Source of the DNA: Paraglaciecola arctica BSs20135
GTDB lineage: Bacteria > Pseudomonadota > Gammaproteobacteria > Enterobacterales > Alteromonadaceae
Assembly: GCF_000314995.1 (NCBI RefSeq)
Contig: NZ_BAEO01000031.1
Location: 62,001 to 126,000, forward strand
Length of the DNA stretch: 64,000 nt
Direction of reading: 5' to 3'
Below are positions 1 to 64,000 of the stretch, piece after piece. The position numbers were made by a program, and so were the translations under genes. How positions within the stretch are numbered: the first letter of the stretch is position 1; each line of letters opens with the position of its first letter. The notes beneath the pieces are model-generated. The model did not search any database, had not been told where the DNA came from, and worked only from the letters and a program-made list of their open reading frames with translations.

Positions 1-213
1 TTGTTTAAGAAGATTGAAGTTAATGGTTCAAACGCAGCCCCTATATACAAATATTTGAAAGAAGAAGCCCCTGGAGTTATGGGCAGCAAAAGTGTCAAAT
101 GGAACTTCACCAAGTTTTTAGTGAATAAACAAGGCAAAGTAACTAAACGTTATGCGTCCACAACTAAGCCTGCAGAGATGACTAAGGATATTGAAAAATT
201 ACTCGCTGAATAA
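1..213 (+). CDS. Glutathione peroxidase, C-terminal part (gene starts before the window)
   Basis: This is the last 70 codons of a glutathione peroxidase, a thiol enzyme that reduces hydroperoxides. The visible end carries the family's VNG, YLK and PG stretch and the KWNFTKFLV block. That block supplies the Trp and Asn of the catalytic tetrad; the catalytic Cys and Gln lie upstream of the window. The TTG at position 1 is an internal Leu codon, not a start. The stop codon is seven bases from the convergent methyltransferase gene. Family assignment is firm; the exact subtype cannot be told from this fragment. Confidence 0.88.
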   Translation: MFKKIEVNGSNAAPIYKYLKEEAPGVMGSKSVKWNFTKFLVNKQGKVTKRYASTTKPAEMTKDIEKLLAE

Positions 214-219
214 TTCAGC

Positions 220-984
220 CTAACCGTCTTTCTGAGCAATAATTAAAAAATACTTACCCAACCAAAGATATGGCTCAGTTGAGCCATATTGAATTTCTAA
301 CTGTTTTAACTGCTCATATTCACTAGTTTGTTTCTCTGGCTGTTTTAAATAATCGTGAAAACAGCGTATACCTGCTTGTTTTATGATCTTAACCGGCAAG
401 CTTTCAAGTTGCGATACAATAACTTTAGGTTTTTGTGGATTATTAGGGCTTAAGCGCACAATATTTTTAGTTGTCATGCCTTGTTCAACATAATCAAAAT
501 TACCATACAACATGTTGCCAAATAGCTGAGCATCATGATTAAAAAAACTAAGGGAGAGATGCCCACCAGGTTTAACTAAATCCACCAGTTTATCTATTAC
601 TTCGAGAGGATCTTGTAACCACTCTAAAACGGCATGACAAACCACCAGATCAAATTGTTTGTTATTGCTTAGGGATAATATGTCAGTATGCTGAATATCC
701 AGATTGATATTTTCGCCTAACTTTTGTTTTGCTATAGACAAAACTTCCGAAGACATATCAGAAAGCGTGACCTTGTGACCCAAACCAAGCATCACTTCAG
801 TCATCACTCCAGTACCTCCGCCAGCATCTAAAACCTCTAAAGGCATACTTTTATGGGAGATATAATTGTGTAGATGATGTACTAACAACTCATGGCGCAA
901 TCGACCTTTAGTAGAGCCATAAATATTTTTCTCAAATTTATCTGCAAACTTATCAAAATTTTGATCTTGCTTATTATTTTCCAT
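220..984 (-). CDS. cmoM: tRNA 5-carboxymethoxyuridine methyltransferase CmoM
   Basis: A class I SAM-dependent methyltransferase of 254 residues. It is expected to methylate cmo5U at tRNA position 34 to mcmo5U. The N-terminus (NFDKFADKFEKNIYGSTKG) closely resembles E. coli CmoM (formerly SmtA). Residues about 48-60 hold the SAM-binding glycine motif LDAGGGTG, and VVCHAVLEW is the post-II motif. It lies 14 bp downstream of the Nif3-like gene on the same strand, so the two may be cotranscribed. A generic SAM methyltransferase is the only serious alternative. Confidence 0.85.
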   Translation of the reverse strand: MENNKQDQNFDKFADKFEKNIYGSTKGRLRHELLVHHLHNYISHKSMPLEVLDAGGGTGVMTEVMLGLGHKVTLSDMSSEVLSIAKQKLGENINLDIQHTDILSLSNNKQFDLVVCHAVLEWLQDPLEVIDKLVDLVKPGGHLSLSFFNHDAQLFGNMLYGNFDYVEQGMTTKNIVRLSPNNPQKPKVIVSQLESLPVKIIKQAGIRCFHDYLKQPEKQTSEYEQLKQLEIQYGSTEPYLWLGKYFLIIAQKDG

Positions 985-998
985 TTATAAAATGTGCC

Positions 999-1760
999 TC
1001 AAGCGGGGTTATCGATGTCAACAAACACCGTCTCAATTTCCAATGCATCTTGAATATACTCCCCTAACGCTTTTACACCATAACGTTCGGTTGCATGGTG
1101 CCCAGCAGCATAAAAATGAATATTCATTTCCCGTGCTGTGTGAATGGTTTGTTCTGAAACTTCACCGGTGATGTATGCATCGATTCCTTTTTCGGCCGCT
1201 AATTCAATATAACCTTGTCCGCCACCTGTACACCAAGCAACGGTTTCAATATTACTTGACGCTGCAGCCTCATGTAACGGACTCTTAGACAATTTAGTAG
1301 TTAACAATTGAGTTAATTCGGTTGCACTAATGCCCCTTTCAAACCTACCTTGCATAACCACAGATTGAGGGTTGTTTTCTTCTAAGGGTGAGATATCTGT
1401 AATACCTAACAACTTAGCTAGTTGGGCATTATTACCAAGAGTAGGGTGAATATCTAATGGCAAATGATAGGCATAAAGATTGATGTCGTGTTGCAACAAT
1501 GTTTGTATTCGTTTCCTTTTCATTCCTGTAATACAAGGTGATTCACCTTTCCAAAAGTATCCGTGATGAACCAAAATAGCATCCGCACTAATTGATACCG
1601 CATGATCGATCAAAGCCTGCGAAGCAGTCACACCTGTGACGATTTTAGTTACCTTTTTTTTACCCTCCACCTGCAAACCATTTGGGCAATAATCTTTAAC
1701 CTTTTCTGGCGTTAATATCGTATTGAGTGTTTGTAATAATTGATAATTTGATACTGACAT
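999..1760 (-). CDS. Nif3-like dinuclear metal center protein (YbgI family)
   Basis: A Nif3/DUF34 family protein of 253 residues, near the 247 of E. coli YbgI. These proteins form hexameric toroids with a two-metal site, and their physiological substrate is unsettled. Visible metal-site motifs are LVHHGYFW (about residues 64-71), YHLPLDIHPTLGNN and the C-terminal GHHATERYG. The pairing with cmoM, 14 bp downstream, suggests one transcript. Family confidence is high; a GTP cyclohydrolase function often written in databases should not be assumed. Confidence 0.88.
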   Translation of the reverse strand: MSVSNYQLLQTLNTILTPEKVKDYCPNGLQVEGKKKVTKIVTGVTASQALIDHAVSISADAILVHHGYFWKGESPCITGMKRKRIQTLLQHDINLYAYHLPLDIHPTLGNNAQLAKLLGITDISPLEENNPQSVVMQGRFERGISATELTQLLTTKLSKSPLHEAAASSNIETVAWCTGGGQGYIELAAEKGIDAYITGEVSEQTIHTAREMNIHFYAAGHHATERYGVKALGEYIQDALEIETVFVDIDNPA

Positions 1761-1880
1761 GAAATTTCCTACTAATTTATACTCATAACGAATCTGACTA
1801 AATTAGACATTATAAATAAAAAAAGGTATAAAACCCGCCCCTATTCTGAAAATAAACATATTAAAGGCAAAGACCTGACT

Positions 1881-2240
1881 ATGAGTAAATTGGATAAAGA
1901 TCAAGTAATAGCGGCTTTTACCGAAGCTTACACTGCAGTAAATGGTAAAGCCCCCGCAATCGAAGCCAAAGGTGGCTGGTATAGTGTTGATGGTGGCAAA
2001 AATATGCGCTTGGCAGATTTAGATACTTTGACTGCTGAACTAGGTTCGTCAAAACCAGCTAAAGAAACCAAAACTGCTGCTGAAAAGCCTAAAAATGTAG
2101 CAGAGAAGAAGCCTGCTGCTGTGAAAAAGGCCGCCAAAGCGCCAGCTAAGAAAAAAGCTAAAAAATCAGACTTTTCAGTCAAAGCATTTTGGGCTGATAA
2201 AATTTTAGAACAGAGCTCTGAAGCTAAATTGCCCCGTTAA
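1881..2240 (+). CDS. Small Lys/Ala-rich basic protein of unknown function
   Basis: The protein has 119 residues. Residues 1-50 form a small compact-looking segment with AYTAVNGKAP, GGWYSVDGGKN and RLADLDTL. Residues about 55-95 are a low-complexity Lys/Ala/Pro tail resembling histone H1 C-termini, with repeated KKPAA and KAPAKKKAK. A short C-terminal segment (VKAFWADKILEQ) follows. The tail suggests nucleic-acid binding, but that is inference. A clear rho-independent terminator follows 22 bp after the stop. I do not recognise a named family. Confidence 0.75.
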   Translation: MSKLDKDQVIAAFTEAYTAVNGKAPAIEAKGGWYSVDGGKNMRLADLDTLTAELGSSKPAKETKTAAEKPKNVAEKKPAAVKKAAKAPAKKKAKKSDFSVKAFWADKILEQSSEAKLPR

Positions 2241-2261
2241 GCTTATATACTTAACATATTG

Positions 2262-2299
2262 AAAAAAGCCTCATAATTTTCTAATCATGAGGCTTTTTT
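2262..2299 (+). terminator. Rho-independent terminator, probably bidirectional
   Basis: The arms AAAAAAGCCTCAT and ATGAGGCTTTTTT flank a short AT-rich loop. The A-tract on one side and T-tract on the other allow it to stop transcription both from the small basic-protein gene and from the converging DUF2189 gene. Confidence 0.9.
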
Positions 2300-2324
2300 A
2301 TTGCGCTAAATCTACGCCGACTGA

Positions 2325-3119
2325 TTATTCGAATTGCCGCTCTCTTTTGGTTTCTATTGTATCTATATAACCATGCCAAGTCGCATAGCCTATCAATGGC
2401 ATTAAAAACACAAAACCCACAAACCAAGTAGCAAAACCTATCAGTACTGCTATCAGTATGATAAATGCCCATAACATCATAGGCGCTTTGTTGGTCCATA
2501 CCGCGTTCATGTTGGTTAACAAAGCGGTGGCGAGATCAACCTTACGCTCCATCAATATTGGCTGGGTAAACGCACTGAGGAAAAATACCAACATCGTAAA
2601 ACCAGCACCTACTACCGTTCCCACCGCTAAAAAAGGAAACAGATTCTCAAAGTTTTCATCTAGATATGGGGGATATAAAGCATGGACCATCGAAGCAACG
2701 CGCAACCAAAAAATCATCAAGACCATAAGCAAGATACCTAAGCCCCATTCATTAACTGCATTACGTTTAATTGCTTTAATACTGTGCCATAAAGAAGGTA
2801 CATGATTCTTTTCTAGTTCCCAACTGACGTCGTACATGCCCGCGGCTAAAAAAGGACCAATCAACATAAAACACACTATTGCCGGCATGATCACCAAGTG
2901 CCAGCCTGTTAATTGCACCAAGTAGGTAATAAACCAAGGAATAGCAGTAAATATCAAACCAAAACATAATGTTAAGACAGGTGCCTTACTCGCATCTTTG
3001 AGTCCAAGTATTAACCATTTGAAAGGATCGCTCATCGACAATTGTTTACAAGGTATCACACGAGCTATACCACTATCGACAATTCCATTGTGGGGTGTTT
3101 CTTTAAAATGTTGTGACAT
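2325..3119 (-). CDS. DUF2189 domain membrane protein
   Basis: An integral membrane protein of 264 residues with several hydrophobic segments and the DUF2189 pattern (DPFKWLILGLKD near residue 32, FLAAGMYDVSWELE, the SLWHSIKAIKRN region). Function is unknown; homologues are usually annotated as inner-membrane proteins. The start at 3119 is preferred because CTGGAG lies about ten bases upstream. A longer reading frame to 3248 gives a non-family N-terminal extension. It converges on the terminator at 2262-2299. Confidence 0.8.
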   Translation of the reverse strand: MSQHFKETPHNGIVDSGIARVIPCKQLSMSDPFKWLILGLKDASKAPVLTLCFGLIFTAIPWFITYLVQLTGWHLVIMPAIVCFMLIGPFLAAGMYDVSWELEKNHVPSLWHSIKAIKRNAVNEWGLGILLMVLMIFWLRVASMVHALYPPYLDENFENLFPFLAVGTVVGAGFTMLVFFLSAFTQPILMERKVDLATALLTNMNAVWTNKAPMMLWAFIILIAVLIGFATWFVGFVFLMPLIGYATWHGYIDTIETKRERQFE

Positions 3120-3288
3120 AATTTTGCTCCAGAAAACATCTAAACGAATGATTGTTTGATAATTAAACGGTGGTTCCAGTTTACTAAAACATTTAAAAAA
3201 GTACATAGACCTATAGTGACTAAAATACTGCCCCGAATTTTTCGGCAAATAGTCATCTTTCTTGCTTCATAGGTAAGTGTAGGTTCAA

Positions 3289-3807
3289 TCAATAATGAGC
3301 GGGGTGCCAATGGATAGTAGTGGCGAATCGTTCAGCTATTTTTTGGTTTAATGCAGAAAATCGGGTAAGTGGGATATCTTCTCCAGAGATACAATGCCAC
3401 ACAAATTTGTGACAATTGTTTTTGATAAGGTCATATTCTGAGTAACTAAAAAGTCGAGAGATGGCTCTTTCAGCGGCATCGCTTTGAATTAGCGGCACAT
3501 TATTACTGTCACATGCGATATAAATATAGTCACCGCTACGTTCTTTCAAAAATCTGTTTGGGGAGATCCCTCGAATTAAACCGTTGCCTTTTAATTCCAA
3601 AATATTGCCATCTACCCATATACCGGTGTGCTCAAACAGACCATAAACGCCACATGTAACAATGGCACCATTAACTGGCAATATTTTGGTATCTAAACTT
3701 CCAGGTAAACTACTAACTGACTCTTTTAGCTGTTTATCATTCGAATATTTAGCCCCAGCCAAGATCGCTATGGCACTGGCACCAAGCCACAATAAAGGAG
3801 CTGGCAT
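3289..3807 (-). CDS. LRAT/NlpC-P60-like fold protein
   Basis: The protein has 172 residues and a hydrophobic N-terminus (residues about 4-16) that may be a membrane anchor or signal. The rest resembles lecithin-retinol-acyltransferase-like thiol enzymes: FEHTGIWVDGN carries the conserved His, and LIKNNCHKFVWHC carries the NCxxF catalytic Cys block. In bacteria these may be acyltransferases or hydrolases; the substrate is unknown. The start at 3807 follows GAGGAAAA; upstream in-frame codons read poorly. It stands alone between a DUF2189 gene and alaA. Confidence 0.72.
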   Translation of the reverse strand: MPAPLLWLGASAIAILAGAKYSNDKQLKESVSSLPGSLDTKILPVNGAIVTCGVYGLFEHTGIWVDGNILELKGNGLIRGISPNRFLKERSGDYIYIACDSNNVPLIQSDAAERAISRLFSYSEYDLIKNNCHKFVWHCISGEDIPLTRFSALNQKIAERFATTIHWHPAHY

Positions 3808-4009
3808 ATACTTTTCCTCAGTAATACATTTGGCTCTAGCTAAAATGAAAAATGACACAAAATCAAATTAGCAATGTAATGGGATGTAACAACATGCATT
3901 AACAACACAATAATTTTGAATTTTTATATAGCATAGCGAATTAAACACTTAACAGCCTGCCCCCTGTTGGTTTAACCTGTCGCCCTGTGTAGGAGATGGT
4001 TCAAAATCA

Positions 4010-5230
4010 ATGAAGAAAATTAGTAAATCAAATAAATTGGAAAACGTCTGTTATGAGATACGAGGGCCCATTCTTACCGAAGCAAAAAAAATGGAGGACG
4101 AAGGCCACCGAATATTAAAACTTAATATTGGTAACCCTGCCCCATTTGGTTTTGAGGCACCCGACGACATATTAAAAGACGTGATCCATAACCTGCCAAA
4201 ATCTCAAGGTTATTCAGACTCAAATGGTATTTATTCAGCCCGTGTGGCTGTGATGCAATATTACCAACAGAAAAATGTTAAAAACGTCAAAGTAGAAGAT
4301 GTGTTTATTGGTAATGGGGTGAGTGAACTCATTGTTATGGCCATGCAAGGACTGCTAAATAACGATGACGAAGTATTGATCCCCGCACCAGATTATCCAC
4401 TATGGACAGCAGCAGTGAGTCTCGCATCTGGTGCTCCAGTACATTATCGCTGTGATGAAACCAATGGTTGGCAACCTGATATTCAAGATATCCGTAGTAA
4501 AATCACCGATAAAACTAAAGCCATAGTATTAATTAATCCTAATAACCCCACAGGCGCAGTATATAGCCCTGAACTGTTACAACAAATTATTGAATTAGCC
4601 CGTGAATTTTCATTAGTTGTAATCAGCGATGAAATCTACGACAAAATTTTATATGACGATGCAAAGCATCACTGTATTGCATCAATGGCCACAGATATTT
4701 TTTGTATCACTATGGGCGGCTTATCAAAAAACTATCGTATAGCCGGATTTCGAGCTGGATGGCTAGTGGTCAGTGGCAACAAACTAATAGCCCAGAGCTA
4801 CATCGAAGGGTTAAACATACTGTCATCCATGCGTATGTGCGCAAATGTGCCTAGCCAACACGCCATACAAACCGCCTTAGGTGGTTATCAAAGTATAAAC
4901 GAACTAATTGCTGACGACGGGCGCCTAAAACTGCAAAGAGATATGGCCTTTGAAATGTTAAATGCAGTAGACGGACTTGAATGTGTTATGCCCAAAGGCG
5001 CCATGTATTGTTTTGTGAAAGTAGATGCTGAAAAATTTAATATTAGCAACGACGAACAAATGATCTTTGATATATTACGAACCGAAAAAATACTACTAGT
5101 GCACGGTTCAGCGTTCAATATTAAAGAGGGATGTTACTTTAGATTAGTATTTCTACCTCATGTTGACGTACTCAAGCCAGCACTTGAAAGTATTGCAAAC
5201 TTCTTCAAAAATTATAGACAGCAAGATTAG
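4010..5230 (+). CDS. alaA: Alanine aminotransferase AlaA
   Basis: A fold-type I PLP aminotransferase of 406 residues, matching AlaA (405 in E. coli). It transfers an amino group between glutamate and pyruvate to make alanine in the cytosol. The family blocks are visible: LNIGNPAPFGF near residue 39, NPNNPTGAVY, the ISDEIYDKI aspartate contacting PLP, GLSKNYRIAGFR with the Schiff-base lysine, and FRLVFLPH near the end. The next gene is yfbR, the same order as in enterobacteria (alaA-yfbR), which supports the call. Confidence 0.92.
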   Translation: MKKISKSNKLENVCYEIRGPILTEAKKMEDEGHRILKLNIGNPAPFGFEAPDDILKDVIHNLPKSQGYSDSNGIYSARVAVMQYYQQKNVKNVKVEDVFIGNGVSELIVMAMQGLLNNDDEVLIPAPDYPLWTAAVSLASGAPVHYRCDETNGWQPDIQDIRSKITDKTKAIVLINPNNPTGAVYSPELLQQIIELAREFSLVVISDEIYDKILYDDAKHHCIASMATDIFCITMGGLSKNYRIAGFRAGWLVVSGNKLIAQSYIEGLNILSSMRMCANVPSQHAIQTALGGYQSINELIADDGRLKLQRDMAFEMLNAVDGLECVMPKGAMYCFVKVDAEKFNISNDEQMIFDILRTEKILLVHGSAFNIKEGCYFRLVFLPHVDVLKPALESIANFFKNYRQQD

Positions 5231-5355
5231 TAGCATGTCCCCTATCAACTCGTCATTATTGTTAACTAGCATGACTTATTGGACATTATAACGAGTGATT
5301 TTTTTGGGTTTACAAAATAAACAAATAATTACGTAATCAATACACTGAGGATTTA

Positions 5356-5955
5356 ATGGAAAAGCAAAGTACCTTTATGGCCTGGATAACCAGAATGCCA
5401 TTACTTGAACGTTGGGCTTTAATGCACTGCTTTCAATCAGAAAATGTGTCAGAACATTGTCATCAAGTAGCGGTAATAGCTCACATGTTGGTGGTCATTA
5501 AAAACAAACGTTTTGGTGGATCACTGAACCCAGAAAGAGCGGCCACGCTAGCCCTGTACCATGAAGTATCAGAAACAAAATTACAGGACATGAACACTAA
5601 TACTAAATACCATAGTCCTGAATTTACTAAGGCCTTTAAGAAGCTTGAAGATTTGGCTGAAAAAGAATGTTTGGCTTCATTGCCTGAAGATTTGCGAGAT
5701 GAGCTACGCCCTCTTATTGTGCAGTCTGAAGTGCCTCCCGAATATAAAGAAATTGTAAAAGCAGCAGACATTTTACAAGCCTATATAAAAACACTTAATG
5801 AACTGCGCTTTAATAATGACGAATTTCAACATGTAGAAAAAAATCTTAGTGCAAAACTTCAAGAATTAAAACATTCAATGCCTGAAGTTAAGTGTTTTTT
5901 AGAAATATTTGTAGAAAGCTGCACTCTAACTCTTGATAAAATAATCAATATTTAA
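5356..5955 (+). CDS. yfbR: 5'-deoxynucleotidase YfbR (chromosomal copy)
   Basis: An HD-superfamily enzyme of 199 residues that dephosphorylates deoxynucleoside 5'-monophosphates. It sits 125 bp after alaA, the conserved order. The family blocks ENVSEHCHQVAVIAH (His near 33), the YHEVSE region near 68 and VKAADIL are present. In E. coli YfbR the second motif reads His-Asp; here the Asp is replaced by Glu (ALYHEVSETKLQD), while the later Glu and Asp are kept. The same change occurs in the island paralogue at 17621-18220. Activity on dNMPs is inferred from the family. Confidence 0.88.
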   Translation: MEKQSTFMAWITRMPLLERWALMHCFQSENVSEHCHQVAVIAHMLVVIKNKRFGGSLNPERAATLALYHEVSETKLQDMNTNTKYHSPEFTKAFKKLEDLAEKECLASLPEDLRDELRPLIVQSEVPPEYKEIVKAADILQAYIKTLNELRFNNDEFQHVEKNLSAKLQELKHSMPEVKCFLEIFVESCTLTLDKIINI

Positions 5956-6102
5956 ATAATTTTAAAATCATAGCAGTTCACTTTTGTATATCCTATTTGA
6001 GGGAATTAATATGCTTAAGTGAACATTGTGAGTCGAATAAAATGTGGAATAGTTAACGCTATAAAATGAGGCAAGGTGACGATTATGGCCCTGACCTTCA
6101 GC

Positions 6103-6237
6103 TCAAAATATTGATACATTGAGCATGCACTTTTCATCAATAACTAAAAGGTCCGCTTTTGTTCCTATTTGCAGATGGCCAATCTTATTCACCCCCCCAA
6201 CACTTACTAGGTGTAAGTGTTGCGTATCATTTAATAC
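6103..6237 (-). pseudogene. Remnant of an amidohydrolase (C-terminal end)
   Basis: An open minus-strand stretch ends with KIGHLQIGTKADLLVIDE and a stop shortly after. This is the typical C-terminal composite-domain signature of amidohydrolases such as NagA, IadA or N-acyl-D-amino-acid deacylases. No catalytic barrel and no start remain. Upstream, about 6238-6356, another short minus frame (ending GGNKADKIVSIK) is also coding-like but unassigned, so this gap looks like decayed genes. The position next to murQ would fit an amino-sugar deacetylase, but the family is a judgement by eye. Confidence 0.5.
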
Positions 6238-6356
6238 TAACAATTTTATCTGCTTTGTTACCTCCACTTGTCATATCAAAACAAAAACCTTTCAAAGTAC
6301 CACCAAGTCTTGCCAGTTGGTACAGTTAGGCATGAGGGTATTCAGTACTGATTGTT

Positions 6357-7283
6357 TTATGCAGATTGATCTAAGGCTTGCCTTAAATAACCTGAGGAAA
6401 GTTTAAGTTTTGAATTAGCTTTTGCTGCGTCTATATCCAATAACAACATAAGAATCGCTTCTTTAACACTATTGTTAGCCAGCTTAAGAGTAGATTCTGC
6501 CTGTTGTTGAGTACAAGCCGTTGCCTGCATGACAATGCGCTGAGCACGAGCCCGGAGCTTAGCATTACTGGTGCTCACATCGACCATCAGGTTTTCATAC
6601 ACCTTACCCATTTTCACGAAAGCAGCAGTACTAAGTGTGTTTAGAACCAATTTTTGGGCGGTTCCGGCTTTCATCCTTGTAGAGCCGGTTAAACATTCAG
6701 GGCCAACCTCAACACAAATCCCTATTTTAGCTATTTTTGTTAAAGGGCTATTTCTATTACATACTACAGAGACAGTATTGCAACCAAGTTCGTTAGCATA
6801 GTTAAGGCCACCAATTACATAAGGAGTGCGACCACTTGCAGCAATCCCAACGACTATGTCATTCGAAGATAATGAGGCATTAATCAAGTCTTGCTTACCT
6901 AATTCTTGATTATCTTCAGCTCCCTCAACAGCATTTAAAACAGCATGTTCGCCGCCTGCTATCAACCCTATAACATGGGTTTTGTCGACACTAAAAGTGG
7001 GAGGACATTCAACCGCATCTAATACCCCCAAACGCCCGCTGGTCCCAGCCCCGATATAAATCAGTCTGCCACCTTTTTGGAATGCTGCAACAATCAAATC
7101 CACCGCTGCGGATATTTCTTCCGAAGCTAGGTCTACAGCTGCCGCAACCTTTCGATCTTCCTTGTTAATAACGCTGACTAATTCAGCTGTTGTCATTTGG
7201 TCAAGGCTAATAGTAGCTGGATTACGTCCCTCAGACATTAACCCTTCAAGCTGCTGTATTAAATCTGTTGCCGATGTATTCAT
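6357..7283 (-). CDS. murQ: N-acetylmuramic acid 6-phosphate etherase MurQ
   Basis: A SIS-domain lyase of 308 residues that cleaves the lactyl ether of MurNAc-6-phosphate, giving GlcNAc-6-phosphate and D-lactate. Visible blocks are the sugar-phosphate loop IGAGTSGRLGVLDAVECPPTF, the catalytic-region Glu of GVEGAEDN-type sequence (here AVEGAEDNQ), and GPECLTGSTRMKAGTAQK. It is last in the minus-strand anmK-nagZ-symporter-murQ cluster, 12 bp after the transporter gene. The product D-lactate is matched by the dld gene at 15058-16758. Confidence 0.95.
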   Translation of the reverse strand: MNTSATDLIQQLEGLMSEGRNPATISLDQMTTAELVSVINKEDRKVAAAVDLASEEISAAVDLIVAAFQKGGRLIYIGAGTSGRLGVLDAVECPPTFSVDKTHVIGLIAGGEHAVLNAVEGAEDNQELGKQDLINASLSSNDIVVGIAASGRTPYVIGGLNYANELGCNTVSVVCNRNSPLTKIAKIGICVEVGPECLTGSTRMKAGTAQKLVLNTLSTAAFVKMGKVYENLMVDVSTSNAKLRARAQRIVMQATACTQQQAESTLKLANNSVKEAILMLLLDIDAAKANSKLKLSSGYLRQALDQSA

Positions 7284-7295
7284 GGCATTCTCCTT

Positions 7296-8864
7296 TTATA
7301 TAGTGTCCACGTGAGCATTATTATTCTTTCCAGAAAGACAAATTAGGGTTGATGCTGCGGTACCTAGCACCAACTGCCAAGTAAAGGCCAAATCAAACTG
7401 CCAAGAAACGGGTAAATATAAAGACTGTATATAAGGTTGCATTAACGTTGGAATTGCAAAACCAACCAGTAACGCGGCAATAATTGAGCCTGGACTCCCT
7501 CGTTTTGAAAATAACGCGGTGAAATAAATACCTAAAAGACCACTATATGAAAAGGCCATTACACTCAATGCAAACGCTAAAAGAGGTGTGTCCGTATATT
7601 GTTGCCAGTAATAACAAAGCAAGGCAACACTACCCAGCGCTATAGCCACAATTCCCATACACCAACGACCCACACGAACAAGTTTCTCTTCGCTGACAGC
7701 CACACCTTTTTTAAACCAGCCACGATAGATATCTTGTACTGCTACCGACGACATAGAATTTAGTCCAGAATTAAGGGTCGACAGAGCCGCAGCTACAATG
7801 CCAATAGTCACCACCGCTTTGATTCCATTAGGCAAGCTGGTTAATACGTAATACATAAAGATAGTCACTGTTTGCCCTTCAAACTCAGGCACGGGGGCAC
7901 CGTTAGTGGCTTGCGCCATAATGTCAGGTCTTTGATAAAAAATGAAAAGTAGCAAGCCAATACAAATAAACACTAAAACAACGGGAATACCCATCATAAT
8001 TGATGTAACTAGTGCTTTAGTGGCACTTTTGGCATCTTTGCAGGTTAACATGCGCTGCGTGACATCTTGATCTAGGCCAAAAGCCGCGATATTTAACAAT
8101 ACAAAACCGGTTAATATTGACCAAATATTGAATACACCCGCACTACTAAAATCCAAAGAGAAGTCAACAAAGGTCAGTTTAGACGCTTGACCGCCTCCTG
8201 GCGCTTGCAGTACATCTATTATTTCACTGGTACTTAGAGGAATGGATTGCAATAGATACCATAGTACAAGTATTGCGGCTCCAACATAGACTAAACATTG
8301 CACCACATCCGAATATATAACAGTACGGATCCCCCCATATACAGTGTAAGTAAAACCTACAACCGCAATTATAGAAATAGCAATAGTGACTGAGCTAGGC
8401 GTCACATCGCCGAATAAAATCATCGCCACAGCAATAGCCGCCATGAATAATCGTGCACCGCTCGCAAATAAACGTCCAAATAGATACACCATACCGGCTT
8501 GGTATTTTGCATTTTCGCCAAAACGGCTACCAAGCAATTCGTATACAGTGAAAGCTTTTAGTGCATAGAATCTAGGCAACAGAAATTTAGCCACAAATAC
8601 TGCCGCGATCAGCCCTGCAATATTAGTTGTAATATATGTTAAATCACCACGATAACCTTGATCAGGCCCTCCAAGAAAGGTCGCTGCCGACTGAGATGTC
8701 GCCAACACTGAAATACTCACTGTCCAAATAGGCATGCTATTGCCACCTAGAAAATAGTCATTGGTATTTTTAGCCCGTCTATTAAAGAAATAACCAGTGA
8801 TCAGAAGTACCAAAAAGTACAGCGCAAAAACTAACACATCTATGGCTGAGTATTGATCAATCAT
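7296..8864 (-). CDS. Sodium:solute symporter (SSS family), likely amino-sugar uptake
   Basis: The protein has 522 residues and many hydrophobic segments, in the SSS/SGLT family: the N-terminal YFLVLLITGYFFNRR helix, DYFLGGNSMPIWTVS after it, and GIRTVIYSDVVQ further on are characteristic. The start overlaps the nagZ stop by four bases (ATGA), so it is translationally coupled. From context it most likely imports MurNAc, anhMurNAc or a muropeptide-derived sugar across the inner membrane with sodium. The substrate is inferred only from its neighbours. Confidence 0.88.
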   Translation of the reverse strand: MIDQYSAIDVLVFALYFLVLLITGYFFNRRAKNTNDYFLGGNSMPIWTVSISVLATSQSAATFLGGPDQGYRGDLTYITTNIAGLIAAVFVAKFLLPRFYALKAFTVYELLGSRFGENAKYQAGMVYLFGRLFASGARLFMAAIAVAMILFGDVTPSSVTIAISIIAVVGFTYTVYGGIRTVIYSDVVQCLVYVGAAILVLWYLLQSIPLSTSEIIDVLQAPGGGQASKLTFVDFSLDFSSAGVFNIWSILTGFVLLNIAAFGLDQDVTQRMLTCKDAKSATKALVTSIMMGIPVVLVFICIGLLLFIFYQRPDIMAQATNGAPVPEFEGQTVTIFMYYVLTSLPNGIKAVVTIGIVAAALSTLNSGLNSMSSVAVQDIYRGWFKKGVAVSEEKLVRVGRWCMGIVAIALGSVALLCYYWQQYTDTPLLAFALSVMAFSYSGLLGIYFTALFSKRGSPGSIIAALLVGFAIPTLMQPYIQSLYLPVSWQFDLAFTWQLVLGTAASTLICLSGKNNNAHVDTI

Positions 8865-9913
8865 AAAGGTGTACTCCTGCTGGATAAAAGCAGTGATAAC
8901 TCATCAAGCAATGCCGATTCATCAATATTAGTTTGACCCAAGGCTGCTTTTGACACCGCAATTTGAGTCCGTTCGAGCGCCATATTGGCTAATGGCTGCA
9001 CCGTGGCTTCTAGAGCAAGTAAATCATCAATTTTGCCACTACACTGCAACACTAGATCACAACCTGCATTTATAGCTTGCTTCGCTTTTTGTGCGGTTGT
9101 ACCACTAAGGGCATGCATATCAATATCATCAGTCATGATAAGTCCGTTAAAGCCAATGTGTTTTCTTAGTACTTCGTTTATCACTATAGGACTTAGGGTT
9201 GCTGGAAACTCAGGATCAATAGCGGTATAAAGAATATGCGCAGTCATTAACATTGATTCATGTTTGAAGTGTTCAAAAGGTAAAAAGTCTGACTGTTCTA
9301 AAACCTTCAAGTCAGCATCAACTATAGGTAAAGCCTTATGGCTGTCCTTGGTTCCTCTGCCGTGACCTGGCCCATGTTTAATTACAGGCTCAACGCCACC
9401 ACTTTTCAGACCATTAATGGTTGCCTGTCCGAGTGCTATAACACTTTTAGGTGTATCCCCTAATGCGCGATCTGTCACTACAGTAGAAGCATCGGGTTGT
9501 GGAATATCCAGCATAGGAGCGCAGTTAACATTAATACCAATAGCCTTTAGATCCGCAGCGATTAATTGGTAATTTAATTCGCAAGCGCGAATCGCGTTTT
9601 GAGGCGAAGAATGATAAAGCTTGGCAAATTCAGTAGGGCTAGGTGGAATGCGCCAATGCCTAGCTGGCAAGCGCGATACTCTGCCACCTTCTTGGTCAAT
9701 CAAGATCAATGCATGTTCATTATCTGTAACTATTTTAAATTCATCAACCAACGCTGATACTTGTTCAGGACTTTCGATATTACGTGCAAACAAAATCAAC
9801 CCTAGGGGGCGCATTTGTTTAAACAATGCTTTTTCTGAAACGCTTAATTTAGTTGCAGCACTTCCGACTATAACATTAGAGGGTGGGCGACTAAATGTGA
9901 TGAGTTTGTTCAT
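8861..9913 (-). CDS. nagZ: GH3 beta-N-acetylhexosaminidase, NagZ-like
   Basis: A GH3 glycosidase of 350 residues. NagZ enzymes release GlcNAc from GlcNAc-anhMurNAc and its peptides in the cytosol. Visible blocks are LILIDQEGGRVSRLP, the substrate loop KHGPGHGRGTKDSHKALP with the Asp-His pair used as general acid/base, and LIMTDDIDMHAL with the nucleophile Asp. The usual KHFPGHG appears here as KHGPGHG. It overlaps the symporter start by four bases and follows anmK by about 50 bp. No signal peptide is seen, consistent with a cytosolic enzyme. Confidence 0.9.
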   Translation of the reverse strand: MNKLITFSRPPSNVIVGSAATKLSVSEKALFKQMRPLGLILFARNIESPEQVSALVDEFKIVTDNEHALILIDQEGGRVSRLPARHWRIPPSPTEFAKLYHSSPQNAIRACELNYQLIAADLKAIGINVNCAPMLDIPQPDASTVVTDRALGDTPKSVIALGQATINGLKSGGVEPVIKHGPGHGRGTKDSHKALPIVDADLKVLEQSDFLPFEHFKHESMLMTAHILYTAIDPEFPATLSPIVINEVLRKHIGFNGLIMTDDIDMHALSGTTAQKAKQAINAGCDLVLQCSGKIDDLLALEATVQPLANMALERTQIAVSKAALGQTNIDESALLDELSLLLSSRSTPL

Positions 9914-9965
9914 ATCACTCCATATTTTTTTAATGACATTTTCGTCGCAAAATCAAGTAAGAAAA

Positions 9966-11180
9966 TTAACTGGGAAAACTGAGTTTTCCCATACTTACAT
10001 TTGGCATGTTTGTCTCATTAGAGGGAAATGTTTCAGTATTTGCAGCTAAGGTTTCATTGGCTAAAAGTGCAAACAAAACGGCTTCTTTGGCATCGGGATT
10101 TAACGATAGTAGTTCGGTGCTACCAAGTTTCGCCTGGGGTAATTGTTTATTTAGCTTGATTTGAATTCGTTCCATTAAAAGCGGATTGTGAATACCTCCA
10201 CCACTAACATATATCATTAAATCTGGGTGTGCTTTTCCTAGGGTGATGATGCTATCACTTATACATTGCGCACTAAATTCACAAAGCGTTGCCATTATGT
10301 CTTCATTCGACAAATTTGTAGCTTCTGCCTTTTTTTGTGCTGTATATAAATAAGCTAGATTAAAAACTTCAGGACCAGTAGTTTTTGGCAAAGATTGTTC
10401 AAAAAATGAAGAGCAATCTAGTTGTTTAAGTAAACCTAGATGTACGTTTCCAGCACGGGCGATTTGCGCGTCATTGTCGTAGTGCAAATCTGAATAATGA
10501 CTCTGAACATAGGCATCCATCATAGTGTTTCCAGGACCTATGTCAGAACTAAAAATCTTTGAAACACCTCCCTTGCTGGGTAAATAAGTTAAATTTGCTA
10601 TACCCCCAATGTTAAGCATAATGCGATTTTCATCAGCGCAATGAAATAACAGATAGTCACCATACATCACCAATGGCGCACCTTGCCCTCCCGCTGCAAT
10701 ATGTTTTTGTCTAAAATCACTTAAGGTGATGATATTAGTTAGCACCGCTATATGGTCGCCATCGCCTATTTGCAAGGTTGCATTAGGAAAATCATCATAC
10801 TGGTGTTGTTCGAATGGACAGTGATAAATAGTCTGACCATGACTGGCAATAACATCGATATCACCATTTTGATAACCAAATCCTAAGATTGCTTCATTAA
10901 CCAATTTAGCGTGATATCGTCCAATCCACGCATTTAACAAGCACACCTGCTCTATACTGCCTACTGGTTTAGCAAAAATGGCCTTTACTTGTTGTCGATA
11001 TTCTTCGCAATAATCTATGGTTATAAAATCCAGTAAGGCACATTGAGTGTTAACACCAGAACCGCTAATTTTACACAAAGCAATATCCAATCCATCTAAT
11101 GAAGTGCCACTCATGAGTCCAATGACTAATCTCGAATTTTTGTTAGAAATATAATGTAGTTTTTCAATATGTGAATGCAT
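9966..11180 (-). CDS. anmK: Anhydro-N-acetylmuramic acid kinase AnmK
   Basis: A kinase of 404 residues that opens and phosphorylates 1,6-anhydroMurNAc to MurNAc-6-phosphate, the MurQ substrate. The N-terminal LMSGTSLDGLDIALC block, ASHGQTIYHCP, the IGDGDHIA region, LNIGGIANLTYL, SDIGPGNTMMDAY and SGGGIHNPLL all match the family. The ATG at 11180 is preferred because AGGTGAG lies just upstream. A TTG six codons earlier has no ribosome-binding site. It is first in the minus-strand operon and diverges from the TonB receptor across an operator-rich gap. Confidence 0.93.
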   Translation of the reverse strand: MHSHIEKLHYISNKNSRLVIGLMSGTSLDGLDIALCKISGSGVNTQCALLDFITIDYCEEYRQQVKAIFAKPVGSIEQVCLLNAWIGRYHAKLVNEAILGFGYQNGDIDVIASHGQTIYHCPFEQHQYDDFPNATLQIGDGDHIAVLTNIITLSDFRQKHIAAGGQGAPLVMYGDYLLFHCADENRIMLNIGGIANLTYLPSKGGVSKIFSSDIGPGNTMMDAYVQSHYSDLHYDNDAQIARAGNVHLGLLKQLDCSSFFEQSLPKTTGPEVFNLAYLYTAQKKAEATNLSNEDIMATLCEFSAQCISDSIITLGKAHPDLMIYVSGGGIHNPLLMERIQIKLNKQLPQAKLGSTELLSLNPDAKEAVLFALLANETLAANTETFPSNETNMPNVSMGKLSFPS

Positions 11181-11242
11181 GGTCTCACCTAAAAACAAGG
11201 TAGTTTAGTTAAAAGTCTTAGACAACTATAGATACCAGTTAA

Positions 11243-11267
11243 CAATACCACTCAAAAATTGGTATTG
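11243..11267. promoter_or_regulatory. Inverted repeat, candidate HutC-type operator
   Basis: Perfect 8-bp arms CAATACCA and TGGTATTG are separated by 9 bp. The repeat lies 63 bp upstream of the anmK start. The same ATACC half-site recurs in the operator at the TonB-receptor promoter and again near 11381-11396, so one regulator, probably the adjacent GntR/HutC protein, may control both directions. Binding is inferred. Confidence 0.5.
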
Positions 11268-11342
11268 TCAATATTTCGATTATGTTACTTTAAATAGATA
11301 TAACCCACCAAAATCAATCATTTATTAACCAATTCAATCTAC

Positions 11343-11378
11343 AAAGGTATTGACAACTGTACTTAAATACCTTTAGAT
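11343..11378 (+). promoter_or_regulatory. Sigma-70-like promoter overlapped by an inverted repeat
   Basis: A -35 box TTGACA (11350-11355), a 17-bp spacer and a -10-like TTAGAT (11373-11378) face the TonB-receptor gene. The inverted repeat AAAGGTAT (11343-11350) and ATACCTTT (11367-11374) spans nearly the whole promoter, a layout typical of repression. The half-sites match those of the 11243-11267 repeat. Confidence 0.6.
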
Positions 11379-11446
11379 TAATACCAATTCAATACCTAAT
11401 TACAACTGCATAACTAACTGCACAATAAATAAGAAGAGAGCGTGAA

Positions 11447-14134
11447 ATGAAAGCCTACCGATTAAAACCCGTCGCAAATAGTATTTTAATTGCCCTATCG
11501 ACTTCTGCATTTTTAAGTACACAAGCCATAGCACAACAAGCTGAAGTGATTGAAATTACCGGATCTCGTATACCACGTTCTGAACTGACTGCGACTAGCC
11601 CCGTATTTACAATCAGTGAAGTGCAGTTAGAGACAGATCAAGCCATTACGGTTGAAGACATAGTAAAAAAACTTCCTCAAGCGGCAACAGGAGCGAACAG
11701 CACAGGGGCAACTGTTGGTGACTCTTTAGGATCTTCAACCATTGACTTAAGAGGCTTAGGCCAAAACAGAACCTTAGTGTTGGTGAATGGATCTAGAGTG
11801 GTACCTTTTAGTTTTAGAAATGCGGTAGATGTAAACTCTATTCCTGCCGGCCTTATTAAAAGAGTTGAAGTTTTGACTGGTGGCGCTGCTGCGGTTTATG
11901 GTGCTGATGCTGTGGCCGGTGTGGTGAACTTTATTTTGGATGATAAATATGAAGGTTTCGAGGCCTCCGCAGGATATGACGCGCCACAAGGCGGTGGAGA
12001 AACTTTCAATTTTGATGCCACTATGGGTGCAAACATTGACGACGGAAAAGGAAATATAACAGCCTACGTCGGATACTCAAAACGAGAAGCATTATTGGCC
12101 AATGAGCGTGATTTTGCAGCCAACTTTTCTAGTACTGTTGCCGGTACAGGCGGTAACTTCACTGATATCTCTAGCGGCAACACTTTTGCGTTTAATGACT
12201 CTGGCGCATTAACTGATACTCCTCAGACGACCAACATCACTCCAGACCTTTACCTGATGCAACCATTAGAACGTTTAACCGCAAACGTATTTTTTAACTA
12301 CGCCCCCTTTGATAACAGCGTTGAAGTTTATGGTCGCGCTATGTTTACTCAAGTACGAGTCAATGGCGCTGGCTCTACTGGACAATCACCTGTAGTGGTT
12401 AATGAGCAAATAACAATAACATCAGACAACCCCTACTTAAGTAATTCTATTCGCGACTTACTCACATTTAACGACAATGGTGAGGCTTTGGTTGGCGTTG
12501 AAAAAAACCTTGGTTTTGGCATACAAGAAACTCGCACAGTAAGGGACACCCTACAATTTCAACTTGGTCTTAAAGGCGATCTAACTGACTTTATCGGTTG
12601 GGATGTTTATGCACAATATGGTCGTACCGACGGTACTGCAAAAGTGTATAACAATGGCATTGTCAGTAACTTCCAAAATATAGCCAATACTCGTAATATT
12701 TTTGGGCCAACGGATTTGAACGATTTAAGCACACCACTTATTCACTCTAACCGTGAGCGTGTACAGTCTGTTATCAACCTCAACATTTCTGGTGATTCCG
12801 GCGATTTATTTGAATTACCAGCAGGCCCAGTAGGTTTCTCTGTAGGTTATGAATACAGAGATGAAAAAGGTGTACAAACACCAGGCACAGCACTCATTAC
12901 AGGCTCAGCCTATGGACTAGGAGGCATATCGGCAATTGACGCAAGCTTCGATACCAAAGAATTGTACGGTGAAGTATTAGTACCAGTTGTACGAGATCTA
13001 CCTTTTATAAAGGAGCTGTCTGTTGAAGGGGCATACCGTCATTCTAAATATTCAAATGTTGACTCAGCAAATACACATAAACTTGGTTTAAGCTGGGCGT
13101 TGACCGAAGATTTCAGACTAAGAGCGACTCGCCAAACGGCTATCAGATCGCCTAACTTAGGTGAGTTTGCAGGGCCTGAAGTAGCCTTATCACTTGCTTT
13201 ATTTGACCCAAATAGCGCCTCCTTCATTTCCCGTTTAGGAGGACGTTTTGACGGCGATCCTTGTTTAGACGGCAGAGGTGATGCAGCACAATGTGAGCGT
13301 TTAGGAGCGCCCACAGCAGGAACACCTTTTGATACATCACAGGCCATATACACATTTGGCGGCAACGATATGATCCAGCCGGAAGAATCAACAACAACCA
13401 GTTTCGGGCTGATTTACACCCCTAATGTAATAGCTGGTTTAGACATTACTGTCGATTATTACGATATAGAAATAACCGATGCTATTAGTCAAATTCAGCC
13501 CATTGCTGCGTTGACAAGTTGCTATATCGATAATCCAGTAGCAGGTAATCCATTATGTGGAGCTGTGCTACGTGACCCAACAACTGGGTTAATCAGTCAG
13601 ACTCTAGTTAACGATTTTAACTTAGCCGTATTGTCACAATCAGGTTTTGATGTAGGTGTACGTTATGCACTAGGTGATTTAAGCGATAATATCCAAGACT
13701 TCCAAATCAGTTATCAAGGTAATATCGTAGATTCACAAGAAAGACAAAATAATGCCACTGTGGAGTCTCTAGACTGCAAAGGTACCTTTGGTACATCTTG
13801 TACGGGTGACTTTGCGAGTATTGTACAAGCTGATTATCAACACAGGGCTTGGATTGACTTTTCGTTAGACGCAGTAGATGTACAACTTGGTTGGCGCATG
13901 ATTGGCAGTGTAGATGCGGCAATTGGTGACAGTGTCAGTATAGGTTCGCAACATTATATTGATCTAGCTGCTACGTACAAATTTGCTGAAAAATATGAAG
14001 TAACATTTGGTATCGATAACTTACTCGATAAACAACCTCCGATTCCTGAATCAGGTGGTAACTTTTTCAGTACAGTAAGTGACTATGACGTCATTGGTCG
14101 TACTGTTGGTGTTACTTTCCGTTTTAGACCATAA
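11447..14134 (+). CDS. TonB-dependent outer-membrane receptor
   Basis: An 895-residue receptor with an N-terminal signal peptide ending near AIAQQAEV. The plug domain follows (ITGSRIPRSELTATSP, then LRGLGQNRTLVLVNGSR and GGAAAVYGADAVAGVVNFIL), then a long beta-barrel ending in an aromatic-rich GVTFRFRP. It imports a ligand across the outer membrane using TonB energy. Its divergence from the anmK-murQ operon and the HutC-type regulator directly downstream suggest that the ligand is a peptidoglycan- or chitin-derived sugar, not iron. A strong terminator follows. Confidence 0.9.
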   Translation: MKAYRLKPVANSILIALSTSAFLSTQAIAQQAEVIEITGSRIPRSELTATSPVFTISEVQLETDQAITVEDIVKKLPQAATGANSTGATVGDSLGSSTIDLRGLGQNRTLVLVNGSRVVPFSFRNAVDVNSIPAGLIKRVEVLTGGAAAVYGADAVAGVVNFILDDKYEGFEASAGYDAPQGGGETFNFDATMGANIDDGKGNITAYVGYSKREALLANERDFAANFSSTVAGTGGNFTDISSGNTFAFNDSGALTDTPQTTNITPDLYLMQPLERLTANVFFNYAPFDNSVEVYGRAMFTQVRVNGAGSTGQSPVVVNEQITITSDNPYLSNSIRDLLTFNDNGEALVGVEKNLGFGIQETRTVRDTLQFQLGLKGDLTDFIGWDVYAQYGRTDGTAKVYNNGIVSNFQNIANTRNIFGPTDLNDLSTPLIHSNRERVQSVINLNISGDSGDLFELPAGPVGFSVGYEYRDEKGVQTPGTALITGSAYGLGGISAIDASFDTKELYGEVLVPVVRDLPFIKELSVEGAYRHSKYSNVDSANTHKLGLSWALTEDFRLRATRQTAIRSPNLGEFAGPEVALSLALFDPNSASFISRLGGRFDGDPCLDGRGDAAQCERLGAPTAGTPFDTSQAIYTFGGNDMIQPEESTTTSFGLIYTPNVIAGLDITVDYYDIEITDAISQIQPIAALTSCYIDNPVAGNPLCGAVLRDPTTGLISQTLVNDFNLAVLSQSGFDVGVRYALGDLSDNIQDFQISYQGNIVDSQERQNNATVESLDCKGTFGTSCTGDFASIVQADYQHRAWIDFSLDAVDVQLGWRMIGSVDAAIGDSVSIGSQHYIDLAATYKFAEKYEVTFGIDNLLDKQPPIPESGGNFFSTVSDYDVIGRTVGVTFRFRP

Positions 14135-14142
14135 ATAAGGTT

Positions 14143-14172
14143 AGGGTTTGCTAATACACATTAGCAAACCCT
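14143..14172 (+). terminator. Rho-independent terminator after the TonB receptor
   Basis: Perfect 13-bp arms AGGGTTTGCTAAT and ATTAGCAAACCCT surround an ACAC loop and are followed by ATTTT. The hairpin lies 8 bp after the receptor stop and 17 bp before the chosen start of the regulator, so it should separate their transcription, at least partly. Confidence 0.8.
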
Positions 14173-14189
14173 ATTTTAAGATTAAGGAA

Positions 14190-14948
14190 ATGGCTATCAA
14201 AGATGTATTGTTAAACCAAATTGGCTCTGATTGGAACAGCTCTTCGCCGCTTTACCAACAACTTGCCAATGACTTACGTAAGTTAATTTTAGATGGCAAA
14301 ATAAGCAGTGGAGAATCCATACCATCAGAACGTATCTTATGCGAAAAAACCGACGCATCACGGGTAACTGTTCGCAAAGCTATAGATCAACTCATAATGG
14401 AAGGATTATTGTTTCGCCGACAAGGTTCGGGAACCTTTATCAGTGAACGAATCGAGCATAAGGGTGAAGATCTATCTGGCTTTACTGCTGAAATGCGTAA
14501 CTTGGGTGTGGATCCTAGCTCTATTTGGCTAATTAAAATGCATGCAGAAGCAACCACGGAAGAAGCCGACACACTTAAGTTATCAACAAGCGCTCAAGTA
14601 TGTCGCTTATCTCGAGTGCGTCTCTCAAACGAGATGCCCATGGGGATTGAAAATACTATTATTCCTGCACAATTCTTACCCGATTTAGACAGCTTAACCG
14701 ATTCACTCTATCATGCTCTACAAGCCAATAATCGTGCTCCTTGTCATGGTGAACAAAAAGTAACAGCATCGATAGCCTCGCCAACTGAAGCGGGTTTACT
14801 GTCAATCAAGGAAGGGGGTCCTGTGCTTCGTATCGAGAGGTATACTTTTTTAGAAGACAATACCCCTCTTGAATATACTCGAAGTGTTTATCGTGGGGAT
14901 AAATATGTATTTACCTCTAAACTTCAGCTTTTTAATCAAGGTTGGTAA
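14190..14948 (+). CDS. GntR family transcriptional regulator, HutC subfamily
   Basis: A 252-residue regulator. Residues about 1-80 form the GntR winged helix (SPLYQQLANDLRKLILDGK, then SERILCEKTDASRVTVRKAI and LLFRRQGSGTFI). The rest is a UTRA ligand-binding domain (CRLSRVRLSNEMPMGIE, LRIERYTFLEDNTPLEYT). Such proteins usually sense sugar phosphates or amino acids. It likely represses the receptor and the anmK operon through the ATACC repeats at 11243-11378. A TTG start at 14148 would lie inside the terminator hairpin, so the ATG at 14190 is preferred. Confidence 0.88.
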   Translation: MAIKDVLLNQIGSDWNSSSPLYQQLANDLRKLILDGKISSGESIPSERILCEKTDASRVTVRKAIDQLIMEGLLFRRQGSGTFISERIEHKGEDLSGFTAEMRNLGVDPSSIWLIKMHAEATTEEADTLKLSTSAQVCRLSRVRLSNEMPMGIENTIIPAQFLPDLDSLTDSLYHALQANNRAPCHGEQKVTASIASPTEAGLLSIKEGGPVLRIERYTFLEDNTPLEYTRSVYRGDKYVFTSKLQLFNQGW

Positions 14949-15057
14949 AACATAGTTTTATGTTTTCACCTTAAATTGTAACTCTGGCGATTTCCCCCTG
15001 CACCATTTAGGCAAATGAGTAACTTAGCAGTGAACCTTATAGTTAGCTCTACTACAA

Positions 15058-16758
15058 CTAATGTTGGCAACTACAATTACGTTGGGTTTTATCTGTTTTA
15101 CCAATACCAGGGTTGAAAGTATTGGTTGGATCAAGCTGTAAATAAAATTCTTTTAGACTTTTCTCCGCTTCATATAAGTGCCCAACATTGTGTTCAGCTG
15201 GGTATTTCACCCCTCGCTTATTAAGTAATTCAAGCATGCTTTTCTTAACTTCTTTAGGATCAGATCCTTTTTTTAAGATATAGTCCTGATGAAAAACATG
15301 ACAAAAGAAATGCCCATAATATAGCTTCATTTCAAGCTGAGCTTGCAACTCTTCTGGCAAGGTTTCCAACCAATCAATATCATCTCGTCTGAGGGCAATA
15401 TCCAAAGATAATAAATCCCCAAGATCTTTTTGATATAACGTGTGATAACGCATTGCGGCCCCAGCAGCGGCAAATCGGTTTAGCACAGCAGCGGCAGTTT
15501 CTTTTGGATCACATTCAAAAAAATCCCCTTCATGTTCAGCAAAAAACTCAGCCAAATGTTTTTTTGCTTCTAGTATACCCTGCCCGCTCATTTTCAAAAT
15601 TAAGTGATGATCGTATTGGGCACGAAACTCTAAAATACGAGGAGGTAAATGTTGTGGAAAAAAGCGACTAGCAGTCTGCATAATCCAATCAGTAAGGTGA
15701 GTAGGCACGAAGGGAATTGCTCTACATATTGCATCAACGCGACCTTTTAAAGCAAACAGTTGAGGTAAACGATCAGTCCCCAATAATTTCACACTCAAAA
15801 ATGTGTCTTTGCCATACTTGGCTGAAATATCAAAAATATCTTTATGTAAGTATTCGCCCACCTCCGGCAAATGTTTATATTGCTGTAAAACTTCTCGCCT
15901 GAGTCTACCTAATACAAGGGGATCATTAGTACCTATATAAAAGGTTTGCTCTTGTTCCGCAACCGCAAAAGTATCAAGTCTGACCGCAAAAACAGCCAAC
16001 TTACCTGCACATCCACTGGCTTCAAACAAACGTCTTGGGTCTGCATTGTAACGGCTAGGGCTGGTTTCATCCACTTGACGGACACGCTGCTGATACTCTC
16101 CATCGGAACACTGAGCCTCACTCGGAACTAAGTTATTTTTAGCAAAATTACCGGCCATTAAATTACTTAATATTTGCTCAGGAGTCTCTCCCAGTTCAAT
16201 ACCTAAATGGTTAACCAGTTGTAACACCCCCTGTTCATCAACTCGTGCAAACAATGCCATCTCTGTATAGGCGGGGCCACGTTTGATTAACGCGCCTCCG
16301 GAATTATTGGCTATACCACCTACTACTGAGGCACCTAAACATGAAGAACCAATAACTGAATGTGGAGTACGCTTAATGGGTTTAAGTAGGTTTTCCAAAC
16401 TAAATAGGGTCGCCCCCGAAAAACTCAAAACCTGCTGACCTTGTTCTAATAGATATATCTGGTTCATTGCTAAAGTATTAATGATAATTATAGGTCTATC
16501 GTAGTCGTCACCACTAGGCGTAGAGCCCTCGGTCAAGCCAGTATTAGCCGCTTGCATAATAATAATGGAGTTATGTTTAACACACACTTGTAAGGTCTGA
16601 TAAAAGGACAACAATGTCTGTGGTTTAACCACAGCTAATGCATCTCCCCCCCCTGTGCGCCAACCAAAACGAAAGCGCCGTGATTTTTGTTTATTAATGA
16701 TGGTGTGCTCTTGACCTAAAACATCTTTAAGCTGCTGCAATAACTGTGGATGCTGCAT
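15058..16758 (-). CDS. dld: Quinone-dependent D-lactate dehydrogenase Dld
   Basis: A peripheral-membrane FAD enzyme of 566 residues (571 in E. coli) that oxidises D-lactate to pyruvate and passes electrons to quinone. It has the FAD-binding PCMH pattern (FGWRTGGGDALAVVKPQTL, AANTGLTEGSTPSG, SVIGSSCLGASVVGGIANNSGG) and the Dld-specific C-terminal membrane-binding half ending DPTNTFNPGIGKTDK. It sits beside the MurNAc locus, whose MurQ step releases D-lactate, so it likely completes that pathway. It has its own transcription unit on the minus strand. Confidence 0.94.
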   Translation of the reverse strand: MQHPQLLQQLKDVLGQEHTIINKQKSRRFRFGWRTGGGDALAVVKPQTLLSFYQTLQVCVKHNSIIIMQAANTGLTEGSTPSGDDYDRPIIIINTLAMNQIYLLEQGQQVLSFSGATLFSLENLLKPIKRTPHSVIGSSCLGASVVGGIANNSGGALIKRGPAYTEMALFARVDEQGVLQLVNHLGIELGETPEQILSNLMAGNFAKNNLVPSEAQCSDGEYQQRVRQVDETSPSRYNADPRRLFEASGCAGKLAVFAVRLDTFAVAEQEQTFYIGTNDPLVLGRLRREVLQQYKHLPEVGEYLHKDIFDISAKYGKDTFLSVKLLGTDRLPQLFALKGRVDAICRAIPFVPTHLTDWIMQTASRFFPQHLPPRILEFRAQYDHHLILKMSGQGILEAKKHLAEFFAEHEGDFFECDPKETAAAVLNRFAAAGAAMRYHTLYQKDLGDLLSLDIALRRDDIDWLETLPEELQAQLEMKLYYGHFFCHVFHQDYILKKGSDPKEVKKSMLELLNKRGVKYPAEHNVGHLYEAEKSLKEFYLQLDPTNTFNPGIGKTDKTQRNCSCQH

Positions 16759-17140
16759 GAAGTGGTTTCCTAGCGTTCACTCAACAGTAGACTGCAAACA
16801 TCCTGAATGTTGAATTAAGAAAATGAATATAGGTCGATTTTAAGGAAATAAAACTAAAACACCAGAATATATTATTCCAATAAATTAAAATTAGGATAAA
16901 TAAATATTAAAATTCACTTTAAAACCAATACACATTTTTCTACTTCACAGCTTTTTCTTTCGACATGTTACTAATCTCATGATTTCAATTGAAAAACCAA
17001 GCAATAAACTCACATCTAGCAGTCATTATGACCCATATGCTAATTACTATTAGAAGATGGCTTGATTAAATCAGCAGCATCTGGTCACATTAGCCTAAAT
17101 TATTGGCATTAAAAAATTCAGTTGGGAGCAAATATAATTT
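16759..17140. other. Intergenic gap upstream of dld and the truncated dgt
   Basis: A 382-bp AT-rich stretch between divergent genes. It should hold the promoters of dld and of the dgt remnant. GGGAG near 17122 is a possible ribosome-binding site for dgt. No coding remnant, RNA or clear repeat was seen. Confidence 0.5.
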
Positions 17141-17491
17141 ATGGATATTTGGATACAGCGCAGGCATGGACAGAAACTTCAACGCCAAGGTGATCATCGC
17201 ACCCCCTATCAAAGAGACAAGGCCAGAATATTACATTCAGCAGCATTTAGACGCCTGCAGGCCAAAACCCAAGTATTAGGCGTTGGCATGAGTGACTTTT
17301 ATCGCACTCGGCTAACACATTCATTAGAAGCATCACAAATTGGCCAAGGAATAGCGGCGCAGCTAAGAAGTAAGTACGCTGAATTAACCGAACATTTAGG
17401 TATGAATGACACCTTGATAGAGGCATTGTGTTTAGCTCATGATATCGGACATCCTCCTTACGCAATAAATCACGATAATTCGTATGTTTAA
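17141..17491 (+). pseudogene. dgt: dGTPase (HD-domain dNTP triphosphohydrolase), truncated at the HD motif
   Basis: The first about 107 residues are clearly a Dgt/dGTPase-like N-terminus: [40 protein letters not shown], and [13 protein letters not shown] with the HD pair. Full-length enzymes run on with FGHGGE and several hundred residues. Here the frame continues with unrelated AINHDNSYV and stops at 117 codons. The homology break is near 17460. The missing 3' portion is not seen anywhere in the window. The break coincides with the start of the accessory island, so an insertion or deletion cut the gene. It is almost certainly not functional as a dGTPase. Confidence 0.85.
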
Positions 17492-17571
17492 TCAAATAAT
17501 CTAACGCACAACCTAGAAAACCTAGCCATAGGATATAATTATAACATACGTATTATAACATACGTTTATCG
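17473..17571. repeat. Inverted and tandem repeats at the island edge
   Basis: The sequence CGATAATTCGTATGTT (17473-17488) is matched in inverse, with one gap and one mismatch, by AACATACGTTTATCG (17557-17571). Inside, ATTATAACATACGT occurs twice in perfect tandem (17538-17551 and 17552-17565). The cluster sits immediately after the homology break in dgt and could be an element end, a recombination site or recombinase-binding arms. No second copy was recognised elsewhere in the window. Confidence 0.55.
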
Positions 17572-17620
17572 TTTTGCTTAAAAACAAAACTACAATAAAA
17601 AGTCAGTTTATTGCCGTTTT

Positions 17621-18220
17621 TTAAAATTCAGTCGGCATATCTTCAATATTTACTAAACAACGCTCAGCAAACATTTCCATAAATACTTCTACTTCTGGTA
17701 GCTCTGTTCTTAATTTGTTAATTTTTTCTTCAAGTCTTTGCTTAACAGCATTAAATTCAGGATTAAGAAATTTGATTTCGTCACATGCCTTTAAGTAAGC
17801 TGAAATCATATCTGCAGCTTTTACAATTTTCTTATATTCCGGATCAACGTTTTTCTGTATCAATAATTCACTGAAAATTGGTTGAAGATCCTCAGGAAGC
17901 GTTTTTAAACACTCTCTTTCCGTCAACTCTTCAATAGCTTTAAATTCTTTTGTTATTGCAGGATTGTGGTATTTTGTTACATGGATCACATCCTGTAATT
18001 TCGTCTCTGATACCTCATGATAAAGAGCAACTGTCGCTGCTTTTTCTGGGCAGATACTTCCCCCGCAATATGTATTCCTAATTGTTGCCAGCAAATGCGC
18101 AATAACGGCAACCTGGTGACTATGTTCAGCAACATTTTCCGGTTTTATCAAGTGCATAACAGCCCAACGCTGTATAAGCGGCATACGTAATATCCAAGCT
18201 AAAAATGAGCTTTTTATCAT
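17621..18220 (-). CDS. Second YfbR-type HD nucleotidase (island paralogue)
   Basis: The protein has 199 residues, the same length as the yfbR product at 5356-5955, and is clearly similar along its whole length (shared SENV/PENV-AEHSHQVAVIAH, ALYHEVSETKLQD, VKAAD). It is predicted to dephosphorylate deoxynucleoside monophosphates. It has the same HD-to-HE change as the core copy. The start at 18220 follows GGGAAG; an 11-codon upstream extension has no family counterpart. It is 93 bp downstream of the WYL regulator on the same strand and probably cotranscribed. Its island setting suggests a nucleotide-depletion role rather than housekeeping, which is inference. Confidence 0.82.
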   Translation of the reverse strand: MIKSSFLAWILRMPLIQRWAVMHLIKPENVAEHSHQVAVIAHLLATIRNTYCGGSICPEKAATVALYHEVSETKLQDVIHVTKYHNPAITKEFKAIEELTERECLKTLPEDLQPIFSELLIQKNVDPEYKKIVKAADMISAYLKACDEIKFLNPEFNAVKQRLEEKINKLRTELPEVEVFMEMFAERCLVNIEDMPTEF

Positions 18221-18313
18221 AGCGATACTTCCCAATTTTCTTAATATATTCAAAGCAATTTTTAATTTACTCCCGATGTATTTTAAATATACGTGGTAAT
18301 ATAATAAAAACTC

Positions 18314-19138
18314 TCACGTTTTAAAGGCAAAGTCGACCTCCCTTTTATTCTTTAGATGAAGTAAAAATTTCCCCTCTGATGACTTAAGATTACAGTCAAC
18401 ATTTTCACGTCGAAGATAATGTTTTGCCATCACTGCATTACCCCTGATTTTCAATACTCCTTTTTTCATTTTATAAATCAATTCTATGGCTTTTGCATTA
18501 TTAACACTTGGGTGAGGCTCCAATATCAGTTCAACCAAATTATTCCATTGTTCATCTTTGCTAATTAACTCGACTCTATCGAACCCTTGGTTGAGTTCAC
18601 TTATTCCATCGATTTGGCAAAGGAAGAAATCACTGAATTTTCCCAAACTTTTATCATATGCTCTAACATACCAACCTAAAAAACCTAAGAAGATTGTATG
18701 GGGAGCTATTTCTATTAAGTTGCATTTTTCTGATAAACCTTGGTAACTAATATTTATAGTATTACCTAAACTGACCGCCCGACATACCGTGGCTAGAATG
18801 GTTTTATCTGGTAAAATGAGTGCATCATTACCTTTAATTATATCAGTATTTTCATTGCTTAGTTCCTCAGTTAAGTTCTTATCTAAACATTGATTCAATT
18901 TAGCTAAAGCAGCTTGTACGTCATGTGTAAAAACTGGTTGGAACTCATCAGTTCGATAGTACGTTTTGTTTTGATGTCTCAGAATTAAGTTGGTTGGAGC
19001 AAGCTGTTTGTATAGTGCCAGATCACGCGTACAATTTGCCGAACCCATTTTCCAATATTCACTCAACCATTGCCGACTGACTTTACCAAAAAACTCCAGT
19101 AAGAAATCAATTGATTCCAGCCTAGACTGCTGAGCCAT
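18314..19138 (-). CDS. WYL-domain transcriptional regulator (BrxR/CapW-like)
   Basis: About 274 residues. The N-terminus is a predicted winged helix (RLESIDFLLEFFGKVSRQWL, then CTRDLALYKQL as the recognition region). Residues about 140-210 form a WYL domain (INISYQGLSEKCNLIEIAPH, LGFLGWYVRAYD, FSDFFLCQI). The C-terminus resembles the WYL C-terminal extension. Regulators of this architecture control BREX, CBASS and other defence loci and bind inverted repeats. An inverted repeat in the divergent intergenic region (19234-19260) is the obvious target. The start is uncertain: ATG at 19138 or TTG at 19168. Confidence 0.82.
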   Translation of the reverse strand: MAQQSRLESIDFLLEFFGKVSRQWLSEYWKMGSANCTRDLALYKQLAPTNLILRHQNKTYYRTDEFQPVFTHDVQAALAKLNQCLDKNLTEELSNENTDIIKGNDALILPDKTILATVCRAVSLGNTINISYQGLSEKCNLIEIAPHTIFLGFLGWYVRAYDKSLGKFSDFFLCQIDGISELNQGFDRVELISKDEQWNNLVELILEPHPSVNNAKAIELIYKMKKGVLKIRGNAVMAKHYLRRENVDCNLKSSEGKFLLHLKNKREVDFAFKT

Positions 19139-19233
19139 AGAAATATTTTTTAATATAAAATGTGCCAATCTAATCTTTTCTTATGATTTTTATCCAATAT
19201 ACATGACTAAAATCATCTATGTCACCCTCATTT

Positions 19234-19260
19234 AATGTCGAATCATTTTGATTTGACATT
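19234..19260. promoter_or_regulatory. Inverted repeat over the -35 box, candidate WYL-regulator operator
   Basis: Arms AATGTCGAATCA and TGATTTGACATT match at 11 of 12 positions around a 3-bp spacer. The right arm contains the -35 hexamer of the operon promoter, so a bound dimer would block RNA polymerase. This fits a WYL repressor encoded next door. Confidence 0.62.
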
Positions 19261-19281
19261 TGAGATATTTGACTATACTTA
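19253..19281 (+). promoter_or_regulatory. Sigma-70-like promoter of the three-gene operon
   Basis: TTGACA at 19253-19258, a 17-bp spacer and TACTTA at 19276-19281, about 32 bp before the first start codon. The consensus -35 suggests a strong promoter that needs repression. Confidence 0.6.
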
Positions 19282-19312
19282 GTTCATTATTATAAGCATT
19301 ATGAGGTTAAAT

Positions 19313-19723
19313 ATGGATACAATAGTTAGTGAAACTCACACCATTAAATTCTCTGAATCATTAATCCCACTTCCGTCAACTCCCAGTCAAAAACCAAACC
19401 AATTAACATTGCTAAATCCTCGATGGCTCAATTTTCATCGACAAATGTGCGGGCCATATAAAATTGCTAAAACAAAATTTTTCGTTGAAAAAGATGATGT
19501 TTGGTCAGCACAAATAATTGACGGTGAACAAGTCATTACATTAATTAAATCTGACGAAGTACATCTATCTGAATCTTATGTTGATCTCGTATCAATCCTC
19601 TCACACCGTATAACCATAATGCCATGGCAATGCTTAGTCATTACATTTGAAAATACTACATCATGGAGTAGTGCTGTTACATTCATTGAGCATGAAAGGC
19701 AGTTGGAAGATGGAAATGAATAA
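19313..19723 (+). CDS. Unrecognised protein, first gene of the WYL-controlled operon
   Basis: A protein of 136 residues with no signal peptide and no membrane segment. No family is recognised. The N-terminal 40 residues are polar and Pro-rich. The remainder looks like a small alternating beta domain (AKTKFFVEKDDVWSAQIIDG, ITLIKSDEVHLSESYVDLVS). The start at 19313 follows GAGGT; an ATG at 19301 lacks a site. It overlaps the next gene by 8 bases, so the two are translationally coupled. Confidence 0.65.
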   Translation: MDTIVSETHTIKFSESLIPLPSTPSQKPNQLTLLNPRWLNFHRQMCGPYKIAKTKFFVEKDDVWSAQIIDGEQVITLIKSDEVHLSESYVDLVSILSHRITIMPWQCLVITFENTTSWSSAVTFIEHERQLEDGNE

Positions 19724-20219
19724 ACTGTTTCACACTGATTTTACTCGACTGGCCAATAAAGAGTTACTGGCAGACTGTGAGCAAGAATTTCAAATTCAAA
19801 TGCATAAAAATGATGGTGAAATTTTTATATGGAGTAAAGCAACGTTTAGAAATGTATATCTTGATGCTCCCAGCCCAGATGCTCAAGCAATCCTACAGTA
19901 CTTTGCTGATTGCGGGTGCCCTATTGCGGCGTTAAAACTAGGTAAAAGCTTGTATCCTTACGATGATATATCTTGGCCAATACGCTCCTATGAGTTGTCG
20001 TTTAGATATCTGTTTGGTGCCTTTGAGTGCTTGTTAAACTTAAAACATGACACTCGGGTTGCCCCAATCATACGCAGATTCGAGCACACGAATACATTTC
20101 AAAAAATTGCATTAATTGCCTCTCAGTTTATAGACGAGCAATGTATATCGAAACAGATTTGCCCTGAAATACTATCCTACGTCAATCAACATATCCGCAT
20201 GCCAAGAACGCCACAATAA
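19716..20219 (+). CDS. Unrecognised protein, second gene of the operon
   Basis: A mostly helical-looking protein of 167 residues without membrane segments; no family recognised. The core (AQAILQYFADCGCPIAALKL, then YELSFRYLFGAFECLLNLKH) resembles helical repeat packing. The ATG at 19716 is chosen because GGAAG lies six bases upstream. The open frame extends to 19647, but that extension is out of step with the coupled upstream gene. It ends 12 bp before the third gene. Confidence 0.65.
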   Translation: MNKLFHTDFTRLANKELLADCEQEFQIQMHKNDGEIFIWSKATFRNVYLDAPSPDAQAILQYFADCGCPIAALKLGKSLYPYDDISWPIRSYELSFRYLFGAFECLLNLKHDTRVAPIIRRFEHTNTFQKIALIASQFIDEQCISKQICPEILSYVNQHIRMPRTPQ

Positions 20220-20231
20220 GGAAAAAAAAAT

Positions 20232-21305
20232 ATGCACACTGAATATGTTAAGTGGAGAGAAGTTTGTGAACGACTAAATATTGACCAAGATGGTTATAAT
20301 CATTATGAGCAACTTTGCTGTCTAATTGTTTCCAAAATATCTAATGCTGTTGGATTCAGGTCTTACTTAAACTGTATATCTGGCCCACTAATTTCACAAA
20401 TAATCCTTTCACTCACAGGAATAACATTAACAACATCAAACCTGTGTAACTATAAACAAACTGGCCAACATTTTGTAAAAGATATATCAGACGCATTAGG
20501 CGTTCCAATCGCTCACGGAATTCCTTTTAATTTAACCAAAAATATTGAACAAAGTTTTGCCTTTACGGCTCTACCAGATTCACCGTCAGCGGCTTTAGCC
20601 ACCATTCTCAATAACGGTGATTATGCCGTTAAAGATACTTTGTATGAGTTTTGGCAATCAAGCAAATCGTTCAACGTTGGAAGCAGCAAAAATTGGCCAA
20701 GTCTTAAATTATTAAAAATCCTTCAAAAAAGGAAGTTGCAAATAATTGTCCCCGCATCACATGACACGCCAGTAAAAATGCGACGACTGCTCAAACATAT
20801 TACCGATTTGCTGGAGTTACATGACATTTCTCATTTGAACCAATCAACCCTTAATGAGGCTGTACAAATATTCTGCACGGCGGAACAACAATATAAGATC
20901 AACAGGAATACTCATTGGCTACCATCGTTTAGCACATTACCCTTATTGCAATATGTAGATGAGTTAACTTCTGATTTCAGACAAAGCCCATATTTTTATG
21001 TAAAAGAAGTTAATTCTTTATCTAAAATTGGAAGCGCTGACAGGTGTAACGATAGAGTTAAGACCAATAGTTTTGCGGTGGTGTTAACACTAAAATCTAG
21101 ATCAGAGAATGGTGATGCTCGCAAAATCGAGTCAATTGTCAGGCGTCAATTGGCCAGATGCCATATATTACCTGTTGATGGCAAGCTTGATCATTATAAT
21201 GTTCCAATCACAAAGCTTGCCCCTGTAATCATTGGTGCCATAGGTCAAAACGCTGAAATAGCAAGTATGGTTCACCAGATAACAGCCACAAAACTGCTTA
21301 ATTAA
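20232..21305 (+). CDS. Unrecognised protein, third gene of the operon
   Basis: A protein of 357 residues, soluble by appearance, with no recognised motif set. An N-terminal helical half (YNHYEQLCCLIVSKISNAVG, SGPLISQIILSLTGITLTT) is followed by a region with RKLQIIVPASHDTPVKMRR. A C-terminal segment (NSFAVVLTLKSRSENGDARK, VRRQLARCHILPVDG) could be an alpha/beta domain. AAGGA precedes the start. Immediate adjacency to the two preceding genes makes a three-protein system or complex plausible. Function is unknown. Confidence 0.65.
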   Translation: MHTEYVKWREVCERLNIDQDGYNHYEQLCCLIVSKISNAVGFRSYLNCISGPLISQIILSLTGITLTTSNLCNYKQTGQHFVKDISDALGVPIAHGIPFNLTKNIEQSFAFTALPDSPSAALATILNNGDYAVKDTLYEFWQSSKSFNVGSSKNWPSLKLLKILQKRKLQIIVPASHDTPVKMRRLLKHITDLLELHDISHLNQSTLNEAVQIFCTAEQQYKINRNTHWLPSFSTLPLLQYVDELTSDFRQSPYFYVKEVNSLSKIGSADRCNDRVKTNSFAVVLTLKSRSENGDARKIESIVRRQLARCHILPVDGKLDHYNVPITKLAPVIIGAIGQNAEIASMVHQITATKLLN

Positions 21306-21583
21306 GTCACGAGTCAAGACTTTAAACTACCGGTTTAATTGGGCCACCGGTTGCCATTAACCAAAGTCGCAAAGGGAAACTCCATTAAACAACATTAAAT
21401 TATCCGCATGGTCTGTTAGGTTGGTTTGCGGGCTAAAACCATTGCTCGTTAAAGTTCATTGCATTAAATCGACAATAGACTGAATAAGTTTTCTACAGCT
21501 TTAACGTCCTCATCTATTAGTCGTTCCGATTTTGTTCGCTGCTCAGCATCTTGGTCTTTTTGCACTCAAACGTTTAAGAAATG

Positions 21584-21788
21584 TCACGATAGAAGTTTGG
21601 GAAATACACTTGCGTTGAATACTTCCACCTTGGCGAGTGACTTGGCTATCGACACGGTTACGCCTAACCTGTTAGCGATATGTTTTATGGGAATGCTATC
21701 GAAATCAGCATGCTTGTGTATCTTTTTATTAGGTCGGATCACTTTTCGCCTGAGACGACTGCAAAAATATTGTCGTATTTCAAGGTCA
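21584..21788 (-). pseudogene. Frameshifted remnant of a small HTH (antitoxin-like) gene
   Basis: The minus strand reads MTLKYDNIFAVVSGEK and stops. In another frame it continues with KHIANRLGVTVSIAKSLAK and VEVFNASVF, resembling the helix-turn-helix of HigA/XRE-type antitoxins. One frameshift near 21738 would join the two. No toxin partner was seen. The family is judged by eye and weak. The rest of the 21306-21949 gap holds no other gene that I can support. Confidence 0.3.
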
Positions 21789-21884
21789 TCCGATATTTAT
21801 TTGATGTCTTTACCGATATTAGGAATGGAGTTTACGTTTAGATGCTTAGTTTGGCCATTTTGACTAGCGTTTCAAACCTACCTA

Positions 21885-21916
21885 CAATTCGTAATAATTG
21901 ACATTATTACGAATTG
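21885..21916. repeat. Perfect inverted repeat upstream of the recombinase
   Basis: The 14-bp arms CAATTCGTAATAAT and ATTATTACGAATTG are separated by TGAC. The repeat lies 33 bp before the integrase start. It could be an autoregulatory site, a recombinase core or arm site, or a stem in the leader RNA. Confidence 0.6.
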
Positions 21917-21949
21917 ACCAGGTGTGTTTGTGTGTGTACTCTACTTCCT

Positions 21950-23251
21950 ATGAAATATCATCCCATCACCGACACCATCAACTTATTGCCTCAGCAACGA
22001 GAATTATTAAACTCTTCAGAGTTCCCACATGTTTACCCTTCTTTGGATGAATACCTAACCAAAATGGAAGACAACGGCATTGCTGCGCGAAAAGATTTGG
22101 CATTGTTGCTTCACTTTCTTGTTAGCGTGGTGGGCAACTCAAAAGGCACACAAACCGGCTTTCGAAATGAAGCTGAGCGATTTATCTTGTTTTGCTGGAA
22201 CGAAAAGAAAAAGTCAATTTTAGATTTAGGTACGGAAGAAATCCGAGATTACATCGATTGGATTTGGTCACCGCCTAAAGCACTGATTTCTGATACCACC
22301 ATTGCTAGTCGCTTTAAAGCTAAGGCTGGTACTGATATACGCACTGTGAATAAAACCTGGCGACCATTTGTCCTTCGGCAGTCAAAAGCCAACCGTAAAA
22401 CCAATGAGCTCATTTCACCAGAGCGTTCAGCTTTAGATCAGCCTAAAAACCGCTACAGTCTTAATCAAACATCATTACAAAATTCTTATGCCTCCCTAAA
22501 TGTGTTTTTGAAGGAGCTATGGGAATCAGAACACATTGCCCGTAATCCAATCAGTTTGGTGAAGAAAAGCTGTAAGTACATGGTGAAAGGAAAGATCTAC
22601 AAGCCTCCACACACATTGGACGATGAAACCTGGCAGCTATTTGTGGATACGCTTACGCAGGCGGCCGATGAAAATCCTGCATACGAGATGCATCGATTTC
22701 TGGTTCTTACGCTAAAAGTGTTGTTTTTAAGGATATCAGAGCTGTCACATCGTGATTATTATACACCGATATTTGGCCATTTCAGACAAGACCCCAGCGG
22801 TGAAGGTTGGGTGTTGAACATCATTGGCAAAGGCAAAAAAGAACGCCTGGTAACTGTACCCGACGAATTTATCGACAATGTGCTAATTCGCTATCGAGAG
22901 TCGTTAGGGTTAACCCCCCTACCCCATATCGACGAAAACACGCCTATTATGCCATCACAAAAAACCGGTCAACCGCTTCATCAAGATAGCCTGAATAATA
23001 TGGTGGAAGAAGCATTTGATTTGGTGATCAAGTCGCTGGTTAAGAAAGAAAAAAAGCAACAGGCTCATGCCATTGCTGGTGCATCTTCCCATTGGTTAAG
23101 GCACACCGGTGCCACGCAGGCATTAGGTGAAATCAGCGAAACCATGTTAGCTGAAGAACTTGGCCATGCGAGTGTTAAGACGACAGTTGAGGTTTATGTT
23201 GCACCGGCACACAGGGATCGAATTAAAAAAGGTGTATCGAGAAAGCTATAG
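21950..23251 (+). CDS. Tyrosine recombinase / site-specific integrase
   Basis: A tyrosine recombinase of 433 residues. An N-terminal SAM-like core-binding region (LLLHFLVSVVGNSKGTQTGF, NEAERFILFCW) precedes the catalytic domain. Catalytic residues are visible: Arg in FLRISELSHRDY, the Lys of IGKGKKERLV, HWLRHTGAT (His and Arg), LGHASVKTT (His) and the nucleophile Tyr in VEVYVAP. The set is complete, so it is probably active. It likely mobilised the surrounding island. The ATG at 21950 is preferred; the frame is open from a TTG at 21914 inside the inverted repeat. Confidence 0.9.
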   Translation: MKYHPITDTINLLPQQRELLNSSEFPHVYPSLDEYLTKMEDNGIAARKDLALLLHFLVSVVGNSKGTQTGFRNEAERFILFCWNEKKKSILDLGTEEIRDYIDWIWSPPKALISDTTIASRFKAKAGTDIRTVNKTWRPFVLRQSKANRKTNELISPERSALDQPKNRYSLNQTSLQNSYASLNVFLKELWESEHIARNPISLVKKSCKYMVKGKIYKPPHTLDDETWQLFVDTLTQAADENPAYEMHRFLVLTLKVLFLRISELSHRDYYTPIFGHFRQDPSGEGWVLNIIGKGKKERLVTVPDEFIDNVLIRYRESLGLTPLPHIDENTPIMPSQKTGQPLHQDSLNNMVEEAFDLVIKSLVKKEKKQQAHAIAGASSHWLRHTGATQALGEISETMLAEELGHASVKTTVEVYVAPAHRDRIKKGVSRKL

Positions 23252-23297
23252 CAGCTGACAAAATCTAAGTCATCCAGTAAATCAACCCCGTTAATCA

Positions 23298-23311
23298 TTT
23301 TCGGCCGAAAA
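23298..23311. repeat. 14-bp perfect palindrome downstream of the integrase
   Basis: TTTTCGGCCGAAAA lies 47 bp after the integrase stop in the 231-bp gap before the next operon's end. It may be a protein-binding site or part of a recombination site; function is unknown. Confidence 0.35.
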
Positions 23312-23482
23312 CGGTCATCGTGTACCTTTGATTATTACTTCGGGTTTACGCCCAAAGCGGACGTTTCAGTGGCTGTGATCCAATAGGTTTCCTGTTGCTC
23401 AAACGATAAGTTAAGTCGCAATTGTTTAAGTGTGTATCTTCGATAAAAAACACAAATTGACAAGTGGTACTAAGCGTTTAGC

Positions 23483-24457
23483 CTAGGAGTTGGATTTTTT
23501 GTGGTTTATTATTATCGACGTTACAACTAATTCTCCACTTGCCTTTACATCATGTGACTTACTTCTTTTATATTCAGAATAAATACAGCTAACATTTTTA
23601 AAAGATATTCCAGCTAATATGGACGCAAGTAGGTGTGGTTTAGGTCCAAACTGAACTACAGAAATGTTATAATGATCCTTAATAGGCCTAATTAATTGGC
23701 ACAAATTCTCAAATGTTTGAGAAACACTGAAAATTGGAGAACATAGTAAATTTTTAGCATCATTAAGTTGGTGTTGAATAAATTGGGCATTAATATCTCT
23801 AGCTTGCTGTTCGTAATTGGGTAAAGAACCGGGTGCTGAGAGCATGCCATAGGTTAAGTTCGGCTCAAGTAAATTATGAAAGCTCAACGGACCTATCTTA
23901 TCGAATCCCAACATAAAAATACCAGCAGTTTTACTTTTGGTTATAGATGAACCTTGACACCCAGGGAGTATTTTTACATCACCTAGTTCAAAATCTAAGA
24001 AACCGCTATTTATAGGGTACTCAGCACATGAGTAAACAAACGTTACTTCAACTGAATGTTCAAAGAAGTTAAATAAATAATTGAGTATTGCGGCATACCA
24101 GTTTCTCGACATAGATGAGTAATCTATTAATAGTTTATATGGTCTTGAATCTACAGCTACAAATTTTAATTTTTCAATTATGGCTTGGTACACCTTCTTA
24201 ACTTCGTTGTGATTTAAACTGAGTTTTTGATCATAACCAAAAGATTCAAACTTCTTTTCATTTTCTATTTGCGTAGGGTCTTCCTTACTTTCTTCATAAG
24301 AGAATACTAACGAGTCATTAACTCTAGTAGTACCAGAAAGTAAACTAGCTATATGAGTGCACCTAGGTTCATATCCAGAAGTCATTATCACCAAGTCATA
24401 TTCATTATTAATAAACTCAGAACGTGATAAATCGTTTATACGAATATTATTCATCAC
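23483..24457 (-). CDS. Unrecognised alpha/beta protein, third gene of the phosphoesterase-ATPase operon
   Basis: The protein has 324 residues and alternating hydrophobic strands. The start YDLVIMTSGYEPRCTHIASL and the middle segment KLLIDYSSMSRNWYAAILNY suggest a Rossmann-like fold. ISVVQFGPKPHLLASILAGI near the end could be a nucleotide- or sugar-binding turn. No catalytic set is recognised with confidence. It overlaps the ATPase gene by 11 bases, so its production is tied to the ATPase. Being last, it could be the effector, with the ATPase as sensor or loader; that is a hypothesis. Confidence 0.7.
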   Translation of the reverse strand: MMNNIRINDLSRSEFINNEYDLVIMTSGYEPRCTHIASLLSGTTRVNDSLVFSYEESKEDPTQIENEKKFESFGYDQKLSLNHNEVKKVYQAIIEKLKFVAVDSRPYKLLIDYSSMSRNWYAAILNYLFNFFEHSVEVTFVYSCAEYPINSGFLDFELGDVKILPGCQGSSITKSKTAGIFMLGFDKIGPLSFHNLLEPNLTYGMLSAPGSLPNYEQQARDINAQFIQHQLNDAKNLLCSPIFSVSQTFENLCQLIRPIKDHYNISVVQFGPKPHLLASILAGISFKNVSCIYSEYKRSKSHDVKASGELVVTSIIINHKKSNS

Positions 24458-26231
24458 TAAAAAGTCCCAATTGTTTATTACCCTTTTGAGGGGTCATGAC
24501 GTTAAAAAGGTCAATTGCTTTTCCAACTCGAGGAAAAAGATTAAAGTGCGGTGCTAGGCAATTTGCTAGGCAAAATGTTCCTTCTTTAATTGGAAATAAA
24601 TTTTTATGATTACTGTCTTTTTTCATTACGGGATACATTAAACCTAAATCAACAGCTGATTTTATAGCTTCCCAAGTTTGGTCTTCAATAGAATTTTTCA
24701 ACTTAATTGCTTGGGGTAAATCCGACCCAAGTTTTGTTTCCAGAGTTCTCTCCTTAAAAAATGAGCCTATTTTATTCAGGAAATCGAATGAGTTCTTTCC
24801 ACCTTTTTCGAACTTTATAACTTCAAGCTCGCTGTATGAAAAACTTTTAATTCTCTTACTTTGAGTTTCAGGAGTTATCTTTGTTGCATTTCCATTCAGC
24901 AAGTGATTAAAAAGTCTAAAGAGTCTTCTTGGATTTCCGTCGGAGCAACGAGATATTATAGATTTTCCGCTGTATAAAGGCGTATTACTACTACCAACGC
25001 GATTATGAAATTCATCTCTCAAAAGTAATATTCCTCTTAGCTTTCGCGATATTTCATCATTAAACCTATTTATATCTGTTTTATATAAACGTTTTGCTCT
25101 CTCTTTAGTTGCTGGATTACAGTGACTATCAATGAGTTTAAGTAACTCATCATTATCAGTTAATTTTGTAGTATCTTGAGATAATTTTGATAACCCCACT
25201 AAACCTTCAAGGCTTATGTCACCGATTTTAGTGAATTGTTTTAGACGATTTTCAAATAACTTTGTGGCAAACTTTTCAATCCTAGCATCAGAAGTGGTTT
25301 GATTCATATTGATGGTGCCGAGCTTATCGATATAGATATATTCAAGGTCATGACCTACATTTATATTAGCTTCAACGGTAGTAGAAAGAGTATGATGTCG
25401 ATAAGGCATTGTAGTTATTTTAAAGAAAATATCGTTAGCTGATCTCATGTGGGTATTAAGTATTTGATGGTGTACCTCAGCTAAAAATTCAGCCTCGTCT
25501 AAACAAAGCACCCATTTACTTGATTCAGGAATATCTAAATAATTTGCAATTGTCTTGGTAGCGATTGTGAACGGAGCAAACAGACTTCCATGAAAAGAAA
25601 TTCCGAGCATTTTATCCTCTTCACCTAACTCTATTCCCATTGACTCTTTATTGAAAATTAGGTTTTTCCTATATTCAATAATTTCAAGTTCTTTACGAAA
25701 ATCAGAAAAATTATTAATGATTTTTGGTAACGTCCATAAGATTGAAAGTTGTTTACAAATTTTTCTTTGCATTAAAGTTGCTTTAACTTCACCTTCAATG
25801 TACTCCTCAGTACAACTAATAATTGTATCTAGCAATCTGGCACATGTTGCTAAATTTAAACTCCACGTGAAGTATGCTTCTTTGGATCCTTCATAATTCT
25901 CGAGGGAGTTAATCCATTCAACTTTTAAAGGTACGTATGTTGCGATAAAGCTTTTTTCTCTAATTACTTTTTTAGCTTCTTCAATCTGTCTAAATTCTTC
26001 ATTATCTTCATTATCTATTACTTTAACTGAAAGCTTCCTTAAATTTTGATGCGATAACATCTTTATTAATGCAGTCTTCCCAGAGCCTCTTGATCCTAAA
26101 ACCATTTGATTTTTTGTCGAATATAAAAGGTCACTAAATGAATCAGTCCAGATAAATTCATTTACTAATTGGTGAGATGTAAAATCACGAGCGTTAGAAG
26201 CTTCGAATGCATTTTTGAAACTTGAGCTCAC
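24447..26231 (-). CDS. P-loop ATPase (ORC/CDC6-like AAA), middle gene of the operon
   Basis: An ATPase of 594 residues. Walker A is GSRGSGKT (residues about 46-53) and Walker B is WVLCLDEAEFL (about 240-250). An insert of some 180 residues lies between them, and the C-terminal half may hold a winged helix. The layout resembles ORC/CDC6-type STAND or AAA ATPases of defence islands. It starts with GTG, whose G is also the last base of the upstream TAG stop. AAGGAGG sits about eight bases ahead, so the start is secure and translation is coupled. Confidence 0.8.
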   Translation of the reverse strand: MSSSFKNAFEASNARDFTSHQLVNEFIWTDSFSDLLYSTKNQMVLGSRGSGKTALIKMLSHQNLRKLSVKVIDNEDNEEFRQIEEAKKVIREKSFIATYVPLKVEWINSLENYEGSKEAYFTWSLNLATCARLLDTIISCTEEYIEGEVKATLMQRKICKQLSILWTLPKIINNFSDFRKELEIIEYRKNLIFNKESMGIELGEEDKMLGISFHGSLFAPFTIATKTIANYLDIPESSKWVLCLDEAEFLAEVHHQILNTHMRSANDIFFKITTMPYRHHTLSTTVEANINVGHDLEYIYIDKLGTINMNQTTSDARIEKFATKLFENRLKQFTKIGDISLEGLVGLSKLSQDTTKLTDNDELLKLIDSHCNPATKERAKRLYKTDINRFNDEISRKLRGILLLRDEFHNRVGSSNTPLYSGKSIISRCSDGNPRRLFRLFNHLLNGNATKITPETQSKRIKSFSYSELEVIKFEKGGKNSFDFLNKIGSFFKERTLETKLGSDLPQAIKLKNSIEDQTWEAIKSAVDLGLMYPVMKKDSNHKNLFPIKEGTFCLANCLAPHFNLFPRVGKAIDLFNVMTPQKGNKQLGLFSDE

Positions 26232-27463
26232 TATAAATCCTCCTTCATAATCATAAAATCACCATCTCTCTTCATTGGACAATATTCCCAACCTTCTTCT
26301 AAGCAAGTTTCTTTGATTGCATTTTCGCGGAGGTTTAAGTTGCAGTATTTCATTTCAGGTTTTTTAACTAAAAAAGAAGACCACCTAAAAAAATCATTCA
26401 CAAGTAGATGAGTTTGTATTTCAGCTCTAAATTCATTTTTTAAGACGCTCTTGTTTCTGACATCACCAAAAAACTCTACATGACTTATATAGTCCCTCGA
26501 TTTATCCGCAGTTATCCACCCATTATTATCAAAATATGCCCATGATATTACTTTACCAAGAATATTTTTGTTTGTGGGGCACTTACCTTCTACATCTATT
26601 ATATGAAAGAAGTTACCAACTCCGTTATGATAGTCTTTTAGAGAGGCACTAAAACTCCCTGAAGATAGTGTAACTATAGGAAAATTATTAGCGTCCGAAT
26701 GAATATCAAACCTAGGTATATGTTTATGACCATGTACGATTACATCAAATTCTTTTTCAGTCGCTAATCGAAGAAAATAATCAGCATTTTGCATAATACT
26801 ATAATCATTTTCTGGAAAAGTTCTGTCGGCAAGATTTTTAGGATGATGGTGTGTAATAAGTACTTTCAATTTTCCACTTGTATCAAGTTCAGACAATTTT
26901 AATTTAAGAATATCTAGCTCTTTCAAGTTTACCAAACCATGATGTAAATCATTAATGGCTAGATCATTTGCAGATGAATTGACACCAACAACTACAAGTT
27001 CTTTATCCATCCAAATTGAACCAAAGGGACTTTTATACATGTCTTTAAACTGAGCATTATCGAGTAAGGTAGAAAAAAATGGATGTTGTTCTATGTTGGT
27101 GTATTTTTTTGAAATGCTTAACGCAAGAGGTTCTTTATTTGCAATAGATATTCGTTCTTCATCCCAATTACCATCGTGGTTGCCAGGGACAAAGAAAATT
27201 TTGTTTTTATCTACATTGAGTTTTTTTGCTAATTTTTGAATATTGCATGCGGCTAACTCAAATTCTTCATAAGTTGCACTTTGAGTTATGTCACCAGCGA
27301 TCAATATATGAGTAACTTCTAACTGATTTTTATCGACCAAATCATCAAACTCTTTTAGATAATCAGGAGTATTACGGCACGCCATATCGTCAGGCGCAGT
27401 CGAAAAGTCCTGAGCTCTTGCTTTAGGGCCGACATGCAGATCACTGATTACCAATAGTTTCAT
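26231..27463 (-). CDS. Calcineurin-like metallophosphoesterase, first gene of the operon
   Basis: A protein of 410 residues with all five metallophosphoesterase motifs: DLH (residues 8-10), GD (57-58), GNHD (94-97), THHHP and HGHKH. The catalytic domain occupies about residues 1-290. A C-terminal extension of some 120 residues with no recognised fold follows, and may contact the ATPase. It lacks a signal peptide, so it acts in the cytosol, on a nucleotide, nucleic acid or signalling phosphodiester. It leads a tight operon with the ATPase and the 324-residue protein. Confidence 0.85.
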   Translation of the reverse strand: MKLLVISDLHVGPKARAQDFSTAPDDMACRNTPDYLKEFDDLVDKNQLEVTHILIAGDITQSATYEEFELAACNIQKLAKKLNVDKNKIFFVPGNHDGNWDEERISIANKEPLALSISKKYTNIEQHPFFSTLLDNAQFKDMYKSPFGSIWMDKELVVVGVNSSANDLAINDLHHGLVNLKELDILKLKLSELDTSGKLKVLITHHHPKNLADRTFPENDYSIMQNADYFLRLATEKEFDVIVHGHKHIPRFDIHSDANNFPIVTLSSGSFSASLKDYHNGVGNFFHIIDVEGKCPTNKNILGKVISWAYFDNNGWITADKSRDYISHVEFFGDVRNKSVLKNEFRAEIQTHLLVNDFFRWSSFLVKKPEMKYCNLNLRENAIKETCLEEGWEYCPMKRDGDFMIMKEDL

Positions 27464-27919
27464 ATGTTATTGAATAATATTTAATTTTATTTATCCAAAT
27501 TAACATAAAGATGCAGGAGTTCAAAAGCATTCGCGCTTAATTATCTAGTTAATATGAAATATGTTTCCTTTGGGAAATTATATTAAAAAGTAACTTCTAA
27601 TGGGGAAGGTTTAGTTAGTCGTTTACCCGCTATCGTACCCCCTAAGTGGGGGGGATTACGAAAACGGCAGCAATGGGCGATCAACAGTTATACGACTGAA
27701 TGAAACGTAACTGGCTGGTGAACGTTTATTTTTGCCTTCGTATAGGCCAACCTGTTAGATCTGCTTTTTGGCCGAAGCCAGGCTTAAGCTGAAGGGCAAA
27801 TTTGTGCCAATAAAGGCTATTCAGGGACTGTATTCTAGTCGCAGGTTTCAATAGCTCTGACGCAGCAGGTACTATGTTAATTAGCCATGACCAAAATACA
27901 CTTAAGTAAAATGTCCTTC
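27464..27919. other. Intergenic gap between AbiH and the phosphoesterase operon
   Basis: A gap of 456 bp. It must contain the promoter of the minus-strand phosphoesterase operon in its AT-rich left part. The right part (27600-27900) is more GC-rich and includes a short inverted stretch CCCCCTAAGTGGGGGG near 27640. No gene is supported. Confidence 0.45.
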
Positions 27920-28798
27920 TTATTGGTCTAAAACTTCGCTAATTTTATCTAAATCACATGTTCTAATTTTATCTATTGTGATACCAATGTTTACGAGGGA
28001 CCCTCTATGCTTTTCACATTCACTTGTTGAATAGCAACTCACAACCCATTCTGCTGATGGGTTAAATTCAAATATTCTTTTAAAATATGGCATATCTACT
28101 GAATTTAGAGAGTGGCCGAGTACTACAATACAGTCAATATCAGTTAAGGAATCAAACCAGTGTGAAAGGTTATCGATAATGAATTCAACTGGTTTTTTTA
28201 AAGCGGCTAAGGGTTTTCTCGCTGCATTTTCTGCATCATGAAAATATTTGCTATTACTATAGCCATCTTCATCGAACTCAGACGGTTCCATTCTCATACT
28301 ACAATGCCCAAAAATTAATTTTTCACGCGTATCTACATTCCCATGAATATGCTTAACGTGGCCATGGGGCACCTTGTAAACACTTTGCAGAGTATTAGTA
28401 TAGTTAAATGAGAGGAACTTAGATTCTGGTATGAAACACATTTTAGGGCTAACATTAGTTATATCAATTGAGTTCACCCACGACTCAAATTCACTTGTAA
28501 TATCAGACACCAAACTTTCTGTTTGCTCTGTAATCCCATCTTCTAAACCATAAACATAACTTGATCGAAAAGATTCACTACTTAAATTAGGCTGCTCATA
28601 TTCGCAATACAGTAACTCCCAATCATATTCTCCTAAATTGTTTTCGAAATCACTCCAAGGCTCAGTAACACCACTTTGTTCAAAAAAATATTTATATTGA
28701 TCCAGAGTTTGCTTTGAGTATTTATAAAAATCACAGTAGCTCGTAGGAAGACCATGCCATCGATCAAATCCATTTCCTATTATATACAACACATTCAT
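27920..28798 (-). CDS. AbiH family abortive-infection protein
   Basis: A protein of 292 residues with the AbiH family pattern. The N-terminal VLYIIGNGFDRWHGLPTSY block, the central FLSFNYTNTLQSVYKVP block with VKHIHG, and VVLGHSLNSVDMPYF toward the end all match. AbiH, first described in Lactococcus, blocks phage propagation; its mechanism is poorly defined. It stands alone on the minus strand, between gaps of 456 and 784 bp, beside the recombinase and the two uncharacterised cassettes, which supports reading this region as a defence island. Confidence 0.88.
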   Translation of the reverse strand: MNVLYIIGNGFDRWHGLPTSYCDFYKYSKQTLDQYKYFFEQSGVTEPWSDFENNLGEYDWELLYCEYEQPNLSSESFRSSYVYGLEDGITEQTESLVSDITSEFESWVNSIDITNVSPKMCFIPESKFLSFNYTNTLQSVYKVPHGHVKHIHGNVDTREKLIFGHCSMRMEPSEFDEDGYSNSKYFHDAENAARKPLAALKKPVEFIIDNLSHWFDSLTDIDCIVVLGHSLNSVDMPYFKRIFEFNPSAEWVVSCYSTSECEKHRGSLVNIGITIDKIRTCDLDKISEVLDQ

Positions 28799-29582
28799 TT
28801 TATATTTCCAAATCGTTTAATTCGAAGGTTCTCAACCGTTACTAATATGCATATTATGTAGTGGTGTAAAAAGTTTAGCCAAGTTTTTAAATTAGCGGTT
28901 CCGTTTACATTGAAATATGACAGCATTTATATATAAATACTAACAGTCGTTGTCGGATCTCCAGTCATTAGGATATCAATCGGAAATATTAACAAATCTA
29001 AAGAAATACGTATTACGTGAACGGCCGATGATCGCCCTAACCAACTAGCCAGCTATAAAAAAAGGGGGCAAGTTGCTTGCTTCACAATACTCGAGCTATC
29101 GGGATCAGAACAAAGTTAAATTATTCATGATGTAATTGGAAATAGCTCAATCATACTTATATCAGCAATATCGGATGAAGTAGCCGTAAAATAGTTTAAG
29201 CCTAAGGTCTGCTTTGGGTTGTGAGCCGAAATAAGATGACGACACAATTATTTACCTTAATCGTTGTAGCGAAAAAGGTACAGTGTTTAATTATTGAATG
29301 TAAATCATTGGCCTGAGGCTTTGGAAAGACTTGGAAGGGGCCCGAAGAGATAGCGAAAACCAAAGCCAATGTCCAATACTAAAGAGTATTAGACATATAA
29401 GTATTATTTGGGATATTCCTTCTATTACTCGTTCGGTTACATGCTAATTTCAGGGCTTATTGTTACAGCGCCTGGCAGCTAAAATTCCAGTGATTCATTC
29501 ACCTAATCTGATTGGTTTAAACTCTGTAAATGTAACATTGAGGGATGCTTCCTCAAACGACTTCCCCAAGACTATCTATTGT
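28799..29582. other. Long non-coding gap in the island
   Basis: A gap of 784 bp without a convincing gene on either strand. It contains a small hairpin at 29371-29394 (AATACT and AGTATT arms with GTC/GAC outside). It may be debris from earlier insertions; no family could be assigned. Confidence 0.4.
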
Positions 29583-29978
29583 TTAAATGCAATGCTTAGC
29601 TACCACTTTTGACCCTTCAGGAACATAATCAAAGTAAACAGAGAACAAAGCAACGCCGAATTGGTGCTTTCTATGTCGCCCTGCATTGCCAGTTATTTTT
29701 CTGTAGTTAGCCGTTTTTTCCTCTAATAGTGTGCCATTTTCGGAGACTATAGAAACGACTACATGTCCGTCCGGTAAACCAAATATATTGGGTGAGTTCA
29801 ATCTACCATGAACATTCCAACCCAAGTCACTCTTGGATACGGTTACGATTGTGATCCTCCATTTTTCGTTTGGAATATTTACCACTTCTGTCAATCTTGT
29901 CGACGAGCTACATCCAATCAGGAATAAGCTCAGTAAGCCTAATAATATAAGGCTTACTGCGCTATGAATTTTTGGCAT
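29583..29978 (-). CDS. Small predicted lipoprotein
   Basis: The protein has 131 residues, a type II signal peptide and a lipobox ending LIGC at residue 23, so it should be lipid-anchored in the envelope. The mature part (WRITIVTVSKSDLGWNVHGR, HVVVSIVSENGTLLEEK) looks like one small beta-sandwich. No family is recognised. It lies alone between the defence island and the czc-type operon. Confidence 0.7.
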   Translation of the reverse strand: MPKIHSAVSLILLGLLSLFLIGCSSSTRLTEVVNIPNEKWRITIVTVSKSDLGWNVHGRLNSPNIFGLPDGHVVVSIVSENGTLLEEKTANYRKITGNAGRHRKHQFGVALFSVYFDYVPEGSKVVAKHCI

Positions 29979-30191
29979 AACATAAAACTCCCATATTCTG
30001 TTCTTGTTGTATGCATGTAAATAGCAAGGAAGACCCAGTCGTTAAAATTTAGTATGTTGTGAAAAATCTTACATATGGGTAAAATTATTTACAACGCTAT
30101 CGTCATGGGTCTCCTTTTTCATTATTCCGTTCAACTAAGTGATCAACGGATTGAACAACATGTTGAAATAGCGCTTCCTTGCGCTTTAGGG

Positions 30192-30512
30192 CTAAATTTT
30201 ATTGCCTCCAATCGGTATAGCCTGCTCTATAGGGCTAACATACACCCATCCCGAAATATCTGTGCCTATATCCCCCGTTTTACGGATAATGCCGGTCACC
30301 GTATCAACGTCAACATCTTCACAAAATAGTGATATTCGCACCTCTGAGATGACCACACCTGATTCAGCAGAGTAATCTTGCTCAGATTCACTCAGCGCTT
30401 TGAGTGTGCCTTTTACATCGAATAAAGTAATGTTTTTGTAGCCCGCATCCCGCAGTGCTTCAAACACTGCGGCTGAGCGGACATGATGAATAAAAGCTGT
30501 TATTTGTTTCAT
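30192..30512 (-). CDS. PII-like protein linked to a CzcA pump
   Basis: The protein has 106 residues. It begins MKQITAFIHHVRSAAVFEAL, shows the ferredoxin-like beta-alpha-beta pattern and ends with GWVYVSPIEQAIPIG, a clear PII C-terminal strand. Small PII-like proteins of this kind occur beside heavy-metal RND pumps and may sense a nucleotide or metal. The regular PII T-loop tyrosine is not obvious. GGAGAA lies upstream of the 30512 start. It is last in the minus-strand czc operon, 92 bp after czcA. Confidence 0.75.
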   Translation of the reverse strand: MKQITAFIHHVRSAAVFEALRDAGYKNITLFDVKGTLKALSESEQDYSAESGVVISEVRISLFCEDVDVDTVTGIIRKTGDIGTDISGWVYVSPIEQAIPIGGNKI

Positions 30513-30604
30513 AATTAATTTTCTCCAATAAACAGTAAACAATCTCGCGATTAAATACCTGCTTTGCAACAGGAGAGCATTGCCCCTGTTGCAAAGACAA
30601 GCGA

Positions 30605-33600
30605 TTAGGATTTAATAGCCGCAGCATTTTCTACCGCGATACGTGGTTTGCGAAAAGCCATACGGTATAGCCCCGGCAATACCAACAAGGTGAGTAAGGT
30701 GGAGGATATAATCCCGCCAATCACCACGGTAGCCAGTGGCCTTTGCACTTCTGCACCTGTGCTGGTATTGAGTGCCATGGGCAAAAAGCCCAGCGCCGCG
30801 ACTAAGGCAACCATCAATATGGGCCGCAGTCGCAACATGGCACCTTCACGAATGGCACTGTCTATGTTCTTACCATTTGCCAATCCATCCCTAAACGCTG
30901 AAACCATCATCACGCCCGTTAACACCGACACTCCACATAAGGTAATGAATCCCACACCAGCAGTGATTGATAAGGGAATATCACGCAACCACAAGGAGAT
31001 CACGCCACCTGTTAAGGCCAGCGGCACACCACTGAAGACCAGAGCGGCGTCCTTGGCTGAGCCGAAGGTCATCATCAACAACGCGAAGATCATTACCAGA
31101 GTGATCGGCACCAACAGCGTTAATCGCTCTGAAGCAGATTGAAGCTGCTCAAAAGTACCGCCGTATGCAAGCCAATAACCGGGTGGCAAACTAATTTTCT
31201 GATCAACTTTTTCCTGAACTTCAGACACAAACCCACCTAGATCGCGTCCCCGAACATTGGCGCTTACCACCAGGCGACGTTTACCATTTTCCCGTGAAAT
31301 TTGGTTAGCCCCCGGCTCAAGGATGAGTGTGGCCAGTTCTCCAAGAGGCACATACCCACCTTGAGGAAGCGGCACAGGAAGGCGCTCTAATGCCGTCAGA
31401 TTACTGCGTAACTGTTCGGTTAACCTCACCACTATGGTAAAGCGGCGATCACCTTCAAACACCAAACCGGCTTCTTCGCCTCCCGTCGCAGCGGCAAGCA
31501 CATCCTGCACGTCCGCCACGTTTAAGCCATAACGATATAAGGCTTCTCGATTGGTTTCCATCGACAAAATAGGTAGCCCGGAAACTTGCTCGACTTTGAC
31601 TCCCTCAGCCCCCTCGATACCACCCAGTAGTTCCGCAATTTCGTTGCCGGAGGTGAGTAATTGGCCTAGATCGTCACCATATACTTTGATCCCCAGATCC
31701 GACCGAACGCCTGAAATCAGTTCGTTAAAACGTAACTGAATGGGCTGACTGATCTCAAACGCATTACCTGGAGCTAATGCCAGTTTTTGCTGAATATCCT
31801 CAATCAATTGAGCTTTAGTCTTGTCCGGGTTCGGCCAGTCTTGACGATCTTTGAGCATCACATAACCGTCGGAAATATTTGGTCCCATCGGGTCACTGGC
31901 CACTTCTGCTGTACCAACACGAGAAAAATATGTTTTCACTTCAGGGACGTCCAATACTGCACGTTCAAGCTGGAATTGCATGCCTAGGGACTGCGTAAGG
32001 CTGGTACCTGGAATGCGCAAGGCTTGAATGGCAATATCACCCTCATCCAGATTCGGAATAAATTCCGTGCCCATCTTTGTCGCCAGCCAGCCAGAGAACA
32101 ACACAAAGACCACGGCCAAACCTAAAACGAGTAGACGCAATTTTAAGGCTATTTCTAGCACGGGGGCATAAAAACGCTTTGCTCCACGCACAATCACATT
32201 GTCTTTCTCAGCGATGTGACCGGTTAGCAACAACGCGACGGCCGCTGGCACAAAAGTCAGAGACAGCACTAATGCGGCCAACAAAGCCATGATAACGGTC
32301 AGTGCCATGGGCGTGAACATCTTCCCTTCTACGCCGGTCAGCGCCAAAATGGGCAGGTTGACCAGGATCACCACAAGCACACTGATTAAGCTTGGGGTGA
32401 ACACTTCCCGGGTCGCGGTAAACACAGTTTGAAAACGCTCTTCGAGTGTTAAAATACGGCCGAGGTGGTGTTGCCGTCCGGCTAAACGTAGAATACAGTT
32501 TTCCACAATAATCACCGCACCATCCACTATGAGGCCAAAATCCAGGGCCCCTAGGCTCATCAGATTGGCACTGACTTTGGTTTCCACCATCCCGGTCATC
32601 AAAATCAACATAGATAAAGGAATAACCATGGCTGTTAGAAGCGCGGCTCTCACGTTACCGAGCATCACCAGTAAAACAACGACCACTAATACTGCCCCTT
32701 CGAGTAAGTTTGTCTGTACCGTTGCAATCGTTTTATCCACTAATACTGTGCGATCGTAGACTGGATCAGCGCTTACGCCCTTGGGTAGTGTTTTATTGAT
32801 CTCAATGAGCTTAGTCGCAACGGCCGCAGATACGCTGCGACTGTTACCGCCGAGCAACATGACGGCGGTACCAAGCACGGTTTCCTCACCATCAAGCGTC
32901 GCAGCGCCGGTGCGCAACTGCTTGCCAAACCCCACTTCCGCCACATCGGAAATTCTCACCGGTACACCTTGTGAGTAAGTGACAATAACTTGTTCAATGG
33001 CAGCAATATCCGCTACTTGACCGGGTGCCCGAATTAAATATTGCTCGCCATTTTTTTCGATATAGCCCGCGCCCACATTGGCGTTATTTTGCTGCATTGC
33101 CCTGACGATATCGTCAAAGCTCACACCAAATGCAAGTAGACGTGTAGGATCGGGAGTAATATGGAATTGTTTTTCGAAGCCACCAATGGTATTAATTTCG
33201 GTGACCCCGGGTACCAAACGCAATTGTGGTCGAATAACCCAGTCCTGTAAGGTTCTAAGTGCAGTAGCATCAAAAGGCTGGCCGTTTGCTTGCAGGGCAT
33301 TTTTCTCGGCATGGACTGCGTAGTGAAAGATTTCTCCAAGTCCCGTTGCCACCGGCCCCATCACTGGCTCGATACCATCGGGCATCTCACTTTTAGCTTG
33401 TTGTAGCCTCTCATTAATGAGATTGCGCGCAAAGTAAATATCGGTGCCTTTTTTAAACACTACTGTCACCTGCGACAAGGCATATCTGGACAAAGAACGG
33501 GTACTTTCCACATAGGGTAAACCGGTAATGGCCAGCTCCACTAAATAGGTAATACGTTGCTCTACCTCCAGAGGCGAATATCCCTGAGCCTCGGTATTGA

Positions 33601-33745
33601 TCTGCACCTGGACATTGGTAATATCAGGCACCGCATCAATCGGCAGATTCTGATAATTCCAGACGCCCAAGGCAGCAATAATGAGGGTGAGAAACATCAC
33701 TAGGTAACGTTTGGCAATGGAAAATTGGATCAGTTTGTCCAGCAT
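30605..33745 (-). CDS. czcA: Heavy-metal efflux RND transporter, CzcA family (first copy)
   Basis: An inner-membrane RND proton antiporter of 1046 residues. The HME signature is visible: SIAKRYLVMFLTLIIAALGV at the start, INTEAQGYSPLEVEQRITY, and in helix four DFGLIVDGAVIIVEN, the pattern of divalent-cation (Zn/Co/Cd) pumps rather than Cu/Ag pumps. It forms a tripartite pump with the CzcB- and CzcC-like genes just upstream. Which metal it exports is inferred from that motif only. Confidence 0.92.
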   Translation of the reverse strand: MLDKLIQFSIAKRYLVMFLTLIIAALGVWNYQNLPIDAVPDITNVQVQINTEAQGYSPLEVEQRITYLVELAITGLPYVESTRSLSRYALSQVTVVFKKGTDIYFARNLINERLQQAKSEMPDGIEPVMGPVATGLGEIFHYAVHAEKNALQANGQPFDATALRTLQDWVIRPQLRLVPGVTEINTIGGFEKQFHITPDPTRLLAFGVSFDDIVRAMQQNNANVGAGYIEKNGEQYLIRAPGQVADIAAIEQVIVTYSQGVPVRISDVAEVGFGKQLRTGAATLDGEETVLGTAVMLLGGNSRSVSAAVATKLIEINKTLPKGVSADPVYDRTVLVDKTIATVQTNLLEGAVLVVVVLLVMLGNVRAALLTAMVIPLSMLILMTGMVETKVSANLMSLGALDFGLIVDGAVIIVENCILRLAGRQHHLGRILTLEERFQTVFTATREVFTPSLISVLVVILVNLPILALTGVEGKMFTPMALTVIMALLAALVLSLTFVPAAVALLLTGHIAEKDNVIVRGAKRFYAPVLEIALKLRLLVLGLAVVFVLFSGWLATKMGTEFIPNLDEGDIAIQALRIPGTSLTQSLGMQFQLERAVLDVPEVKTYFSRVGTAEVASDPMGPNISDGYVMLKDRQDWPNPDKTKAQLIEDIQQKLALAPGNAFEISQPIQLRFNELISGVRSDLGIKVYGDDLGQLLTSGNEIAELLGGIEGAEGVKVEQVSGLPILSMETNREALYRYGLNVADVQDVLAAATGGEEAGLVFEGDRRFTIVVRLTEQLRSNLTALERLPVPLPQGGYVPLGELATLILEPGANQISRENGKRRLVVSANVRGRDLGGFVSEVQEKVDQKISLPPGYWLAYGGTFEQLQSASERLTLLVPITLVMIFALLMMTFGSAKDAALVFSGVPLALTGGVISLWLRDIPLSITAGVGFITLCGVSVLTGVMMVSAFRDGLANGKNIDSAIREGAMLRLRPILMVALVAALGFLPMALNTSTGAEVQRPLATVVIGGIISSTLLTLLVLPGLYRMAFRKPRIAVENAAAIKS

Positions 33746-33835
33746 AATGACATCCTCTTTTGATCGTTACCTGTCACGTTGCACTGCACCAGTGTGAGTG
33801 CATCGACATTGTGATAAACCTTAGAATTGTCAGCC

Positions 33836-34774
33836 TTAATGTCCATGTTCTGCATCCTCTTTACCCATCTCCGATTTAAGGATAAAACTATTGCTTGTGA
33901 CATAGGTTTCGTTGCCGGATAAGCCTGTTAGCAACTCAGTCACCTCACCGTCAGAGCGACCTAGAGTCACAGGGCGTGGTTCAAAACCTTTTTCCTCTTG
34001 AACAAAAACAACGCTACGCCCTTCCACAATTTGTAGCGCTTCATTGCGCACGACCAGAGGGGCAACAGTGTCACTCAAAGTAATCTCGGCTTGAATAAAT
34101 TGCCCAGGACTCCATCGTCCGTCTGGGTTGTCAATCAACACGCGCGCGGTAATGGTCTGGCTATTACGATCCCCATAAGGTGCGATATAGACGATTTTCC
34201 CGTTCGCTGTCACGGTTGAATTCACACTATGAATGCGAACCTCCTGATCCACTGACACTTTCGGCAGATCTTTAGTAAACAAAGACAGTTCAGCCCACAC
34301 ATTCGAAAAATCTTTTATGACGAACAGTGCTCTACTGGCTGTCTGCTCACCTACATTAGCCGCACGCTCAGTGATCACCCCATTAATTGCCGACTTTATG
34401 CTGTAAGTGTTTAGGCTCTCGTTTGCCTCTATTGTCGCCAGCGTTTCGCCTTTACGCACTGGGTTGCCAATGGATTTGGTGACATTAAGAATACTCCCCT
34501 CAAAGCGGGCACTAACCGATTGTACTCGCTCTGCGTTTACGGCAATCACACCGTATACTGGCAAGACATCACGAATGGTACCTGAGCCCACCTGGGCCAA
34601 ACCAATGCCTGCATGCTCTATTTGTTCTTGAGTCAGTACGATATGCCCCTCTTCATGCTCTTCTTCGTCATCATGACCCACTTCGGCCATTGCCTGAGAT
34701 GTTATGAGCAAAAATGCACAACCGGCCAAAACGGCTTTATGAAATAACGTATTGTTGGAATTTTGTAATGTCAT
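33836..34774 (-). CDS. czcB: RND periplasmic adaptor, CzcB family
   Basis: A membrane-fusion protein of 312 residues with an N-terminal signal, a short His/Glu-rich segment after it (GHDDEEEHEEGHI) that may bind metal, and the lipoyl/barrel-sandwich and beta-barrel regions (VRKGETLATIEANESLNTY, PDGRWSPGQFIQAEITL). It links the CzcA-type pump to the outer-membrane channel. Its start overlaps the end of the CzcC gene by four bases (ATGA). Confidence 0.9.
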   Translation of the reverse strand: MTLQNSNNTLFHKAVLAGCAFLLITSQAMAEVGHDDEEEHEEGHIVLTQEQIEHAGIGLAQVGSGTIRDVLPVYGVIAVNAERVQSVSARFEGSILNVTKSIGNPVRKGETLATIEANESLNTYSIKSAINGVITERAANVGEQTASRALFVIKDFSNVWAELSLFTKDLPKVSVDQEVRIHSVNSTVTANGKIVYIAPYGDRNSQTITARVLIDNPDGRWSPGQFIQAEITLSDTVAPLVVRNEALQIVEGRSVVFVQEEKGFEPRPVTLGRSDGEVTELLTGLSGNETYVTSNSFILKSEMGKEDAEHGH

Positions 34775-36066
34775 TGTGTTGATCCTGAAAATTGATACGA
34801 TGAAGCGGCTAAAGGCACAGCGGTGAGTTGTTCTATTTCCGCCCCATAGGTAAGCGCTGCAAAAGCAGCTTCGATACTGGTTCTTCGTGCATTTAGTAGC
34901 TCTTGTTTGGCAGATATATATTCAAGATAGCCGTAGCGACCGCGTTGATAGGCACTTTGTGTCTCGTTTAATGCCTGCTCCAAAGCCGGAATGATGGTGT
35001 TTTGCAGGGCTTCTGCGCTTAGTATTGCTTGTTTTCGATTGTGATAGGCGCGATACAATTGGCTATACATGTTGAGTAGCGCGACTTCGCGTTGAACCGA
35101 CACTTCGTTACGCTGTGCTAAGGCAGTGGATACGGCCCCTGAATTTCGCTTGGATGAAAAAAGCGGCATGCTGAACCCGGCCACCAGTGCGGTGTCACGC
35201 GAGCCTTGCAGGCGACGTGCCCCTACGGACCAGCTAATATCACCAGTAGATTGTGTTTCGGCTAGCCTCACTTCTGTGTCTCTGAGCCTTTGTTCGGACG
35301 CGAACACCTGAATAGCCGGGTTTCGCTGCACTTTGGCATAAAGCGACTCAAAATCGGTATCGGTTCCAAAGCGAAACAATTCCCCTTCGACCTGAGAAAA
35401 CTGAGGATTGGTCTCGCCCCATAGTGCTGCCAGTGCGATATGCAAATAATCAAGCCGTTGCAGCTCTGACAATAAGGTAAGTTGAGCCTGCCCCAAGGCC
35501 GCTGTCGCACGTTTTTCCTCTGCTTTGGGTGCTGCGCCGGCTTCGACACGTTTTTTCACTATATCAAGGGTGCTACTGGCTAGCTCCTGGGCCTCTAATG
35601 CCAAAGAAATTTGTGATTGTGCCGCCAACACATCGATGTAGCGGCGCGTTACGTCGCCAAGCAAGTCCAGTGAATCAGCCAGTTTTTGCGCATCAAGAAC
35701 CGCTCGGCTAGAGCTCACAACCTGACTTCGTGCCGCACGCTTATCGCCCATTTCGAGCACAGATGAAAGTGCGACAGTCAGTTCTGCTCCGCCAATACCA
35801 CGGGCTTCTCCAGTGCCAAGCACGTTTTCCAGTTCAACGCCGATCTCCATGGCCGGAGACAGGCCTGCGGTTTGCGCCAGGCCATCGAGGGCCTGTTGGC
35901 GGTAGCCGAATACCTTTAACTGTGGATTGAGGGAAAGGGTTTGTTTGATTGCCATCGCAAGTGTCAGTCGCTCGCGAGGCTCTGACTCTGTCGCGCCGAC
36001 ACTATTGATACAAAGTAGTAACGACAGTGTGATAAAAATACTTCGCGCATCTAATTTCAAATACAT
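34771..36066 (-). CDS. czcC: TolC-like outer-membrane channel, CzcC family
   Basis: An outer-membrane efflux protein of 431 residues with a signal peptide ending near SVGATESEP and two OEP-type helical repeats (VEAGAAPKAEEKRATAALGQ near the middle, YQRGRYGYLEYISAKQELL near the end). It provides the exit duct for the adjacent CzcBA pump. It is transcribed after the small His/Cys-rich gene at 36149-36502. Confidence 0.9.
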   Translation of the reverse strand: MYLKLDARSIFITLSLLLCINSVGATESEPRERLTLAMAIKQTLSLNPQLKVFGYRQQALDGLAQTAGLSPAMEIGVELENVLGTGEARGIGGAELTVALSSVLEMGDKRAARSQVVSSSRAVLDAQKLADSLDLLGDVTRRYIDVLAAQSQISLALEAQELASSTLDIVKKRVEAGAAPKAEEKRATAALGQAQLTLLSELQRLDYLHIALAALWGETNPQFSQVEGELFRFGTDTDFESLYAKVQRNPAIQVFASEQRLRDTEVRLAETQSTGDISWSVGARRLQGSRDTALVAGFSMPLFSSKRNSGAVSTALAQRNEVSVQREVALLNMYSQLYRAYHNRKQAILSAEALQNTIIPALEQALNETQSAYQRGRYGYLEYISAKQELLNARRTSIEAAFAALTYGAEIEQLTAVPLAASSYQFSGSTQ

Positions 36067-36148
36067 TGGTAAATCCTAATAGTTTAAACAATTCACAAAG
36101 CGGTTTATGTGTGAAGACACAAACCGTTAATCATTAGATTGAATAAAA

Positions 36149-36502
36149 TTAGGCTTTAGGTGGGCGCAGCAATCTGCTGGCAGATCCTTCTACAATAGCG
36201 GAACGATACCAATAGGCATTGACATCGATGAACGCCTCAACTCCCAGAGGAGATGAGGTATAGGCCCACTGCAAATGTGAGCCTTGACAGTGACCACAGT
36301 GATGACAGTCGCTTGGATTGTGCTGGGACTGTGGGTCACCGCTTTGATTGTTATGCTTAAGCTGATCGCCACTCTGATGCTCGTGAACTTGGGCTAAATG
36401 CGCGGGTTCGTCCTGATGAAATCTTTCCGCTTTAGCCACAGCAAACACTGACTGCAATGCAATCAATATAAGCAAGAGGTAAGCTAAGGAAGTCGATTTC
36501 AT
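36149..36502 (-). CDS. Secreted His/Cys-rich protein, CzcI-like (first copy)
   Basis: A protein of 117 residues with a signal peptide (LLLILIALQSVFAVAKA) and a His-rich mature region containing CHHCGHCQGSHLQW, a probable metal-binding knuckle. Similar small periplasmic proteins (CzcI type) head czcCBA operons and modulate their induction. A paralogue with the same CHHCGHC core heads the second efflux operon (44317-44685). A metal-sensing or buffering role is inferred. Confidence 0.72.
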   Translation of the reverse strand: MKSTSLAYLLLILIALQSVFAVAKAERFHQDEPAHLAQVHEHQSGDQLKHNNQSGDPQSQHNPSDCHHCGHCQGSHLQWAYTSSPLGVEAFIDVNAYWYRSAIVEGSASRLLRPPKA

Positions 36503-36622
36503 TATTTTCTTCAGAACCTAGTCATAGTCAAAATGGTAAAGTGAAGCTTATTATCAATATAACAAAAAACACCCAAGATGAATACCCACCATAACAACAC
36601 AATATGTAACACAACAAGACTA

Positions 36623-37504
36623 TCAGGCATCACGGCAGGCCTCGCTGGGGAATTCGAATTCTATAGTAGTGTGCGCTAAATTGAAGCGTGCCAGCATCAC
36701 AGAAACATTTGTTTTGAGGATGACTAACTTAGGAGTTGATATCGTTTCATCTAGCACCAAGTGCACTGTCATAACATGATGTTCACCGTCAAGAGACCAA
36801 AAATGTAAATGATGCAGTTGTGCCACATGAGCGATACTCATGAGGGCTTCTCGTAACTGTTGCTGAGTCTTATTATCCGGTGTCGCCTGAAGAAAAAGGG
36901 TCACCGTCTCTCGCAGATTCTTGATCACATTGAATAAAATAAACAATGTAAAACCGATAGACAGGAGTGGATCAAGTATCGGCCAGTCGACAAACATCAG
37001 CACAATCGACACGATGAATACTGCCACCCAGCCCAACACATCTTCCATTAAGTGCCAGTTCAATACTCGCTCATTTAAGGACTCTCCCTCACTGAGCTTA
37101 TAGGCTGCAAAGCCATTCACCACAATACCGAAAATCGATAGCAACAACATACCTTGTGCCTGAGGCATTTGTGGCTCTGCTAAGCGAGGGACCGCTTCAA
37201 ACAACACCCAGATTGAGCCCGATATAAGCACCACGCCATTCAGCAATGCGGCCAGTAATGAAAGTCTTTTATAGCCGTAAGTAAAACTATCAGAGGCTTG
37301 TTTATTACTTAATTTATTGAGTACCCAAGCACTGCCAATGGACAGACTATCACCCAAATCGTGCACGGCATCTGCCATGATGGCGGTACTGTTAGTCAAC
37401 CAACCACCGATAAATTCAATGATGGTAAACATCACATTGAGAAAAAACGCCCAACCTATGCGGTTTGATGCACTGTGGTTGTGCGAATGATTATGCTGAT
37501 GCAA
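36623..37504 (-). CDS. Cation diffusion facilitator transporter, CzcD/DmeF-like
   Basis: A CDF antiporter of 293 residues with a His-rich N-terminus (HQHNHSHNHS). The conserved metal site is in NSTAIMADAVHDLGDSLSIG (HxxxD) and a second in LNWHLMEDVLGW, followed by a C-terminal cytosolic domain. It should export Zn, Co, Cd or Ni in exchange for protons. It overlaps the transglutaminase-like gene by 14 bases and is closely similar to the CDF gene at 50682-51602. Confidence 0.9.
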   Translation of the reverse strand: MHQHNHSHNHSASNRIGWAFFLNVMFTIIEFIGGWLTNSTAIMADAVHDLGDSLSIGSAWVLNKLSNKQASDSFTYGYKRLSLLAALLNGVVLISGSIWVLFEAVPRLAEPQMPQAQGMLLLSIFGIVVNGFAAYKLSEGESLNERVLNWHLMEDVLGWVAVFIVSIVLMFVDWPILDPLLSIGFTLFILFNVIKNLRETVTLFLQATPDNKTQQQLREALMSIAHVAQLHHLHFWSLDGEHHVMTVHLVLDETISTPKLVILKTNVSVMLARFNLAHTTIEFEFPSEACRDA

Positions 37505-38249
37505 TTTGTTTACCTCTGTTGTGGTAGCGTCTTATTCTGGCCACATTCCAATTTATTATGTGCCTGAACACGTATATGTATAACCAACGCTTAACACCTG
37601 ACAGGTTGGTGCCGTGTTTCGTATAAAACTCATCAGGTGTGTTAAAAACCCCAAAGTCATCATGAATACCCTCTTTTTGAATGTAGGTATCGCTTCCCGT
37701 CCAATTTACAGGCGACGATGAAAGACATTGGGTCGCTACGCCATATCCGCAGAATGTCTCTGTGTCCGCACCGAAGCGCGTTTGGATAGCTGACAAATAA
37801 CGCGCATCCAAAATAAAGCCTTCAAGATTGACCCAACGCCCATCAAAATATACTTCAACCCAACTGTGCAATATATATTTTGGCGCTAGCTGAAATATCA
37901 GCGGTGGAATAGCGCCTTTTTGTAATGACTGGTCAATGGTAAATCCGTGTAAGCGGCATGGGATATTAAGGGCACGGAGTAACGCCATAAAGAGCGTTCC
38001 TTTGGTATTACACTGTCCGTAACCATCTTTTAATATCTCACTGGCAGGCATGTCATCACTTCGGTTGTAGCCAAACTGTATTTCGTCTTTCACAAATTGA
38101 TAGGCCGCACCTATCTGCTCAAATGTGTCTAACCTTTCCCAGTCACGCTCACTAATGAGCTGGGCGATGTTAGGGGTCTTAAAATCCAATATTGCACTAG
38201 CCTCGGTAAGCTTTGCGTGCTGCGCTGATAATCTTGATGTAGTGTTCAT
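37491..38249 (-). CDS. Transglutaminase-like (papain-fold) protein
   Basis: A protein of 252 residues. The catalytic triad region is visible as DGYGQCNTKGTLFMALLRAL (Cys), ILHSWVEVYFDGRWVNLEGF (His) and the following LDARYL (Asp), which is the bacterial transglutaminase/protease core. No signal peptide is seen, so it is probably cytosolic. It sits between two CDF transporter genes, overlapping both (4 and 14 bases), an arrangement whose purpose is unclear. It might process the transporters or a thiol-peptide chelator; both ideas are speculation. Confidence 0.75.
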   Translation of the reverse strand: MNTTSRLSAQHAKLTEASAILDFKTPNIAQLISERDWERLDTFEQIGAAYQFVKDEIQFGYNRSDDMPASEILKDGYGQCNTKGTLFMALLRALNIPCRLHGFTIDQSLQKGAIPPLIFQLAPKYILHSWVEVYFDGRWVNLEGFILDARYLSAIQTRFGADTETFCGYGVATQCLSSSPVNWTGSDTYIQKEGIHDDFGVFNTPDEFYTKHGTNLSGVKRWLYIYVFRHIINWNVARIRRYHNRGKQIASA

Positions 38250-38902
38250 TTGATGTCCCCATTGCTGTCAATATAAGCATTTTCTGATATGCCAGCAGAG
38301 GCGATAGTGTCAAGCTCATGGCGAGCATCTTTTAATATTCGCAATGCGCCCTTAAAAACAATGATGGAAATAATCAAACCAATCACCATGTCAGGCCAAC
38401 GCTGTCCTGACCAAAATACTAATGCACCACCGAAAATAACCCCCACATTAGCAATCACATCATTGGCAGAAAAAATCCAACTCGCGCGCATATGTACTTC
38501 ATCGCTTTTGTGCCGTTGTATCAACACTAAACAAATAACATTTGCTACCAAGGCAATGCAACCCACTAAGACCATTAGCATGGAATCGGGCTCATTTCCG
38601 AACATGAGGCGACGGGTAATATCCATTAAAATAAGCACGGCTAACATTAATTGAAGATAACCACTGGCTAATGCCGCGTTGGCTTTGTGCGTCAAGGTTT
38701 TTCCTACGGCGTATAAGCCTATACCATACACAACTGCATCAGCAAGCATGTCTAAGGAGTCAGCAATCAAGGCAGTGGATTGGGCAATCCAACCCAATGC
38801 AAACTCGACAAAGAACATCAGGGCGTTAATACTCAAAAGCCAATAAAGTACGCGCCTTTGGCTCGCGTCTTTTATCTCAACTTCACATCCACATCCGCTC
38901 AT
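38246..38902 (-). CDS. Short cation diffusion facilitator transporter
   Basis: A CDF-fold membrane protein of 218 residues with an N-terminal CGC cysteine pair and the metal-site pattern STALIADSLDMLADAVVYG (DxxxD), plus SANDVIANVG in helix five. It lacks the usual long C-terminal cytosolic domain. The start at 38902 is required because the frame upstream runs through the promoter -10 box. It is the first gene of the operon facing the MerR-type regulator and should export Cd, Pb or Zn. Confidence 0.82.
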   Translation of the reverse strand: MSGCGCEVEIKDASQRRVLYWLLSINALMFFVEFALGWIAQSTALIADSLDMLADAVVYGIGLYAVGKTLTHKANAALASGYLQLMLAVLILMDITRRLMFGNEPDSMLMVLVGCIALVANVICLVLIQRHKSDEVHMRASWIFSANDVIANVGVIFGGALVFWSGQRWPDMVIGLIISIIVFKGALRILKDARHELDTIASAGISENAYIDSNGDIK

Positions 38903-38933
38903 ATTTTTATTCCCAACAAATTTGAATATAGCC

Positions 38934-38964
38934 ACTATAGACTCTATAGTGGCTATAGAGTCAA
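38934..38964 (-). promoter_or_regulatory. MerR-type promoter/operator with 19-bp spacer
   Basis: Read on the minus strand: -35 TTGACT (38964-38959), a 19-bp spacer and -10 TATAGT (38939-38934). The perfect dyad ACTCTATAG-3-CTATAGAGT (38941-38961) sits in the spacer. The overlong spacer and dyad are the hallmark of MerR-family activation, and the sequence resembles PbrR/CadR sites. It drives the CDF-transglutaminase-CDF operon. Confidence 0.85.
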
Positions 38965-38982
38965 GTGTAGGAATTCAAATAA

Positions 38983-39375
38983 ATGAAGATAGGTAAATTA
39001 TCCACTATGACAGGATTTTCAGTGCAAGCTATCCGCTATTATGAAAAAGAGGGGCTAATAGCAAGGCCGTCACGCACTGAAGGGAACTTTCGCCTTTATC
39101 ATCCCGATGATGTAAAAAGATTGGAATTTGTTAAACATTGCCGAAATCTCGATATGACCTTAAAAGAAATAAAGCAGATGCTCGAAATACGTCAATTCCC
39201 TGAGCGTAGTTGTGAGTCAATCAACCTAATGATTGACGCCCATTTAATAGCGGTTGTCAAAAGAATCGATGAGCTCTGCACCTTGAAAGAAATGTTGAGT
39301 GAGATGCAGCAATCATGTCATTCAGGTAGCGCTGTCGCGTCGTGTGGCATATTGAAAAACCTCGAAAAAAACTGA
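38983..39375 (+). CDS. MerR family regulator, CadR/PbrR-like (Cd/Pb-responsive)
   Basis: A protein of 130 residues: MerR winged helix (MKIGKLSTMTGFSVQAIRYY), a dimerisation helix and cysteines at ERSCESIN (near 77), QQSCHSG (near 113) and ASCGIL (near 122). This spacing matches CadR/PbrR-type sensors. It should activate the divergent operon from the 38934-38964 site 18 bp away. Whether Cd, Pb or Zn is the ligand cannot be told. Confidence 0.85.
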   Translation: MKIGKLSTMTGFSVQAIRYYEKEGLIARPSRTEGNFRLYHPDDVKRLEFVKHCRNLDMTLKEIKQMLEIRQFPERSCESINLMIDAHLIAVVKRIDELCTLKEMLSEMQQSCHSGSAVASCGILKNLEKN

Positions 39376-39617
39376 AGATGAGAAAGTGAACGTCATGTCC
39401 AGGCACTGTCCAAGCTGCATCTTCATACATTCAAGGTTTACATATTACGCAGAGAGCATACTTGCTTATGAGTTAAGATGAATAATGGCGGGCTTTTTGT
39501 TTGAACAGCACAACAGGATGTCTCGTCGATGTTATATAGGATTTGCTCAGTTAAGTTACAATGCGGTTTACTATTCGTAAATGCGTTTAGTTTACGCTCT
39601 ACAGTTAAGGTTATTGA

Positions 39618-40007
39618 ATGTCTACAACCATCAGTAAAGCAGCAAAAAAATTAAAGATAAACGTCGAAACTGTTCGTTTTTATGAGCGTCGGGGATTGAT
39701 CGAGCAGCCTGTTAAACCGTTGCAAGGCTATAGACATTATCCTACAGAAACGGTGAATAGAATTCGTTTCATAAAGCGCTCTCAGGATTTAGGGTTCACG
39801 TTACATGAAATTGAAGGTTTGCTGTCACTCAATGATAACCCTTGTAGTCAGGTGCAAGAGTTAGCTGAGAAAAAATTAATCGATATTCGTAAAAAACAAG
39901 CCGACTTGCTCCTTTTAGAACAAGCGCTTTTGGAAAACTTAGAACAATGCCAAAGCAATGATGATCAAACCCGTTGCCCAATTATTGATGCTTTGCAGTT
40001 GCCATAA
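39618..40007 (+). CDS. merR: Mercury-responsive regulator MerR
   Basis: A regulator of 129 residues whose three mercury-ligand cysteines are in place: NPCSQVQELAEKKL (near 79), LEQCQSN (near 114) and TRCPIIDAL (near 123), with the spacing of Tn21/Tn501 MerR. The winged helix is KLKINVETVRFYERRGLIEQ. It lies upstream of, and in the same direction as, the mer structural genes, not divergently as in Tn21. It should control the promoter at 40138-40169. Confidence 0.92.
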   Translation: MSTTISKAAKKLKINVETVRFYERRGLIEQPVKPLQGYRHYPTETVNRIRFIKRSQDLGFTLHEIEGLLSLNDNPCSQVQELAEKKLIDIRKKQADLLLLEQALLENLEQCQSNDDQTRCPIIDALQLP

Positions 40008-40137
40008 ATAAACGAGATACCTGCCCCCCACGCGTCCCTCCATTACAAAAAATTGTTTTTGGCACAAGTATTCAAGGTTGATGCTGTGCCTTTTATGACA
40101 TCTCAAAAAAGTGTAATACCCAAGTAAAAAAAGCCTG

Positions 40138-40169
40138 TTGACTCCGTACCATGGTACGCAATTTATAAT
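40138..40169 (+). promoter_or_regulatory. mer promoter/operator
   Basis: -35 TTGACT (40138-40143) and -10 TATAAT (40164-40169) are 20 bp apart (19 bp if TTATAA is used). The dyad CGTACCATGGTACG (40145-40158) sits between them. The start TTGACTCCGTAC equals the classical mer promoter, so MerR activation is expected. Confidence 0.85.
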
Positions 40170-40194
40170 GAGTCATAACATAATAGGTAATTAT

Positions 40195-40542
40195 ATGAAT
40201 GAGAAAGAATCCAACCTTCCTATGCTCGGCGGCATTATCGCGGCAATAGGAGCCGGCGTATGCTGTGTTGGGCCTTTGGTGCTACTGCTACTTGGAATAA
40301 GCGGCTCTTGGATAGGTAATTTAACGGCATTTCAACCCTATCGGCCCGTGTTTATTCTTTTTGTCGTTATGTTGTTTGGTTACTCGGGGTGGAAAATTTA
40401 TCGCCCCGTTGAAGAGTGCGCCCCTAATACCGCGTGCGCAGTACCCGCAACACAACAGCGTCGCAAAGTGATTTTTTGGCTCACTACGATTACCGCCATT
40501 GTTTTAGTGACAAGCAACTATTGGATACTTTGGTTTGCTTAA
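40195..40542 (+). CDS. merT: Mercuric ion transporter MerT
   Basis: An inner-membrane protein of 115 residues (116 in Tn21). The first helix carries the vicinal cysteines (GAGVCCVGPLVLLLLG), a second cysteine pair region is EECAPNTACAV, and the final helix ends WILWFA. It takes Hg(II) from MerP and moves it inward to MerA. The ATG at 40195 gives the family length; upstream in-frame starts lie in the promoter. Confidence 0.92.
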   Translation: MNEKESNLPMLGGIIAAIGAGVCCVGPLVLLLLGISGSWIGNLTAFQPYRPVFILFVVMLFGYSGWKIYRPVEECAPNTACAVPATQQRRKVIFWLTTITAIVLVTSNYWILWFA

Positions 40543-40600
40543 CATTTTGGACTTTTACAATATTAAACTGATCAATACACAACCGTAACTTTGGGAAATT

Positions 40601-40888
40601 ATGATGAAAAAACTATTATTAGCTGCTTTGTTTCCACTTTTTAGCATAAGTACTTTTGCAGAAACTCAAACCGTTACGCTTGATGTGCCCACCATGAATT
40701 GTGCGACTTGCCCTATAACCGTCAAGAAGTCATTAAAAAATATAGATGGCGTCAACAAAGCTGAAGTGACTTATGACACCAAGTTGGCAGTGGTGTCATT
40801 TGATGATAGCAAAACCAATGTAGACGCATTAATCGAAGCAACAACAAATGCTGGTTATCCATCAACCCTAAAAAGCAAAGGTGAATAA
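40601..40888 (+). CDS. merP: Periplasmic mercury-binding protein MerP
   Basis: A protein of 95 residues with a signal peptide (LLLAALFPLFSISTFA) and an HMA domain whose site reads MNCATCPITVKKSL, the MerP form of CxxC. It binds Hg(II) in the periplasm and hands it to MerT. The stop TAA overlaps the merC start codon by one base. Confidence 0.93.
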   Translation: MMKKLLLAALFPLFSISTFAETQTVTLDVPTMNCATCPITVKKSLKNIDGVNKAEVTYDTKLAVVSFDDSKTNVDALIEATTNAGYPSTLKSKGE

Positions 40889-41306
40889 TGTTCAATCCGT
40901 TGAAATTATTAACCCGCGCAGGTGATAAAGCTGGGTCATTAGGGGCACTGGTGTCAGCAATGGGATGTGCAATGTGCTTCCCGCTATTGCAAACATTGCC
41001 GCCGCTCTAGGCATGGGTTTTTTAGGGCAATGGGAAGGACTCTTCATTAATACATTATTTCCGTTGTTTGCCTCCCTGGCGCTGGCGATGAACATTTTAG
41101 GCTGGTTTAGTCATCGCCAATGGCACCGCACCGTGCTTGGTATACTTGGGCCTATTTTAGTTTTATTGTCTTTATATCCTTGGTTTCAATACGGCTGGAG
41201 TACATACGCCACCTATACGGGCTTGGGCTTAATGGTGGCAGTTTCAATTTGGGACATGGTCTCGCCAGCGAGCAAACGCTGTGATGATGAAACGTGTGCT
41301 GTTTAA
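40888..41306 (+). pseudogene. merC: MerC mercury transporter, frameshifted
   Basis: The frame starting at 40888 reads MFNPLKLLTRAGDKAGSLGA and then GCAMCF, the MerC mercury-binding cysteines. It shifts at a CCC run near 40980 and stops within about ten codons. The other frame continues IANIAAALGMGFLGQWEG through three more hydrophobic segments to DDETCAV at 41306. Inserting one base at the C run restores a full MerC. Either the gene is broken or the base call is wrong. MerT should still provide Hg uptake. Confidence 0.85.
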
Positions 41307-41314
41307 ATTTATAA

Positions 41315-42781
<1,467 letters not shown>

Positions 42782-42795
42782 AAATAATTGCATTT

Positions 42796-42835
42796 GCAGT
42801 AAGGTAAAAAACGTAGCGTTTATTTACCTTACTGC
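42796..42835 (+). terminator. Hairpin after merA
   Basis: The 13-bp arms GCAGTAAGGTAAA and TTTACCTTACTGC enclose a 14-base loop. No strong T-tract follows, so termination may be partial or factor-assisted. It marks the end of the mer operon. Confidence 0.55.
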
Positions 42836-42889
42836 CGCTATTATCGCTAAATGCTGCGTCCAATTACAATCTCAAATTAGGAACGGGTA

Positions 42890-43339
42890 ATGGCTAATAA
42901 TTCCCCAAAAATTGAAAATATTGCTGGACTAGAAAATTTTTTTCACAATGTAATACCTGACTTTAACGGATTCATTCATGCCAATGATGAATTGTTAACT
43001 TTTCCTTTGAGTATTTCTCAATTGACGAACGCCGCCCAAACAACGGTTCACACTGGCAGGAATTACGTTATAGAAAATTTATTACACAGTAAAAAGAAAA
43101 CGAAATTAGGCTATGGCCTTTATGACTTAAGTGCTTTAAAACGTCTTAGATTTATCTGGGCAGTCAGAGCTGCCGGTCTACTTATTATCGATAACAAACC
43201 CTTGTTAATTGCCATCAATACTAATGAGCAGGGTGCCTCTCAAGATCTACTCAGTACATTGAATACTAAAGTTCAGCAAAGAAAAAATTATTTGGATATT
43301 GTCGCCAAACAAATTAATGCCTCAGGGGAATTAGCCTAG
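42890..43339 (+). CDS. Unrecognised soluble protein downstream of mer
   Basis: The protein has 149 residues and no signal or membrane segment. The core RLRFIWAVRAAGLLIIDNKP suggests a buried strand and helix. No family is recognised. It follows the merA hairpin and lies 82 bp before a membrane-protein gene on the same strand, so the two may form a unit. Confidence 0.6.
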   Translation: MANNSPKIENIAGLENFFHNVIPDFNGFIHANDELLTFPLSISQLTNAAQTTVHTGRNYVIENLLHSKKKTKLGYGLYDLSALKRLRFIWAVRAAGLLIIDNKPLLIAINTNEQGASQDLLSTLNTKVQQRKNYLDIVAKQINASGELA

Positions 43340-43421
43340 AACTTAGGAGATAGAACGCTTGCTATCCTGAAGGAATATAGCCTGCTATCTTATTCAAGTT
43401 GGTCAAATAAGGAGTATAAAA

Positions 43422-43988
43422 GTGTCAACCACGAAACTTAAATTGGAAGAATCAGGCTCCCTTCATCCCCCCGGTCCTTTAGGCCGCTTGGTTCGTGTGA
43501 TATTTGGCGCTTTATGTGGTTGGTATCTTTATAACCTCATTAAAATGTGGCCTTTGATTATTGATACTAATGGTATCCACCCCTTACTATGGAACGGTGT
43601 ATTCCCGTCATTGCTGTTAGTCAATTACGTTATCAATATTGGCTGGTCACGGGATTGGAAAAAATACCCTATGATTGGCAGTTTGCTAGTGTTTGCATTG
43701 TTTGGCATGTACAGTTACTTAAGTTATGGAAAGCTTGAAACGCAAATTCTTGCTAACAGTATTTTCTTGTGGCTGATTTACATTTATTGTCATTTAGGTT
43801 TTTCTTTTTTGTTATCTGCTGCTATTGCAACACCCGGTTGTGAGATGCGTGCATTACACCATCTTTATACTTTATTAACTGGAATTCGAACTAAAGAACA
43901 TTGTTGTCCTATAGGTCCATTACACCCTCTAGATCAATGGGAATTGAAAAGGCAACTATCAAAAAAAAGTCGAGTTCCCAAAGAGTGA
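43422..43988 (+). CDS. Unrecognised membrane protein with Cys/His-rich C-terminus
   Basis: A protein of 188 residues with four or five hydrophobic segments (VIFGALCGWYLYNLI, WNGVFPSLLLVNYVINIGW, and others). A cytosolic-looking tail contains TPGCEMRALHH and EHCCPIGPLHPLDQW, whose cysteine pair and histidines could bind metal. It starts with GTG after AAGGAG. No family is recognised. Its position between mer and a second efflux operon makes a metal-related role plausible. Confidence 0.6.
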   Translation: MSTTKLKLEESGSLHPPGPLGRLVRVIFGALCGWYLYNLIKMWPLIIDTNGIHPLLWNGVFPSLLLVNYVINIGWSRDWKKYPMIGSLLVFALFGMYSYLSYGKLETQILANSIFLWLIYIYCHLGFSFLLSAAIATPGCEMRALHHLYTLLTGIRTKEHCCPIGPLHPLDQWELKRQLSKKSRVPKE

Positions 43989-44316
43989 ATGTCCATTCGT
44001 GTAATTGATATTGACAGTGTAAAAAACGAATTTTTGCATTATTGATAAAATAAGTGCCGTTGGTTTATTAATCTGAGATCTAGTTAAACTAGCATCAAAT
44101 TATTAGCAGTTAACAGCTCAAAACCTTGTATAGACTAATCGATCGACCGTACAGTGGGCTGAATTTTTACTCATTACTACTTTCTCGTGTTTTAATTATT
44201 TAGTTCAAAAGCACAAAGAGGTGTACGTTATAAACCCATTAATCTAAAGTTAATTTTTAATACTCTTATTCGAAAAAAATTGACGAATTTTGTAAGAAAT
44301 GTTCTAATAATTTTTT
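43989..44316. other. Intergenic gap before the second efflux operon
   Basis: A 328-bp AT-rich gap. It should contain the promoter of the second czc-type operon. No MerR-type long-spacer promoter, gene or RNA was recognised in it. Confidence 0.45.
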
Positions 44317-44685
44317 ATGCATTTAAAGGTTATCTCTTTGAAAAATAAGTTTCTGAATTTAATATTAGCGTTTGCGATTGTAATACAATCGTTTGTAGCT
44401 ATTGCAAATTCACAAGAAACGCATGAATTAGATGTACAACATATCCAAACTGAACATTCTCATGAATCTGATCGCCAAATAATTGATAACGAATTACCAA
44501 TAGAAGGTGAACATAGTTTTGAGAACTGTCATCACTGTGGACACTGCCATGGGTTTCATTCTCAATGGTTGACTCAAACTAAAGCTAGTATTGATCACGA
44601 TAAACTCGTAACTCATCAATACCTATATTCATTTCAATATGCTAATGCATACTCTGATAACCCAATAATCCCCCCTATAAGTTAA
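44317..44685 (+). CDS. Secreted His/Cys-rich protein, CzcI-like (second copy)
   Basis: A protein of 122 residues with a signal peptide (LNLILAFAIVIQSFVAIA) and a mature part rich in His. Its central ENCHHCGHCHGFHSQW repeats the CHHCGHC-x-G-x-H-x-QW core of the protein at 36149-36502. It heads the second efflux operon as that one heads the first. A TTG at 44338 after AAAGG is an alternative start that would leave the signal peptide intact. Confidence 0.7.
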   Translation: MHLKVISLKNKFLNLILAFAIVIQSFVAIANSQETHELDVQHIQTEHSHESDRQIIDNELPIEGEHSFENCHHCGHCHGFHSQWLTQTKASIDHDKLVTHQYLYSFQYANAYSDNPIIPPIS

Positions 44686-44789
44686 CTCTATTTGAATCGC
44701 TCAGTTTAGCTGAGCACCTTTATATTCGTGTCTACTTACGATTTTACTGTCGTCAGTTAACACTATCTAAATAAATATGAGTTTAATTT

Positions 44790-46034
44790 ATGAAAATATT
44801 TTTTCAAAAAAATATTGGCGCTGTGCTATGCGTCGGTATGTCTTTAGCTATGTTAATTAATATACAAAGAGTAAATGCACAACCAACATCGACGTCTTGG
44901 CTGTCAATGCAAGTAAACAAGCATCCCGATATTATTGCTGCCAAAGAAGAAATGAATGCTGTTTTTTCAAATGCGGAAGGAAACAAGCAGCCGCTTTATA
45001 ATCCTGAACTAGAGACTGGTTATGAACGAGAAGGTGACGGTAATAATTATTCAATTGGTGTTAGTCAAACTATTGATTGGTGGGATAAGCGAGAAACGAA
45101 AGAGCAACAAGCTAACTTTAGCTTAACCCAAGCAAGCAAACACTTTGACTTTCTTGTTCAAGAAAAGACAGCGCAAGCTTTACAAGCGTTAGTTACTTGG
45201 CAAGCAGCTAAAAAACAAGCTGTTATAGCCCAAGAACAAGAAAAGCAGTTAGAAACCTTACTTGATCTAGTTAAGGAGCGTCAAAAAGCAGGTGATCTTG
45301 GACAAGTAGATGCCGAACTTACTTTTTTAAGTTTATCTCAAATGTTGAATGTTACCGCAAAAGCACAAGTTCAATTAAAACAAGCGGAAGCCCAAACCAA
45401 AGAGTTACTACGAGATTGGACGCCGAATAAAGAGGTTTTACCTGCGCAAGGTTTAACTATTACCAATATTCAAATTTCACCTCAATGGCTTGAACAACAT
45501 CCCTTAGTCTTAGCGGCAAAAGCACAATGGCAAATTACTAAAAGTGAAGCGCAACTGGCATTATTGGAGACTAAAGCGGACCCTACTATCGGTATGAATA
45601 TTGGTAAAAATCAACGAGAAAATGTGCTTGGTGTAACGTTTTCAATGCCTCTGAACATTCGCAACAATTTTTCAGCACAAGCTCGGGCTGCAAATCAACA
45701 AGCATTAGCTGCCGAAGCCAATTTTCGTTCCGTTATGCGCAAGCAACAATTTGCTATCCAATCAAGTACCGACACTTTAGTCACTTATCAAAAAAGCTAT
45801 CAACGATGGCAACAATTGATGGGTGGAAGAGGAAAACGTAGTGGCGATTTACTGCAAAAGCAATGGCAAAGTGGTGATGTGAGCACTACCGAGTATTTAC
45901 TTGCATTACAACAGCGTGCTGAAGGTCTTAATGCTGGCATTGAATTACAAAGTCAATTTCAACTAAATCAAATAAATTGGCTATTACAAGTGGGACAAAT
46001 AAAAGCTGCGCTCCAGCAATTATCTCAGCCTTGA
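44790..46034 (+). CDS. TolC-like outer-membrane channel, CzcC family (second copy)
   Basis: An outer-membrane efflux protein of 414 residues: signal peptide ending near VNAQPTSTS, then OEP repeats (EYEREGDGNNYSIGVSQTID-type first repeat, QWQSGDVSTTEYLLALQQRA in the second). It forms the exit duct of the second metal pump. It is only distantly similar to the first copy at 34771-36066, so the two operons are not a recent duplication. Confidence 0.87.
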   Translation: MKIFFQKNIGAVLCVGMSLAMLINIQRVNAQPTSTSWLSMQVNKHPDIIAAKEEMNAVFSNAEGNKQPLYNPELETGYEREGDGNNYSIGVSQTIDWWDKRETKEQQANFSLTQASKHFDFLVQEKTAQALQALVTWQAAKKQAVIAQEQEKQLETLLDLVKERQKAGDLGQVDAELTFLSLSQMLNVTAKAQVQLKQAEAQTKELLRDWTPNKEVLPAQGLTITNIQISPQWLEQHPLVLAAKAQWQITKSEAQLALLETKADPTIGMNIGKNQRENVLGVTFSMPLNIRNNFSAQARAANQQALAAEANFRSVMRKQQFAIQSSTDTLVTYQKSYQRWQQLMGGRGKRSGDLLQKQWQSGDVSTTEYLLALQQRAEGLNAGIELQSQFQLNQINWLLQVGQIKAALQQLSQP

Positions 46035-46089
46035 AATTCAAAGGCCCTCTCAATAATTAATAGTCAATGAACAAATTTTGGAAAAACAT

Positions 46090-47382
46090 ATGAATAAGCA
46101 AATTAAATTAATAACGATAGCCGCACTATTTTGTGGAATAACAACCATAAGCACTGCAACAATTGCAAATGTTCAATCGGCTGAGAAAACCGAAAAACAT
46201 AAAGCCGAAAGTCAGAGTAAAGAACATATTGAAGAAGAACAAGATGACGGACATGGGCATGAAGAAGAAAAAGATGATGAGCATGGACACGAAGAAGAAA
46301 AAGATGATGGGCATGGGCATGAAGAAGAAAAAGACGATGGGCATGGGCATGAAGACGAAAATGAACACGAAGAAGAAGGTGCAGGAGTTAAACTTTCAAA
46401 GAAACAGTTGAATTTAGCAGGAATTAGCCTAACCGTGTTAGAGCCTCAGGCGATGTCTTTCAGTATTTATTCGCAAGGCGAGATAAAAGCGAATGACTAT
46501 ACCAGTTATTTAGTCTCACCAAGAGTCGACTCCGTCATCCTAAAACGCCATGTTGCTCTAGGCGATCATGTTGAAATTAATCAGCCCTTGGTTACCTTGT
46601 TTAGTGAGTCAATGGCTGAGGCGCAAGCCAGTTATAGACTCGCTGATTCAGAATGGAAAAGGGTTCAAAAACTGGGTCGAAAAGCGGTAGGTGATAAACG
46701 TTTTATAAAATCTCAGACCGATTATGAGGCTAACTTAGGGCGTTTGTATGCGTTTGGTTTATCCACAGACGCTATTACCTCTTTGGCTACCAACACTAAT
46801 AAACTGGGTCAATACACTTTAAACGCAGAGACTTCTGGCGCTGTATTGTCTGATGATTTTCGTCAAGGCCAACGCATCGAATCAGGCGGCACTTTATTTG
46901 ATTTAGCTGATGAGAGCACGTTATGGGTTGAAGCACGTTTAGCTCCATTAATGGACTTAGACTTACGTGAAAATTCGAAAGCGCAAATTAAAGTCGGTAA
47001 TAATACATATCTAGCCACAGTTACTCAACAAGCTCACACCATCGATCCAGTGACTCGCACGCGCATAGTACGTTTACTGGTTCAAAACGACGATCATAAG
47101 CTTCATCCAGGATTATTTGCCGATGTCTATTTTTCCCTTGAAACTGACAAAAAGGTCCTGGCTGTACCTGAAGAAGCATTAATGCGAGGTAGTGATGGTG
47201 ATTGGATGGTTTTTGTTGAAGAAAATGGCGAATTTAAAGGTGTTGAAATCGAATTGGGACGACAACTTGGAATATTGCGTGAAATTCATGGTTTGCCAGC
47301 AGGCTCAAAAATTGTCACAACTGGTGCTTTTTATGTTGCCGCGGAAATTGCCAAAGGCAGTTTTGACGCACATAACCATTAA
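46090..47382 (+). CDS. RND periplasmic adaptor, CzcB family, with His/Asp/Glu repeat
   Basis: A membrane-fusion protein of 430 residues. After the signal peptide comes a tandem repeat (unit DDGHGHEEEK, four copies), an acidic His-rich metal-binding stretch. The adaptor core follows (RVDSVILKRHVALGDHVEIN, ADSEWKRVQKLGRKAVGDK, and the beta-barrel with PVTRTRIVRLLVQ). It couples the pump at 47409 to the channel at 44790. The ATG at 46090 is preferred; a TTG four codons earlier is also in frame. Confidence 0.9.
   Translation: MNKQIKLITIAALFCGITTISTATIANVQSAEKTEKHKAESQSKEHIEEEQDDGHGHEEEKDDEHGHEEEKDDGHGHEEEKDDGHGHEDENEHEEEGAGVKLSKKQLNLAGISLTVLEPQAMSFSIYSQGEIKANDYTSYLVSPRVDSVILKRHVALGDHVEINQPLVTLFSESMAEAQASYRLADSEWKRVQKLGRKAVGDKRFIKSQTDYEANLGRLYAFGLSTDAITSLATNTNKLGQYTLNAETSGAVLSDDFRQGQRIESGGTLFDLADESTLWVEARLAPLMDLDLRENSKAQIKVGNNTYLATVTQQAHTIDPVTRTRIVRLLVQNDDHKLHPGLFADVYFSLETDKKVLAVPEEALMRGSDGDWMVFVEENGEFKGVEIELGRQLGILREIHGLPAGSKIVTTGAFYVAAEIAKGSFDAHNH
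46231..46350 (+). repeat. In-frame 30-bp tandem repeat, four units
   Basis: Units at 46231, 46261, 46291 and 46321 each encode EEE-DDGHGH-type decapeptides of the adaptor. Differences between units are few. Slippage could change the number of metal-binding units. It is a coding repeat, not a CRISPR. Confidence 0.9.
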
Positions 47383-47408
47383 TTTATTGATAATTGGAGA
47401 ACTAACAC

Positions 47409-50400
47409 ATGTTAAATCGTTTGATTGACTGGTCTGTCGCTAACCGATTATTGGTGATACTTGCCTTGGTTGCGTTAACGGCTTCGGCCTTTTTTACTAT
47501 TCCACGTTTGAATTTGGATGCATTTCCAGATGTGACCAACGTGCAAGTAGCCATAAATACTGAAGCCCCAGGTTTGGCTTCAGAAGAAGTAGAACAACTC
47601 ATTACCTTTCCTATCGAAGCGGTAATGTATGCCTTACCTGATGTTGAAGAAGTACGCTCTATTTCCAAAACAGGTTTGTCTGGTATTACGGTTGTCTTCA
47701 AGGAAGGCACTGATATTTATTTTGCTCGTCAATTGGTTTTTGAGCGATTGCAATCAGCAAAAGAATTAATACCTGAAGGTGTTGGAACACCTGAAATTGG
47801 TCCAAACACCTCTGGTTTGGGGCAGGTATATCAATATTTACTACTCGCTGATGAAGACTCTGGTTATGACAGTACGTCACTTCGAAGTCTAAATGATTGG
47901 GTGGTTAAATTATTATTAATGCCAGTAGACGGAGTAACTGATGTCTTAGCCTTTGGTGGAAATGTTAAACAATATCAAGTCAATGTTAATCCTTCTCGCT
48001 TGCTTGCTTACCAATTAACTCAACAAGATATTGCTAATGCATTGGATGATAATAATGACAATGCGGGTGGCTGGTATATGGATAGAGGCCAAGAGCAACT
48101 TATTATTAGAGGCGTTGGTTGGTTAAGTAGTGATGAAAAAGGTATTGAAGAACTAAAACAAATTCCTGTTAAAACAATTGAAGGTACTGTTGTTTATCTT
48201 GCTGATGTGGCAACTGTTGAGTTTGGAAGCGAAATTAGACAAGGCGCGGTCACGATGACAAAACGTGTCGGTGCTAACGGAAGCAAATTTCTAGGTGAAG
48301 TTGTATCGGGTATTGTTTTGAAACGTATGGGCGCAAATACCAAAGTTGCCATTGATGGCATAAAAGACAGAATACCGCTCATCCAACAAGCCCTACCAAA
48401 AGGAGTGACGTTTGAACCTATTTATGATCAAGCAGACCTCATTGAAAAAGCCGTCAGTACAGTTTCGCAGGCATTGATTTTGGCTTTTGTCTTTATTGTT
48501 ATTGTGCTGGTGCTTTTCTTACTGAATATCCGCGCAGTTTTACTGGTACTTATTTCTATCCCGCTTTCTGTTGGTATGGCATTAATGATTATGGCTTACA
48601 ATGGCTTGTCTGCGAATTTAATGTCACTGGGTGGTTTAGCGGTCGCTATAGGGATGATGGTAGATGGTGCGGTGGTTATGATGGAAAATATTTTCAAACA
48701 TCTCAGTCAGCCAGACCGTCGTCATGAAGGAACGCATGACAGTGAGAACCCTTTTGATGTCGAAAAAGATATCGATGTAAGTTTGCGTATACAAATTGCC
48801 GCTAGAGAAGTCGCTAAGCCTGTATTTTTTGCAGTAACCATTATTATGGTGGTTTTTGCGCCTTTGTTTAGCTTAGAAGGCGTTGAAGGCAAACTATTTC
48901 AACCCATGGCGATTAGTATTATGATTGCTATGGTGGCGTCTTTAGCCGTATCACTCATTGTTGTACCTGCGTTAGCCAGTTACCTGTTTCAACGAGGTTT
49001 TAAAGCACGAACCAGCCCTTTCGTTAGTGTGCTAGAAAAGCTTTACCGCAGTAGTTTAACAAAAGCGATGAACGCCAAAAAAGTAGTTCTTATCGGGTCT
49101 GGAGCCTTGCTTGTTGGTACGTTATTTTTAGTGCCAAATTTAGGCACTGAATTTGTGCCAGAGCTTGAAGAAGGCACTATTAATTTACGTGTAACCATGG
49201 CCCCTTCAACCAGTTTAGCGACTGCCCTTTCAGTTTCACCTAAATTGGAAAAAATATTACTTGAATTTCCTGAAGTAATTTATGCTACCAGTCGTATTGG
49301 CCGAGCAGAAATTGGTGGCGATCCAGAGCCGGTCAGTAACATTGAAATCTATATTGGTCTCAAACCAGTTGTAGAGTGGACCAGTGCTAAAACACGCCAT
49401 GAACTTCAAGGTTTGATGGAAGTAAAGCTTGAGCAATTTCCAGGTTTACTACTGAATTTTTCTCAACCTATAGCAACAAGAGTAGATGAATTACTTTCTG
49501 GTGTTAAAGCGCAGTTAGCCATAAAACTATTTGGTGCTGATCTCGATGTCCTTGCTCAGCAAGGCCAAGCTATAGTTAATGCTATTCAAGGTGTTGATGG
49601 TGCAAGGGATGTCGCTATGGAGCCAATAGCAGGTGAATCTCAGTTAGTCGTTAGACCAAACCGTCGTCAATTATCTCGATACGGTTTATCGGTTGGTGAT
49701 GTGATGAGATTAGTGCGTAATGGTATTGGTGGCCACGAAGTAGGACAAGTCATTAATGGAAATGAGCGTTATGACATTTACCTGCGAATAGCCAAAGAGT
49801 TTAGAAATCAGCAACAAACTATTGCTGATTTACGACTACAAGCCCCAACAGGTGCATGGGTGAGATTGAGTGATGTTGCTGATATTGCTATTGAATCAGG
49901 GCCACCTCAGGTACGCCGAGATGATGTCCAGCGACGCGTCGTTATTCAAGCCAATGTGCAAGGCCGAGATATGGGGAGTGTCGTAAAAGATATTCGAGAA
50001 GCAATTGCAAGTAAGGTTGATTTACCTCCCGGTTATTCTGTTGATATAGGTGGTCAATTTGAAAATCAACAACGAGCACAGCAACGCCTCGCTATTGTTG
50101 TTCCACTTTCTATTGGCATTATTGCGTTGTTGTTATATTTTGCTTTTACCAGTGTTGGTCAAGCCATGCTCATCCTCGTTAATTTACCTTTAGCTATGAT
50201 TGGTGGGATTGTCGCCTTATATATTTCTGGTCAATACCTATCTGTACCTAGCTCGATTGGTTTTATTACCTTATTTGGTGTTGCTGTTCTTAATGGTGTG
50301 GTTATGGTTGAAGCGATTAATTTACGCATTGAAACAGGTACGGAAAGTATTGCCAAAGCCGTTTACGAAGGCGCTGTATCAAGGCTTCGTCCAGTACTGA

Positions 50401-50591
50401 TGACAGCGATTACTTCCGCCCTTGGTTTGATACCTATTATCATGTCAAGTGGTGTAGGCTCTGAGATACAACGACCATTAGCGACCGTCATTGTGGGTGG
50501 CTTGGTCACCGCGACCTTCCTTACTTTATTTGTACTCCCCGTACTTTATGGTTGGTTTTCTAAAGGTCGGATTGAAGAAATGAGAAGGTAG
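47409..50591 (+). CDS. Heavy-metal efflux RND transporter, CzcA family (second copy)
   Basis: An RND pump of 1060 residues. The start SVANRLLVILALVALTASAF, the INTEAPGLASEEVEQLITFP block and helix-four sequence AVAIGMMVDGAVVMMEN are visible. The helix-four motif differs from DFGLIVDGAVIIVEN of the first copy, so the two pumps probably belong to different HME subgroups with different metals. It is part of the second channel-adaptor-pump set and is followed 90 bp later by a CDF gene. Confidence 0.92.
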   Translation: MLNRLIDWSVANRLLVILALVALTASAFFTIPRLNLDAFPDVTNVQVAINTEAPGLASEEVEQLITFPIEAVMYALPDVEEVRSISKTGLSGITVVFKEGTDIYFARQLVFERLQSAKELIPEGVGTPEIGPNTSGLGQVYQYLLLADEDSGYDSTSLRSLNDWVVKLLLMPVDGVTDVLAFGGNVKQYQVNVNPSRLLAYQLTQQDIANALDDNNDNAGGWYMDRGQEQLIIRGVGWLSSDEKGIEELKQIPVKTIEGTVVYLADVATVEFGSEIRQGAVTMTKRVGANGSKFLGEVVSGIVLKRMGANTKVAIDGIKDRIPLIQQALPKGVTFEPIYDQADLIEKAVSTVSQALILAFVFIVIVLVLFLLNIRAVLLVLISIPLSVGMALMIMAYNGLSANLMSLGGLAVAIGMMVDGAVVMMENIFKHLSQPDRRHEGTHDSENPFDVEKDIDVSLRIQIAAREVAKPVFFAVTIIMVVFAPLFSLEGVEGKLFQPMAISIMIAMVASLAVSLIVVPALASYLFQRGFKARTSPFVSVLEKLYRSSLTKAMNAKKVVLIGSGALLVGTLFLVPNLGTEFVPELEEGTINLRVTMAPSTSLATALSVSPKLEKILLEFPEVIYATSRIGRAEIGGDPEPVSNIEIYIGLKPVVEWTSAKTRHELQGLMEVKLEQFPGLLLNFSQPIATRVDELLSGVKAQLAIKLFGADLDVLAQQGQAIVNAIQGVDGARDVAMEPIAGESQLVVRPNRRQLSRYGLSVGDVMRLVRNGIGGHEVGQVINGNERYDIYLRIAKEFRNQQQTIADLRLQAPTGAWVRLSDVADIAIESGPPQVRRDDVQRRVVIQANVQGRDMGSVVKDIREAIASKVDLPPGYSVDIGGQFENQQRAQQRLAIVVPLSIGIIALLLYFAFTSVGQAMLILVNLPLAMIGGIVALYISGQYLSVPSSIGFITLFGVAVLNGVVMVEAINLRIETGTESIAKAVYEGAVSRLRPVLMTAITSALGLIPIIMSSGVGSEIQRPLATVIVGGLVTATFLTLFVLPVLYGWFSKGRIEEMRR

Positions 50592-50681
50592 TTCTACTTG
50601 GTTAAAGTAAATATAACGGTTTGCTTTAACTAGATATCCCGTAGGTATTCGCTGCGGGATATCAATTTATAGGAGAAAGTC

Positions 50682-51602
50682 ATGTCCGACAATTTACATC
50701 AACACCCAGCTAGCCATGGACACAGTCATATTCCTAAAGATATGTCTTCAAGTCGTATTGGCTGGGCATTTATATTAAATGTTTGTTTTACTATTATCGA
50801 ATTTATTGGCGGCTGGTTAACCAACAGTACTGCAATAATGGCGGATGCGGTTCACGATTTAGGAGATAGTTTATCCATCGGTCTCGCTTGGGGATTAAAT
50901 AAACTCAGCAAGAAAAACCATGATGAAACGTTTAGTTACGGCTACCACCGTTTTTCTTTACTTGGTGCGCTTATTAACGGCGTTGTCTTAGTAGCGGGGT
51001 CAATTTGGGTGTTAACCATTTCATTCCCTCGATTGTTATCGCCAGAGATGCCTGATGCACAAGGCATGCTGTGGTTAGCGATATTAGGGGTGACTGTTAA
51101 TGGTTATGCTGCCTTCAAATTAAGTGACGGGAAAACATTAAACGAACGTGTACTTAATTGGCATTTACTGGAAGACGTTTTAGGTTGGGTAGCTGTGCTA
51201 ATTGTCGCTATTGTCTTAATGTTTATCGAACTGCCAATACTTGATCCCATACTTTCAATCGGATTTACGTTATTTATTCTTTTTAATGTCTTAAAAAACC
51301 TCCGCACTGCAATACGTCTATTTTTGCAGGCAACACCAGAACAAGCCATGCAAGAAAAAATAAGAAATGAATTATCAACATTGACGTCTATTGAAGACAT
51401 TCATCATTTTCATTTGTGGTCACTTGATGGTGAAAGGCATGTACTTACTGCTCATTTAGTAGTGAACCATTATTTTGATCAACAGGAATATATTGCGATA
51501 AAGCATGAAATATCAACACGACTAAGCCCGTTTCATCTTGAACATACAACGTTGGAATTTGAGTTTGTAGACGAAATATGTAGAGATTCAAAAAACAATT
51601 AG
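50682..51602 (+). CDS. Cation diffusion facilitator transporter (second long copy)
   Basis: A CDF antiporter of 306 residues with a His-rich N-terminus (HQHPASHGHSH) and the site NSTAIMADAVHDLGDSLSIG, the same as in the gene at 36623-37504. The two proteins are similar over their full length, more so than the efflux sets they accompany. GGAGAAAG lies ahead of the ATG. It ends the second efflux cluster. Confidence 0.9.
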   Translation: MSDNLHQHPASHGHSHIPKDMSSSRIGWAFILNVCFTIIEFIGGWLTNSTAIMADAVHDLGDSLSIGLAWGLNKLSKKNHDETFSYGYHRFSLLGALINGVVLVAGSIWVLTISFPRLLSPEMPDAQGMLWLAILGVTVNGYAAFKLSDGKTLNERVLNWHLLEDVLGWVAVLIVAIVLMFIELPILDPILSIGFTLFILFNVLKNLRTAIRLFLQATPEQAMQEKIRNELSTLTSIEDIHHFHLWSLDGERHVLTAHLVVNHYFDQQEYIAIKHEISTRLSPFHLEHTTLEFEFVDEICRDSKNN

Positions 51603-51813
51603 AAATGTTTTCAAAGATGAAAAGACATTTTAACCAAACCGTCACTAGAAACGTCTTCGTCATGATGGTTTGGAAATATACGCAAGGATAAAACCAAGTT
51701 TGGGACTTTGTGAACTATATGCTATCACTAGCAGATGATTCAAAAGATAAACGATGTGATCTTAATTAAAGTTAATTTAACCTCGGCACATTTTCTTAAG
51801 GAATAAATAATTT

Positions 51814-52278
51814 ATGATTGTTCGTTATTTGTTGTTTTTTATTTTGATTAACCCGTTGAGCGCAATTGCTGCCACTCAAACTATGCAAATATACAGATGG
51901 ACGGATGACTCTGGAATAATCCATTTGTCCCAATTCCCACCTGAAGGCAAAAATAATAATTTTAAGGTAGAAAAAATTCAGGTGTCAATCCCGATTTCAA
52001 TGCCTCCAAAAGAAGAAAACAACAAGGAACGGATGGAAAATATTAAGAAATATATCAAAGAAAGAGAAAGTGCTAGAAATATGCAAATAGAATCATCAAA
52101 AACAGCACAAACAAATAAAATTAATTGTGCAATCGCGCGCAAAAATCTAGATCTTTATCAAAGTGGCCAAAGAATAAGAACACGTGATAATGATAATAGT
52201 GAGACTCAAATATTAACAGAAAAAGAGCGGCTCAAACGCATTAAACGATCAGAAAAAAATGTTCAATCCTATTGTTGA
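51814..52278 (+). CDS. DUF4124 domain secreted protein
   Basis: A protein of 154 residues with a signal peptide (LLFFILINPLSAIAAT) and a DUF4124 start (IYRWTDDSGIIHLSQFPPEG). A basic, helical C-terminal half with several Lys/Glu runs follows. DUF4124 proteins are periplasmic and of unknown role. It stands alone and ends 20 bp before a 40-bp palindrome. Confidence 0.78.
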   Translation: MIVRYLLFFILINPLSAIAATQTMQIYRWTDDSGIIHLSQFPPEGKNNNFKVEKIQVSIPISMPPKEENNKERMENIKKYIKERESARNMQIESSKTAQTNKINCAIARKNLDLYQSGQRIRTRDNDNSETQILTEKERLKRIKRSEKNVQSYC

Positions 52279-52297
52279 ATAACGCGGACCCGTAAAT

Positions 52298-52337
52298 GCC
52301 ATTAATTAGCTGATAATTTTATCAGCTAATTAATGGC
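52298..52337. repeat. 40-bp near-perfect palindrome, probable bidirectional terminator
   Basis: Perfect 19-bp arms (GCCATTAATTAGCTGATAA and its complement) are separated by only TT. It lies between converging genes (stops at 52278 and 52382). The stem is unusually long and AT-rich, with no T-tract beyond it. It may be a terminator or a cruciform-forming site. Confidence 0.7.
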
Positions 52338-52381
52338 AACAAAGTCACTTGCTCAATGAGCATTGCCAGCTTCCCATTCAA

Positions 52382-52729
52382 TTACATGTCTGAAAACCGA
52401 TTTACCCCTTGTACCATTCGTTTAATTTCATTTTCTTCCAGATCTTTTATCGTATCGAGCAACTCTTTGGCGCTGTCTATATCGACACGAGAATAAATAT
52501 GAGTGTACAACTCAATCACTTGCTCGTGATGGTTTACTGTTTTTTCCATAATGTGCGTCATATCTAATTCTTTAAAAGGTGAGTCGCAATGACCATGCTC
52601 AATAAAGGGGGGGTTTTCGATATAGTCATAACACCACATATTCAATGCTTTTTTATCAGCAGTATTGATAAACCCCTGCACAATGCGCTCTAAACTCGCT
52701 TCGTGATCAGACAAGTAGTTAAGGGTCAT
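52382..52729 (-). CDS. Unrecognised helical protein; start uncertain
   Basis: The protein has 115 residues from the ATG at 52729 and looks all-helical (MEKTVNHHEQVIELYTHIY, SAKELLDTIKDLEENEIKRM). No family is recognised. The frame stays open about 170 bases further upstream with coding-like sequence (QVETIRDVLNWTVTFHKNLK, CLKHCSEQ), yet holds no ATG, GTG or TTG. The true start may be a rare codon, or the 5' end may be damaged. No good ribosome-binding site precedes 52729. Confidence 0.55.
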   Translation of the reverse strand: MTLNYLSDHEASLERIVQGFINTADKKALNMWCYDYIENPPFIEHGHCDSPFKELDMTHIMEKTVNHHEQVIELYTHIYSRVDIDSAKELLDTIKDLEENEIKRMVQGVNRFSDM

Positions 52730-52899
52730 TTGCGCCCGCTCATCTTTATTTTGTTCAGAACAGTGTTTTAAGCAGTCCTTTAAGTTTTTATGAAATGTAA
52801 CAGTCCAATTAAGTACGTCTCTAATTGTTTCAACTTGTATAGTGATATCCCTAAGTTTAATCGTATTTATCTTCGCTAATTGTTTGATTACTACTCTAA

Positions 52900-54228
52900 C
52901 TACTCAGATGTTTCAGTTGAGCCTTTACCGTACCACTTAGACAAGTAAAAGCGCTCGTATGAAAATATGCTAACAATAGCAACCGCTGAATAAACAACGA
53001 TGAGCGGATCTGTGTTTATTTTATACATTGTAAGAGCCGTTAGAACGATCGCATCGAAAGTTAACGCCATCAATATTAACGGTGACGAAGCACTTATTTC
53101 CTTTCTCATATAGCGATAAACACCCCATTGAATGATCATGTCCATTACTATGTATAAAAAAGCGCCGAGTGAAGCGATCCTTCCGATATCAAAGAATACG
53201 GCAAGTAGTGACGCAATTACCACGGCATATACAAGTGTGTGTTTTTGAATAGAGCCTGACATACCAAAATGGCTGTGAGGGATCATTTTCATATCAGTCA
53301 TCATGGCCAACATGCGCGATACTGCAAAAACACTTGCTAATACGCCAGACAATGTCGCCACAGCAGCAAGAACGATTGTTAAATAGAATCCAGTGCGACC
53401 AAGAGCTGGCTCTGCCGCTTCTGCCAACGAGTAATCTTTTGCTGAGATAATTTCTTCAATTGAAAGACTAGAGCCAACAGCAAATGTAACAAGCACATAA
53501 ACAACAGCACACAGTGCAATAGAAATCATGATAGCCAAACCGATATTTCGATGAGGGTTGGTGATTTCCGACCCGCTATTCGTGATGGTCGTAAAACCTT
53601 TAAAAGCTAAAATCGTGAGTGCCACTGAAGCTATAAATCCCGTTAAACTAAAGGTAGATGTCGTATCAATGTTGGCAGAAAATTGAAATCCACTCGACCA
53701 CAATGCCGCTATGGCAAACAGGGAAATACCACCAATTTTAATGACCGCCATAATTGATGACAAAAAGCCAACCGACCGATTTCCAGCCATATTGACGGCA
53801 AATGCAAAAAGTATGACGCCAACAGATATGATGGGCACCAATAGACCACCAGTGATATCGAAAGGTCGCAAAACGTAAGAGGCAAAGGTTCTAGCAACAA
53901 GGCTTTCCGCAATGACCATGGACAGTGCCATCAATAAAGCCGCGCCAGCGGCAATCGCGCCAGTGCCATAGGACTTTTGTAAAATCATCGCAACACCACC
54001 GGATGATGGCCATGCATTGGACATTTTTATATAACTGTAAGCACTGAATCCGGCAATAATAGCGCCGACAATAAAAGCAAATGGAAAAAAAGGTCCGGCT
54101 AATTCGGCTACTTGGCCTGTTAGCGCAAAAATACCGGCACCAATCATAACGCCAGTTCCCATTGCAACTGCACTAGTAAGTGAGATTGACTCTTTGCCCT
54201 GTTCGTTGTGTTTATGTTTATGATCCAT
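52900..54228 (-). CDS. APC-family amino acid permease
   Basis: A permease of 442 residues with about twelve hydrophobic segments. The start SLTSAVAMGTGVMIGAGIFA is the conserved first-helix glycine motif of the amino acid/polyamine/organocation superfamily, and FKGFTTITNSGSEITNPHRN is the typical helix-six to loop region. The substrate is unknown. It is followed, at the upstream side, by an ATP-grasp-like gene 128 bp away on the same strand. Confidence 0.88.
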   Translation of the reverse strand: MDHKHKHNEQGKESISLTSAVAMGTGVMIGAGIFALTGQVAELAGPFFPFAFIVGAIIAGFSAYSYIKMSNAWPSSGGVAMILQKSYGTGAIAAGAALLMALSMVIAESLVARTFASYVLRPFDITGGLLVPIISVGVILFAFAVNMAGNRSVGFLSSIMAVIKIGGISLFAIAALWSSGFQFSANIDTTSTFSLTGFIASVALTILAFKGFTTITNSGSEITNPHRNIGLAIMISIALCAVVYVLVTFAVGSSLSIEEIISAKDYSLAEAAEPALGRTGFYLTIVLAAVATLSGVLASVFAVSRMLAMMTDMKMIPHSHFGMSGSIQKHTLVYAVVIASLLAVFFDIGRIASLGAFLYIVMDMIIQWGVYRYMRKEISASSPLILMALTFDAIVLTALTMYKINTDPLIVVYSAVAIVSIFSYERFYLSKWYGKGSTETSE

Positions 54229-54356
54229 ATGTCGGATACCCCATAGGAAATTGAATGAAAATGTTTACTTAAATTAGTTTTACAAACGCCATCGGCTCAA
54301 ATTATTTAATTAAGGTACTCTCCTGAATAAGCATATTGAGCCGCCTGTGGGTTAAT

Positions 54357-56117
54357 TTATTTGCTGTCACTTACCACTGCTGCACCGAATACCAATTCCT
54401 TTAATTGCGCCCAATGCGCTTCTGTTGGTACTGTTTCAACATCAATTTCATGAGCTGCGTTAAAGTCCAGCCTACCTTGTGCATCGAATACCAACCAACT
54501 ACAGGTTTCATTAACAACGGTTTCCGGTTGGCAACATACAAGTCGTAAATACCAATCGACTAAAATGAAACAACGACCGGCAAACTCTGGCGCTGTGGAC
54601 TTGCCTCGAACGAGCGCAAGGTAGTAGTCATGTACGAGTGGCTTTACTGTGTCTTCTTCTATTAAAAACAATCGGGTTTCATGTTGCACAATCGATTCGG
54701 GGCAACAGGCGTCGTTGTGATCACCAATGTCGTTGGGACCGTCAATATGGGGGAACTCAATGTCCGATGCGGGCGTGATTGAACAAATTATTTCACTAGG
54801 GTCAATTGGCCCTTCGTAGACCGGTGCAAAACCGCCATCGAGGGTACGAAAATTGGTCGTCTGTCCCTGATACAAGCGTGCAGCGACCCATTGCACCTTG
54901 TCGTCATAGGTATAGTTTCGCAAATCAAATTTGAGAACTTGTGCAGGTTCGTTATCCGAAATAACCCGACTACCGGGTACCACCAAAGCTTGTGCTATAT
55001 AACCGCCTGCGAGGATTTCCTTCCAGACACGCTTAGTTAACTTGTCGCCACGGTAGGCAGCTCGACCGCCAAACCCAGCGAAAGGCTTGAAAAATAGTCC
55101 TCGGCGCTTTTGCCAAAGTCGCTCCGCGTTTTCGGGTAGCACAATTTCAGTGTGAGGGATCGCCGCAAGCAAAATATCTTGTGTGGCCTTTGGCAACCCC
55201 AATGCCTGTAGCCGTATAGGATCACTAAGCAACACAAGGTTACGTTTGTCCGCAAACAGAGCGTGCGCCTGCGGATTGGGCGTGAGCACAATAGCGTTTT
55301 GCAGATAAGCCTCTCGCAATGTAGCGCTGGCAGGCTCACTAAGGGAAAAATCTGTCAGTCGGTTGTATACCAAGTCGATATTCATCTTGCCGTGTTTAAG
55401 CACACCTTCATGCAAGGTGAACTCACTGGGGTCTGCAATCACAACCTCTAATCCGTGTCTTTGAAATAGTTGCTGAAAGAGCAAAAATTCTGGATATAGA
55501 TACTGTTGTGTGGGGTTCTCATCAACGATAGCTATGCTACGCAACGCTCGTTCATGACCTGATAGAGACCATTCTTGACGGAACATCGCTACAATTTCAT
55601 CTTCAAGGACGCTAGACTTGTTTTGCGCTGGCAGCATTTTATCGATTGCCGGACAGCATGCCCGGTGCGCCCTTGCCAATACTGCGTTGAGCATGGCTCC
55701 CCCCGCATTAGTGTTGATCTCGATCAGTCCAAAGCCGCCTTCAGTGACATGAAAGTCGTAACCGAAAAATACCCCCTTAGCGCCACCTGGATTATGGTTC
55801 GCAATGTGCGGCGATTCACCTAAGATTTCTTCACGATAGGCCGGCAATGCCACAACTGACTCTATAGCATGAACAACTTGCTCCATGCGTGCCATGTTGG
55901 CCTTTGAGACAAAAACGGGGCGCGTAGCGAACAAATAAGGGCAACGCTGCTGAATTAAATCAAATAGGCCAGGTTGACCAATTTCAGACTCCAACGCTTG
56001 TTTTAGCGCTTTGGTATCAAGGCTAATGCAAAAACATTCACTGTTGAGTAGCTCAATCGAATCAGGTCCGGAGGATAGGGTAGCCGCAATAGAAAGACCT
56101 GGCATGTTATCGGTCAT
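54357..56117 (-). CDS. ATP-grasp-like enzyme of unknown substrate
   Basis: A protein of 586 residues. FFKPFAGFGGRAAYRGDKL followed by GGYIAQALVVPGSR resembles the ATP-binding lysine and glycine loop of ATP-grasp ligases, and LIEINTNAGGAMLNAVLARA may be the metal-binding Glu/Asn segment. Such enzymes join an acid to an amine. The substrate is not apparent. It lies between an APC permease and the HflKC genes, with no clear coupling to either. Confidence 0.6.
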   Translation of the reverse strand: MTDNMPGLSIAATLSSGPDSIELLNSECFCISLDTKALKQALESEIGQPGLFDLIQQRCPYLFATRPVFVSKANMARMEQVVHAIESVVALPAYREEILGESPHIANHNPGGAKGVFFGYDFHVTEGGFGLIEINTNAGGAMLNAVLARAHRACCPAIDKMLPAQNKSSVLEDEIVAMFRQEWSLSGHERALRSIAIVDENPTQQYLYPEFLLFQQLFQRHGLEVVIADPSEFTLHEGVLKHGKMNIDLVYNRLTDFSLSEPASATLREAYLQNAIVLTPNPQAHALFADKRNLVLLSDPIRLQALGLPKATQDILLAAIPHTEIVLPENAERLWQKRRGLFFKPFAGFGGRAAYRGDKLTKRVWKEILAGGYIAQALVVPGSRVISDNEPAQVLKFDLRNYTYDDKVQWVAARLYQGQTTNFRTLDGGFAPVYEGPIDPSEIICSITPASDIEFPHIDGPNDIGDHNDACCPESIVQHETRLFLIEEDTVKPLVHDYYLALVRGKSTAPEFAGRCFILVDWYLRLVCCQPETVVNETCSWLVFDAQGRLDFNAAHEIDVETVPTEAHWAQLKELVFGAAVVSDSK

Positions 56118-56217
56118 AAAAAAACACCCTCATTCATATAAGTTCCATTCAAATGCTTCTGTTTTATCCACTTCACTTTCTCTATCAAAGGTTCACTAAA
56201 TATAATGAGGTGGAGAT

Positions 56218-57177
56218 TCATTTTTCGACAACCGTTTTTCCATCACTTAGGAGTTTGTAAAGCGCACTGTCGGTCGTCAGTACAAGGGTGGTTTTTTTAT
56301 CAATAATAGTCTGGTACGTTTTTAGGGTTTTTACGAAGTTGTACAGCGAACGTGATTCTTTGGACTTGTTATATGAATTAGCATAGATTTCAGTGGCCTT
56401 AGCGTCTGCATCACCTTGAATTGTTTGTATGGTTTTATATGCCACCGACTCTATTTCGCGAAGATCTTTCTCCATATTTCCAATTATTTTATTGGCTTCA
56501 CCTGCCCCCTCTGAACGAAAACGTTCAGCAATTTGTTGTCGCTCACTGATCATGCGTTGATAGATTTTCTGGCGAACACTTTCGTTATAATTGATCCGTT
56601 TAAATCGAATATCCAAAAGCTCAATGCCAAATTCCAAGAGTTTATTTGATGCTGCGGCATAAATATCCTGTTCGACTTGACGACGGCCACGGGTAATAGG
56701 AAGAAGCGTGCTGATGTTTGCATTTTCTAATAAAGGATCTACCGCTGGTTTTCGATCCTTTGTAGTGCGGATAATTTCTATGAGTTCATGTTTAGCAACA
56801 GCATTTCGTGTCTCACTGCCAAGTATGTCTTCCAGCCTAGAAAGTGCGCTACGTTCATCTCGAAGTCGTAAAAAATATTGTAACGGATCTTTTATTCTCC
56901 ATCGCCCGAATGTATCGACAGTAATATAGAGCTTATCTTTAGTCGGCATATCGTTGGCCGCTCCATCCCAAAGTAAGATACGTTTTTCAATTCGATTGAC
57001 GGTTTGAATAAACGGTACTTTTAGCTTTAACCCTGCATCTGAAATGACTTCGCCAATAGGCTTGCCAAATTGTGTGATGATGACTTGTTCTGTTTCATCG
57101 ATCTTGTAGAGGGATTGAACTAATACAATTATCCCTAGAAAAACTGACACTGCTAATGTGATTAGTAGCTTTTTCAT
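56218..57177 (-). CDS. hflC: SPFH-domain protein HflC
   Basis: A protein of 319 residues with an N-terminal membrane anchor (LLITLAVSVFLGIIVLVQSLY) and a prohibitin/SPFH domain (DETEQVIITQFGKPIGEVIS, KTKDR-type central region, RIFKRINYNESVRQKIYQRM-type helix). HflC with HflK forms a large membrane cage around FtsH. It overlaps the hflK gene by one base. It lies outside the usual hfq-hflX-hflKC core context and may be an accessory paralogue. Confidence 0.85.
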   Translation of the reverse strand: MKKLLITLAVSVFLGIIVLVQSLYKIDETEQVIITQFGKPIGEVISDAGLKLKVPFIQTVNRIEKRILLWDGAANDMPTKDKLYITVDTFGRWRIKDPLQYFLRLRDERSALSRLEDILGSETRNAVAKHELIEIIRTTKDRKPAVDPLLENANISTLLPITRGRRQVEQDIYAAASNKLLEFGIELLDIRFKRINYNESVRQKIYQRMISERQQIAERFRSEGAGEANKIIGNMEKDLREIESVAYKTIQTIQGDADAKATEIYANSYNKSKESRSLYNFVKTLKTYQTIIDKKTTLVLTTDSALYKLLSDGKTVVEK

Positions 57178-58151
57178 TATTGGTTTCCTTGTTGACGATT
57201 TAGGTTTAGCAATGGCAGTACGTTTCCAGCTTTCACATCCAGAACGATTTTTTGTTCAACCTGTGGTAGCACTTCCGCCATCGTTTCTAAGTACAAGCGG
57301 CGTTCGGTCACTTCGGGGGCTTTAACATATTCGGTAAGCAAAGCATTAAATTTGGAAGCATCGCCTTGTGCTTGATTTACCCTTTGAATGGCATAACCTT
57401 GTGCTGCTTGGATGTTTTGATCCGCTTTACCTCTTGCCCGTGGCACAGCTTTGTTGTACTCCCCATGGGCGACATTGATCATTCTTTCTCGTTCCTGTTG
57501 AGCCTCATTCACTTCATCGAAAGATGATTGAACTGGGTCGGGAGGATTAACATTTTTAAGTTGCACTTGGTCAATGCGTAATCCCATTTCATATAGATTA
57601 ACGACCTCCTGCATTTGAATTTGTGCATTCGTTTCTATTTCTTGGCGTCCAACGGTCAGTACTTCGTCCACTGTGCGATCCCCGACAACTTCGCGCATTA
57701 CCGACTCAGAAATATCTCGTAGTGCTTCACCTGGGTCTCGCACTTTAAATAAAAAGTCGAAGGCGTTCTCAATTCGAAACTGAATCACCCACTCCACTTG
57801 TGCAGTGTTCAAATCGCCTGTGACAATTGTCGTTTCTAAATTCCATTGTTGCTTAGATGCCACTTGATTCACAAAGGTAGCTCCGGGTGTTCCAAAACCA
57901 AACTCTTCTTTCAACTGACGCTTGATAGGCACCTGTATTACTGTGTCTACACCAAACGGAATTTTCCAATGAAGTCCCGGGTCAAGAATCTGATGATAGT
58001 GTCCAAAGCGTTGCAACACGCCAACTGATTCGGCAGACACTGTGTAGTAACTGCTGAATCCAATATAAAGTATGATCGCGGTGATAACGCCCAAAGTGAT
58101 AGTTTTAGGTGAAACTTTTATATCCGGTAATTTTTGTAGTTCTTGTGCCAT
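57177..58151 (-). CDS. hflK: SPFH-domain protein HflK
   Basis: A protein of 324 residues with a membrane segment near residues 17-38 (TITLGVITAIILYIGFSSYY) and the SPFH start VSAESVGVLQRFGHYHQILD. The C-terminal half has the long helix ending in PLLNLNRQQGNQ. Core HflK proteins carry a Gly/Pro-rich N-terminal extension that is absent here, which supports an accessory paralogue. It is coupled to hflC (one-base overlap). Confidence 0.83.
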   Translation of the reverse strand: MAQELQKLPDIKVSPKTITLGVITAIILYIGFSSYYTVSAESVGVLQRFGHYHQILDPGLHWKIPFGVDTVIQVPIKRQLKEEFGFGTPGATFVNQVASKQQWNLETTIVTGDLNTAQVEWVIQFRIENAFDFLFKVRDPGEALRDISESVMREVVGDRTVDEVLTVGRQEIETNAQIQMQEVVNLYEMGLRIDQVQLKNVNPPDPVQSSFDEVNEAQQERERMINVAHGEYNKAVPRARGKADQNIQAAQGYAIQRVNQAQGDASKFNALLTEYVKAPEVTERRLYLETMAEVLPQVEQKIVLDVKAGNVLPLLNLNRQQGNQ

Positions 58152-58423
58152 GGAAATCTCCTAATAAATTGTTTCGGTGCCAATTTCAGCGACATTGCTA
58201 TTACTATGTCGATGCGCTGGCACAACTAAATGGATGTGCATTAGTTGCCTGTGAGGACACGCCCGTAAAATAGAATTTTCAAGCACTGTCAGCATAAAGC
58301 TGGCGACAACTTAGACAGGTTGAATATTTACATTACAAAGAAGCAGTAGTGCCCCTCCATAAAATGTGTTCACCAATAGTGACTGAAGTAAGTGGCATGG
58401 CGCTTCAACCTCCACTTTCGTAA

Positions 58424-59068
58424 TTATCTCGATTGAGCGATAAAAGACTTCCATTGCGATACGCGAGGGATAAACATCGGTACTCGTTTTTGATATTCGA
58501 TATATTCCTCACCAAATTCTTTTATTACTGCTAATTCCTCGCGTTTGGACAGTCGGTAATAGATAAAGATAATAACCGGTAATAATCCGACAGAAAAAAG
58601 TGTTGGCCAATGCACTACGCCTTCACCAAACAAGGCAATAAATAACCCCGTGTATTGTGGATGCCGTGCCAAGGCATAAAGCCCATCGGTCACCAATTTA
58701 TTCTCTTTTCTGGCTCGATGTACCTGACGCCAGCCTTGAAAAAAGATCCCGATGCCAATGAATAGCAAAACGTAGCCCAAAATCATTGAGATCATCATCC
58801 CCGTTTCACCCATCCCCATCAAAGAAGACCACAGATTGGCATTGAGTCCGGTTCGGTCAAGACCACCAAAACGTGCAAGTAAGTAAATCGTTAATGGAAA
58901 TCCATACATTTCTGCATATAGCGCAATAATAAAAGCTTGTACCACCCCTGCCCCCGCCCATTCGTGCCAAGACGAAGGGGCCAAATATTTATACATATAC
59001 CATGAGACAAGCACGATTATGATTAGCGCTATTACCCACATCCCTGAATGTGCTATTTGTTCGTTCAT
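58424..59068 (-). CDS. Isoprenylcysteine methyltransferase-like membrane protein
   Basis: An integral membrane protein of 214 residues. ICMT/NnrU-like C-terminal motifs are RKENKLVTDGLYALARHPQY (SAM-binding RHPxY) and FGEEYIEYQKRVPMFIPR. These proteins are probable membrane methyltransferases of unknown substrate and are common in copper-resistance clusters. The 59068 start follows AAGGCGA. It is last in the copper operon, one base after the DUF5676 stop. Confidence 0.8.
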   Translation of the reverse strand: MNEQIAHSGMWVIALIIIVLVSWYMYKYLAPSSWHEWAGAGVVQAFIIALYAEMYGFPLTIYLLARFGGLDRTGLNANLWSSLMGMGETGMMISMILGYVLLFIGIGIFFQGWRQVHRARKENKLVTDGLYALARHPQYTGLFIALFGEGVVHWPTLFSVGLLPVIIFIYYRLSKREELAVIKEFGEEYIEYQKRVPMFIPRVSQWKSFIAQSR

Positions 59069-59069
59069 A

Positions 59070-59330
59070 TTATTTCGCCTTACTTCCAAAGAAGTTATAG
59101 AGAGGCACCCAAATCAGTGCGATAAACCAGCCGTATGCGTAACTTTCTAATGCGCCTATGAAAAAGCTTTTCCAGCTTATCCATTCAAATCCAGGTAGTA
59201 GTTTTAACCAGACTTCATACATAGCTTGCTCAGGAAACAGCAGACCAAACCCTACACAGACGCTAAAACTCATAAGTAAAAATAAGCTCGTTGCATGCCC
59301 AAAAGCGAAAAGTGATATTTTATGCTTCAT
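59070..59330 (-). CDS. DUF5676 small membrane protein
   Basis: A protein of 86 residues with two hydrophobic segments (LFLLMSFSVCVGFGLLFP and ESYAYGWFIALIWVPLYNFF) and the conserved WLKLLPGFEWISWKSFFIG between them, matching DUF5676. Function is unknown; it is often found beside CopA and YHS genes. It overlaps the YHS gene by 11 bases, so it is coupled to it. Confidence 0.8.
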   Translation of the reverse strand: MKHKISLFAFGHATSLFLLMSFSVCVGFGLLFPEQAMYEVWLKLLPGFEWISWKSFFIGALESYAYGWFIALIWVPLYNFFGSKAK

Positions 59331-59628
59331 GCTGTTGTCCCTCGTTTACTAGTAATGTGTTTGGCTTTTTACTCAATTCGGCTTTATTTTCATCAAACTT
59401 TTCTAAACACGTTTTAGAGCAAAAACGAAACAATTTTTTGTCAACTAACTCTCCGTACCCCTCATCATCCGCGACTTGTTTTCCGCAAACCGGATCAATA
59501 AAAATTTCTTTATCTTTAGGTTTTTCATGGCCGTGATGATGGCCATGGGTCATATGTGCGCCACAACCAAAGCGCATAAAAAGGTAAAATAGTCCTGCGT
59601 AAATCAATAGCGTAAATAATCCGCCCAT
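59320..59628 (-). CDS. YHS-domain membrane-anchored protein
   Basis: A protein of 102 residues. An N-terminal membrane segment (FTLLIYAGLFYLFMRFG) is followed by a His-rich linker (MTHGHHHGHEK). A YHS domain comes next (IDPVCGKQVADDEGYGEL, RFCSKTCLEKFDENK), whose cysteines bind metal. YHS domains occur at the end of many copper ATPases and deliver metal. It is downstream of the HMA-like gene in the copper operon. Confidence 0.85.
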   Translation of the reverse strand: MGGLFTLLIYAGLFYLFMRFGCGAHMTHGHHHGHEKPKDKEIFIDPVCGKQVADDEGYGELVDKKLFRFCSKTCLEKFDENKAELSKKPNTLLVNEGQQHEA

Positions 59629-59698
59629 GAGTTTTTCCTTTAATTAATAGCCCTGTAAATTTAATGTATATTTCAATTGGATCTGACAGCTAGTCATG

Positions 59699-60082
59699 TC
59701 ATATCCTCGTTTTCTTGTGCTTCGAGTGATTCACTTGAGGACTGGCATGACAGCTCCAAGGCTTATGTTTAGCGTTATCTCTGATGTTTTCATCAACAAA
59801 CTGGTAATAGCCTTCTTTTAAGTTTGTCCACCAATCGTGTGAAATATCAGCACCATGTGTTTTTATTATGTTTTCTATGCTGTCCAGCTCACAATGCGTG
59901 GCGTCATAACCTATGTGCAATGTTTGTTTGGCTTGTTCGAATGAAACGGCATCAATACCAAAAGTCGCGTCAATATCACGAACAATGGCGCTAATATTGG
60001 CTTCATCGGTGTTGCAAAGTTTTAGATGACGAAGTACCAAATTTGCTTCTGTCACCCCTACTCTGTGATCTAAATCGCTCAT
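59699..60082 (-). CDS. HMA-like small protein of the copper operon
   Basis: A protein of 127 residues with a ferredoxin-like core pattern (NLVLRHLKLCNTDEANISAI, then FEQAKQTLHIGYDATHCELD) resembling heavy-metal-associated domains but without the CxxC metal motif. The tail has KPWSCHASPQ. It may be a degenerate metallochaperone or a regulator. It lies 69 bp after the cupredoxin gene. Function is not established. Confidence 0.6.
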   Translation of the reverse strand: MSDLDHRVGVTEANLVLRHLKLCNTDEANISAIVRDIDATFGIDAVSFEQAKQTLHIGYDATHCELDSIENIIKTHGADISHDWWTNLKEGYYQFVDENIRDNAKHKPWSCHASPQVNHSKHKKTRI

Positions 60083-60151
60083 ATTTTATTCTCCTATTTT
60101 TGTGTTTGCATCAGGCATCACATCGCCAGTTGAGTGGGCTTTGCGCCCGCA

Positions 60152-60505
60152 TTACTCGACGATTAACTCGCCTAGGTACATTTTCATTTGGCAGTGAAAT
60201 GGATAACGTCCAGGTAATGCGGCGGGTATGCTGACACTCACTTTTTTGTTTAACGGTAAGGTGGCATTAATATCCAAATCAGGGATAAGTAATGTCTCAG
60301 AACAAGAGGACGCATCTACTCTTGTAAAAGTGATCGCAGTGTCTTTATTAGCCGCTATTTTGATAGTTGACGGTTGATATACTCCATCTTTAACGACTAT
60401 ATCAATCGCTCCATCTTGCATAGCCACGTTGGGTGGTTTGTACATCCAAAACCACCAGACAATGAGCAGTATCAATCCGAATCCAGCTACGTTAATCCAC
60501 ATCAT
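60152..60505 (-). CDS. Membrane-anchored cupredoxin-like protein
   Basis: A protein of 117 residues with an N-terminal membrane anchor (VAGFGLILLIVWWFWMY) and a cupredoxin fold (VVKDGVYQPSTIKIAANKDT and the C-terminal PGRYPFHCQMKMYLGELIVE). The copper ligands would be a Cys or His in the DASSCSETLLIP loop plus HCQMKM. It may accept copper in the periplasm for CopA. It follows copA by 12 bp. Confidence 0.82.
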   Translation of the reverse strand: MMWINVAGFGLILLIVWWFWMYKPPNVAMQDGAIDIVVKDGVYQPSTIKIAANKDTAITFTRVDASSCSETLLIPDLDINATLPLNKKVSVSIPAALPGRYPFHCQMKMYLGELIVE

Positions 60506-60517
60506 AATTTCAAACTC

Positions 60518-62878
60518 CTAATGTTCTTTTGCTTTAAAAAAACGCAAACGATTGGCATTGGTCACCACAGTAAGGGATGAAAACGCCATGGCTGCACCTG
60601 CAATAACTGGACTCAGTAAAAGACCAAAAAAGGGATAGAGGACGCCTGCTGCAAAAGGAACGCCTGCAATGTTGTAAATAAACGCGCCAAACAGGTTTTG
60701 CTTTATATTGGTAAGGGTGGCTTTACTGACGGCTATGGCATCGGCTAAACCATGCAAAGAGCCGCGCATAAGCGTGATATCTGCACTCTCAATGGCCACA
60801 TCAGTACCGGTTCCAATGGCAAAGCCTACATTGGCATGAGCCAGCGCTGGGGCATCATTTATGCCGTCGCCGGTCATGCCAACTATTTCGCCATTGGCTT
60901 GGTATTCAGCGACTTTTTTGGCTTTGTCTTCTGGCATCACTTCAGCCACAAAATCAGTGATCCCCACTTTGCCAGCTACTGCATGGGCGGTCATTCGATT
61001 GTCACCGGTTAACATAACAACGCGGATCCCATTATTCTGAAGACGCTTAATAGCTTCAATCGAGTCCGATTTAATTGGATCTGCTACGGCAATGACAGCA
61101 GCTAACTCTGCATCAACGGCAAAATACATAGGCGTTTTAGCCTCTGCTGCCAGTTGTTGAGCCTTGTCTACGAACTTATCGATTGCAATGCCCTGCTGTT
61201 TCATCAATTTTTCATTACCAAACAACAGTTTTTTGTTTTGCAACGTTGCTTCTACACCCATGCCCGAGAGTGAGGCAAAGTCAGTGACTTTTTTAGGGGA
61301 AATCCCCTTATCTGCCGCAGATTCAACAATTGCCATGGCCAGAGGATGTTCCGAACCTGCCTCCAGACTGGCGACTAACAGTAAAATTTCATCTTCAGTT
61401 TGCGAACCGGCAACGATAATATCCGTTACCTTAGGTGCCCCTTCCGTTATCGTGCCTGTCTTGTCGAGTACCATGGTAGTGATCTTGGATGCTGTCTGTA
61501 AGGCCTCACCGTTACGGATTAAAACGCCCGCTTCGGCTGCTTTGCCTACTCCGACCATCACTGACATCGGCGTAGCCAGCCCTAATGCGCATGGGCAAGC
61601 AATAATCAACACAGTCGTCGCGGATACCATGGCATAGGCGATAGCGGGTGAAGGACCAAAATTCAACCACACCAGTGCACTCAACACCGCGATAATCATT
61701 ACAACAGGTACAAAGTATGCAGATATAACATCGGCCAGCCGCCCTATTGGGGGTTTTGAATTTTGCGCACGCTTAACCATATTGATAATCTGCGCCAGTG
61801 CAGTATCTTTACCTACTCTGGTGGCCTTAAAAACGATTGAACCTGATTTGTTGATAGTGCCTGCAACCACCTGCCCACCCTTAGATTTTTCCACGGGCAT
61901 AGGTTCACCGGTAAGCATAGATTCGTCGATTGAGGTATGCCCTTCAACCACATCGCCATCAACAGATATTCTTTCACCGGGACGGACTCGGATTAAGTCG
62001 TTCAAAAGTACGTCTTCTATAGGAATATCGATGTCTTTATCATCCCTGATAACTCTGGCCGTTTTTGCCTGAAGGCCAATCAAACGTTTGATAGCCTCAG
62101 AGGTTTTTCCTCTTGCCTTTACTTCAAGCGCCAAACCTAAATTAATCAAACCAATAATCATGGCAGTGGCTTCAAAATAGACATGCCGAGCCATTAAAGG
62201 AACAATTTCTGGAGCAAACACCACCACCATGGAATATAACCAGGCAGTACCGGTACCCAATGCAATCAATGTGTCCATATTAGCGGAATGATTTTTAAAT
62301 GAATTCCAAGCTCCGTTGTAAAAATGTTTACCCGCAAACACCATAACACCCAGTGTAAGCAAGCCAATTATCAGCCAGACTAACCTCTCTGTGTCAGTAT
62401 TCACGGTCATTTCACCGACAACCAAACTGTAAATCATTAAAGGCACACCAAGCACCAAAGCAAGCGTCATATCTCGCATTAGCTTTTTATAATACTGCCA
62501 ATCGGCTTGCTCTTTTTCATCTAACGCTTCCTCTTCGGACCCGCTAGTTGATACCTTGGCGTTATAGCCAGCCTTTTCTACCGCTTGAATTAATGTGGTT
62601 ACATCCACATTTGTTTTGACTTGCACGGTTCGTTGAGCGAAGTTCATCTCTGCTGAATGCACGCCAGACACTGACAGCAAAGCTTTTTCAATTTTACTCA
62701 CACAACTAGCACAACTAGCACCGTCAATTATTAACTCATGTTCGATCATTTCGTTTCCTGTCGCAGTCGATTCCAAGGTCTTAGAGTGACTAGCCGTTTT
62801 AACGTTGGGCTGTTCTGATTCGGTTTGGCAACATTTGTGGGGACTTCCCGCACCTTCTTTGTGGCTATCAGTATTCAT
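60518..62878 (-). CDS. copA: Copper-exporting P1B-type ATPase CopA
   Basis: A P-type ATPase of 786 residues. It has one N-terminal HMA domain ([19 protein letters not shown]), preceded by a CC pair near residue 16. It also has the actuator [13 protein letters not shown], the membrane metal site [13 protein letters not shown], the phosphorylation site DKTGTITEG, and the hinge [11 protein letters not shown]. The CPC motif and the domain layout indicate Cu(I) export. It is 22 bp downstream of the CueR-like regulator, in the same operon. Confidence 0.95.
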
Positions 62879-62900
62879 AAATCCTCATATTTAAAAACAT

Positions 62901-63314
62901 TCACTCTGGCATCTTGTTGAAATCATCTATCAAGTGACAAATAACATTTCCACTTGGTCGTTTATCTGGTTTATCACCCCAACTTTCGACTGCGACGTGC
63001 ATTCTTGCTCTGAGTCTCAATGTATCTTGAAAACGTTGTTCAGTTTCATGTAGGCGGTTGTCTATTAATCGCCTAACCGTTGGACAAGGAGACTCTCCCT
63101 CGTCCGCTTTATGAAAAATCTGCTTAATGTCATCTACTGAAAAACCTAAATCCCTTGCGCTCAAGATAAAACGCAGACGGTTTTGATCGTTTGGGCTATA
63201 AAATTTGTAACCATTGTCAATCGACTTTTTCGGTTCTAACAAGCCAATTCGTGTGTAGTACCGCACCGTATCGGGGCTTACACCGAGCATTTCCGCTAAT
63301 TGTCTGACCTGCAT
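62901..63314 (-). CDS. MerR family regulator, CueR-like (copper-responsive)
   Basis: A regulator of 137 residues: MerR winged helix (MQVRQLAEMLGVSPDTVRYY) and a long dimerisation helix. Cysteines occur at ESPCPTVRRL (near 78) and GNVICHLIDDF (near 128), not in the canonical CueR loop spacing. It precedes copA in one operon, and a CueR-type dyad lies upstream. Zn or another metal remains possible. Confidence 0.8.
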   Translation of the reverse strand: MQVRQLAEMLGVSPDTVRYYTRIGLLEPKKSIDNGYKFYSPNDQNRLRFILSARDLGFSVDDIKQIFHKADEGESPCPTVRRLIDNRLHETEQRFQDTLRLRARMHVAVESWGDKPDKRPSGNVICHLIDDFNKMPE

Positions 63315-63389
63315 TTATTGGTCCTCCTCACTTCTAGCTAATCATGTAACCGTACCGATCCTATGACTAAATCCTAGGTATTGAACCTA

Positions 63390-63420
63390 ACTGTAAACCT
63401 GTGAGCTGGACACAGGTCAA
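63390..63420 (-). promoter_or_regulatory. CueR-type promoter/operator
   Basis: Read on the minus strand: -35 TTGACC (63420-63415), a 19-bp spacer and -10 TACAGT (63395-63390). The dyad ACCTGTG-7-CACAGGT (63397-63417) closely resembles the E. coli copA promoter. It should drive the regulator-copA operon, so the regulator would be autoactivated. Confidence 0.85.
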
Positions 63421-63650
63421 GCGATTTTTGTTTACTTAAATATGTAGTTAAGATGAGTAAATAGAGAAGAGAAAATATGGTTCTTGACGCTAAAGGCTAT
63501 AAAGGAGTTTTCTAATTCTTCTCCATGCTCAATTGGAATGGCATTTAAACTAGACACCTCAATTAATGGTGCGACAAATCACTTTCTCACTTGAAACTAA
63601 CCCTCTTTGTTTTGTGTAATGACATACTAGTATTTACACAAATATATTAA

Positions 63651-63664
63651 TTGACCTTGATCAA
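63651..63664. promoter_or_regulatory. FNR/Anr-like box
   Basis: TTGACCTTGATCAA fits the FNR pattern TTGAY-N4-ATCAA. It lies in the gap to the right of the copper operon. A single such match can occur by chance; the regulated gene is outside the window. Confidence 0.4.
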
Positions 63665-63689
63665 TATTTCACGGCAATTGGATTACAAG

Positions 63690-63716
63690 TTGATTACATT
63701 TTTGTAATGTAATCAA
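63690..63716. repeat. Inverted repeat with GATTACAT half-sites
   Basis: Arms TTGATTACAT and ATGTAATCAA around 7 bp. Further GATTACA copies flank it (near 63681 and 63719), so several related half-sites are clustered, as in regulator-binding regions. Confidence 0.5.
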
Positions 63717-64000
63717 TAGATTACATATTAGAAGGGACTTGAATGACTGTACTTCCCAGAAGATTATCTAGAATTTATGCATTTCCATATTGAATAATCT
63801 ATGTCAATCAGCATGTTAGATCGTGCAAGCAGTATGCTGCTTCCTTTGAGGTTAAAATTCGTTATGATATTTAACGCACAAAATTTGTTTATTGTTGACT
63901 ATCCGCAAAAATATCGTGTTTTGACTGACCGATGTTTAGCTCAAATAATTGTGCGAGTCCTCCAAAATATAGACGACACTAAAAATACCTTAGTGTAACC

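What the first reader, a model, noticed from the sequence alone, without database searches (positions are those of the whole stretch)
23483..27463. Phosphoesterase-ATPase-unknown operon: candidate undescribed defence system
Three genes overlap tightly: a five-motif calcineurin-like phosphoesterase with an extra C-terminal region, a P-loop ATPase with a large insert between Walker motifs, and a 324-residue unrecognised alpha/beta protein. The overlaps (TAGTG and 11 bases) imply fixed stoichiometry. The operon lies between a tyrosine recombinase and an AbiH gene. I do not match the triad to a named defence system; that it is one is inference from synteny.
Basis: partly seen in the sequence, partly recalled or inferred. 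Interest (0 to 1): 0.8.

Follow-up and report, generated by a model that had tools for sequence, protein, structure and literature searches.

The report
Phosphoesterase–ATPase–CARF6 antiviral operon
This bacterial three-gene operon looks like a phage-sensing defence device, in which a DNA-type ATPase and a nucleotide-sensor protein probably switch on an enzyme that destroys nucleotides; its parts were largely predicted before and its action has still to be tested.

Summary
The three overlapping genes are real, at the stated coordinates. The 'unrecognised' third protein matches PADLOC's CARF6 model over its full length (E 6e-147); fold search supports CARF domains, though weakly. The ATPase is Pfam ORC-CDC6-like (E 1e-103) and the phosphoesterase carries wHTH-Calcineurin_assc.

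The triad recurs. CARF6 follows, or is fused to, the ATPase in 22 of 25 loci. The effector slot swaps between phosphoesterase, PRTase-CE, HD-CE and kinase; several loci add a DNA methyltransferase. The closest relative has the same three genes and 11-base overlap in a P2-like prophage between gpA and gpQ, a published defence hotspot (PMC9122126). The phosphoesterase is related to the tested DS-9A and, as a model, resembles SMPDL3A.

Verdict: very probably a defence operon, of a kind mostly predicted in silico; ligand and substrate unknown. New points: the missing methyltransferase, the prophage-hotspot cassette, and its place in a ~72-kb element that splits host dgt.

The parts
26231..27463 (-). 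Effector candidate: calcineurin-like phosphoesterase (410 aa) with C-terminal winged helix domain
   Evidence: PF00149 E 3.8e-16 and PF24408 wHTH-Calcineurin_assc 331-387 E 5.5e-14; NF053862 DS9_1_antiphage 108 bits, below its cut-off of 420; AlphaFold model (pLDDT 68) best matched to SMPDL3A/B and acid sphingomyelinase in the PDB; five motifs intact
24447..26231 (-). ORC-CDC6-like AAA+ ATPase (594 aa) with an Arg inside the P-loop (GSRGSGKT)
   Evidence: PF24389 full length E 1.1e-103, 348.5 bits, cut-off 27; P-loop Arg in 18 of 21 ATPases compared, this one included
23483..24457 (-). CARF6-clade sensor candidate (324 aa)
   Evidence: PDLC01912 CARF6 residues 3-317, E 6.1e-147; AlphaFold model pLDDT 80.9, pTM 0.83; Foldseek matches to Cam1, Can2, Csm6 and a ring nuclease at probability 0.92-1.00 but E 1.4e-3 or weaker, and to SAVED Cap5 over 318 columns at probability 0.69
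27920..28798 (-). AbiH gene next door: separate defence-type neighbour, not part of the operon
   Evidence: PF14253 E 1.8e-55; not found by phmmer in the other 24 loci
21914..23251 (+). Tyrosine recombinase of the surrounding mobile element
   Evidence: PF00589 E 6.9e-08; phrog_216 integrase
17141..17464 (+). N-terminal fragment of host dgt: left boundary of a ~72-kb inserted element that carries the operon
   Evidence: Similarity to a relative's dgt ends at window 17464; the C-terminal part lies at C42:151675-152658

Best explanation
A mobile anti-phage operon in which an ORC-CDC6-like ATPase and a CARF6 protein form the sensing and switching core, and the calcineurin-like phosphoesterase is one of several interchangeable effectors. 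Most likely mechanism (inferred): the ATPase assembles on DNA or on a phage product, CARF6 binds a nucleotide ligand made or released during infection, and ATP-driven rearrangement unleashes the phosphoesterase, which breaks phosphate bonds in nucleotides (or in a nucleotide messenger), stopping phage growth by nucleotide depletion or abortive infection. Shown here: the gene set, its conservation, effector swapping, intact catalytic motifs, the CARF6 sequence match, CARF-type and SMPDL3A-type fold matches of medium strength, and the prophage-hotspot location of the closest relative. Inferred: complex formation, trigger, ligand, substrate, outcome.
For: CARF6 is the next gene downstream of, or fused to, the ATPase in 22 of 25 loci; loci had been picked by the ATPase or phosphoesterase, not by CARF6. 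Of the 3 without, in two (L043, L068) the ATPase frame runs to the end of the contig. The profile was iterated on these same loci; the un-iterated four-seed profile already found 18, and all 14 third proteins scanned against PADLOC match CARF6 models. The upstream gene or fused N-terminal domain is a phosphoesterase (8), PRTase-CE (6), HD-CE (3), kinase (3), ParA-like (1) or undetermined (3) among 24 distinct loci. The closest relative, L069, has the same triad with the same 11-base overlap between a gpA-type nickase (phrog_91) and the portal (phrog_68) of a P2-like prophage; this site is a known defence hotspot (PMC9122126, passages read). DS-9A, to whose family the phosphoesterase is related at 108 bits, loses defence when its metallophosphatase residues are mutated (PMC13092281, passages read). 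The phosphoesterase model's 11 best PDB matches are SMPDL3A/B or acid sphingomyelinase; no Mre11 or SbcD is among the 50 listed of 823. Mobile context: plasmids and a ~72-kb element in dgt.
Against: No experiment. No nucleotide-messenger synthase was seen in the operon; the host genome has no SMODS CD-NTase hit, and the Cas10-palm search gave nine hits, two or three of them over the curated cut-off, the two best being GGEEF proteins, so the source of a CARF6 ligand is unknown. In the CARF6 fold search the three matches with E under 0.001 are non-CARF proteins (probability 0.85-0.95, TM 0.23-0.27), and the CARF matches cover only part of the protein. The phosphoesterase model is of medium quality (pLDDT 68, TM about 0.45), and its winged helix could mean that DNA is the substrate. 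The system is rare: PDLC01912 in 1 of 398 and 1 of 148 genomes, the window's own each time.
Confidence: 0.62

Rival explanations
1. Restriction-like system: ATPase plus CARF6 read DNA methylation, and the phosphoesterase with its winged helix is a DNA nuclease that cuts unmethylated DNA; the methyltransferase is supplied by the operon or by host Dam.
For: Five of eight phosphoesterase-type loci carry an operon Dam-family methyltransferase, all five over the TIGR00571 cut-off; loci with other effectors carry N6, C5 or N4/N6 methyltransferases; the phosphoesterase has a winged helix; ORC-type ATPases act on DNA (general knowledge; PMC10853773 passages).
Against: The window, L069 and L058 have no methyltransferase beside the genes by my D12 and N6 profiles, and no remnant is detectable in the window (best tblastn E 0.15). 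The fold match is to SMPDL3A, not Mre11/SbcD. The same slot is filled by PRTase-CE and HD-CE domains, which are not known as restriction nucleases (recalled).
Confidence: 0.2
2. The phosphoesterase is an off-switch that destroys the CARF6 ligand, like a ring nuclease, and the toxic activity lies in the ATPase or elsewhere.
For: CARF domains often come with ring nucleases (general knowledge); SMPDL3A cleaves cGAMP (stated in PMC13092281); fold match to SMPDL3A.
Against: PRTase-CE, HD-CE or a kinase takes the same position in other loci, which fits an effector better than a ligand-specific off-switch. Catalytic residues of the related DS-9A are needed for defence.
Confidence: 0.1
3. Cargo of the mobile element with a non-defence role, such as element maintenance or regulation of transfer.
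For: Sits near one end of a ~72-kb element with recombinases and metal-resistance-type genes and on plasmids in other species.
Against: Also sits as a three-gene cassette in a P2-like prophage at the defence hotspot; the components match defence libraries.
Confidence: 0.08

Closest known systems
ORC-CDC6-like / PRTase-CE / HD-CE / Calcineurin nucleotide-targeting systems (Pfam PF24389, PF24390, PF24391, PF24408; source paper recalled as Nicastro et al. 2023, NAR, not readable here)
   Same: ATPase family over cut-off, matching winged helix, and relatives with the other two effectors in the same slot
   Different: Whether that paper describes exactly this triad with CARF6 could not be read; the window member has no methyltransferase
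Fused Zn-ribbon, kinase, AAA+ and CARF proteins (PMC4012209, section 7 read)
   Same: AAA+ with an Arg inside the P-loop upstream of a CARF; L063 is a kinase-ATPase-CARF6 fusion of that kind
   Different: Separate genes here; effector is a phosphoesterase, not a kinase
DS-9 (DefensePredictor, PMC13092281, passages read)
   Same: Related metallophosphatase (108 bits), whose catalytic residues are needed for defence
   Different: DS-9 is a two-gene system with a HAD phosphatase; the window protein is far below the family cut-off and its partners are an ORC-like ATPase and CARF6
P2 gpA-gpQ hotspot cassettes (old/tin and others, PMC9122126, passages read)
   Same: The closest relative L069 occupies this site
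   Different: Different genes; the window copy lies in another kind of element
CBASS and type III CRISPR CARF/SAVED effectors
   Same: CARF-type sensor by sequence model and, more weakly, by fold
   Different: No cyclase or Cas10 beside the operon; sensor and effector are separate proteins with an ATPase between them

Membership tests
ORC-CDC6-like ATPase (PF24389) | Match over the curated cut-off along the whole model | tested here: met
   348.5 bits, cut-off 27, model 1-571
CARF superfamily, CARF6 clade | Full-length match to a CARF6 sequence model | tested here: met
   PDLC01912 residues 3-317, E 6.1e-147
CARF superfamily, CARF6 clade | CARF-type fold | tested here: inconclusive
   Probability 0.92-1.00 to Cam1, Can2, Csm6 and a ring nuclease, but E 1.4e-3 or weaker over part of the protein; three non-CARF proteins have lower E
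CARF superfamily, CARF6 clade | Binds a (cyclic) oligonucleotide ligand | not testable with these tools
   Needs binding assays
Calcineurin-like phosphoesterase with wHTH | Five metal-binding motifs plus PF24408 | tested here: met
Calcineurin-CE nucleotide-targeting systems (definition recalled) | Effector interchangeable with PRTase-CE and HD-CE beside the same core | tested here: met
   Six PRTase-CE loci (five by Pfam, L056 by own profile) and three HD-CE loci with the same ATPase-CARF6 pair
Calcineurin-CE nucleotide-targeting systems (definition recalled) | Nucleotide-degrading activity | not testable with these tools
   Needs biochemistry
DS-9 | Score over the NF053862 cut-off (420) and a HAD phosphatase partner | tested here: not met
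   108 bits; the operon's other two proteins are an ORC-CDC6-like ATPase and CARF6
CBASS | CD-NTase | tested here: not met
   No SMODS (PF18144) match in the whole genome at E 0.001; none among the ten proteins of the neighbourhood scanned
Type III CRISPR accessory | Cas10 in the genome | tested here: inconclusive
   Nine PF22335 hits, best E 1.4e-6; the best two lie in GGEEF-bearing frames; seven not examined; CRISPR arrays not searched
Restriction-modification | Linked DNA methyltransferase | tested here: not met
   None among the neighbours scanned, no remnant; a Dam-like gene lies elsewhere in the genome

The most novel reading that the evidence does not exclude
Phosphoesterase-type ORC/CARF6 systems read adenine methylation of the Dam kind as the 'self' mark. 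In hosts thought to lack Dam (recalled for the alpha- and betaproteobacterial hosts of L032, L033, L034, L044) the operon brings its own Dam-family enzyme; in hosts with a chromosomal Dam (the window genome has a Dam-like gene, and the host of the L069 prophage probably does) the operon has shed it and borrows host Dam in trans. It would be a methylation-gated nucleotide-destroying immune switch rather than a restriction enzyme.
Probability: 0.18. Interest if true: 0.75.

Novelty: new member of a known kind. Interest (0 to 1): 0.5.

Why it matters
It links four separately named things (orphan CARF6 sensors, ORC-CDC6-like ATPases, nucleotide-targeting effectors and the DS-9-type metallophosphatase) into one modular architecture with a constant two-gene core, and supplies a compact three-gene, methyltransferase-free version from a prophage hotspot that is simple to clone. 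If the mechanism holds, it makes testable what a CARF outside CRISPR and CBASS senses, and whether DNA-type ATPases can gate nucleotide destruction.

Tried and rejected
Searches that led nowhere: single-protein scan of viral contigs with the ATPase; tblastn against phage records with CARF6 and two ATPases; plasmid tblastn with CARF6; DNA search of the L069 triad in E. coli genomes. A PF24408 scan of 190 genomes found 0, but rang in no control either, so it says nothing. A class scan around G313 found 1 of 48, itself. The Foldseek viral library gave no match at E 0.001 for CARF6. One search read only one locus file and was repeated.

Rows left out or counted as misses: L065 (short ATPase match) has no CARF6 and was kept as a miss. 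L059 is almost the same as L058 and was left out of the 24 'distinct' loci; it is in the 25. L042, L043 and L065 have no effector assigned. L056 was classed by my own profile, L041's methyltransferase by likeness to L040, not by Pfam. L058's phosphoesterase has no PF24408 match. The plasmid hits H2, H4, H8 and H10 were not fetched; H9 (L035) was fetched and its ORFs listed but it was not scanned for the core and is not counted. Searches count the window's own genome among their hits.

Rejected: 'unrecognised third protein' (it is CARF6); AbiH as a part of the system; Mre11/SbcD-type nuclease as first choice. Considered, not settled: a methyltransferase in trans (probability given in the section on the most novel reading). 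The motif R..GxFNVP shared by the five operon methyltransferases and the genome's own Dam-like protein is compatible with a Dam-like target, but the link of that motif to GATC is recalled, not tested; the five also lie far below the cut-off of the housekeeping model PRK10904 (84-119 bits against 441).
Full report
OBSERVATION. All five metallophosphoesterase motifs are intact and the ATPase has about 190 residues between its Walker motifs. Neighbours are a tyrosine recombinase and AbiH. The triad is AT-rich (G+C 0.32-0.34 in 1-kb steps) against 0.39-0.41 left of the element and about 0.50 at 30.5-33 kb.

IDENTITY OF THE PARTS. Against Pfam the ATPase is ORC-CDC6-like from end to end (E 1.1e-103), and the phosphoesterase has Metallophos (3.8e-16) plus a C-terminal wHTH-Calcineurin_assc domain (5.5e-14); the third protein has no Pfam match. 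Against PADLOC the third protein matches CARF6 over residues 3-317 (E 6.1e-147). Against NCBIfam the phosphoesterase is nearest to the anti-phage phosphoesterase DS9_1 (108 bits, far under the cut-off of 420). No PDB sequence relative was found by phmmer for the phosphoesterase (E up to 0.01) or CARF6 (E up to 1), and only a chance-level one for the ATPase (E 0.65).

STRUCTURE. The CARF6 model (three aligned sequences) has pLDDT 80.9 and pTM 0.83. CARF domains dominate its high-probability PDB matches: Cam1 with cA4 or cA6, Can2, Csm6 and ring nuclease Sso2081 at 0.92-1.00, with E of 1.4e-3 or weaker and over part of the protein; SAVED-type Cap5 matches over 318 columns at probability 0.69. 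Against this, the three matches with E under 0.001 are a KCC1 transporter, a universal stress protein and a cation-chloride cotransporter domain, at probability 0.85-0.95 and TM 0.23-0.27. So the fold search supports CARF but does not prove it; the sequence model is the stronger evidence. The phosphoesterase model is weaker (pLDDT 68, pTM 0.70); its 11 best matches are SMPDL3A, SMPDL3B or acid sphingomyelinase (E 5e-7 to 4e-6, TM 0.41-0.46), and no Mre11 or SbcD is among the 50 listed of 823. The DefensePredictor paper compares DS-8 to SMPDL3A, calls the DS-9 metallophosphatase homologous to that of DS-8, and reports loss of defence in DS-9A catalytic mutants (PMC13092281, passages read).

RELATIVES. 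Plasmids of Sinorhizobium meliloti, Methylobacterium and Cupriavidus, and a Paucibacter contig, carry methyltransferase - phosphoesterase - ATPase - CARF6 as tight operons. A Moraxella plasmid carries PRTase-CE - ATPase - CARF6 - N6 methyltransferase. Genome scans gave more: PF24389 over cut-off in 8 of 274 genomes of the class and 11 of 398 of the phylum, the window's own genome counted in both; all of these places were looked at. In 25 loci examined (353 ORFs, window included), CARF6 is the next gene downstream on the same strand, or fused, in 22. The profile behind this count was iterated on these loci; without iteration it found 18. The three misses are L043 and L068, where the ATPase frame runs to the end of the contig, and L065, a true miss with only a short ATPase match. 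Among 24 distinct loci the effector is phosphoesterase 8, PRTase-CE 6, HD-CE 3, kinase fusion 3, ParA-like fusion 1, undetermined 3. All 14 third proteins scanned match CARF6 models. [quoted passage not shown] On the ATPase tree seven of the eight phosphoesterase-type loci form one starred group; L058, on a long branch whose place is unsure, falls outside; the four effector labels together need 4 changes (least possible 3) against a shuffled mean of 10.4. So effector and core mostly travel together.

PROPHAGE HOTSPOT. L069, the closest relative (phosphoesterase 37%, ATPase 47%, CARF6 39% identity), has the same three genes without a methyltransferase and the same 11-base ATPase/CARF6 overlap. 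Upstream are phage regulators and the gpA-type nickase (phrog_91); downstream are a 242-aa protein, a radical SAM gene, then portal (phrog_68) and terminase genes on the other strand. Its portal and terminase region resembles P2-like phages, with matches in 257 of 50,697 phage records. Rousset et al. place the P2 defence hotspot, with old and tin, between gpA and gpQ (PMC9122126, passages read).

METHYLTRANSFERASE. Five of the eight phosphoesterase-type loci (L032, L033, L034, L044, L068) carry a Dam-family methyltransferase over the TIGR00571 cut-off, though far below the housekeeping model PRK10904. The window, L069 and L058 do not, by my D12 and N6 profiles; the window has no remnant (best tblastn E 0.15). 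The window genome has one Dam-like gene elsewhere (28% identity to L068's enzyme) sharing R..GxFNVP with the operon enzymes. A methyltransferase acting in trans is possible; the sample is small, the Dam status of the other hosts is recalled or unknown, and L058 may count against it.

CONTEXT IN THE GENOME. The host dgt gene is cut: codons 5-113 lie at C42:79138-79464 (window 17138-17464) and codons 111-441 at C42:151675-152658. All 24 other genomes of the family searched have a dgt match; the 23 with a close match (E 1.3e-31 or better) have open frames of 432-471 aa, and in G948 only a distant match (E 7e-10, 510 aa) was found. About 72 kb is therefore inserted, and the operon lies 6-10 kb from its left end, with a second yfbR-like gene, a WYL-like protein, a recombinase and AbiH. 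The rest holds a heavy-metal P-type ATPase, a second phage-type integrase and other genes that look by eye like metal efflux. No tRNA gene was found in the window. Searches of the genome for a CARF ligand source: no SMODS; nine Cas10-palm hits, best E 1.4e-6, of which the best two are GGEEF proteins and seven were not examined.

MECHANISM. Best reading: ATPase plus CARF6 form a sensor and switch, the phosphoesterase attacks nucleotides. The swap with PRTase-CE and HD-CE argues that the slot is an effector. Ligand, trigger and substrate are unknown. Rivals are a methylation-reading nuclease, an off-switch phosphodiesterase, and non-defence cargo.

NOVELTY. The parts and probably most of the architecture were predicted before. 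Pfam's accession run PF24389-24391 and PF24408 points to one source paper, recalled as Nicastro et al. 2023; it could not be read. In the listings of ten literature searches, some of them cut short, I saw no experimental test of the triad. I therefore file it as a new member of a known, mostly predicted kind, with the prophage-hotspot cassette and the missing methyltransferase as the new points.

Noticed in passing
window 17141-17464 and onward; C42:79138-152658: Host dGTPase gene dgt is split by an inserted element of about 72 kb; the 24 other genomes of the family searched have dgt matches in uninterrupted frames.
   Followed up: yes
window 17621-18253 versus 5362-5940: Two yfbR-like 5'-deoxynucleotidase genes: one at the native place, a second diverged one just inside the element, beside a WYL-like protein.
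   Followed up: partly
L087 206-6585: Three large overlapping minus-strand genes (945, 784, 410 aa) at the right end of the element have no Pfam match; perhaps its mobility genes.
   Followed up: partly
L069 9527-11145: A 242-aa protein without a match and a radical SAM protein share the P2 hotspot with the triad; a possible second defence cassette.
   Followed up: partly
L063 7494-11213: Single 1239-aa protein with kinase, ORC-CDC6-like ATPase and CARF6, near what look by eye like C5 methyltransferase genes.
   Followed up: no
L061 11032-12975: A HAD-type phosphatase gene (Pfam Hydrolase_3) lies next to a PRTase-CE type system; DS-9 also pairs with a HAD phosphatase.
   Followed up: no
L036 2116-4979: On the Moraxella plasmid a NACHT protein and a dUTP diphosphatase sit just upstream of the PRTase-CE system, on the same strand.
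   Followed up: no
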